Shown here in pieces: positions 1-64,000 of a stretch of 64,000 nucleotides of DNA (position 1 is its first letter; every line of letters begins with the position of its first letter). Under the pieces are notes generated by a model. That model had not been told where the DNA came from. It made no database searches and was given only the letters and a program-made list of their open reading frames with translations. Origin of the DNA: Maylandia zebra (lineage: Eukaryota > Chordata > Actinopteri > Cichliformes > Cichlidae). Both the position numbers and the translations under genes were made by a program. Where the stretch lies: assembly GCF_041146795.1 (NCBI RefSeq), contig NC_135170.1:388826-452825 (forward strand), given 5' to 3'.

Positions 1-870
1 TGGTCATTCTATAAATGCTGTCCGTGTAAATGGTCTTACCTGTAAACACTGTATATCCACCGGATTCCAGCCAGAGTGGATTCTGGAGTCTTCCACGCTC
101 CTGTTAGTGATCCTCCATCTGGATGGATGAGAACAACCTTCTGAACAATCTAGCAGGAGATGGCCCATATCTATGGGACTGATTTGTGCTAATAACGCCC
201 ATTGTTTGGACTGATAACAGCCGAAGCGGGTGAATAAACCCAGTAGCTAGCTGTGCCATTACCCAGCATACACCACTCCCTCCGTAAATGCAATAAACCA
301 TACAAAAGCATCGTTCTACCTGTTTTTCAGGTAGTTGTTTACATTATATAATTTATTGTGTTCTGTATACGTCACTACAATGTGATTTGGAAAATGTCTA
401 AATATACCGACAACAGGCACTTCCGCAGCAATCTCTTCAATCGGAGGACCCTTCACGTCAATTCCCGACGCGAGGGGGGTACCCTGCGCGTCCATAAGTG
501 AAGCAGAGGGAGCCTGACCATGCGTCACACGTTTGACGAGTTGGGAATGAGAACGTGTTGATAATCCAGTTTTGAGATCTTTGATCTTTGAGATCTTCGT
601 GCTTCGGCCACCAGATGCTGTAAAAGAGGACTGTGTTGAAAAGCTTCGAGTAATGAATCCTGTTTCAAATTATACGCGCCGATGCTTCAGAGAGCTTCAT
701 TTGGCCATTGCTTATATTTACCTTCATTTTTCGAGCCGCCAGTCGCAGTGAAACCATCAGCAGAGAAATGAGCAAGCCAGGTAATAGAAAGCGTGAGTTA
801 TAAGCAGCGACCCCAATCACTACTGCAAAGACACTGGCTCAAAAATGGCCCCGTGAGTGTGAATATGTGA
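1..870. other. Unassigned sequence, no supported gene
   Basis: No exon, RNA gene or recognisable repeat could be supported here. Short open frames exist on the minus strand (for example 316-528) but they lack recognisable domains or splice context. Confidence 0.5.
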
Positions 871-874
871 GGTC

Positions 875-911
<37 letters not shown>
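875..911. repeat. (CA)n microsatellite
   Basis: An uninterrupted CA dinucleotide run of about 35 bases. It creates a spurious poly-Val/Cys open frame on the minus strand. Confidence 0.95.
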
Positions 912-913
<2 letters not shown>

Positions 914-1188
914 ATGAGCCGCTGGATGTTTATCTCACATACACATGGGTATCTGCTGAGCTCTAAAAGAGCGAGAGCATGAAATTTGAACTTGCTGTCA
1001 TTCACACATACAATCTTCTCCACTGGAACACGGACTGCACCTGCATCACGTGCATTAATATATGTAACATTAAAGTACTAGATTAATGGACAGGTTACAT
1101 AAATGAACTATTTCTCCCACTTCAGTTCACACCTCTATTGTTACATACTATTTACAAATTAATTTCTCACTTCCATTTCCCGGGATGT

Positions 1189-1462
1189 AGGGTGGCCACG
1201 GATCAGGTATCAGAGCAATTCATCTACCAATCAGATGGTCAGTGGAACAATCTCCAGCTCCTTCTGTGGAAGTATCAACTATCCTTAGACAAGATACTCA
1301 AAGCACTGTTGCTCCCAGTGCATCCATCAGAGATAAAAGTACTTAGGTATAGATTTAAAAAACTGTGTGAATGTGTGCGATTGGGTGAATAAGCCTCACA
1401 GCAGAATGTGCTTCGAGTGCTCAAACTGAGTAGAAAACACTTCTTAAATACCAGTCCAGTTA
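1189..1462 (+). repeat. Degenerate tRNA-type SINE copy
   Basis: This resembles the better-preserved tRNA-derived SINE at 18823-19077 in the same orientation. Shared stretches are the leader (GTGGCCACGGATCAGG against GTGGCTGTGGCTCAGG), the GTGCATCCATC segment, the region ending in GTGCGATTGGGTGAATAAG, and the 3' end ...CCAGTCCAGTT. The box B region is badly eroded. Confidence 0.5.
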
Positions 1463-1566
1463 CCCGCCTATACTGTTTCATTCTGAATAAATGTCCCATG
1501 TCCTGTCCAAAATATAAACTGGCTTCAGCATGGCTTTCCCATCCTTGAGTTGAATTACTGTACCAT

Positions 1567-3231
1567 CCCACCCCTGGCGCCGTTGCCCACCTCTCAATTT
1601 TAAATACACGTAGACATTGAGGGCTAGCAGGAGGGACCATGCACTTACCTGCTGCTCTCTGGCAGGTAGCTCCAAGCCCTCCTGGGTTTTAAATGCACCT
1701 TAGAACACACATGCATCAACACTACAATGAGTGGGTGGAGGGAGGTTTGGAGTCTTCTCTCACCCCCGTTCTCTGCGACCTGCTGGAGCAGGGGGGGGGC
1801 TAGGACTGCTAGGACTAGGAGGAGGAGTTGGCCGTCCGACTGCGGTCTGGAGTGTGGGGCCTCCCTGCTGCTGCGGAGTCGGGGCGGTCTGCCTCTCCCC
1901 ACCGCAGGGAAAAGGGTAACACCACCTGGGTCTGGGTGCAGTTCCCCCCTCCAGGGGCAAGGGTACCTGGACCCGGTTTGTAGAGTACGCTTGGGGAGTG
2001 TGATCGTGTGTACAGCGTCTCTTTATGTCTGTCTCCACGTTGGTTGAGTGTGGAGTAAGTGCATATGAGAGCATGAGGGTGGGAATGGATGTTTGTATCT
2101 GTGTGTGCCTGTATGTCTGTGTCTATATGTCAGGTTGGGTGTCAGGCACCACCTCTCTGGGGACATCTCAGGCCCTCCAAGGTTTGGAGGCCTTTCTCCC
2201 CCCACCACCACTTCCCCTGCCAGTGGCGGACCCCCTCAGACATCGGTGCGTTGGTGGTTCTTTGTGTCCGGGGATGGGCGTCCGGGTACACACCGGCTCA
2301 CTCCTTGGCGGCCGCTTATCGGGGCCTGGAGCCTGGGGCTCGCTCGGGCCACTTCGGAGGTGGGGTGCCCCCGGCCTCTCGGCCTGGGGCTCGGTCACTC
2401 AGGCACAGCTGGCTGCCGGCGGAGCTCACGGGCGCGTCACTGCAACTCCCCCTGGCTTCTGCTCCGCGGCTGCTGAGTGAGCCCTCATCTGGGACTCTCC
2501 TCAGCTCTTTCTGGGACAGTGGCGCGGCTGCCCCTCTGTTGGTCTTCCTTGGTCTCTTGTGCTCTGGGGGCCTCTGGATGTCTGGAGTTTTGATCTCCTC
2601 CATACCTGCTTCATGCCCTGGAGGACGGGGCTGTGGCCCCCCCACACCCTCTAGCAGATCATTACATGAAGGAACCTTTTAAAAAAACAAGCGCGTCCAT
2701 GCTCACAGGTGTACACACGGGTGATCACACCCACAAACTACACCCTTTTTGGCTCCTACCTCAAAGCACACTGTGTGCTGTTGATCTTATGTGCTGCACA
2801 ATAATGTTTAACATTTAGTATTTACTGTCATATTCCCATATATCATTGTGATGTTGTTTATTCTGTTACTCTTGTTCTCTTCTGCTTGTTCTCTTTTTTC
2901 TTTCTCAGCAGGTGATCCAGGTGATCGATAGATGGATTTTTTTCTCTCTGCCCGTTCTGTTGGTTTTTGTCTTTTGCCCTTCTCCCCCGTCCCTCTTCTC
3001 AGCTGTTTCTCTTTCCCTCTTTCTTTCTCCCCTTCTTTCCCCCAGTCAAGTCTGTCCCGTATTCAGTAAGTGAAAATAAAATAAACAATAAAAGGTGAAT
3101 CAAATGGACCATTACGGCAAGGCTGGGATGGTCAGTTTGGTAAAGTAAATCCGTTGGGCATCTTTCTTTGCCTTTAGACAACAATTCTGATGCAAAAGAG
3201 CCAAACGGGACAGGCAAAAAAAAAAAAAAAA
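1567..3231 (+). mobile_element. Poly(A) retroposon with 15-bp target-site duplication
   Basis: The segment is flanked by perfect copies of GAATTACTGTACCAT at 1552-1566 and 3232-3246. It ends in a 16-base A run (3216-3231) preceded by several AATAAA-like signals near 3075-3100. That is the signature of LINE-type target-primed insertion. The 5' half is GC-rich (1730-2660), followed by a polypyrimidine stretch (about 2870-3055). No reverse transcriptase, endonuclease or other domain is recognisable; the longest open frame (2089-2682, 197 codons) looks like composition. It is either a non-autonomous element mobilised by a LINE or a retrocopy of a non-coding RNA. Confidence 0.85.
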
Positions 3232-3246
3232 GAATTACTGTACCAT

Positions 3247-3860
3247 GAAATCATTAAGGGTAGTAAAGGCAGCCCTGAAGAAATGAGGTTAGCAGGGATG
3301 GAAACAAGCGCTGGGAAGAAATGATCAGGTCTGTCGGCATTCCAAGAAACTGGCTCTAGATTGTGTAATTATGTGAGACTGCAAACTTGTGTTATGGGAG
3401 GATTGTGCGTGTGAGCACTACGCAGTATAAAAGAATACTAATGCAAGAATATTCATTTTACACTGACTTTAATTCATGGGAAATTTGCCAATAAATATAG
3501 AGACAAAAAATAAAATACAAAAAAATGTCAACAATTTCACAAAATGGAACAAGCCATTCACAAATGCCAACACTTAGCCTTCTATCTGGGTCTATCCTGG
3601 GAAATGTTTTTTCTGCTACCGAGGTCTACTGCAGAATGTGGACTCTAATCAGAAATGCAGTGTACTATAAAACACTTGAGAATGTGCAGTTTAGATTCTG
3701 ATTAAGCTACACACCAGAGAGAATATTTGGCCGTATGTAACAGGATGCTCAGGAAGACATCACTCTGGGAAAAGAAATTTACAGGCACGTTCTGACTACA
3801 AGCTAGCTCAGATTTTTCATTTGTCTAAGAAAGTGGCACGAGGATCCTAAACTGCAGGTT
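3247..3860. other. Unassigned AT-rich spacer
   Basis: No gene, RNA or repeat family is recognised between the retroposon and the candidate exon at 3861-4010. Confidence 0.5.
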
Positions 3861-4010
3861 TCAATGCTTCAGCTCAGGTAACAGCTGTTGGTTGACTACT
3901 TCTTTGCTTCCATCCATGGTCTTTCTTCCTGCTGGAGCAGAAGAATCGGGAGGTCTGGATGATAAATCAGATGAAGGCGTTGGGCTGGTTAGCCTCTGGA
4001 TTCTAGAGAT
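3861..4010 (-). CDS. Candidate terminal coding exon of an unidentified gene
   Basis: On the minus strand a good 3' splice site (pyrimidine-rich ...CTTTCCACAG) sits just above 4010. It is followed by 49 open codons rich in Ser, Pro and Arg, ending in Leu-Pro-Glu-Leu-Lys-His and a TGA at 3861-3863. No upstream partner exon, known domain or nearby minus-strand poly(A) signal was found, so the gene is not identified. It lies downstream of lin7b in the same orientation and could be the end of another collinear gene, or chance. Confidence 0.3.
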   Translation of the reverse strand: MSRIQRLTSPTPSSDLSSRPPDSSAPAGRKTMDGSKEVVNQQLLPELKH

Positions 4011-4615
4011 CTGTGGAAAGTGAAAGAATGCATTAACCTACATGGTGATATATGACCACAGCTACACAGTCTATCAGCCAGACCCTATTTGTTATTCAGG
4101 TTTATCTAAGCAGCTATGTTGTTGTCACAGGGTAGATCCAGGACATGTTGGAGATATTCCGGTGTGTGGGGATCAGGGATTCTGGGCATTTCTGCTTAGA
4201 CTGCTGCCCCTGAAATGGAGGGATGGATCAATTTGTGCCACCTATAGTATCTTCGTCATACACCAACTGCTTACTTGATACATATGTAATTCTTTGACAT
4301 GTTGCATGAGAAAAATAAGGAAAAAAGCATCCAGTAACCGATCCTTTAAGCTCCATTTGTACTTGGTATCTGGACATTCGTGTTTCAGATGGACATCGTA
4401 TTTGACTATGAGCAAGCGCTGGTGACAGTAGGAACAGGAACATTTCCATTCCAACAACAAACATCCGCAGAAATGGGCTCAAGGAGGGGTAGCCATCTAC
4501 TGCCACCAGTTCTCTATCACAGACTATCTCACCACTCCGTTTCCCATATGTACGGGGAATGATCCCCCTTTGTCAGGGCGTGTCGATATGACCTTAAGAC
4601 TCTCCACAGCTATGG
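4011..4615. other. Unassigned sequence
   Basis: No supported gene. The minus-strand frames at 4228-4506 contain a Cys/His cluster (C-x2-C...H) reminiscent of a transposon-encoded zinc-binding segment, too weak to name. Confidence 0.4.
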
Positions 4616-4850
4616 TAAATGGCCTGTATTTGTATAGCACTTTTACTAGTCCCCCCTAGGGATCCCAAAGCGCTTTACACACCCAGTCATCCACCCATTC
4701 ACACACTGGCGGAGGCAGCTACAGTTGTAGCCACAGCTGCCCTGGGGCAGACTGACAGAAGCGAGGCTGCCACATTGCACCATCGGCCCTTCTGGCCATC
4801 ACCAGTAGGCGGTAGGTGAAGTGTCTTGGGGACACAATGACCGAGACTAG
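4616..4850 (+). repeat. Dispersed SINE-like repeat, copy 1
   Basis: Starts GTAAATGGCCTGTATTTGTA and continues with AAAGCGCTTTACAC and a region ending in CACTGACAG/CTGACAGAAG. The same family is present in reverse at 52244-52449, so this is a dispersed repeat. Class (SINE or short DNA element) is not settled from two copies. Confidence 0.7.
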
Positions 4851-5033
4851 AAGAGAGATCTGTGTGTGGCATGAAGAACGAGGAGGGCAGCTGGACCGCT
4901 GCCACAACAACAGTCTGGAAATAAAGACAATTTACAGTGCTGTGCGTGGGTTCTTTATTCTGTCACAACAGCTTTGAAGTTATTTTATTCCTCCCAGATT
5001 GTGTTATCTTTGGTAGTTTTCTAGGACATTTCC

Positions 5034-5635
5034 TGTCAGGATCCTGGAGCTCCTGACCCAGTGTTGTGAGTTTCTTGTGTCTCAGGGTTTTTGTGTTATG
5101 TTGCATGTTCTAAGTTGTCTTTGTTGCCTCAGTTTGTTCTATAGTCTAGTATCTTAGTTTGGGTTTCTTGTATTCTGGTTAGTTTTCTGAGTGTTTAGTA
5201 GCCGCCCTCTGTGCCTCTTTTATGTTGGTCTCTGTGTTTCTTAGTTGCTCTGTCTCCCCTAGTCAGTCTGCGTCTGTGTTACATTTCCTGTTTTACTTTG
5301 AAGGTCTGTGTCCTACGTGAATGTATTGAGTTTCGCTTCCCTTTCGTCTGGTTATGTCTGATTTCTCCCAGCTGTGCTCCCCTCCTGTGTCTCATTCCCC
5401 TCGTTATTTCCCAGTGTATTTAAGTCCTGTGTTTCTCTGAGTCAGTGTCGCGTCGTCCCTCATTGCTGTGTTACTCGCTCCCTGTGTTTTCTTGAACTTA
5501 AAGTTCCCAGTGTGGCTTTGTTTTGTATGCATCTTCCTTGCCAGCCAATAAAGCTGTGATTTTGAGTTCATCCCTCGAGTCTGAGAGCCTGCATTTTGGG
5601 TCCAACTCCTGCCTGCCACACAGCGCTTGTTGACA
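5034..5635 (+). mobile_element. Solo LTR with 5-bp target-site duplication
   Basis: 602 bp starting TGTCA and ending TGACA, flanked by TTTCC on both sides (5029-5033 and 5636-5640). Internally it has a TATA-like TATTTAAG near 5417 and an AATAAA signal near 5547, the layout of a retroelement LTR (U3-R-U5). No internal gag-pol or second LTR is nearby, so it is a solo LTR left by recombination. It looks like LTRs of fish Ty3/Gypsy elements, but the superfamily cannot be proven from the LTR alone. Confidence 0.82.
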
Positions 5636-5640
5636 TTTCC

Positions 5641-6220
5641 ACTACATAAATGGGAGGAAATTATTTGGTTTTGTTGAAAGGGAGGATGTTGGAAAGGCCT
5701 GACTTGCCCAAACATATAGTGTGGGTGTGCTGGAAATGTCTCAGTCTGCAAGATCTTTGGCAGAAGTTCAACAGAGGGGTAGTGGGGAGGAGGTTGGGGG
5801 CATTGGCTGGACCATTCTGCACTAGAGCCCTGTGCAGGACGATTTTTTCAATCTGGCTGCCAGTGGCGGCTCATTTAAACCTATTATTATTAACTCGTGC
5901 TTTTTCCATCCAGATCACAAATGCATGCAGCAGTCTGTACTTTGAAAGCTTTCATCCTGCCAGTGTAAAACACACAGGTAGATGTCACTGAACAGCAGCG
6001 ATGTGAAACTATGAAATACAAGAACTTTGCCACACTTCTCACAAGTCCAGCTCTTTACCTTCTTGGTTCTTAACGATGTTAAAACTTTTCCACTGGTTCA
6101 CTCCAGCCTTAATTTTGTTACTAACATCAGTTGTACCCTCCATCCTGCTAGCATTCTTGGGACCCCCTGTCAATTTTTAGCCACCTGCCTCAGCATCAGC
6201 AACCAACCTGCTCCTGCAAG
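5641..6220. other. Unassigned sequence
   Basis: Between the solo LTR and the MITE-like repeat. No gene or RNA is recognised. Confidence 0.4.
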
Positions 6221-6227
6221 ATTTGTA

Positions 6228-6390
6228 GCCCTTTTTCATTAGTACCTACTCAGGTCGGCTTGATGTTTTTAGGGTTTTCCACTAGGTCACAGCACATGTT
6301 ACCAGGTACTTTTTTAGTACCTACTCTGCTGGGTTCCAAGCAATCCAAGGCAATCCGAAAATGTGACATCAAAAGACTGCATGGTTCCCA
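6228..6390. repeat. MITE-like repeat relic
   Basis: The stretch GTTACCAGGTACTTTTTTAGTACC with following CTGCTGGGTTCCAAG and AATGTGACATCAAAA is typical of a short non-autonomous DNA repeat of fish genomes. A related relic may be present at 32560-32740. Terminal repeats were not fully resolved. Confidence 0.4.
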
Positions 6391-6584
6391 AGTCTGACAA
6401 AAAGCTGAGTCCAGTCCAAGTCCACATGAAGGAAACGGCTTGCCTTTCCGAGTGTTAGGTAGCTTAATCATTTCTAAAAGAAAATAAAGTGTTTGTGTTA
6501 TTTTAGCCAACATGTAATTGGTGCAGATGGGTTGTATGTGCGCTAAGTCACTGCTGACCTGCTCCCAGGCAGACACATGAAACC

Positions 6585-6900
6585 TCTGACAGGCTTAGTT
6601 GACCCACTCCCATCTCCCCATGCCCACATTCTTCCACTTCTAGCCAAACATTACTGGTATGTCTCCTGCCTGCCCAGTTCCACAAGCTGCGCAGATGTAA
6701 ACAACCCTCAGAGAAGTGGGATCAATGAGTTGGGAGAAGTCATGGGGTTGTTGCCATGTCTCAGTTAAGCTGGGAAAGTCTAACTTACGGTTGGTGAGGA
6801 GATGCTGGATTAGATGGTTGTTGCTCATAAGTGTCTGAATGTTTAATAGATTAACAAAGACAGTGGTGTTATCACATGTGGCAGACCGATTGGATAACAC
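6585..6900 (-). mobile_element. L2-type LINE: inverted endonuclease-domain fragment
   Basis: The minus strand encodes the beginning of an APE-type endonuclease as found in fish L2/Maui LINEs: a Leu-Asn-Ile start, then a Leu-Thr-Glu-Thr-Trp motif (LTETW, holding the catalytic Glu) and a Tyr-Ile-Cys. The adjoining LINE parts at 6943-12290 are on the plus strand, so this piece is inverted relative to the rest of the element. Confidence 0.65.
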
Positions 6901-6942
6901 ACTGAGGTCATTACCCTGACTGGTATTGCATTTTGCAAAACA

Positions 6943-7995
6943 ATGTGGGACTCTGTAGTTTTCTCTGGTCCCCTCCCCAATCAGACCAGGAGTGACATGT
7001 TTAGCCGCATGTTCTCCTTAAATTGCTGGCTGTCTGAGTGGTGTCCCAGAAACGATGTGGGCTTCATAGATAATTGGCAAACCTTCTGGAGGAAACCTGG
7101 TCTTGTTAGGAGAGACGGCATCCATCCCACTTTGGATGGAGCAGCTCTCATTTCTAGAAATATGGACAAATTTATTAAACCCCCCAAAATATGACTATCC
7201 AGAGTTGGGACCAGGAAGCAGAGTTGCAGTCTTACACGCCTCTCTGCAGCTTCTCTCCTCCTGCTACCCCCCCAAAAACCCATCTCCATAGAGACTGTGT
7301 CAGCTCCCAAACAGACAAAAAACAAACTAAAAACCAGCAACAAACAACTTAAACATAAACAATTTGCAAAGCCAGAACATCTTACTATTCATCACTGATT
7401 GAAGAAAATAAGACCAACCCCAGGTTTCTCTTCAGCTCTGTAGCCAGGCTGACAAACGGTCAGAGCTCTGTTGAGCCAACCATCCCTTTAACGTTAACTA
7501 GTAATGACTTCATGAACTTCTTCACAAATAACATTTTTATCATTAGAGAAAAAATTACCAGTAATCATCCCACAGATGTAATATTATCTACAGCTACTCT
7601 TAGTACCATTGATGTTAAGTTAGACTCTTTTTCTCTAATTGATCTTTCTGAGTTAACTTCAATAATTACTTCCTCCAAACCATCAACGTGTCTTTTAGAC
7701 CCCATTCCTACAAAACTGCTCAAAGAAGTCCTGCCATTAATTAATTCTTCAATCTTAAATATGATCAACCTATCTCTAATAATCAGCTATGTACCACAGG
7801 CCTTCAAGCTAGCTGTAATTAAACCTTTACTCAAAAAGCATCTCTAGACCCAGCAGTCTTAGCTAATTATAGGCCAATCTCCAACCTTCCTTTCATATCA
7901 AACATCCTTGAAAGAGTAGTTGTCAAACAGCTAACAGATCATCTGCAGAGGAATGGCTTATTTGAAGAGTTTCAGTCAGGTTTCAGAGCTCATCA
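6943..7995 (+). mobile_element. L2-type LINE, 5' part (esterase-like region and pre-RT)
   Basis: Bases 6943-7194 encode a segment with SGPLP, a Gly-Phe-Ile-Asp-Asn-Trp motif and DGIHPTLDG, the end of the SGNH-esterase-like domain found in ORF1 of L2/CR1 elements. The frame at 7512-7847 (with earlier frameshifts) is the region before the reverse transcriptase (DPIPTKLLKE), leading to an ANYRPISNLP-type block and FQSGFR at about 7860-7990. The endonuclease normally between these regions is missing here. Several frameshifts and stops show it is dead. Confidence 0.75.
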
Positions 7996-8070
7996 TAGGG
8001 CTGCTCGATTATGGCAAAAATGATAATCACGATTATTTTCACTGAAATTGAGATCTCGATTATTTGACGA

Positions 8071-9509
8071 TAGAGCAGGGCGATATGGCCAAAAATATTT
8101 ATCACGATATATATTTGAAAATTTGCGATAACGATATAACTGACGATATAATTGATGCGAGACAAAATACAACTCCACAACATTACTAGCGCAAAAAGAC
8201 AACCTTCCATTTATTTTCACGTAAACAAGAAGCTGGTTTTTATGTACACTAAAGCTTTATAAAAAATTTATCAGTGCAAATGCAAATTCCTTGCTGAAAG
8301 TTTAACCCAAAGGCATTTCCAGTAGAAATTGGCTGACATATCCTGAGCATAACCATGTATAATATCCACTGAAGTTAAAAAGAGGTGCTTTGCAACATTA
8401 AACTGCAGTGTGCAGTACGCATTTTTCGGACCATAAGGTGCACAGGATTATAAGGCACATTAAGCGAAACAAAGCAGTCAGATAAATCAAACTTTATTAA
8501 ACTCATTCTTCTTGCTTCCTCCACTTCTGTACCATTGATTCATTAATGTTGAATTCTCTGGCAGTTGATCTATTCCCATGTTGTTGCAGTATATTAATGA
8601 CTAACCTCGTATTGTGGATGGATTATCTCAGTTGTTCTCCTGACTGAAGTTTGGTCCGTTTACAGCATCCTGCCATGCGATTGCATTTGTCTCTAACCAT
8701 GAAGAACCTTCACGTTAACTTTTATAAGTGGAAAAATGTTAGTGTTCGTCCTCCAGCTTCACTGTTATGTTATGCTAACATAGCTGTGTCGCTAGCGATC
8801 ACGTAGCACATCATTATATACCAGCTAGCCCAACTTCAGTAACCCTACAAACGTCACCACTGTTTAGTTTCCTGTCTTCATTTATGTTGGAAGTGATAGC
8901 AGAGCTGTACGTTTGAATTTTTTCAGAAATCTCTCAGTCAGAACATGCGCTATATCATGCTTAGGTAACTAGCGAAACTAGCGAGCTACTTCCGCTAGCT
9001 TCCTGCTAACTTCTAACTCCGTTAAATGTAATAACTTTTGTTTTCATGGATGCCTGGAAGTTAAACTTTATAGTTACACCTGGTAAAGCAGCAATGCTGA
9101 TCGTTTTATTAAAGATGAAATCATTTAGACAGTTTTCAACTCTCAGTGATGCTGCAGTGTTGTTTGACCTGAAGTCAAATATACAGAGTTTGGGACCCAG
9201 ATTACTCCCAGATTTAAGAGCATCTTAGTCCGACAAATACGACAATAACAACGGCCGCTTGCATGTTCTGCAAAAAAATGTGCTTTGTTGAGTATCTGAC
9301 GGACAAACACCAAACCAGTTCCACATCATGGAAGTTGCACCATTTTTACAAACCAATTCTGGTTCCTCAACAATCGGCCATGTGCGTATGAAAACAAAGG
9401 CACTGCGCATGCGCGTTTTACTCCCATTCTATCGCGATATTTCATTTTCCTATCGTTGCCTAACATTATACCGGTATTACCGTGAACGGTATAATATGGC
9501 CCAGCCCTA
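8071..9509. mobile_element. Second hAT element nested in the first
   Basis: Starts TAGAGCAGGGCGATATGG and ends ...ATATGGCCCAGCCCTA. The 8-bp duplication TTTGACGA is at 8063-8070 and 9510-9517. Its ends match the family of the complete element at 21838-23212 (TAGAGCTGGGCGATATG). It carries no transposase and contains a further repeat at about 8413-9230. Confidence 0.9.
8413..9230 (-). repeat. 'ATAAGGCRC' interspersed repeat, copy A (nested)
   Basis: Begins CAGTACGCATTTTTCGG, then GGATTATAAGGCACATTAAG. It is the reverse complement of the repeat copies at 17465-18110 and 53467-54335 (shared GTGACGTTTGTAGGGTTACT and CCATCCACAATACGAGG in those copies). No transposase seen. It lies inside the hAT element 8071-9509. 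Confidence 0.8.
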
Positions 9510-9528
9510 TTTGACGATATTTATTTAA

Positions 9529-10429
9529 CCCTTTAAGACCTACCATAGAACCAAGTCCGCCAGAGCTTATATTATTTTTTTACATGTTGTAGTGCCATTT
9601 GTGGGAGCATTTCAAGTTGCTATACAACTGTTATAGCCCATATTTTAATAATATGTATGCATTAAGTCCATAGTAATTACATTAATTGCAAAAAAGTGCA
9701 ATAAACTACAAAAAAAATTGAAAATCGTTTTTGTTTTTTGTTTTTTTACATATATTTCTACTTGGAGAAATTTATGAGGCTTATCCCTCAAAACTTTAAA
9801 TACAAAAAAGTTGCAAAAAGTAGTTTACAACAACAGGAAATTTATTTTGAGTGTCTTCATAGTTTTATTTTGGAGATACAGCAATTTTTATACACTGCAG
9901 GAAAAACAAAAAAACAATCCTATGATGCAAATTTGCAAAGAAAACAGCATCAAAATAAACTATTTCCAGCAGTGCAATTCGAGTTCTAAGCATCCCAGCA
10001 ACTATTCAGAAAAGTATAGAGTCAAACATGACTTATAAAAACACCAGTATAGGCTTTTAAGGCCTACAAGTAAAAAACTACATTTTCCGCGAAAATGACG
10101 TCACTTCCGGTTTCGGGCAGGAAATGCGATAGTTCGCGTTGACGTCTTTTTCAATGTGGGAAGTGTTAAGAACAGCTGATGGATCGGCAAAGCGTGTTTC
10201 TGGAGTATTATGTTTTTGTTCCTGCAAGTGCTTTTTATGCGATTTTTGCAAAGCTTCATGTGGAAGGAAACTGTGACCGAGGACAAGCTGATGGCATAAG
10301 ATGTAAGTACAACTCCTCCGGTTTCATATGCAAAACAAATATTGCGCTAGCTTACGCGGTTCCGGTTCTACAGGGATTTAAAAATAGTTACACAAAACGG
10401 AGCGTGCTGCTCTGACCGTCTTTAAAGGG
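9529..10429. mobile_element. TTAA-target DNA transposon (piggyBac-like, non-autonomous)
   Basis: 901 bp with short inverted ends CCCTTTAAGAC / GTCTTTAAAGGG and a TTAA target duplication (9525-9528 and 10430-10433). TTAA targets are typical of piggyBac and Kolobok elements. Two modest open frames (9738-9989, 10179-10415) do not resemble transposase. It inserted into the first hAT element just beside the nested second hAT. Confidence 0.8.
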
Positions 10430-10931
10430 TTAACAATAACAATGTATTGAATAATGACTTTAAAAAATAATATAAAATAGTGCAAATACTGATAACAGTG
10501 CAAATGTTTGCAATATAAGAAATAAATGAGAAATGTAAACATCTATGTTTAGTGAACTTTGCAGTGTTGCTCTGTGGTGCAGCTACGACACCGTAGCAAA
10601 GTTTACACACTGTGTCTACTTGATCCACGTCTGACTGAACCCATAATGTTTCCACACCACTGAAGTTTTTTTACCTCTTTTCAACCAACGGCAGTCACTC
10701 TCCTCTCCAAATAACTTCTGCTTAGCTTTCCGAGCTTCCCTCGGGTCCTCTTAATTGTTGTGACGTGTGTTGGAAATGGAGAGCGGAACGCTTGATTTAC
10801 CACACGGAGCAGCGCGAGAGTAAAGCATGAGGGAGGGGCTAATAATCAGCTCAGTCATTTTTAATGATCGTTGAAAGCCCAGATCGTAATCGTGATTAAA
10901 ATTCGATTAATTGAGCAGCCCTAGCTCATCA

Positions 10932-12290
10932 CAGCACAGAAACAGCTTTAGTGAAGGTTACAAATGATCTTCTTATGGCCTCTGACAGTGGACTCATCTC
11001 TGTGCTTGTCCTGCTAGACCTCAGTGCAGCGTTCGATACTGTCGACCATAATATCCTATTAGAGCAATTAGAACATGCTGTAGGTATTACAGGTACTGTG
11101 CTGCAGTGGTTTGTATCATATCTATCTAATAGACTCCAGTTTGTGCATGTAAATGGAGAGTCCTCTTCACACACTGAGATTAATTATGGAGTTCCACAGG
11201 GTTCAGTGCTAGGACCAATTCTGTTTACATTATACATGCTTCCCTTAGGCAGCATCATTAGAAGACATAGCATACATTTACACTGCTATGCAGATGACAC
11301 CCAGCTCTATCTGTCCATGAAGCCAGATAACACACACCAATGAGTTAAACTGCAGGAATGTCTTAAAGACATAAAGACCTGGATGGCCGTTAACTTTCTG
11401 CTTCTTAATTCAGATAAAACTGAGGTTATTGTACTCGGCCCTGAAAATCTTAGAAATATGGTATCTAAGCAGATTCTTACTCTGGATGGCATTACCTTGG
11501 CCTCCAGTAACACTGTGAGGAACCTTGGAGTCATTTTTGACCAGGACATGTCCTTCAACGCACATATTAAACAAATATGTAAGACTGCTTTCTTCCATTT
11601 GTGCAACATCTCTAAAGTTAGAAATATCCTGTCTCAGAGTGACGCTGAAAAACTAGTTCATGCATTTATTACTTCCAGGCTGGACGACTGTAATTCATTA
11701 TTATCAGGAAGTCCTAAAAACTCGCTGAAAAGCCTTCAGCTGATCCAAAATGCTGCAGCAAGAGTCCTGACAGGGACTAGAAAGAGAGAGCAGATTTCTC
11801 CTGTTCTGGCTTCCTGTTAAATCCAGAATTCAAAATCCTGCTCCTCACATACAAGGTCTTAAATAATCAGGCCCATCTTATCTTAATGACCTTGTAGTAC
11901 CATATCACCCTATTAGAGCACTTCGCTCTCGCTCTGCAGGCCTACTTGGATTCCCATGATGCACTGGGTGTTTCTTCTTCACTCACTATGTATTAATAGA
12001 CCTCTCTGCATTGAATCATATCTGTTATTAACCTCTGTCTCTCTTCCATAGCATGTCTTTATCCTGTCTTCCTTCTCTCACCCCAACCAATCACAGCAGA
12101 TGGCCCCGCCCCTCCCTGAGCCTGGTTCTGCCGGAGGTTTCTTCCTGTTAAAAGGGAGTTTTTCCTTCCCACTGTCGCCAAAGTGCTGCTCATAGGGGGT
12201 CATATGATTGTTGGGTTTTTTGCTGTATTATTGTCTTCATGTTATTGTGATTTGTCGCTGTTTAAATAAAAGTCCACTGAATTAAATTCA
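10932..12290 (+). mobile_element. L2-type LINE, reverse transcriptase and 3' end
   Basis: Continuation of the L2 copy interrupted at 7996. The plus strand encodes reverse-transcriptase blocks in order: [11 protein letters not shown] (first catalytic Asp), [20 protein letters not shown] (catalytic YADD), LNSDKTE, and a C-terminal SRLDDCNSL...QNAAARVL region. A stop at 11341 and frame changes after 11818 break it. The 3' UTR contains GGGTCATATGATTGTTGGGTT and ends in an AATTAAATTCA-like tail near 12290, just downstream of lin7b's poly(A) site. Confidence 0.9.
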
Positions 12291-12381
12291 ATCTCATATG
12301 CATCTAATTTTAAACATTTGAGATGTATTTTATGTTCTGTGAATAAAATCTAAGAGTTTATTAGATGCGCAAATTATCTCT

Positions 12382-12387
12382 TTTATT
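12382..12387 (-). terminator. lin7b polyadenylation signal
   Basis: AATAAA on the minus strand (TTTATT on plus), 66 bases beyond the lin7b stop codon at 12453. It implies a short 3' UTR ending just before the L2 insertion. Confidence 0.6.
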
Positions 12388-12452
12388 TACACTGGTGGTG
12401 TATTGTGTAAACACAGAAAAACTGCCCACTGTCCTTGACAATGGTCAGCTGA

Positions 12453-15400
12453 CTAGTTGCCACACTCAGGATAACAGCAGTGTGTATCCAAACATATGAT
12501 TATATGTATGGGTGCACACCACATACAAACATGCTGACTGCAGACTAACGAGTAGCTGGTGTGCTGCTGTCGTCTCCGGGCGCTCCTTATCTTCTCAAAG
12601 CGAGCCTCCATTTCCTCCAGCACCTTCGGGGTGTAGCGGACCACCAACTTGACTGATCCCTGTGCAGCCTTCAGCAGCTCAACAGCCTTTTCATGGTGCT
12701 CACCTTCAACACTCTGCATGAAGACCAACACAAAGCAAAAGTCTGACATGCTACAAGAAGCCGTTTCTTCCGACTACGTTTACTCTTTACCCATAAAGTG
12801 AACGTCTGATGACCTCCCCTCTACCCTTAAGTGGTTTGACAGCGACTGGAATAGGTTGTGGGTTTTTCCGAGGGTTGCCCTGGTAAGCTGTACACACAGA
12901 GATCACCCTCATTAACTTCTGATGCACACCCACTCATTTTGTTCTGGAAGGGGACAGAAGCTGCTCCGTTCAGAAGAGAGAAACAAGAATGACTTCTTAT
13001 CAACACTTTCCAGGAGTGAAAGGACAGTGCTAACCTGTTTCAGCTATGACGATGCACTGACATGCACTTCTACAGTATTCCTTCATTTTAGAGAGATGGA
13101 TACACTCTCATGTTTTCACATCTCTTGTCACGTATGGCTAGAGTACCTCTCCAACCTCCCAGTGATGTGGGCAGGCAGCCAGTTCTACCTCTCAGGGTGC
13201 CAGTAACCTGTTCTTATGGTTACATCTGAGTCATATTAAAGTGACTGATGGAGGATCTTTAACACCTTCACTATCAATGTTGGATAAGGTGAGTGAACGA
13301 GATAGAGATTATAGGTTAAGAGCAGTCTTTTAAGTTGCTCCACTGCATTTAGGAATAATTTAAAGCTGTTGCACAGATCCTCTACATCAGGGGTGCTCAA
13401 TACGTCGATCGCGATCGACCAGTCGATCGCAAAGGTAATATTGGTAGATCGCATGGCATTAAAAAAAATAGATGCCAGCCTATCATCCATCCCGTCACTT
13501 GATTGATACAGGGAAGCCAGTCAGATGACAGCAGATTTTTTCTGACGCTTAGGTCGCTGCGCATGCGCAAACAGCGGCGCGAAGCGTAGTAAAACTGACA
13601 AGCTAGTCAGCGAGTTAACTCCAATTTTTAGCTCTCGGTTTTTTCTCTTAAACCTGGCCGTCAGCAGCTACTGTCCGGACTATGCATCCCTGGCTGATTC
13701 AATTCAGTGCAAGTCATCAGAGTAAACTCAGGTAATGACAAAAAATTTACATAGTTAATTGTGTTGTGAAATATTGGATATTGCGGTTATGCATGTATAT
13801 ACATTGTAGATATAAAGAATCCTCAATATATTTATAAATAAGTATATGTTTTGGATTTTTGTAGTGGGTAGATCATTTTGACTTGGTCATTTTATAAGTA
13901 GCTCACATGCGGAAAAAGTGTGAGCACCCCTGCTCTACATCTTTCTCAGCATGTCAGCATAACAAACACTGCACCATCCACACCTTTAGGAACTCAGGGT
14001 GAACCTCATCCACCCCAGAGGCCCAGCCACCACGGAGGTGTTTAACCACCTCAGTGATGGACGAGTCGTCTCTCCTGTCCCCAGCCTTTGCTTCTACAGG
14101 AGACGCATCAGTGGGCTTAAGGAGGTCCTCAGAGTATTGAGTCTGTCGTCCCATTGTCCCAGTGGGAACAACAGTGAGATCTGGAGGGACCTGACAGGAG
14201 GAATGGCCCCCGAACCCCACCCAACACACTTTGCACCTGACCCCTGCAACACCTTATCCAGGCCAACAGGTAGGCTAAACGAATCAATTAGTATCAAACA
14301 GTATCAATTATTTATATCAATTATAATATACTGATGCTGTATATTTATGTAGATGTTCTACTGAACATACATAAAGTACAAAATGAACTAGAAATGATAA
14401 TAAATGTGACTGTTGATGCGCCTGACCTAAAAACAAAGTGTAAATGTGCCGTATATGAAGAAATGTTCTTGTGTTATTTTTGGATTTACAAATTCTACAG
14501 ACAATGGTTTTAAATGGGGTCTTGAAACTGGATAAATACTTGTAGTTAACACTTTTAAAATAATTCCAGGATTCAGTGACTGCTTCTGGTCTTCACGCTG
14601 TGTGCACCTCTCCTCAGCAGGTTGTAAGTGGGCTTCTGTGATCCTCTTACCACACCATTGACAGAAAGTAGCTGGTCTCCTCTCTTCAGCCCACCTTGGC
14701 GGTCAGCCACTCCTCCAGGGATGACTCTTGAGATATAGATGGGAGAGTTTTGCTCTTTTCCACCCATGATGTTAAAGCCCAGTCCCTCTTCTGTCTTGGG
14801 CAGTTCTACCACCCTTGGGTGGGCGTGCCCCTCACTGGCTGCAAAGGCTGCCACTGTGGCCTAATCAGAGAGGAAACCACATGATGAGCAAAACAACAAG
14901 TTCTATTTCACATCACATCTCCAGTTACCTCTATTTGTTACACAAAACAGAGGATCTGACAGTACACAGGTGGGAGGACAAACATATGCTGCATTCAAAG
15001 GATGCAATACAAAACAAGCTATTTTCCCACAGTGGTAGTGTTAAATGTGGGCCTGTTTATAGACAATCTGAGTAACTCATAAAGTCCACAGCATGTCTTT
15101 ATCCTGTCTTCCTTCTCTCACCCCAACCAATCACAGCAGATGGCCCCGCCCCTCCCTGAGCCTGGTTCTGCTGGAGGTTTCTTCCTGTTAAAAGGGAGTT
15201 TTTCCTTCCCACTGTCACCAAAGTGCTTGCTCATAGGGGGTCATATGATTGTTGGGTTTTTCTCTGTATCTATAGGGTCGACCTTACAGTATAAAGCACC
15301 TTGAGGCAACTATTTTTGTGATTTGGCTCTATAGACATAAAACCGAATAGAACTGAATTATATACATAATTTTAATAAAAATGCATAAATAGTAGGGCTG

Positions 15401-18400
15401 CACGATTAATCGTTAGAAAATCGCGATCTCAATTCATACTTATGTGCGATCTCATTTCCAAATGACAACGATTTACAAAAAAAAAAGAAGACGACGACGA
15501 TTGTACCGCATTTTGATCCGGGACGTAATCTGCACGGAAACAAGCGCTCACTCTTCCTGCTCAACAAATGACAAGGACGGAGCCTTATACCACGTGATAC
15601 AGAAGCTGGCTGCTAAAATTGACTGTGTGCACGTTAGCATGTGCTACTTCCGGTGCAGAAACTCCTGTGGGGAGCTTTGTTTCCGGTGTCCTATTCACGC
15701 CTTGTTTACGGTCCAAAACAAGTTAAGCAAATGAATGAATCAAGCAGCGATTTACATTTCTATAGATGTCTCGGGCATTTACCCAATATATCTGTAAATG
15801 ATGTTTGTGTAAAGTTGGTCAGAAGGTTCCTTTGTGAGTGCGCATGCGCCATTAGCGTGCTGCCTGCTGTAACCCCTAATTTCCCTCGGGATGAATAAAG
15901 TATTCTGATTCTGATTCTGATTCTGATGTTCATCGACTTGTCGATATTTTTCCCCCGCGCCTCAGAGCAAAAGAGAAAATGGATTCAAATGTTATATTTC
16001 TCAGCTGTCCCTCGTTTATCGCGGGTGTTATGTTCTAAAAATAACCAGCGAGAGGTGAAATCAAGGAGCCAATTTTATTTTTTGACAGTGCAAAACGTTT
16101 CGTGGACATCGTGGACATACAGTACTACACTTCAGAGTCACACTGCCAGCGATCGATGCAGCGATTCTGTACTGTACAGGAGAGACGTCACGGAGATCGT
16201 CTGCAGCGATCAGGACACAATGTGACGTAAAAAAACGTGCAAACTTGCACTAAAAAAATCTGTGAAACAGCGAGGTGAAAGGTGAACGTTATAGCGAGGG
16301 ACCGCTGTAATTTTGAAGGTAAGTCACAACATACCCTTCATAAATAATAATGTATAGAAACCGTTACCAGCAATCATTCGTTTTTTGTGTGGCTTTTTTC
16401 ACGGTTTGTTAACATGCTGTGTAGGTGTGTACTTGACTAGCTGATCTCGACATAACGGGAAACATCTGGTTTGACTATTGTTCACCTGTAGTTTGAATGC
16501 TGAACATTTGCCTGTTTAAATCATAAGACCCGTCACTATACAAAGATGTGATTCTGAATGTGGACGATGTGTCGTCTGCTGCAGTGATGCAGTTCTGCTT
16601 GTGTTGAGCGATGTAAACAACTGATCGATCTAAACGCTTTAAACGTCAAAATTGATCATTAGATTTTTTATGACACAACAGCGGTGAGTGTTCCCACCTT
16701 CTGCTCTTTGTAACTTAACGCCATCTTTCCGTTTTCGAGTTTTGGACATGATTTTGGAGGATATCTTCACAGTAGCGATTGACCGCAAAGTAAAGCTACC
16801 GGAAATGTACAACCCCACATCCGGTCTCAAACCAGGAAGTTAGCATTTTCTCATGCACAGGGTCAATTAGCAGGGAAAAAACAACGGAGAGCACGTCAGG
16901 GATGACGAGAAAGTGACTGGAGAAAATCCGTCCCGGTCAACCACCCAAACATCAATAACGGAACCTTATACAGCGCTTCCCTATACCCGTCGAACTCCTG
17001 CAGGCACAAAGACATTACGGAGGCTATCACTTATCACCTGACCAAAGATATGGCTCCATCAACACTGTGCAAAACGAGGGATTTAGGAAAATGATCAACA
17101 CCCTAGACAAACGCTACACAGTGCCAACTATTTTTCTATTGTTGCACTACCTGCTCTATACACGCATCGTCGAGCAACGGTGGAGACGGAATTTCAAGCA
17201 GTACATTTTCGGCAACGACAAAATGTGAGACATTTGTTGTTTTTATGTTTATTTATTGTTTTTATGTTCAGTCTCAACTGTTACGAAGTTGATGTGCAGT
17301 TAATAAGTGCAATAAATATTTATATTGGAAAAGAAAATCGTGAGAAAATCGTGATCTCAATTCTAAGCCAAAAAATTGTGATTCTCATTTTATGCTAAAT
17401 CGTGCAGCCCTAATAAATAGATCAAATATACTAAAATAAATAATGAAAAACAAACAGCACAAAAAGGAGCCTATCCGGTTGTTCAGTCTGACGTCACTAG
17501 CCGTGTCTGGGCCTAAACTCCGCTGCAGGTCCATATATCAAACGATCACTGTGGCATTACTGAGAGTTGAAAAACTGTCTAAAGTCTTTCATCTTTAATA
17601 AAATGATCAGCGTTCTGCTCTACCAGGTGTAACTATTGAGTTTAACATCCAGGCACCCATGAAAACGGAATTTATGACATTTAACAGAGTTAGAAGTTAG
17701 CAGGGAGTTAGCTCGCTAGCTTCTATCTAAATACAATATAGCATGTCCTGACTGCAGGGTTTTGGAAATAAATTAAAACGTACAGCTCTGTTATCACTTC
17801 CAACATAAATGAAGACAGGAAACTAAACAGCAGTGACGTTTGTAGGGTTACTGAAGTTGGGCTAGCTGGTATATAATGATGTGCTACGTGACTGCTAGCG
17901 ACACAGCTATGTTAGCATAATATAAACAAGCTAACTTTTTTTCCACTCGATAAAAGTTAACGTGAGTGTTCTCGGTGGTCAGGAACAAATGTAATCGCGT
18001 GGCAGGATGCTGTAAAAGGACCAAACTTCAGCCAGGAGAACAACTGAGATAATCCATCCACAATACGAGGTTAGTCATTCATATACTGCTGCATGGGCTG
18101 GGCTGTAGTTACATCGTAAGGTTTTAAAAACTGAGCTTAAATAAATGATTAGCGGTAATAAAAGCCGAGGGAGGTCAACAGTGATCACTGACTGTTTTAG
18201 GAGCTTTTTGAGATCAAATAGAAGAAAATACAAAACATTAAACATGTTAACAACACAAAAGCCATATTAAACGCAGACTACTTTAGACCCGGAAGTAGGA
18301 TTCGTCACGTCATCACTTAACAATCGGATAGAGAGCATGTGTGGTAGAAATGCAAATATGTTTCTAACAATAGTAAATTCTGATTGCAAAAGCTGCCAGA

Positions 18401-21400
18401 AAAGAGGAAAGGAAAGGGAAACAAAGGAAGAAAAAACCCAGACAGAGAGAGTAAGGACACAAAACATGAAGTTGCTCAGCATTTCAAACTGCTGAAAGTA
18501 GACGTCAGGAAGAGCACACTGTGGAGCCGGCTAACCAGCCGAGCATTCGTCCTCACATGGCACCGTGACAGGCTTTTAGAGGTCAAAGGCTTAAGGAGAC
18601 AAAGATATCCGTCAGAGGCAAACTCTGGAAGGATGTCAGGTGGTATTCTTCAGTGCAAATTCATGTATTAAACGCTGCATTCATCTGTAGCATTTCAAGA
18701 TTCCCTTCAACTATGCATCCTACTGTTTCAGTGGGAGATGCACGATCACTACATCTTCACTTGTTTTGAGCAAAAACAAATTCCACACTCTGCCACTCTG
18801 GTGCAAACCTTTCATTTATGGGGTGGCTGTGGCTCAGGCGGTGGAGCAGATCAGCCACTGACTGGAAGGTTGCTGGTTCGATCCCTGGCTTCCCCTAGTC
18901 TACATGCCAAATATCCTTGGGCAAGATACTAACCCCAAGTTGCTCACCAATGCATCCATCGGAGTGTGGATGTAGATTAGTTTGCACTTAAGTATAGAAG
19001 GAAGTGCTTGTGTGACTGGGTGAATGAGGCCTGTTGTATAGCTGTGAGTAGAAAAGCGCTGTATAAGAATCAGTCCATTTATGACAGAGGTCACCATATT
19101 CCAGCACTGCAGGAGTGCTGCACTGTTAATCCCATTTAACTGTACTACTTTTGTTAAAACATATTTATCAGTTTAACAAATGCATACTGCACTGTTCTCA
19201 GTATCTCAGTGTCTGCTCAGTACAGTTAAATATTCCAATGTGTAGTCAGATTTTTCCCACTTTGACTAAAGATGCCACTACAGTGTGTGTAGTGGCATTA
19301 GCAGAGCGTCGTAGTCTAAGAACTACAACACTGCTGTGGTTTGCAATCACAAACAGCCCAAATCTCTAACATAAAGCTGCTTTGTCATTTGTAATACCTT
19401 GGCTGTTGCCTGTGCTCGCACCTCTGGTCCTCCAACAATGTCTAGAGTGTCATAGAGCTGCTCATAAACCTAAGGACAACAAAGCAGAACAAAGGTGGCT
19501 CAGACTGGAGTGTAATGGGGATGTAGCATCACACAGTGCAGTAGATACACAGACAATGGATAACACTGCAAACATCCATGATAAATTCTATTATTAGCTA
19601 AATATAAGAAACTGCACCATGTGCTTTCAGTCAGTCTTTGATAACAGCTTCAAGGCTCACACTTATTTACTTTCTGTTATCTTCTTTACTATTTAGTTAT
19701 TCATTAAGTCATTAGTTGTTACAGTCATTAGTTATCTAACTTAACTTTTTAAATGCAAGTGTTGCCAAGAACGCCAGCGTGGTGGCTGGTTGCTCGTTCA
19801 GCATCAGATTTTAGTAAATGGCCTCAAACTTAAAGTGTAGTTTTCACTGATTGGAGGCTAAATATGTGGCTGCAGCTCAGGAGGCAGAGCAGCTCATGTA
19901 CTAATCTCTACTGAAGGCTGTACGGCCAGTGTGCTGAGGCCCAGGTCAGAGTCCAATCCACGGTCTTTACTGCGTATCGTCCATCTCCACTGCGCCACCA
20001 TTCAATAAAGACAAAAATGTCCAAAAAGAAAGGAAGAAAGTGCACATGTTCTCACATGGGTCATTTAAAAAAGTCTGAGATGATTAAATGAAAAGAGTTG
20101 CTTTTAAACAGACTGCGAGGACGTGACAATGCTCACTTTATGCACCGGACATTAGGAAAACGATTATTAAACATTCTTTTAAAAGGGCCGTGGCACTTTA
20201 CCTCTCTGATGGCAGCGCAGAATTTGCTCTGTAGGACTCTCTGCAGGGCCTGCAGTTTGGGAGGAGGCAGCTCACCAGTCCGCTGCAGCCGGTCCAGCAG
20301 CTCGATCACCCTGCATACATCTAACCCACAACACACACAAGCCAGGATTAACAACACAGCAACACAACACTGTCTGTGGACACTACAGACCCTCCCACAG
20401 TCACAGGATGCATTTCCATGAGGTGAGTGGGAACATTTCTCCAAGTGGTGAAGACGGCCGCATGAAGGCATCTACTGCCTTTCTATCCATCCCCAAAGGT
20501 TCTCAGTTGGATTTGGATCAGGGGAACACACAGGATGGTCCAACAGGGTGATGTTATTGTCCTAGAAGAAGTCTCTTGTCCTGCAGCATTGTGTACTGTA
20601 GCATTGTCCTGTTGATAAACCCAGTGGTTACCACACAGACGAGGGCCCTCAGTCATGAGGGACGCTCTCTGCAACATCTGGACACAGCCAGCAGCTGTTT
20701 GACGCCCCTGCACCTCCTGAAGCTCCACTGAAGGAAAAAGCACCCCAGGCCATGATGGCGGGAGACTACCTGACAGAAAAGGACAATGAATCCACATTCG
20801 GCCTTTTAAGTACACAAACTAGTGTACGGGGAAAAGAATTACAAATCACTACACTTTCTTTTGAGCGCTCCAGTAGCTACATGCTGCTGCTGCTCTGAGT
20901 TTTACTGCTCTTTGTGGACTTACACGACCGAACTGAACAAGACGTACGCAGATGTTTGACAGTACACTGCTCATGCTGTTTTTATACTAGATGATATAAA
21001 GTTAGCATGAAGGTGGAATGAATCTCACCATCATCAGCTTAACTAATCCCTGCTACACTTGATGTAACCTAACTCTGACCATAAGCACCACAGGTACTGT
21101 GCACCCGTCACACGCTGTTCTTTAGTGTAGAGCCATCACAGTACAGCAAGCTAACCTGTTCATCCTGCAAGCAACACTTAAATAACAGCCTATTTTGCTT
21201 CTCAGCAGATTTCTCCATATGAACAGACACATCACATGTATAAACCTAATTTAAAAACACAAGGACTCACATGTAAGCTTTACATTTCCCATTTATCAAA
21301 TACCAATTCAATTTTATTTATGCAGTACCAAATCACAACAGCAGGGGACGGGGCCTGATTATTTAAGACCTTGTATGTGAGGAGCAGGATTTTGAATTCT

Positions 21401-24400
21401 GGATTTAACAGGAAGCCAAAACAGGAGAAATCTGCTCTCTCTTTCTAGTCCCTGTCAGGACTCTTGCTGCAGCATTTTGGATTAGCTGAAGGCTTTTCAG
21501 GGAGTTTTTTGGACTTCCTGATAATAATGAATTACAGTCGTCCAGCCTGGAAGTAATAAATGCATGAACTAGTTTTTCAGCGTCACTCTGAGATTACTTA
21601 TTTACTTATTACTTTTTAAAAACATGATACCTAATCTGAATACGTAATAAAGCGACAGACCTTTCAGCCCAACTCTATTTTTCTGCATAATCATCATATC
21701 AAATTGAATCAAATGGAAAAGTCTCTTTTTAAAAATTGTTTTATTAGTTTTAATCTTTTAACTTCATGCACATTGCATCAAGCAAAAATTTAATTATATG
21801 TTACAGTCTTTCACATGAAGAAATTTACCATTTAAACTAGAGCTGGGCGATATGAGATTTTTTCATATCACGATATGTTTTTTTCATTTCAGGCGATAAC
21901 GATATCTATCACGATATAAGCCAAATAACTATATTTGTAAGATTTAAATGTGCCGTTGCTCACAAGTAAAATGTGAAATAATCAGCAGCTTGTTTTTATT
22001 TAAATATTTATTTCCCATAATAAGTTCAACAGGGTAGATGTACTTAAGGAACATGAGACTTTTTCAGATAAATAAAGGCAAATATTGCAAACTACACAAA
22101 AGGCAGCCGCTAAAGCGTTTAAGTTTCAAAATAGAACAAACGAAACAGACTAAACTGTCAATTCCACTTAGAAACAAAATATTAATTCTAAAAATAAATC
22201 TTAGTTTGTTTTACAGAAGAACAGACAAAACTGACTAACTTTTGTCAATATCAAATAAACTGAGAACTAAAAGGAAATTCTCAATCTCTCCTTGTTGTAT
22301 AGCTGAGCTTTTCAAACAGTTTTAACAGTTACTTTAGTCTGACAAAAGCCGAATGACGAATTAGCGCTTCCAGTCAGAGACTGAGGCTACGTCCACATGT
22401 ACACGGGTATTTTTGAAAACGGAGATTTTCCGTTTTCGTTTTAAAAAATAATCCCGTCCACACATAAAGGCAGAAATGAAGGAAAACGCTGCTATGAACA
22501 TGCCAAAGCAGCAGGTGGCGCTAGATTCCTAACCGTGCAGAAATGTTGGCCAATCAGAAGTCTAGAAGCCTCGGTGGGAAAAAGTAAACAAAGCTGGGGC
22601 ATAGAAGCAGAACAGTCGTATGTGTGGAGGGACAGTAACTGTGTGTATATGTAAGCATTTAAACACTGCAGAGAGTAGAATTAACAGTATTGTAGAAATT
22701 CATTTCACCGAAACAATAACGTGGCGCACAGTGTGACGCATGCACCAGTTTATTGTATTTCCAGACTTGCTTTCGGCACAATTTACAGTGCACGCTACTC
22801 TGTTTTTTGTCAGACTTGAAATAGCCGAAATACCTTCACACTACGGAACTTCTATGGCTCTTCCGTTCGACAATCTCTCCGGCGTTGCAACCATCATCTG
22901 TTTTCTCTTCGGTCACGCTCGGTTGATTTTTCTAGTCGGCACACTCATTTCCTCCATTACCCGCTGGCTGCTTCCCAAACAAACACACGTGCGGCTTGGC
23001 ACTTGTGCTGTACGTAACAAGTCACGCGACGTGACGCTGCGGCTGTGATTGGTTCGGCTCTGTGCTACTTAATTTGGATTGGCTGACCTTTTTTTTTTTT
23101 TTTTTTTTTTAAGAGGACAAGAGCGGCGAGGTCTATCGCGATAGTTTAATTTCTCTATCGAGTAAAAGTTATATCGCGATACATATTGTTATCGTTCTAT
23201 CGCCCAGCTCTAATTTAAACCTATGTTCTGCATATTCCAGCATATGAAATAAAATAATGTTTTGTGTTTACACTCTTTCAAATAGATGCAAGTAAAACTC
23301 AGCAAATAAATGAATAAAATCAAAGATTCAGCAGCTCTTAAATCTATTGTCACCTGTTTAGCAGGAGTGGGGCGGATCCCTTAGTAATCTTTTACTTTAC
23401 TCGTCACTTGAAAAAAGTAATCGGATTACAGTAACGTGTCACTGCCCATCTCTGCTCAGCATAACATGGAAGCGCCTGTCAGGCAACATAGTGGCTAAGA
23501 TGAACAGACAGAAGGCTCAATACATGAGCAGGCCACAGAGAGGAATCGGCAGGAATACCAGAGGCGCAACGCATCAACCAATGGTAGACGGAGCAGTTTC
23601 CAGAGCCCTGGGAGCTTGAGGGTCCTGCACAGCATCTCTGTTGTTCCTAGGACTGCGCTCTTCTGGACAGAGATCCAGAACCTCTCTGCACTGAATCACA
23701 CTTGTTATTAATCTCTGTCTCTCTTCCACAGCATGTCTTTATCCCGTCTTCCTTCTCTCACCCCAACCGGTCACGGCAGATGGCGCCTCTCCCTGAGTCT
23801 GGTTCTGCCAGAGGTTTCTTCCTGTTTCCTTCCTGTTGAAAGGGAGTTTAAAGGGGTGAGATTTCATCACCCCCACCCGAGATTGGGTACTTCGCCCCAA
23901 GTGTGATGGAAGAAGGATTGTTGAGTGCACTGATCCTGAAAAATAGGATCATGGTAAAGCTTGAAACCTGGATCTTCTGTAGATGGTTAATCAAGACTAC
24001 ATGAAGTACCCTCAGAAGATCTACTAGACGATGTGAACAGGGTCCAGTAACCATCACAGTGACATATATCAAAGACAGGGTCTCCAGTATAAAGTATTGG
24101 ACAGCACCAGAACCTGACATGGATCACGCCTGCTGTCTGAAGAAGCTGACTGCACTCCATGAGCGTCTGGCAGCACAGATGAACCAGAGAGAAATCCGGA
24201 ATGGCTAACCAAAGGCCAGACAGTCCTGATCCTCAAGGACCCCCAGGAGGGACCGGTCCCCTCCAACTACCGACCAATAACCTGCCTCAGCACCACGTGG
24301 AAGCTCCTGTCAGGCGTCATAGTGGCTAAGATGAACAGCAGCTACTGGTAGATCGAGCAGTTAGCTGAGACTACAAGACCAGTCTGACCAACCTGTGCAC

Positions 24401-25285
24401 TGCCTGGATTGATTACAAAGAGACCTATGACTCGATGCCCCACACCTGGATCCTGGAATGCCTAGAAGAGCCTTCATCAGGAACTCAATGGGGATGTGAC
24501 AGACAGCACAGAGGCACTAATCATGGCAGCACAAGAACAAGCTCTGAGCACAAGATCCATAGAGGCTGGGGTCTATCACACCAGGCAAGACCCCAGGTGC
24601 AGTCTGTGTAAAGATGCCCCAGAGACAATCCAGCACATAACAGCAGGGTGCAAGATGCTAGCAGGCAAGGCATACATGGAACGCCATAACCAAGTGGCCG
24701 GCATAGTGTACAGGAACATCTGTGCCGAGTATAACCTGGAAGTCCCGAGGTCAAAATGGGAGACGCCCCCAAGGGTGGTGGAGAATGACCGAGCTAAGAT
24801 CCTGTGGGACTTCCAGATACAGACGGACAAAATGGTGGTGGCTAACCAACCGGACATAGTGGTGGTAGACAAACAGAAGCAGACGGCCGTAGTGATCGAT
24901 GTAGCGGTGCCGAATGACAGCAATATCAGGAAGAAGGAACACGAGAAGCTGGAGAAATACCAAGGGCTCAGAGAAGAGCTCGAGAGGATGTGGAGGGTGA
25001 AGGTAACGGTGGTCCCCGTGGTAATCGGAGCACTAGGTGCGGTGACTCCCAAGCTAGGCGAGTGGCTCCAGCAGATCCCGGGAATAACATCGGAGATCTC
25101 TGTCCAGAAGAGCGCAGTCCTGGGAACAGCTAAGATACTGCGCAGGACCCTCAAGCTCCCAGGCCTCTGGTAGAGGACCCGAGCTTGAAGGATAAACCGC
25201 CCACAGGGGCGAGAGGGGGATTAAAGAAAAAAAAATTGCTGGAGCCACTCACCTAGTGCTCCGATGAGGGGTTTATGTATATGTA

Positions 25286-25380
<95 letters not shown>

Positions 25381-26972
25381 TTTTAATAGTAGGGTGATCA
25401 TTGGCAGTCTTCACAGAAGAAGTAGTTCTGAAAGAAATCATAAATTCTTTGACCATTCTTATAAATAAGGGGGAAAGAGGTCTGCAAAATGTGTTTATGT
25501 TACCTCCTGTCTCTTTCACTAACGAGGCCCTCACCCCGTCAGCTCCAGAATAATAACCACTCAGATAATATTGTAAATATAAAATAAAAAGACTAACATG
25601 AGGAGCCTATAGTCTATAGCGCTCCTCTCGGCAAAGCAAATATTTTTGACACAACCAAGTAGTCAGACGATGATTCTACTTCTTAAAACTATTGGACAGG
25701 TCAGGTATAAAAACCAAAACAAAACGTTTAGCAGCTTCACTGCACTGTGTTTGCACACGGGACTGAAGAAGATAACAGAGGAATTATACCTTTAATTAAA
25801 TATTAATTAAGGATCCAAGCACCCATTTCACACCTTGACTCATGTAATGAAGCACATGATAGTGGGTCACCCACTGGGATAGATACCTGGGGCTGTCCAC
25901 CCAGTCTTAGAACTGACAAAGCTTCTCAGATGAGACGTCTTCAAGAAACTTAAAGAAGTCCAGTTACATTTTTCCCCAAGCTCCTTAGACTACCGTGACC
26001 TGGATGACTGAGAACCTACACAGATATGATGTTAAGCTGCTTTAATGATTCCAAAACCAATTTTGATGAGTATTTGGAATATCTGTCCTGCTGGAACATC
26101 CAGTTTTCTTCACTTGAGGTTAAGTTGAAGACGTTACTCCATCCTCTTTGTGTGGATATACCAGTAGCACTTGCAGCAAAACATCCCCAGAGCACGATGT
26201 CACCACCATGATCCACAGCATATGTGTATACAGGTATATGTAGCACAGACTGTACAGTATCCCACACACTTTTGATGCTTCATCCATGGCTGTTTGATCA
26301 GTTTTACCAGTGTGAACCTGTGTATTATATTGAAAACATGGGCTAATTTATTTATCTTTGACACTACAACAGGTCATCCCACTAAGGAGGGTTGCTTTTG
26401 AAGGTGGTGTTGTAATTAAAGAGTTTAAAAAACTGAACGTGTCTGCGAGCAGCGTTCACAGTAACTGAGAGGTAGGCGTGGCACTGGGGACCGAGCCCCC
26501 CTAAAGGTTACGTCCTAGTCACCCCTGCTGCGCACATCATCTAAACTGTGTCGTGGTTACATTATTAACTTGTGTCGTTAGGGTCTGTGTGCATTAACAG
26601 ACGTCGAACACGATCCTCCTCACCGACTGGATCATGCGCTGATGGATACTCAGCATTTTAGGCCCAACCAAGCTCCATACCGCTAAAGACGCAGGAGATG
26701 GGGCCGTAAAACCCAAAGAAGCCGACCACAGCAAACAAACGTGTCAGTGTAGGAGCGGAGGCGGGGCCCAGGGACGTGTACATCGGTACCTTTGTATGCA
26801 TCAGACAAGCCAACGATCATCGTTTCGCCTTTGTTGTGGAATCAGACTGCGAGCACGTCTCCCACACACACTGCATCTGCTAGCTACGTTACCTCTCTCC
26901 AGGGTTAGGGTTAGCTACCCTGCTAGCTACGTTACCTCTCTCCAGGCACAGCGGTTCTGTCATGGCCGCCAT
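12453..26972 (-). CDS. lin7b: Protein lin-7 homolog B (L27-PDZ scaffold)
   Basis: A scaffold of the CASK-Mint-Lin7 and Crumbs/MPP complexes that places receptors and channels at synapses and basolateral membranes. Five coding exons with consistent phases: 26936-26972, 20202-20320, 19398-19469, 14651-14860, 12453-12713. Exon 1 gives [12 protein letters not shown] and an Asp split over the junction. Exons 2-3 form the L27 domain ([21 protein letters not shown]). Exon 4 starts the PDZ domain with its carboxylate-binding GLGFNIMGG, and exon 5 completes it ([11 protein letters not shown]) and adds the basic SARRRQQH tail. The SYS after QQH and the YEQLYDTL stretch favour lin7b over lin7a and lin7c. 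The last exon stays open to 12453 with an unusual Cys-rich end; a GTTAGT donor at 12549-12544 could instead splice to an unseen exon. Introns 1 and 3 are full of transposons. Confidence 0.93.
13388..13932. mobile_element. hAT MITE in lin7b intron 4
   Basis: 545 bp with inverted ends CAGGGGTGCTCAATA / ...GTGAGCACCCCTG. The 8-bp duplication CTCTACAT is at 13380-13387 and 13933-13940. The first 60 bases hold palindromic GTCGATCGCGATCGAC-type sequence. It encodes no transposase. Confidence 0.93.
13950..14240 (-). mobile_element. Non-LTR retrotransposon fragment
   Basis: The minus strand reads [13 protein letters not shown]...[11 protein letters not shown], the conserved block ahead of the reverse-transcriptase core in RTE/Jockey-type LINEs. 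Only this block remains; it is 5' and 3' truncated in lin7b intron 4. Confidence 0.6.
15083..15370 (+). mobile_element. L2 LINE 3'-end fragment
   Basis: Nearly the same 3' UTR as at 12051-12290 (GCATGTCTTTATCCTGTCTT, GGGGGTCATATGATTGTTGG), continuing to CTTGAGGCAACTATTTTTGTG and GGCTCTATAGACATAAA. A 5'-truncated L2 insertion in a lin7b intron. Confidence 0.85.
15880..15925 (+). repeat. Retroposon 3' tail with (GATTCT)n
   Basis: CCCTCGGGATGAATAAAG followed by TATTCTGATTCTGATTCTGATTCTGAT, a 3' end with microsatellite tail typical of fish non-LTR elements, here heavily 5'-truncated inside a hAT element. Confidence 0.6.
16003..16311. mobile_element. Mariner/pogo-type MITE (nested)
   Basis: Inverted ends of the type GTCCCTCGTTTATCGCGG...ATAACC on the left and ...GGTGAACGTTATAGCGAGGGAC on the right, a widespread vertebrate Tc1/mariner-derived MITE terminus. 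The TA target duplication is not clear. It lies inside the hAT element 15393-17412. Confidence 0.55.
17465..18110 (+). repeat. 'ATAAGGCRC' interspersed repeat, copy B (truncated)
   Basis: Shares long stretches with 53467-54335 (TCCATATATCAAACG/AACGA context, CAGCAGTGACGTTTGTAGGG, GAGATAATCCATCCACAATA) in the same orientation and with copy A in reverse. It lacks the terminal ATAAGGCGC ends, so it is truncated on both sides. Confidence 0.75.
18823..19077 (+). mobile_element. tRNA-derived SINE
   Basis: Contains an internal RNA polymerase III promoter: box A TGGCTCAGGCGG (18830 region) and box B GGTTCGATCCC (18872 region), followed by a tRNA-unrelated body (CTTGGGCAAGATACT, CCAATGCATCCATCGG) and a GAAAAGCGCTGTATAAG 3' end. 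It lies in lin7b intron 3, opposite to the gene. Confidence 0.85.
20455..20815 (-). mobile_element. Tc1-like transposase 3' remnant
   Basis: The minus strand encodes [11 protein letters not shown] followed, after a frameshift, by a [18 protein letters not shown] block. These are the second Asp and Glu regions of the DDE catalytic domain of Tc1/mariner transposases. It is inactive: frameshifted and lacking the N-terminal half. It lies in lin7b intron 1, just upstream of exon 2. Confidence 0.7.
21305..21597 (-). mobile_element. L2 LINE fragment (inverted)
   Basis: Reverse complement of the L2 C-terminal and 3' region seen at 11660-11880: CCAGGCTGGACGACTGTAAT, CTGCTGCAAGAGTCCTGACA, and CTCCTCACATACAAGGTCTT are shared. 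A truncated copy in lin7b intron 1. Confidence 0.85.
21838..23212. mobile_element. hAT element in lin7b intron 1
   Basis: 1375 bp with ends TAGAGCTGGGCGATATGAG / ...CTATCGCCCAGCTCTA. The 8-bp duplication ATTTAAAC is at 21830-21837 and 23213-23220. Same terminal family as 8071-9509. It contains an internal segment beginning GGCTACGTCCACATGTACAC, another known style of fish interspersed repeat, and a poly(T) run at about 23090-23111. No transposase. Confidence 0.93.
23365..23455 (-). repeat. hAT MITE terminal relic
   Basis: On the minus strand this reads AGAGATGGGCAGTGACACG and then TAATCCGATTACTTTTTTC, the usual terminus of a very common fish hAT MITE. Only one end is present. Confidence 0.6.
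23455..23680. mobile_element. Rearranged R4-type LINE pieces
   Basis: Bases 23455-23600 read on plus as an RT segment ([27 protein letters not shown]). Bases 23601-23675 are the reverse complement of the 3' end of the same family (compare 25095-25170: CTCTGTCCAGAAGAGCGCAG and GGACCCTCAAGCTCCCAG). The two halves of one family are joined head to head. Confidence 0.7.
23683..23850 (+). mobile_element. L2 LINE 3'-region fragment
   Basis: CATGTCTTTATCCCGTCTTC, CTCACCCCAACC and GGTTCTGCCAGAGGTTTCTT match the L2 3' region at 12051-12160 and 15090-15190. It abuts the rearranged R4 pieces. Confidence 0.8.
24120..25215 (+). mobile_element. R4/Dong-like (Rex6-type) LINE, RT remnants and endonuclease domain
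   Basis: The plus strand holds degraded RT blocks ([18 protein letters not shown] near 24265, then AWIDYK near 24410) and an intact 225-codon frame at 24496-25173. That frame contains a C-x2-C-x7-H-x4-C zinc motif ([18 protein letters not shown]) followed by a restriction-like endonuclease core: [18 protein letters not shown], and [10 protein letters not shown], then a [12 protein letters not shown] strand. This order (RT, then CCHC, then PD-(D/E)XK-type nuclease) defines the R2/R4 group; the motif wording matches fish Rex6. Upstream RT is internally deleted, so it cannot be active. It lies in lin7b intron 1, plus strand. Confidence 0.85.
25274..25378. repeat. (AT)n microsatellite
   Basis: About 85 bases of alternating AT, with an ATGTATAT interruption near 25321, preceded by GTACGTGTGTG. 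It starts about 60 bases after the R4 element's poly(A)-like end. Confidence 0.95.
25840..26270 (-). mobile_element. Tc1-like transposase relic and adjoining interspersed repeat
   Basis: The minus frame 26016-26267 reads VLWGCFAAS...ENWMFQQD...LESLKQLNI, the central DDE region of a Tc1-type transposase (WGCFAASGTG and QQDN-like blocks), with the catalytic neighbourhood eroded. Bases 25840-26020 carry a different dispersed repeat (minus strand: AGACGTCTCATCTGAGAAGC, CTGGGTGGACAGCCCCAGGT) of uncertain class. Confidence 0.55.
26877..26946 (-). repeat. Tandem duplication of the lin7b exon-1 5' splice site
   Basis: Bases 26877-26903 and 26920-26946 are identical 27-mers, 43 bp apart, separated by a GTTAGGGTTAG-containing spacer. 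On the minus strand each carries the last exon bases and the donor (CTGGAGAGAG|GTAACG). The upstream copy is the true exon-1 donor; the second is a ready alternative donor 43 nt further on. Confidence 0.85.
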
Positions 26973-27200
26973 GTCTGCTTCTTTAGCCGGGTGGTAGTAC
27001 GAGGACATCATCGCGGACTCGGTGCACACTGATCCAACGAACACCTCGTATGGCCGATTAATGTTGTTCACAGCAGTGCGTGGCCCATCGTTGCCCACAG
27101 CCTGCTTAGCATCGTGAGTGGAGCTTCGAGACTACAACCTGACGCAGCAGCTCTCCTCCAGCTGCGGCTTCAGTGCGCGAAGCAGCGATGTCATCTACGC
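26973..27200 (-). promoter_or_regulatory. lin7b 5' UTR and promoter region
   Basis: Sequence upstream of the lin7b ATG at 26972 on the minus strand. The start context is GCAGACATGGCGGCCATG, with an upstream in-frame ATG-ATG at 27027-27022 that would extend the protein if used. The stretch is relatively CpG-rich. The transcription start is not visible; extent is inferred. Confidence 0.45.
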
Positions 27201-27481
27201 AGGACTCATGTGCTCCACGCACTGACACAACAAAGGACATCCCTCACACACTTGCAGTATCTGCTGTTGTCTGATGGGCGTTTTTAATATTTATCACCCA
27301 GCTGAAAGGCTGATAGAGCACTGCTACATGTGCTCTGGATATCCTGTAACTGGCCTTGTTGGTCTGGGGTGACAGGTTTGTAAGAACTGATCGGAGACTA
27401 CGAAATAAAACATTTGGCACAGACTCATGGACAAAGGATGCAAAGTGAATGGCGTGAAACTTTCTGGCTTTAAGTCACATC

Positions 27482-27487
27482 TTTATT
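27482..27487 (-). terminator. snrnp70 distal polyadenylation signal candidate
   Basis: AATAAA on minus (TTTATT on plus) 416 bases past the stop. A second, stronger-placed signal is at 27677-27682. Confidence 0.45.
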
Positions 27488-27676
27488 AAAATGTCCTTGC
27501 AAATATTACCAACAGCAGGAGATTAATAAAAAGGAATAAACAGAAGAGCTCATAACTGCCACAACACTACATCTTCAACCTGACAGGATGCTCATCGGGA
27601 CACATTTACCAAACTCACGTGGCTGCTAGATCTGGAAATTAAAACGGCTACACCATCGACCCATTTCAAAACAAAG

Positions 27677-27682
27677 TTTATT
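27677..27682 (-). terminator. snrnp70 proximal polyadenylation signal
   Basis: AATAAA on the minus strand, 221 bases beyond the stop codon at 27903. In transcript order it follows a C20A8 homopolymer pair (27722-27695). Confidence 0.6.
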
Positions 27683-27694
27683 TGTGTCTGTTTG

Positions 27695-27722
27695 TTTTTT
27701 TTGGGGGGGGGGGGGGGGGGGG
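27695..27722. repeat. T8-G20 homopolymer tract in the snrnp70 3' UTR
   Basis: Plus strand shows 8 T followed by 20 G. In the transcript it is C20 then A8. The plus strand could form a G-quadruplex. Length is unreliable in sequencing. Confidence 0.85.
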
Positions 27723-27902
27723 ACTACAACCAAAACCATCGCTACAGTAAAATGAGAGTGTGATGTAGTGGCACACATTAGTGGGGTCATGTTGAGCGTA
27801 CCATGACACCAGGTTACAGAAACAGACTGACAGGAAGGCTCTGACATCACAAAGGTCAACGAACACAGACGGTGTACGAGACGCTCCGACGGGCGCTTCG
27901 TT

Positions 27903-30900
27903 TCAGTACTCGTCTCCTGCAGCCTCCATCTTGTAGCCATTTTCACTGGAAACGTAGCCATCAGCTGACGGCGCAGACTGCTGGCCCGCCATCATCCCAT
28001 CCTGGCTGTATTCCTCCATCTGTGGCGGCACTCCTCCATCATCCTCGTTTACCATGTCGTCTTGAGGGCCCATGTCATCTCGCAGGGAGCTGTGCCGTTC
28101 CTCTCGCCGATCGCCCCTGTCTCTCTCGCCACGCTCCCGTTTGTGCTCCCTGTCTCTGTCCCGATCTCCCCTGCGTCTGTCCCTGTCCCTGTGGCTACGC
28201 CTTCTGTCCCTGTCCCTGTCTCTACGCTCCTCTAAGCCCTCACTCGCTTCTCCCTCGTGCTCCTCCAGCATGCGCTCTCCGACCTCGGGGGCAGCTTCTC
28301 CTTGGCCGATCTCCTCCCCTCCTTCTGGCCCCTTCGCCCTGTCCCTGTCTCTTTTACGATCTCTGCTCCTGCTCCTTCTCTTCCGGTCTCGACTCCTCTC
28401 CCTGCTCCTGCTGTCTCCTCCCGATGCCGCCCCACGCTCCCTTTCGCGATCTCGACGCCGGTTACTACCACTGTTGTCCTCTGCTGCTACGATCTGTCGG
28501 TCCCTTTCTCGCTCCTGGGAACGGGTGTGGCGACGGCGTTCGCGAGATCGGGACCGGCGACGCTCTCTGTCCTTGTCCCTGTCCCGTTCACGGCTGCGTT
28601 CCCTCCGGTCTCCACGGTCACGGTCACTGTGGGCAGCACAGTTGCAATAAGTATTTACAGCAGTTTGTATTTTTACGTCAAATTACAAATGTAGAACGAA
28701 GACCCACCCCCCAAGAGGACGGTCGTCATAGCGTGACGCGTCATCTCGACCAGAGTGCTTGATGTTGACATCAGCGCCGCCTCGCCTGGTGCCACCCAGT
28801 CCACCACCTAGACAGAGAAACCACAAACATTTCTAACATGTTCATGAGAAGTCCGCTTTCTTCAGGCGAATGTTTACAGCGCCACCTTGTAAAAACAAAG
28901 GCGCTGCACATTACAGTCCCACAGTGGAGGGACGCCTAACGGCGAACAACTTAGAAAGCAGTGCTCACCTAGCCTGCGAGGACGCCACCCTTTGACAGTA
29001 CGTCCTCTTTCCACGTCCACCAGGACCCTTCTGCCATCAATCTTCTTCCCGTCAGCATGCTTATAGGCGGCTGGAGAAGAGTAACGGGAAGAGGGAAGAT
29101 AAAAGGTGAGGAAAGGGAGCGAGGGAATATGGCTAAGGAAACAAACAGTGCATTATTATACTGACCAGGAGCAGGCGAAGCCGACATGGCTGCTCTCTGG
29201 GCAAAAGTCGAAGGATAATGGGAGTAGACTTCCTTCCACCCGAAGAGTGATTGTTACATTACACCGTTTCTTTTACTTACTCGGGGTCCTACACCAGCTA
29301 CACCAAAGAGCTGCTGTTTGATAGACTAAGGTGCTGTTTCATAAAGCTGTGGCATGTTTGGATTCACTGCTGCTAAACCTTTGTGCCACCCGCTGACACG
29401 TCTACAATAAGACTTTGTTTTCTAGAAGATTTAAATGCATCGAGCTGTTGGTAAAAAGCTGCAGCAGCTTCTGTTATTACACAAAGCTGCTTTCATTTAC
29501 AGGTTTACTGAGAGCAACATACAGTAGGAACATCAGCACCTGGCAAACTGTCCACTCGTGTACCACACAATGTTATGACCCATGTTGACTGATGGAAGAA
29601 CGTGCCACGGTCCAGACTAAGCTACTTGATGTGTGGAGCCAAGGCTAAAACGTTACCATCCATGAAAGGGGCCTTACCAAAACCCTCCAGACACAACATC
29701 ATTTCACTGATAAGAGTTCAGAAAGGCTCAGGCCGAGCTTTAAGGCCTCACTAAAGTACCTCCACACCACGACAGTGTCACAGCACATCTACTTACCATA
29801 CCCCGAACCCTTTCCCTCTTCAAGAAGGATTTTACCACCAGTCCTACTGACATGGACCACGTGGGGAAAAGGAAACGTGGAAAAATATAAAACAAAAACC
29901 CAAAACAAACAAAACTGGGCTTCTTTGCAGGACTGGCTTTATCACAACTCCAACCTACTGAGAAAGAAATGTTCCTAACACTGGCATGCCATGGATGTGT
30001 AGGCTGAGATGCATTCAGTGCGCAGATGTTATAAACTGGAATTGTAAAAACTAGCACCTGGAAACTTTGGCCCCGGGCGGTCATTTCCTGTTGCATTTAC
30101 TGTCTGCTGGATACGCAGTGACAATCATTAAAGCTAAGTGAGAGCGAGACTGAGAACCACAACGGTTTGTTTGTGGCTGCGCAAAGGGGCTGATCACATG
30201 ACCCCGACAAGCCTGGTTGAGGGAAGAAAACCCAAACTGGGGGGCTCATACACGACACTCGGAAACTTCAAGTGAATCATGTTAAAGATAGTCAAAGATG
30301 TTTTGCAGCCCCTGCACTAACTTATCCATTTTGTTGGGGACCCATCCTGGAACACTTATTCTTTGAGCTGACAGCACAGGAACCTCTTGATTAGCGTGTG
30401 GAGCTTCACTCTTCACTGTGATGAACAACAAGATTATCAGTAAATAAATGATGAGATTAAAGCTTTTTGGTGACAGTCTGCAGTTTGTAAGGCTGCCAAG
30501 TTAAGCATTGCAGCAATTTAGTGCTGTGCAATGAGAAAGACTGCAAACTCCACGTCACAACAAACTCCAGCTAATGCGAATGGCAGCCATTTAATCATGC
30601 GTGTGGCTCTCTCAGGCTCAGCTACCACTGCCTTCATTAACCTGAGGTGACATTTAGGACAGGCGGTCGGGTGCGTTCAATGGTAAAAGTCTGAATAAAA
30701 GCTCTTTAGGGTCTGCAAGAAGACGCTTTACCCATTGAACCCTATCCCTATGTAGGAGATGGAGGGTGGAAAAAAATCTTACCCATCATACAAACCCATT
30801 ATACCAACCATATACTGAGCTGTGGTAGTAGGGTGTAGATGTATCATAACCATCATCATCTGCCAGCCAGCTCTGGCCAATAGCCATCACAGATTGGCGG

Positions 30901-31470
30901 CTGCAGTGGCAATGAGAACAACATACAGTTAATACACTGTTTACCCCACATTCCCCATCAGTTCATCCCCTGCTCCAACTACACAACTGTGATTCAGCAA
31001 CTCTGGTCTTGAAGAGCTGATTGCACCAACATCCCAGAATGGCGTCATTGTGTTCGATGACACCATTCGACTAAAGAGACAGTATTTACTGTGGCATCGC
31101 CACCAGCTTAACGTATCTCGCTAGTGTGGAAAGGCTGAATTAATCTCACCATGACCAGGGTTGAAGACCACCGATAAAAGTTTGTAAAACGTGGGCTTTG
31201 ACACATGTCTGGTAAAAAACCCATTCAATGCTTGGTGACCAGTCTGACTATGTGCTTACCATTATAGTCCAACCGGGAGAGCTGCTCTTCCACAAAGCTA
31301 CAAGGCCTAACAGTTAAAAAGACAATGTGCCTTTGACAGGCAAAGATGTTCAGGCTCACAAATGAAACAGTTGACCCCGCCCCCACACACAAGATGCAAA
31401 AAAGAAAACAAGTCTTTATTGCTGAGAACACCGTTCTTAGACCAGACTGATGACACGCAACACGCACGTT

Positions 31471-31525
<55 letters not shown>

Positions 31526-31577
31526 GTTCTCACACACACACACGCACACACACACACACGCACGTTCTCACACACAC

Positions 31578-31617
<40 letters not shown>

Positions 31618-34600
31618 CAGAGCTCCAGCACTAACCAGCAGCTGGGCTCTCACTCAGCAGCAGTCACTACAGAGAAAGCTGCTGCTGTTACAGAGCTGCA
31701 GAGGAGAAACGCCCTGCACACAGTATTTGGTCTTTAAGTAACATAACTATGTTTGGGTTCATATTGGTACTCACAGTGCATGTCTCTCTCATGCTCATAT
31801 TCAATGAATGCAAAGCCCCGCGGCTTCCCCGTCCTCTTGTTGTAGACTATGTAAATCTGGAACAACAGTAGAAGAAAAGAATATATCACAATATAAATCA
31901 TTACCGCACATGCTTCAAATTATACGGTGATATGGATTTTAGGCCATATCGTGCAGGCCTGGGCAACAGTAACTCACATCACAAGTTGTTACAACCAAAG
32001 TAAGCAGAAGAGCATCCTGAATGTGCATGCACTGACAGCAACACGCCCACCTAGGACCAGGACACGCCCCTCTGCTGATGGCTGCCTCCAGCAGGATAAC
32101 ACACCGTGTGATAAAGTCGATCAGTTTCTTGAACATGACAATCAGTTCATTGTGGATAAATGAGCTCTGGGTCACAGATGTGAATCCATCAGAGTGCTAC
32201 TGAAACATGGAGGAGCTGGAGTTCAGCATCATGGATGTGCATGAAGGCGATACGGACTACAGTTTGAGGAATCCATGAGTTTTTCTCTTCAGGTGAACAT
32301 GGAGTCCAACCTGTTACTATCAGGGTGGACCTTAAGTGGCTGGTGAGTTTACGCCTGAGCGACCTGCCCAGCACGTGCACATGCGTTAGCTTGTCTTCAT
32401 AATAGAAGTACTGAACACATCGTCGATCTTTGATGTTCTAAAGGTGCTACTGACATCAAAGTCAGTAACAAGGCATGCTACACACACGCAACACATCCAA
32501 CCACAGCTGTGCATAAAGGATGTGTAATAACGAGGAATGGGAGAAAGCTGACAGCTGCTGTATGCACAAACCAGTCCGGTCCTCAGGTGTGGTTCTGGAC
32601 CAACAAACACGGACTGGTATTACGGCATCCAAACAGCCCTTTCCCACTACTACCAGCTTGGCTCAACTGGACTTTGATCATTTTCCATGACAATCGAGTA
32701 CCAGCTAATGTGCGTGGGGTTGTTATAGCAACACTCGTGGTTTCACGACACAGGAGCACGTCGAGGGAACAGCATGCCCCTGCTCCGTGTAGCTCGCTGT
32801 CAGACTCGGGGACCACGGTGTGTCGTTGTCAAGACAACAGAGGTTTGGGTTTGAATGAGCTGCTCTCCTGATTCAACGACGATGAGTTCAGTTTGGCTCT
32901 CCTGTGACCAGTTTATTGTGAAATGATCACTTCTCCACTACGGCCCAGCACTGCTGCAGAGTTTAGAGATGTTTCTGTAACCAGTGCCACCAGTTTGGAA
33001 AGGTCATGAGAGAGCTCACTGGTTCTCCTCATAATGAGACGTTCCTTGTGTGACACCTCGGTAACGACACAGCTTTGTGCAGGTTGGGATTGAACGAGCT
33101 GCCGTGACTCGGCCTTCAACACTTCATTTATGCACAGCCATGATTTCAACAGATGAGCTGTTAGTGACATCTGGAGAAAAGCTCATGTCAGAGCACCTTT
33201 AGAAAGACACTGGACTTCAACTGGACACGTGTCCGGCACACGAGCCCGACAGTCAATGCAATTATTACAGCATGTGGAAAGTACTCCAATAATCAAGAGT
33301 AACATTTGTCTTCCTGTAGAAAGTGACCTGCAACCGTTTTAAAGGCTAACCTTGATATCTTTGTTGCATGACACTGATACTGTGAGACTGCAGAACAGGC
33401 TTAGCTGGATCTGGACGGCTGGAAGCGCGGCTCAAACATCCTGTTCGATTCACCATTGCTGCACAGCTACATTTGATAGTTAAGGGGCAACACACAAGTG
33501 TGCCGATGCCAGGTGTGTACTGTACGCGACAATTGAAAATAGTAGTAACTGAATAAATAAGACATTAAGCACAACATTACTCAGACGGGACCGTGTAAAC
33601 GTACCCGTTTGATGGGGCCGTACACTTCAAATTCTCGGCGAAGCTTGGACTCAGTGGTGTCATAATTCTGTAGAAAGAAGATATTTAGAGTTCACACAGA
33701 CAGGTAACACCAAACCCAACAAACCCAAGCCCAACACACTTGGGCAGGCAGCTATTTGAATATACTAACCACTCGTGCCACAAACAGAGTCTTGAAGGCA
33801 TCGCCCTGTGCGTTGGGGTCATTATGAGGGTCCCCTGATAGCATGTGAACAGAAAAGCAACATTAGGCCAAGTCACCACATCATGCAGCGTTTGCAGAGC
33901 GTGTGCCGTGTCAGGAACTTACAAAGCTTCAGCTCTGTCTCTACTACTGCTTGCCTCCTTTCAATCTTCTCTCGTCTCTACAAAAACAAAAGATTCACAG
34001 AAATGGTTAGTGCTCAGCTTTCTTAACGATCGTTGCTTTGTTCTCAGAAAACCGGACACATACAGACTTCACAGAGCTTCATCTGTTCTAGTCTCTTTCA
34101 GCATTGGATTAAATTCATTCCCACCTCTAAATTCTTCACAAAACACCCCATAAAGTTACAAGATGCCCGTTTCCACTGATCACCTGTCAGATGGTATGTC
34201 TACAGCCTGACTGGAGCCCCAGCTGTGGTAAATAAAGCGAACTGGACATTATTTGGAAAGAAACACTTTCTCTATAAAAAGGTCCCACAGCTGACAGTCC
34301 AAGTCAGAGAACACCCAAGCTGTGAAGTCCAAGGAGTTGTCCTCAGAGGCTGGATTGTAGGTGAAGGAGGCTGCAGAAAAACGTGTGCAGTATTTAAGGT
34401 CCCAAAGAGCACCGCGGCCTCCATCGTCTACACATGGACGAAGTCTGGAACCACCAGCACTTCCAGAGCCGGCTGCCTGGCTGATCTGTGCAGCTGTAGT
34501 TGAGGGTCTTGATCAGGGAGAACCTGACTCTGAAAGAGCTCCAGTGTGGAAAGAAGAAGAAGAACAACCAGATCCCACGGTGCTCAAACCCTGTGCTGTC

Positions 34601-36182
34601 CAGCAGTGTGGAGAGAAACTGGCCTCAAAACGGTTACAAATGATCCACAAGCATGAAGGAACAACACGAATGTGTGCAGGGATTTGTGTGTAACCTGACG
34701 ACTCACAGGCGCATGCTTCAATCCATACAAATGCAGAGCATTTATCATTCCCCCTTAATAATAAAAGCTTCATATAGAAACGTGCATTCTTTTTGTCTGA
34801 TGATCTGAAACATCTCAGTGTTACACCGGGACACAGCTTACATCTGTGGATCTGTGCAAAGCTAGCAGCGTGAACCTCGTGCATGCAACGTGACGTGTGC
34901 GTATGGGGCGACTCGTGCACACATATTCAAAGTTTTGTACGTGAGCAGGAGGGACGTTAGGCGTAGTTTCAGACATCGGCATGAACAGAAAGCTTATTCA
35001 GAGAAAACGATCCAGCTACTGAAGCTAAACTTCTTCTGTGGTGTGTAAATGATTGGTTTCAGGTTCGGGTAAAAGCTTTACGTGTGCTCACACTGCTTTG
35101 CATTTGTGTGTGTGGACTGAAGCGTGTGCTTGTGAGTCCTCAAACCCCACACACATTTGTAACCTTTTGAGCCAACTTCCTCAGCTTCTCTTCAGCTTGA
35201 TTCTGCTGCAGGAAAAGGTGCCGGTGCTGTGGAGGACGCCACGGTTACTCAAAGGTCCTGGAGAGGCTGCTTCTTGATCCTTCCTCGCTCTTCAGTTTGC
35301 TCACCAGCCTCTTGTCAGGCGGATGCTGCTGCTACTGCTACATTTTTCGTTTAAAAAAAACAAACAAACAAAAAACTATCCAACCACATCTGCTTCTAAG
35401 TGAGAAACTGCTCAGGCCTCGGTGCGTACTCTGGGAGCACTCTCTCTGATTTTGTGGTTAACAAGACTGGAGCAGCACAGGGTCAGTCAGTCACCTCAGA
35501 TCTGAAATATGCCGCCTGCAGACGTTCTCTGGCAGCAGCTGGCTGGAAGCGTCATTGGTCAGAATCGGGAGGCGTCTGAGTCGATGAGGGACAGGAAGTG
35601 ACTGAACAAACTGCTCTCCAGCACAGCTCCTCCCTCACACTGACTCCTCCTGTTCTCTATAAAGCTGTATAATGTACAGATCATTCAGTGACAGCTAAAT
35701 GCTCCGGTCCTCTCTCTGTGTGGCTGTTTTCTTGGACTTACAGTGTACTGAATATTTCTGAATGTAATCTGAACTACTTTCTTACACGGTGCCAGTCTTA
35801 CTGTGTCTGCAAAGCTGTCAGTCAAACGTTCTTCGCGGTGTCATTATGGGCTGTTGTGTGCAGGAGAACAGGTTGAATACTCACCTTTCTCTCCAGCCGC
35901 TCTTCACGGGTCTCTGCTCTTGTCGGAGGCGGGGCATCTCTCGGGTCCTGGTCAGAGAAAGGAGATATTTAACAGGACTAATGCGGGACGGAAGAAGAAG
36001 GGCTAACCAAAGCGCACAGAAGACTTTACATTCACCTCGAAATGTCTGATGAACGGGGCGATCCCACTGTAGGGCTGATTGTGGTGCTTTTCGTGGGGTA
36101 ACTTCACCAGCTGAGGTAGGAAAGGTATTGGGTCCCGTGGAGCAAAGAGGGCCAGGAGGTTGGGTGGTAGGAACTGCGTCAT
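27903..36182 (-). CDS. snrnp70: U1 small nuclear ribonucleoprotein 70 kDa (U1-70K)
   Basis: Binds stem-loop I of U1 snRNA and helps the U1 snRNP recognise 5' splice sites in the nucleus. Nine coding exons: 36036-36182, 35885-35947, 33923-33977, 33770-33834, 33605-33667, 31775-31856, 28969-29070, 28708-28807, 27903-28626; all phases join, giving 466 residues (human about 437). The start [18 protein letters not shown] is the conserved N-terminus. The RRM spans roughly residues 103-180 with RNP2 LFVARVNY and RNP1 [10 protein letters not shown]. After [15 protein letters not shown] comes an RD/RE/RS-rich tail in the last exon, ending in [15 protein letters not shown], like the ENGYLMEAAPE end of human U1-70K. 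ATG sits at 36180-36182 after a non-coding first exon. Intron 6 (29071-31774) holds a likely poison exon. Confidence 0.97.
30783..30900 (-). other. snrnp70: Candidate snrnp70 poison (NMD) cassette exon
   Basis: In the intron after the exon ending at 31775, a 3' splice site (CATTGCCACTGCAG) and a 5' splice site (ATGG|GTAAGATT) bound 118 nt. Joined to the preceding exon (...CAC T), it reads Ser-Ala-Asn-Leu-stop (TGA 30889-30887), and 118 is not a multiple of three, so inclusion destroys the U1-70K frame before the RRM is complete. In another frame an ATG at 30887 opens 33 codons (MAIGQSW...DDDGYD...YYHSS) closing with TGA just three bases before the donor. Mammalian SNRNP70 is known to splice in an exon with a premature stop, so a conserved autoregulatory exon is the best reading. 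Not tested against transcripts. Confidence 0.65.
31463..31618. repeat. Compound (CA)n minisatellite in snrnp70 intron 6
   Basis: Long CA runs broken by three copies of GCACGTTCTCACAC (starting near 31464, 31522 and 31560). In the snrnp70 transcript it becomes a long UG repeat about 160 nt beyond the 5' splice site at 31775. Confidence 0.95.
31927..32400 (+). mobile_element. Tc1/mariner transposase relic
   Basis: The plus frame 31927-32163 includes [14 protein letters not shown]...FLEHDNQF, matching the QQDNAPCH...EHDNEF block of Tc1-like transposases, then breaks up with stops. It lies in snrnp70 intron 5, opposite to the gene. Confidence 0.5.
32560..32840. repeat. MITE-like interspersed repeat
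   Basis: GGCATCCAAACAGCCCTTTCCC, ACTACCAGCTTGGCTCAACT and GACAATCGAGTACCAGC resemble degraded copies of a short fish DNA repeat, possibly related to 6228-6390. Ends unresolved. Confidence 0.35.
34225..34503 (+). mobile_element. Tc1-like DNA-binding domain relic
   Basis: The plus frame reads [14 protein letters not shown]...[18 protein letters not shown], the paired helix-turn-helix of Tc1 transposases (family pattern: RG-I-L...VPKSTV-SII-W...G). The following bases to about 34700 contain Cys/His fragments without a clear fold. In snrnp70 intron 2. Confidence 0.5.
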
Positions 36183-36515
36183 TTTTCACCTATTGCAACA
36201 ACAGGGGGATCACTTCATTGACGCTTATATGCTGGTCAATCCGGGCATTAAAGCAAGCACGCGACAGCCCCAAGAGCGGAAGTTCTCGGTACATGCTAAC
36301 TGTTGTCCTGATTACGACGACACTCCTACAACCATAAGGCTAGCACGCGTTTCATTTTCACCCAACATCTTCCTTAACTTACAAACAGCACGGCAACGAT
36401 ATCTGAAATGTACGCGCTAACAGCTTTTACTTTAAGTCCTATCGACTTGTTTAGCGCTTAATTGAGCCTTTCGAATTAGCCACCAAGCTCACTATGCTAA
36501 CATGCGGAGTCTTAC

Positions 36516-36760
36516 CTTCTCTCCTCCAGCGTTTAGCAAATTTCAGATCATGTAGCAGAAGAAGAAGCGCGAGATCAGGTAGACCAGGTCCTTTGTGACA
36601 AACTTACTTCGACTGAAGGAGATAATATACTTGGATCTATTAGTAACAAGAATCTGATCTTCAGGGTACCCACAGCGTGCAGCGGCGACAAATAGCTAAC
36701 TGTGTCGAGTTCGCAAATAAAATGGCGGGATGCCGCAAAATAACGACAATTGTCGTAAAA
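36516..36760 (-). promoter_or_regulatory. snrnp70: snrnp70 non-coding first exon and promoter
   Basis: A donor (GAGAGAAG|GTAAGAC) at 36516/36515 on the minus strand can join the acceptor (TTGCAATAG) just above 36189, placing the ATG 8 bases into exon 2. Upstream sequence is TATA-less with CG-containing stretches. The exact transcription start is unknown. Confidence 0.55.
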
Positions 36761-39060
36761 CGAATCGTTCAGGAAATGCGTTGAGTCGACATTATGATAT
36801 TGTTCGGAGTGTTTATGAAGGAAAACAAAGTCAAATAGGGTGTTAATGTTTTATTAAACTTGTGTAAGCAATATATACATAAATTTCGTTTTTTAAGACC
36901 AAACCAACCCTACACTGGAAAAACGATTTAAACTTGTTGGTTAAATCTTTGACTTTAGTTAAAAAAAACTGCATTTTTGTTTACTTTTTGGAAGACTTTG
37001 ATTTAGTGAGTTAATACTCTGTTAACCTTTATGATTCCGTCTTTATATCTTTATTTTCTTTGTACAAAGTTTGCTAATTGGTACGAAGTTTATATTTTCT
37101 GAATGAATAATATATGGTGCATAACTTGATTTTGCTAATAAAAAAAGTTTTGAGTCGACATTAATTTATGAAAAGAAAGACACACCCTCTGACTCTTCAC
37201 AGCCTTTTGTAGCGTATGAGACAAAGCGATTGTTGTTCCAGAAAAAGTCCAAAATAACTGGATCGTTTTGGTTCCTTTGAAGATATAACCAACAAAGTCA
37301 TGGATAGAGCCTGAAACGAAGCTACGACGGAATATTAGAGCTACTTTAAAAATCAAGTCAAAATATGCAGATTACAGTTGTTTCAAAACAAACCGCCAAT
37401 AATTCATTTGTATTGTGCATTAATAAAATAATAACTTCACTCCCCGTCGGATTGTACAGCCCGATCCGGCGGGGAGGTGTGGGAAGCGGTCGGGCGCGCC
37501 ACTTCCGGCTCTGCTCTCTCCTCTCTGTCACCTTTTCTATCCCTTTGAAGAACTGAGGCTCCATAAATGCTAAAGAGGTATTATTTGTCAGTTGCAGTGA
37601 ATAGAAAATAAACTGTAGGAAACTAAGCAGAAGAAAGAAGAAGAAACATAACATTTTAACATAAACCAGTGACACTCTGGGGCCTGATCAACCCTGGCTC
37701 GGCCTCCTTGGATGAGGGTGTCTAGTAGTGATGGGATTTCCGGCTCTTTTTAGAGAATCGGCTCTTTCTTTTCGTTCTGTTGGGGACACCTAGCCTGGCA
37801 CGGCACGTGCCTTCCAGATGAGCTGGAGCCGGTCAAACAGATGTGTGGTAAACGCTTCCGCCAAACCAGGAAGTAAACACTGGATATTCTGTTTGTGTGG
37901 CCACATTTAAACAGTTCGTCATTCTTGTTGCTCTTGACCAATAAAATATTAAAGTTTCCAGCCAACTACTGCCCCCTTGTGGCCAAGCGCCAAGCCTACA
38001 GGCAGCTTGACTTCATTAGGTCGGGCGCGTTTAGCTCCCATTTCATTCACGTTACATTTGTAACTTTCAGGGTTTCACATTCTTGTGTCTTTCAAATAAA
38101 CTAGTAAACTAAATGAAATGGTTGTATTTCTTTTTAGCTTACGCTGGTAAGAAATGTCCAATTACACACATGAAGTTCTAGAAAATGCCACTCTTATTGG
38201 TTAAGATGATTTTAGAATTCATTTTATTCCATAACAAAGAAATGTGTTTTGGACAAATATTACACACTAATATTTGACTATTGTTGTAACATCACATCCT
38301 GTTAGTGTAGTCTGCCTGTGTCTGTTCTCTGCACAGGAATTCAACTTGGAAAATGACGTGTTAGTGGATTGTGTGTGCATTTATGTAACGAAGGTCACGT
38401 GGGACCATCGTGTAGTGTTTATTAAGAACAGCTGGGGCCAAAATAGATAAGCGATCGACACAGCTGGCCAGAGTTTGTAGTTATATACTGTCTGTTATAT
38501 TATTATAGTTTAGTCTACAGGCTGTGTCCAAGTTCAGGGGCTGCAGCCTTTGAAGGACCCTGCCCAGTCTGAGGGTGGTTAAACTGGACGGTCTAGCCTG
38601 CGACGTGAGGCTCCAGCAGCAGCTACAGCTGTGGTAGACGGTCAAGAAAGTCCTGAACAGTCTCTCTATGAACAGAAACACTGACAGAGAGCAGACAAAA
38701 TAAATAATACAATGTTTACCAGTGTTAAGCAACATTTATAGTGTGTTGGTCATTTTATAAAGAGACTGAGTATAACTGTCAGTCTCAGTAACATGCACAG
38801 AATACACAATAAAAGAAGTGAGAAATCAGCAGTGACCAACAGCCTACAAGCTGCCTGTAAAGACACAGGGACGCAGTACTTCTGTTTAGTATTGTTTAAC
38901 TCCTTTGGGTGTGCAGCTGGGTATCACGTCTCCTCTCAGTCTGGATGTTGATATAAAGGAGAGGAGAAACATTTAATTCAATACTATTAAAAAAGGTCCT
39001 GTAATTAGTCCCACCATTGAGACACTTCTAACAAATCCAACCAACAAAAACTAAGAACTA
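36761..39060. other. Intergenic region between scaf1 3' end and snrnp70 5' end
   Basis: No gene supported. About 37440-37530 is CG-rich (CCCGATCCGGCGGGG, CGGGCGCGCC, CACTTCCGG with an ETS-type core) and could be a promoter-like remnant. About 37724-37990 resembles a hAT MITE (TAGTAGTGATGGGA, CCGGCTCTTTTTAGAGAATCGGCTC). The rest is AT-rich and unassigned. Confidence 0.4.
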
Positions 39061-39080
39061 GCCCCTTGACAAAGGTAGGA

Positions 39081-39086
39081 TTTATT
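39081..39086 (-). terminator. scaf1 polyadenylation signal
   Basis: AATAAA on the minus strand (TTTATT on plus), 259 bases past the stop at 39345-39347. Confidence 0.55.
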
Positions 39087-39344
39087 GCAGGGTTCAATCT
39101 GGGACTGAATTAGCTCACGAGTGTCTAGACAGGATCTACTTACTGAACCTTGAGTTCATGATACATTTGGAAAGGAATATTTACAACATGATTACAGCGA
39201 TGAGGATACATACTTCTACATGAAAGTATAGACAAGGGAAGGTACGGAAACAATAAAATTAGGCAATGACAATCAGCGAACTGCTCACGTATTGAGTAGA
39301 TTGTGGCAAAGGTGGAACATCCCCCCCCACCCAAAAGTCTTGTA

Positions 39345-42300
39345 TTAGGCAGAGGGATGCAGGGCTCCTGGCTCCCTGTCATCCCTTTCTTCCTCGTCCA
39401 TTTTGCGCCCGTGTTTACGGAAGTATTTGTAGCGCTGAACATACAGCTTCACAAGGTTGCTGACTTTGACTGGGTTGATTTCTCCAGTGCGGCTGTGGCA
39501 GATCTAAGACAAAGACACAGTGTGATTAAACAGTAACAACTCAGAACACAAGTACAGAGCTTCATTTATGGACGCACAGATCAGACATTTTGACTAGATG
39601 CTGGTCCAATCCCATCATAAAAGCTCCAATGAAAGAGCAGGACGATCCACTCAGGTGCACTGAGTGGCAGCTGATAGCTAGCATAGCAAAGAGAAAGCTA
39701 ACAGTAGAGGGTCAGCAGTTACAAAGTACTCCACGCCCGTGACACCAACAGCGTTCCTTTGTGTGTCTGCAGAGTGTGACTGTGTTCATGTGAGGCTGCA
39801 TGAATGAAATGCACACATGGTGAGTCTTTGTTCTTACGTTCTCTGGACGAGCTGCCATCGTGCTTTTACTGCTCGTGATTAAAAAACCTGATGCAACCTT
39901 ATTTCACCTCACCTTTCTCTGGCCACTGAGGACATGTGTGCAGGTGTGTGCTTATAGGAAAATCAGAAGAATAGACTCGTGCCAGTGTGGATGAATACAA
40001 GCTGATCTGAGACTAATGCAAATAAACTATGCTAATAATGTCAATATTCATATATTAGTCTTAATTATTCTTAATTCATATTATTTTACTGATAAATACC
40101 AATTCACTAAATGTACATTATTGCATTTATTTGTTAATGTAGTACACAAAGGTACCAGGCTCTCAGTGGAAACATCCATAGTTTTATTGTAGAAATGCTG
40201 CATGTTGTAGCCACACTGTCAACTTGACGCTGCTGTAGCGACAAAGTGCAAAGTCATCATGAGCCATGTGATATATAAGACAGTGCTACGTGTGTGGTTG
40301 GATTTGTGTGTGAAGGCTCACCTTATGCACTGCTTTCCTGAGGATGTCTTTGTATTCTTCCTTGTTGATGTCTTTGCGTTGGTAGTAAGGCTTGATCGCC
40401 AGCTTGACCTCCTCTACTGCCCGCTCCTGTGTATGCAGCTTCTTTAGGTACTGTGCAATTCAGGTAAGAATCATGTTAAATAAAGGAACCCACACAAACA
40501 ACACAGCAAATACAAAAAGGCCACAGCTAAACCCAGGGGGTGAAGCAGGACCACTGCTAAGCCCCGTCCCACCAGCACAGGCTTGTTCAGCCTGGAGGGC
40601 ACACTGCTCTCATCAGGAAGTTCAAGTTTACCTTATCCGGGTCTTTGCTCTCATTGTCCCATCCAGTGTCACTAGAACTCCCAGACACACCTGTCATCCC
40701 CACAGGTACGATGGAGGGTGGAGTCTGAGCGCATCCACCAGCTAATGACGGGTGCAGATGTGAAGGTGGGGTTTTAGTGCAGCTAACCAATGGGAGGGAG
40801 CCGTGCAGAATGAACTGGGCTGGGCTCAGTCCAGGAGGTGGGGGGAGAGAGGGAGGGGGAGGAATTTGTAAGGATGAAGAGGAAGAGGACGCCGAGGGAG
40901 TGAGAACATGCTGCTGGGACTGGTTCTGATTGGCCTGTGAGAGCATCTGCACGTGAGAAAGGAGACAAACGAGTCGACGGTCATTCAAACAACAACAGGA
41001 TCATCATTTCAAAAAGGCTGCACACAGCAAGGTCCCACTCTAGCACAGTGTGTGTGAGTGGCCTCCTAAGAACGTGCGCTAAAATGTTCCTCCCCACTGC
41101 AGATGAATGAAGCTCCACTGAGTCACCTGGCTGGTTGCTTGAATGAACTCTTGTGCTTTGGCTCTGCTGGCAATATTGGCCTCTTCCATTTTGAAGAGCA
41201 GAGCAGTCACTGTGAGAAACAACAGACTGTTTAGGGAAACAGACTGACAAACACACACAATCATGTTTTATAACAGGGCAGCATGATCTTTAAAACTAGA
41301 GATGCATTCATATGATTGTCTAAAAGATTAAAACAGTGCTGCACAGCCCGTGCTGCCCTCGGACACAAACTGTACTGTCAGTCTACACTTTACCAGAAGC
41401 CTGGAAAATACTCCGACAGCGACCAGCAACATGTGGAAAATTTGAACCTGTCCTAAGTTTACCCCCCGTCCCTTCTGATAGGTTGTCCCATGAAGGAAAG
41501 AAGTGCTGCTGCTGTCAAAGCTCTTCTGGTCGCCTCTTTGCTGCCACTGTGTCACACATGCTCCCTCATGCACACATCTACTTTGATTAATCTGTAAGTT
41601 ACTGTCAAATGTCCAACAGCATTAAAAAAGTGTTCTGATGATGTTTAAGTGCAAAGGTGAGTGAAATGCTGGTGCAGTAACTCTTCATTTTCTCCACAAC
41701 ACTAAGAACTACTTCAGTAATCTCATACACTTAGGTCGATGTGAAGAAATGCTAGTAACAGCAAAACCCTGTCAGTGACAACCTGGTTCAAATAGGAGAG
41801 ACCATGTGACCCAACTCTGCACCCACTAAATGCCCAGCTGTGCACACTACTAACAGTTTAGTCTCTGCGTTTGAATAATGTGCCTTCTCTGCATAGGGAG
41901 AGTCAACTTACATGCTAAGACACCTCCGGTTGTGCAGTCCACCCCAGTCTGGAGACTCCAAGGAAGAGTGGGTGCAGGAGCTGGAGGGGGAGGAGGCAGC
42001 GGCTTACCAGCAGATGAAGAGGACACAGATGAGGATGGGTCAGAAGAAGACAGAGGTAGAGCCAGGGAAGGGAGACCACAGACGGTTGAGGACAAGGAAG
42101 AAGGCGAGCCCAGAGATTTTGACAGATCATCCTGACTTGGCAGCTTGGCCGTGGGCAGGGCGCTGCTGAGACCAGCTCCTTGTGAGGGGGCCAGGTTGGA
42201 AGGACTGGATGCTGGTTGTGTAGGACTCGGCTGTTTTGGACAGTCCTCAGTTAAGAAAGAAGGATCTGGAGTCTTACAGCTGCTGTCTACAGTTTGAGAG

Positions 42301-45300
42301 TCTGGTGAAGACTCCCTGGTGTCCCGCAACGATGGTGCAACAGGTGGCGGAGGGGTCTGAGGAGGTGACGAGGATGGTGGGAGCACACTAGTGGAGGAGG
42401 ATGTGGACGAGGAGGAAGAGCAGGGTGCGGGGCCAGCTTGGCCAATATGTGGACTGACCGACTTGCTCGCATCTCCAACGCCTGACTGAACATCTAAGGA
42501 GACACCCCCACCCCAGGCTTCGGACATGACTTTAGTTTGGCTGCTGCCTCCGGCGGCCAACCCCGCTGCTTCGGCCTTTTCTCTCGTCTTCTTGGCCAGG
42601 CGGCGGCGCCGCTTTGTTACCAGAGAGGATGAAGGGGAGGAAGCTGAGGAGGAAGTGGATGTAATGGAGCTGGGTTTTGCTTTCTTGGATTTCAGTCCTG
42701 CAGGACCGGTCAGCGATGATGGCGGTGCGGATAGACCGCTGCGTTTTCCCATACTGACCAGGTCTTTACTCCGCCCACCCAGTGACAGTGGTTCTGAACA
42801 AGGTTTCAGAAAAGGTGACCTGCTTTCATTGTCCCTGCAGAACACAACTGCAATTGAGCCACCCACCACAGACCCCCCAGTACTGCCTGCTGCACCACCT
42901 GGGCCGAGAAGGTCCATGTTCAGTTTTCCAGAGCCAACCGAAGACCCCGTGGTACTGCTTACGCCTTCGCGCACCAGAACCGACACTTTAGACTGAAGCT
43001 TACCTTTCTGACTAGCACCACCTTCTTTCTTGGACTTCCCAGAGCGACTCGTGTCTTTTCTGCTCTCCTTGTCCCGATCTTTGTCTTTTTTGATCTTCCT
43101 GGTTCGCTTTGCTGATGGGAAGCCAGGGGAAACAGAGGCAGATCCGGAAGAGACCATCAGTGAAGAGAGGCATTTGCTTTTGGTTGTACTGGCAGGAGCC
43201 GAAGCTTCAGAGCGGGCAATTTTCTTTAATGTGCGAGATTTCTTTTTGGGTTCATGTCCAGTCTTGGGCGTAGCTGCAGCTTTAGGGCTGGGGACGGGAG
43301 CCTCTGGAGGCAGAGCAGCAGGGGGCGTGTCCTCCAAAGATGGGTAGTCTGAGTCTAAAGCTTCACCATCCAAAGACAACACATCAATCTCCAGTTTGTC
43401 TGAATAGCGGTCTGACTCATAGCTGTGATACCTGGGAGGCGAGAGCGACTGCGATCGGCTCTGACAACTGCCTTGTTTCCCTGCCTCTCCAGCTGAATGC
43501 CATTTTCTCTTCTTTTTACAGGGCTTGTCGGAGTCCTTTGTGGCTCTTCCAGGAGAGGATGGGGTAAGTCTCGGAGACCCGGGAACGGTGGTGGTCGTAG
43601 TGGTGGTTGTGACCGTAATGGTTCGCTTAATAGCGAAGAGGTCAGACCCACTGAGGTCTTGGATGGACGGAGGTATGACGGGACGACCGTCTCGTCTCCT
43701 ATCCCTGTCACGTTCCCTTTCTCTGTTGCCTTCTCTCTTTTCTCTGCTTCTTTTGGACCGCTCTGAAATGCCTCGCTCTCTGCTCCTTGAATGATGTTTT
43801 CCCTTCCTTTCCTTCTCCCTCTTTCTGGAGCTAAAATCTTCATCCCGTCCATCTCGCCTGTGGCTACTGATGCGATTGTGTTCCCTCCCTCTGTCGGTGT
43901 CTCTGTCCCGATCTCCAGTCCGGCTCCGGTGTTTATCCCTTTCCCTCTCTTTGTGCCTTTCTTCAGACAGGCTGGAAAGCGACCATCTGGTGTGGCCATC
44001 TCTTCTTGAAGAATTGCAGGACCGTGAAGTCTCTGGGCTGCTGTGCCATCTTTTCTTCCTCTTCCGACTGCTGCTCCTGCTGCTCCTTCTGCCTTTATCC
44101 TCTTTGCCCATCTTTTGCGCCTTTTTCTTGTTCGACTCCTGAGCCCACTCTTTGCCTTTCCTTCTCTTTTTTCTTCTAATCTCCTTTTCTCCGTCTTTTC
44201 TATCTTTGCTTTTTTGCTGGCTGTGGCCCTTGGAGCTTTTGGAGGACTTGCAGCACTTGCCACCCTGATCTTCAGGAGGCGTTAAAGGGGACGAGGATGT
44301 AGAGGTTGGAGGATGAGAAGGAGGCGGTGGTGGTGGTGGTGGCGGCGGCTGGGGAGAGCAGGGTGAAGAAGCAGGAAAGGAGAGATATCGTTCCTTCCTT
44401 CTGCTGACCAGCTTCCTTCTCAGATCCTCTACTCCTACCACAGGCTCATCCTTGAGCTCGCTGTCTACTTCCCAGCTGCCCTCTGTGCAAACGGACACAA
44501 AGCCATCCCCATCTAGCACTCGGAAGATTCGCTCTGGCTTTGACCCAAAGAAGGAGATGCTGGGAGAACTCAGGGGGAGGGTTTCCTCTACAGGTCTCTT
44601 ACTGCTCCCATCTCTTTCAATGGCTCCAACTATCTCGCCCTCCTCTATCTCAGAGTGATCTGAATCAGCTTTCATGGTGCTACAGTCCACCCTCCTCCTC
44701 AGAGGGAGCTGAGTGCTCAGACAGGCGCTTGGAAGGTCAGTGAAGGTGTCTGTGGAATCTGGAGGTTCCTCCACCTTCTCCTTTTCTTCTCTTATAGTGT
44801 TTCTCTTCAGTACCCTTGCTTTGCCACTCTCATCATCAACATCTGACGCTGGGGAACCCGTGGGGTCAAAAGGATCGTATTTCTCCCCTTCCCCCACCTC
44901 CTTCATCTCAGTTCCTTCTTTTGCTCCATTATTTGGATTGAAAGGATTGTACATCACCCTTTTCCTCTCCTGTTTTTCACAGTCAGCACTTTGTTGCATT
45001 AAAGTGTGAGGCAAACAGTCTGAGGAAGCGGTACTGCATGTAGGTTTGGAGAGAGACTGCGTAGCTATAGAGGCAGAGCTGGAGGAAACCCTGGCTCTCT
45101 CTGTTCCATTGAATTGGCTTTTTACATGGCTGGGATAAACTGATGTGTTGGCACATATAGAGGAGGATGTAGACAATGGAGAAGATGGACCGGTTGAAGG
45201 AGATGATGCAGAAAACGAAGGTGAGTAGGAAGGAGGGCTCTTTGAGGTCTCTTCAACTCCACCTGGGGAAGAGAAGGCCCTAGGCCTCCTTCTGAAGCCT

Positions 45301-45320
45301 GATGCCAAAGTCAAGTCCAT
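39345..45320 (-). CDS. scaf1: SR-related CTD-associated factor 1
   Basis: A nuclear SR-like protein that binds the phosphorylated CTD of RNA polymerase II. Coding exons: 41912-45320, 41127-41209, 40632-40946, 40322-40450, 39345-39503; phases agree and give about 1364 residues (human about 1312). Family landmarks in order: [32 protein letters not shown], a long KR/RS/RD-rich stretch, [68 protein letters not shown]. The small exons encode [40 protein letters not shown] and [10 protein letters not shown], the conserved C-terminal module. Low-complexity runs include eight Thr after the TITV and a run of about ten Pro. I chose the Met at 45318-45320, inside an exon opened by the CCCACCAG acceptor at 45332; the human N-terminal extension was not found upstream, so the start is uncertain. 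Confidence 0.93.
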
Positions 45321-46368
45321 GAGCCAGAAATACTGGTGGGTCAGAAAGTGAGGGAAGTAATACTGAGACACCTAGGGCGTGGCAGGTCACACCAGAAAAC
45401 AGGGCTCAGGAACCAACCTTGCAGGAAGAAAAGAACATGTGTCACTTTACGTTACAATATAATCCACGTGGAAAGGCTCCCTGGAGAGCCTACGATCCTG
45501 ACACATGAATATCATGGAGGATCCTCAGACTGTTTCTACAGTTGTGTTGTCAGAGTGAGGGCATGTCTTCAGTACAGAGAAACTAAGAAAAGACTGACTG
45601 AACAAATTTGAATGATATTATTGTTACAAAGAGCTAAATATGCATCTGCAGTCGGGACTCTGTTTGGAGTCCAGTCATATGAAACAGAAGACCCGAGCCA
45701 GTCTGAGGGGTCCGCCGAGCCCCACTGCGCTCTCACCAGGGTGAGCTGAGAGACGGCTGAAGGCAGCCGGAGGAGGAGTGGACCCCACACCGGATCAACA
45801 GACACATTTTTCAGTCCACGCTCACTGAACACAATCATTAAAAACTGCGCAGCACATGACTGCGTCTCTGTTGTTTACACGGTGGATTACACGTTACCGT
45901 CGTTCTCCTTCTGTTGGGATGCTTACGTGATTTCTGAGTTGTAAAAGAAGAGAACAATATATTTAGCTTCCATATCAGGGACTCACTTCTCAGTGCTTGT
46001 CACAGATAGCATTATCATTAGCTTTCCGTGGCTGGACAGCGCGTTGGTTGCTTTACAAAACATCTGTCCGCCTTGCGTTTTGACCATTAGCTTCATTATG
46101 TGTAATGCGGATTTGTCAGCGGTCGCACACTCGATTGATTATCAGACGCTAAAAATGTCTGGCGGCAGATTTTCAGTTACCCATGCAGCTAATTAGCTTA
46201 GCGCAGCTAGCAAGGAGAGCAGTATGTTGATGGGTTCCCTTCATGCCGGTCGCCTTCTGTCTCAGGCCAAAGCCACCGCTTCACATCTACTGGCTGTTAC
46301 TTTGTCAGACATTCAGTCAAACCACGAAATTAGACATATGCTGCTTTTTGTGGTGTTTAAATACGTAC

Positions 46369-46440
46369 CAGGGTTTAAAACGGGTCTGTTCCACCAGTCA
46401 CCGCCATCTTCCCTCCCGTGAAACCGGACGACAAAGAATG
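46369..46440 (-). promoter_or_regulatory. scaf1: scaf1 leader exon with YY1-type initiator and short uORF
   Basis: On the minus strand a CG-containing stretch leads to GGGAAGATGGCGG, the classic YY1/initiator core of TATA-less promoters. The exon ends at a donor CCCTG|GTACGT (46369/46368). The ATG in the motif (46407-46405) opens a 10-codon frame ending TAA at 46377-46375, a candidate upstream ORF. Joining this leader to the exon at 45332 is inferred. Confidence 0.5.
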
Positions 46441-47441
46441 ATGGGAAACGGAGTGAATATCAGGTGGTGCGAAAGAGCCGCACACGTCATTAAAGTTGCC
46501 TTTGAGGTGCCGTGCTCGCGACACTGTTACACATTTTAACAGAACTACAAAGTGGCTTTTTAAAAAGTGTCTCTTTGTAACAACTAATTCATTTCTGCTG
46601 TGACTGGTTTACAGACAGCTGTCTGAAGTCTGCTGCCTAAACCCGGACTTATACTTCACTTCTACTTACTTCTCCCCAGGTAAAAACACCTGTTACTAAA
46701 GAAAGGAGACCGTAGCTGTTCAGCACATCCAGGCTCAGCTGGCTTTGAACATCACCCGTCCACCCAGTGTCTGTCCCAGCTGCCATAGAGCCCGGACAGG
46801 CCATCCACCTGCTGCAGGGCTAACACTCATATGTACACTTGTGATGATGACCATGCATGTTTTTGGACTGCAATAGCACAGTGGCGTGAACAGAAAGAAC
46901 CCACACAGACATAAGAACTTGCTGTCCAGTATGGCCACAGCAGTGCGGGGAGGTTTTTTCCTCATATCTTTAGAATATAATTTCACATGAAAAAACTTTT
47001 TTTAAATACTAACCTTGCTGCCTTTTCTTAGGATTGTTTCTCCTTTTAGCTCTTCAGTAAAACACGCATTGCTGTGACATGACAAACAAACATGTTCGTA
47101 TTAAACGCACAGGTCAGTTGTTGGGTTGGTGCAGGAACAAATGAGAGAAGTGTTGGGTTACCCACATCTCTTAATTTGTCAGCAGCGTGTATGCAGACCA
47201 GTGGTAAAACACCACGCGTGTGCATAACTGAAACACCACAGACTGCACTGTGGCTGAGACAGAGCCCAGTGTTTCTGTGCAGAGTGTCTGAAGTGGACCA
47301 GCACACTCCTAACACCTGTGCAAAGCTACTACAGAAACAGACTTCACACATCAAACAACCACACAAAGCCATTTAACACAAGCAACATGAACACTGCTGT
47401 CACAGATACACTATTTAACACATTAGTTGCCATTGTCTAAC
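46441..47441. other. Intergenic region between abcc6-like 3' end and scaf1 5' end
   Basis: No exon, RNA or repeat could be supported. It is likely to include the scaf1 upstream promoter. Confidence 0.4.
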
Positions 47442-47447
47442 TTTATT
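47442..47447 (-). terminator. abcc6-like polyadenylation signal candidate
   Basis: AATAAA on the minus strand about 910 bases past the stop at 48358. Other A/T-rich AATAAA matches occur nearby at about 47640, so 3' UTR length is unsure. Confidence 0.4.
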
Positions 47448-48357
47448 TGTGTAAGGCAGGTATATACATTTCCAAAGATACACAACATGTAGATTCAAAC
47501 AGTTTGTCCACATCCCATAGTTGACCTGTTTCTGAGTCCATCAGAGGCGCCGTACCGCTGAAAGCAGAGTGCAAGCAAAGCGCAGGACAGATTTGGCTGC
47601 ATACCAAAGACAGAGCAACAGTCTTTGTTTTAATAATCAAAATAAAATAAGCTCTAGAACCATTTCTTACATGAATAAAGCCTCCAACACATTCAGCAAA
47701 AGCACGACGGAAAGCTGTAACTGAAAGACAATAAATAGTCAGTGCTGAATGAGAAGTAACAGTCCAGTGACATCAACAGCAGCTGTGCGTCTGTATTTTC
47801 TCTGTGATTGATGTATGATTCTGACCAATCAGCTTGGTCGCAGCATGTCCCACATCCTTCCCTGTTCCAAAGGTTAAACTGGAACATTCCTGATTCCTTA
47901 CATTTAAACTCTTTTCCTCTTGTAGTGTGCATGCATGCACAGGTACAATCAAGCTGTGCCTCAGCTCCAGAATCACTGCTTGTATGAATGACTCGTGTTT
48001 ACTACTGTGATAATGATGATGAAAGCATGTTGTCGAGGAGTTTAACAGTGGACAGTGTGGATATAAGAGGCAGACCCACAGATCGAGCTTCTTTATCCCA
48101 TCATAAAAATGTGGGGGCTTTGATATTCACGTGGTAATCTTGATATGTGGTATGAACTTTGTCAGGGCAACACAAACAGACCCCAAACTGCTGGTGGTGA
48201 TATTCTCTTTATGTAAGTAGGCCCAGCCTCCTTGTGCAATGAAAACTGCTGCTGGTTTCAAAGCAAAGAAGGTCATTGGCACATAGGACTGTGTCCCTCT
48301 CATTGGAAACATCAGCTCTCTGCAGCAGGAGGCCCGACATAGTGACACTCCCCGGCT

Positions 48358-64000
<15,643 letters not shown>

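Follow-up and report, generated by a model that had tools for sequence, protein, structure and literature searches.

A probable orthologue of the regulatory exon 7a of U1-70K in the snrnp70 gene of Maylandia zebra

An alternative exon of the U1-70K gene, designated exon 7a, was reported in 2013 for human, mouse, and zebrafish (Rosel-Hillgartner et al., PMC3798272). Intron 7 of human U1-70K contains an alternative 3' splice site, with intron reads beginning at +643; the exon that starts there has a premature stop codon. Closely downstream of the 3' splice site follow three cryptic 5' splice sites, designated A, B, and C; in human cells, these switch on the upstream 3' splice site when occupied by intact U1 snRNPs, and the resulting product is lost via nonsense-mediated mRNA decay (NMD). 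The trigger is the intact, U1C-containing U1 snRNP on the cluster of 5' splice sites at the exon end. In HeLa cells, the 7-7a-8 product was detectable only under cycloheximide, and the authors concluded that, without a block of NMD, the remainder of intron 7 stays largely unspliced. Zebrafish embryos mutant for U1C had completely lost the use of exon 7a, and in mouse C2C12 cells it was strongly decreased upon U1C knockdown; the exon 7a result for HeLa cells was 107 versus 4 reads, that is, not an abolition. In the endogenous human gene, site A is used above site B, and site C is not used significantly. Minigenes differ from the endogenous gene in that mutation of A or B led to more inclusion via C, which the authors attributed to the shortened intron. 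The system has been termed U1C/U1-70K cross-regulation, and a more direct role of U1-70K was left possible (all PMC3798272).

This exon has also appeared in other contexts. According to the accessible parts of a study on mouse smooth muscle, the exon goes up when U1-70K is low, which in the view of its authors is not explained by the feedback loop, and RNA containing the exon rises when NMD is blocked. SNRNP70 is named in part of PMC12191140 among the genes with ZNF207-regulated splicing predicted to act via NMD, and a SNRNP70 poison exon is found in a table of PMC8501971, whereas the available passages of PMC10350819 and PMC6093180 contain nothing on it.

The window analyzed here is a stretch of 64,000 nucleotides from the cichlid Maylandia zebra (RefSeq assembly GCF_041146795.1, contig NC_135170.1, positions 388,826 to 452,825). 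It contains nine coding exons on the minus strand, from 36182 to 27903, which can be joined to encode a 466-residue protein without an internal stop. Human U1-70K matches the predicted protein across residues 1-462 (E 1.9e-152), and the Pfam domains U1snRNP70_N and RRM_1 score above their cut-offs within its first 226 residues, with RRM_1 matching residues 105-174. The gene is therefore snrnp70. Its intron at 31774-29071 (minus strand, 2704 nt) corresponds to human intron 7 and has a cassette at intron position 875, between the exons ending with ...DMHS and starting with AYKHADGK, which is the location of exon 7a.

27903..36182, minus strand: coding region of snrnp70 (joined-exon translation, human U1-70K match, Pfam)
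31775..31856, minus strand: upstream exon, ending with ...ERDMH S(1 nt), counterpart of human exon 7 (exon joining; numbering according to PMC3798272)
28969..29070, minus strand: downstream exon, AYKHADGKK..., counterpart of human exon 8 (exon joining)
30901..30930, minus strand: acceptor region of the cassette, an alternative 3' splice site (sequence, crude acceptor score)
30783..30900, minus strand: probable exon 7a to donor C, 118 nt, as drawn in a preliminary description of this DNA

The preliminary description had ascribed consensus splice sites to the 118-nt cassette, and its coordinates proved exact to the base on the minus strand: the acceptor GCCACTGCAG/CCGCC lies at 30901/30900 and the donor GATGG/GTAAGA at 30783/30782 (slashes mark exon borders). 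The acceptors were scored with a crude frequency matrix, by which the cassette acceptor ranks joint first with two others among the 176 AGs inside the intron; the acceptor of exon 8, which is outside this list, scores above it (8.55 versus 4.98). Both exons start with CCGCC. An origin of the cassette as a copy of exon 8 was rejected, as the best local alignment (12) was matched by 24 of 500 shuffles and omits this shared start.

For the comparison with the human gene, a reference of 40 nt comprising exon 7a and flanking sequence was available from the overlapping reverse complements of two antisense oligonucleotides given in the Methods of PMC3798272. The window is identical to it at 37 of the 40 human bases. 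The local alignment has 40 columns with 37 identities, 2 mismatches, and one 1-base gap, and the last human base, which is outside this alignment, is a mismatch. The score of 33 compares with at most 12 (plus strand) and 14 (minus strand) in the rest of the window and with 17 for the best of 300 shuffled introns. The alignment proposed in the preliminary description, made here with human, bears out conservation of the exon end and donor, and the extreme nucleotide conservation that had been offered there as one explanation of the exon's second open frame is supported for the 40 nt comparable with human. Over these 40 nt, the sequence surrounding the 5' splice sites matches that of exon 7a. A search of Rfam with window positions 27000-37000 gave no match at the gathering threshold, and two DNA patterns found no stretch in collections of viral and prokaryote contigs, as expected there.

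These data make it very probable that the cassette is orthologous to exon 7a of U1-70K, i.e. a regulatory exon that limits U1-70K and acts via a U1 snRNP switch. A cassette without function, assembled fortuitously from splice-like sequences, would fit the fact that introns commonly hold such sites and that two other AGs tie with the acceptor in the crude score. It is nevertheless highly improbable in view of the near-identity to the human regulatory stretch (37/40) and of the experimental work on this exon in three vertebrate species, including a fish (PMC3798272). By homology, the orthologue of exon 7a is a real, conserved, and presumably functional exon that is already known from these three vertebrates.

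The human stretch contains five 9-mers with a GT, which were sorted according to their cover by the target of the AB oligonucleotide and by that of the other one. AGG/GTTTGT was assigned to human site B because it is the sole 9-mer wholly within both targets. ATG/GTTGGT and TTG/GTATAA are covered by the AB target only, and the second was taken as site A; TTT/GTATCA and TGG/GTAAGA are restricted to the other target, and the second was taken as site C because C is scored highest in PMC3798272. All three 5' splice sites are present in the window, and the donor of the preliminary description is site C.

30803..30804, minus strand: GT of site A, TTG/GTATAA, the most likely assignment of two candidates (oligonucleotide cover; same sequence in human)
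30794..30795, minus strand: GT of site B, TGG/GTTTGT, in human AGG/GTTTGT (human 9-mer within both oligonucleotide targets)
30781..30782, minus strand: GT of site C, TGG/GTAAGA (U1 pairing, human counterpart)
29795..29796, minus strand: strongest U1-complementary site of the intron, ATG/GTAAGT, at a guess a counterpart of site D (rank 1 of 267, intron position 1979)
30900-30805, minus strand: probable exon 7a to donor A, 96 nt (donor preference from PMC3798272)
30900-30796, minus strand: probable exon 7a to donor B, 105 nt (donor preference from PMC3798272)

The U1 pairing energies in the window and in human are -4.2 and -4.2 for A, -7.6 and -7.3 for B, and -9.2 and -9.2 for C, and among the 267 GTs scanned in the intron of the window the three sites rank 53rd, 6th, and 2nd, respectively. 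By pairing energy alone, the clustering of U1-complementary sites in the intron without its GT repeat is not significant and was dropped as a statistical argument, since 19 of 300 shuffles (at -6.9) and 47 of 300 (at -6.5) reach the same. The repeat excluded from these statistics is a long GT-rich microsatellite at 31615-31470 (minus strand) in intron 7.

The first of the 267 GTs by U1 pairing, ATG/GTAAGT (GT 29796, minus strand), is found at intron position 1979 and is preceded by a possible acceptor and purine-rich sequence. The human minigene retains intron positions 1,928-2,227, and a site D further downstream is mentioned (PMC3798272), so that a correspondence of GT 29796 to human site D may be guessed. 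The segment 29846-29797 (minus strand) in front of this strong site is a candidate for a second cassette or for site D. As a second poison exon, it (50 nt) is a weak candidate, with a crude acceptor score of 1.0 versus 5.0 for exon 7a.

In human, donor A is preferred over B, and C is hardly used. If this order applies to the window, exons of 96 and 105 nt are expected; these would be the likelier borders of the cassette, and the 118-nt form would be minor. A 72-nt alternative exon of U1-70K is reportedly found in the literature of the 1980s and would agree with human donor B. From arithmetic on the Methods of PMC3798272, the human exon measures 72 nt to donor B, and 64 nt are upstream of A versus 96 nt in the window, a difference of 32 nt that is not a multiple of three. 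Little weight is placed on these human exon lengths because the same RNA is given as 184 nt in the Methods and as 139 nt in the Results of that paper.

Joining of the upstream exon, which ends at 31775, to the cassette reads ...MHSANL followed by a TGA at 30889-30887. The in-frame stop ascribed to the cassette in the preliminary description was thus recovered.

30887..30889, minus strand: premature stop codon TGA, after 162 codons and inside the RRM (exon joining, Pfam)

This stop is in frame with exon 7 and common to the forms ending at donors A, B, and C. NMD is generally elicited by a stop located more than about 50-55 nt upstream of an exon junction. In the window, the TGA precedes the junction of exons 7a and 8 by 82 nt with donor A, 91 nt with donor B, and 104 nt with donor C, and two further junctions follow downstream. 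All three distances exceed the rule, and NMD is therefore expected. A frame shift, which had also been ascribed to the cassette, is correct for the form ending at donor C, since 118 leaves a remainder of one after division by three. It does not apply to the forms ending at A and B, since 96 and 105 are both multiples of three, and hence the stop is general while the frame shift is not.

The anatomy, the near-identity to the human regulatory stretch, and the NMD geometry are present in the window; how the exon may be regulated in Maylandia zebra can be outlined from the published experiments in human, mouse, and zebrafish. If intact U1 snRNPs are plentiful, they would occupy the cluster formed by 5' splice sites A, B, and C where exon 7a ends, and the 3' splice site upstream (30901/30900) would thereby be activated. 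The resulting mRNA would be translated for 162 codons, up to the TGA within the RRM, and would be destroyed by NMD or left partly unspliced. Under a shortage of U1C or U1-70K, deficient U1 snRNPs would leave the 3' splice site inactive, exons 7 and 8 would be joined, and U1-70K would climb again. The preliminary description had proposed a poison exon through which U1-70K sets its own level; the poison exon is established for this gene (PMC3798272), whereas the trigger, as demonstrated in human cells, is the intact U1C-containing U1 snRNP.

The same switch could also yield mainly intron-containing RNA, in which splicing from exon 7 to the 7a acceptor leaves the rest of intron 7 in place, the RNA being held in the nucleus or decaying and the cassette form minor. 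This is a possible but rather doubtful outcome: RNA with the poison exon was partly nuclear in the smooth-muscle study, as far as its accessible parts tell, but the 7-7a-8 form was seen after cycloheximide (PMC3798272). It is a variant of the preferred explanation rather than its opposite, and the confidence in the two overlaps. A candidate internal poly(A) site, consisting of an AATAAA with U- and GU-rich sequence after it, is located upstream of exon 7a in intron 7, at 31420-31361 (minus strand). In the accessible parts of the smooth-muscle study, a non-productive Snrnp70 event is annotated as internal poly(A) addition and considered by the authors to be probably intron retention.

Besides the stop, the cassette contains an independent ATG frame of 33 codons, which starts right at the stop and ends three bases before the donor, just as had been described.

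30786..30887, minus strand: ATG frame of 33 codons plus its stop, probably incidental (open-frame scan)

Its ATG (30887-30885) overlaps the poison TGA by one base (TGATG), and its own TGA (30788-30786) is three bases ahead of the end of the 118-nt exon. A bifunctional exon might be supposed, in which translation, after ending at the TGA, resumes from the overlapping ATG and yields a peptide of 30-33 residues under selection. The frame nearly fills the exon, and its length is within the upper 1 to 3 percent of controls. When the exon was shuffled 5000 times by dinucleotides, a closed ATG frame of 33 or more codons arose in 132 cases and a stop-free run equal to or longer than the observed 37 codons in 1838; among 9126 slices of 118 nt from the minus strand, 88 hold an ATG frame this long. 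The frame is thus only mildly unusual and close to chance. ATG frames of this length number six on the sense strand of the intron, including this one, and 177 across the window's minus strand, coding exons included; the longest one on the sense strand of intron 7, at 30096-29740 (minus strand), has 118 codons and is far longer. The overlap of stop and start is commonplace as well, with 99 copies of TGATG on the window's minus strand.

The comparison with human, which begins after the first 24 codons, speaks further against a conserved peptide. One of the three substitutions between human and window (GTG to GTA) is silent in the frame, but the 1-base gap falls in codon 30 of 33, so that the frame is not preserved and its tail and stop differ (human VYGWYKGLYHG-stop, with the upstream frame assumed, versus VYGWYNGFV-stop in the window). 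A conserved peptide is therefore unlikely. The tail also varies with the donor, giving 30, 33, and 33 codons for A, B, and C, respectively. The 33-codon peptide has no Pfam match up to E 0.1, and its single match in the PDB is an antibody heavy chain at E 0.99. RNA decaying via NMD is a poor template for translation. A bifunctional exon with a selected peptide is accordingly very unlikely, and equally little credence is given to a lineage-specific, acidic and tyrosine-rich peptide of 30-33 residues that would be made by restart at TGATG, alongside the lowering of U1-70K, when U1 snRNP is abundant. The peptide, put forward in the preliminary description as one meaning of the second frame, was dropped as its main reading on account of the near-chance length, the human gap, the donor-dependent tail, and the Pfam and PDB results; most likely, the frame is incidental. 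These results remove most of the grounds for seeking a peptide. SNRNP70 is not named in the titles and abstract beginnings of the poison-exon and microprotein literature among the matches listed.

Elsewhere in the window, an open frame of 1173 codons at 41850-45371 (minus strand) is rich in serine, arginine, and lysine and, labelled by eye, is perhaps an exon of an SR-related gene. Further open frames are found at 49841-50317, 58593-59102, and 60865-61341 (minus strand) and at 56266-56874 (plus strand). Judged by eye from their motifs, these resemble exons of an ABC transporter, and a reverse-transcriptase-like frame (YADD) is situated between two of the exons.

The locus thus agrees with the described exon 7a in the gene and the intron and in that an alternative 3' splice site is followed first by the stop and then by three 5' splice sites (PMC3798272), and its donor cluster is kept nearly letter for letter between window and human. 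It differs by one extra base between A and B and probably by a longer exon, with 118 nt to C versus 85 nt in human according to the Methods arithmetic, which is contradicted elsewhere in PMC3798272. Novel are only the presence of the exon in the genome of Maylandia zebra and the corrected likely use of its donors; no large new question is opened by this result.

A related feedback has been described for U11-48K and U11/U12-65K, where it proceeds through tandem U11-bound 5' splice sites (USSE; PMC3798272 and the accessible part of PMC5473595). As in exon 7a, an snRNP is bound to intronic 5' splice sites in the gene for its own protein, the upstream 3' splice site is activated, and the product is unproductive. 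In contrast to exon 7a, the USSE belongs to the minor spliceosome, with U11, minor-type sites, and other genes, and for U11/U12-65K a long 3' UTR and retention in the nucleus are among the outcomes described there. The sensor of exon 7a is the U1 snRNP at decoy 5' splice sites, whereas in poison exons of SR genes it is an SR protein at enhancers. As conserved, NMD-coupled unproductive splicing in the gene of a splicing factor, exon 7a resembles the ultraconserved poison exons of genes for SR proteins and other RNA-binding proteins, as these are presented in the accessible part of PMC4379411.
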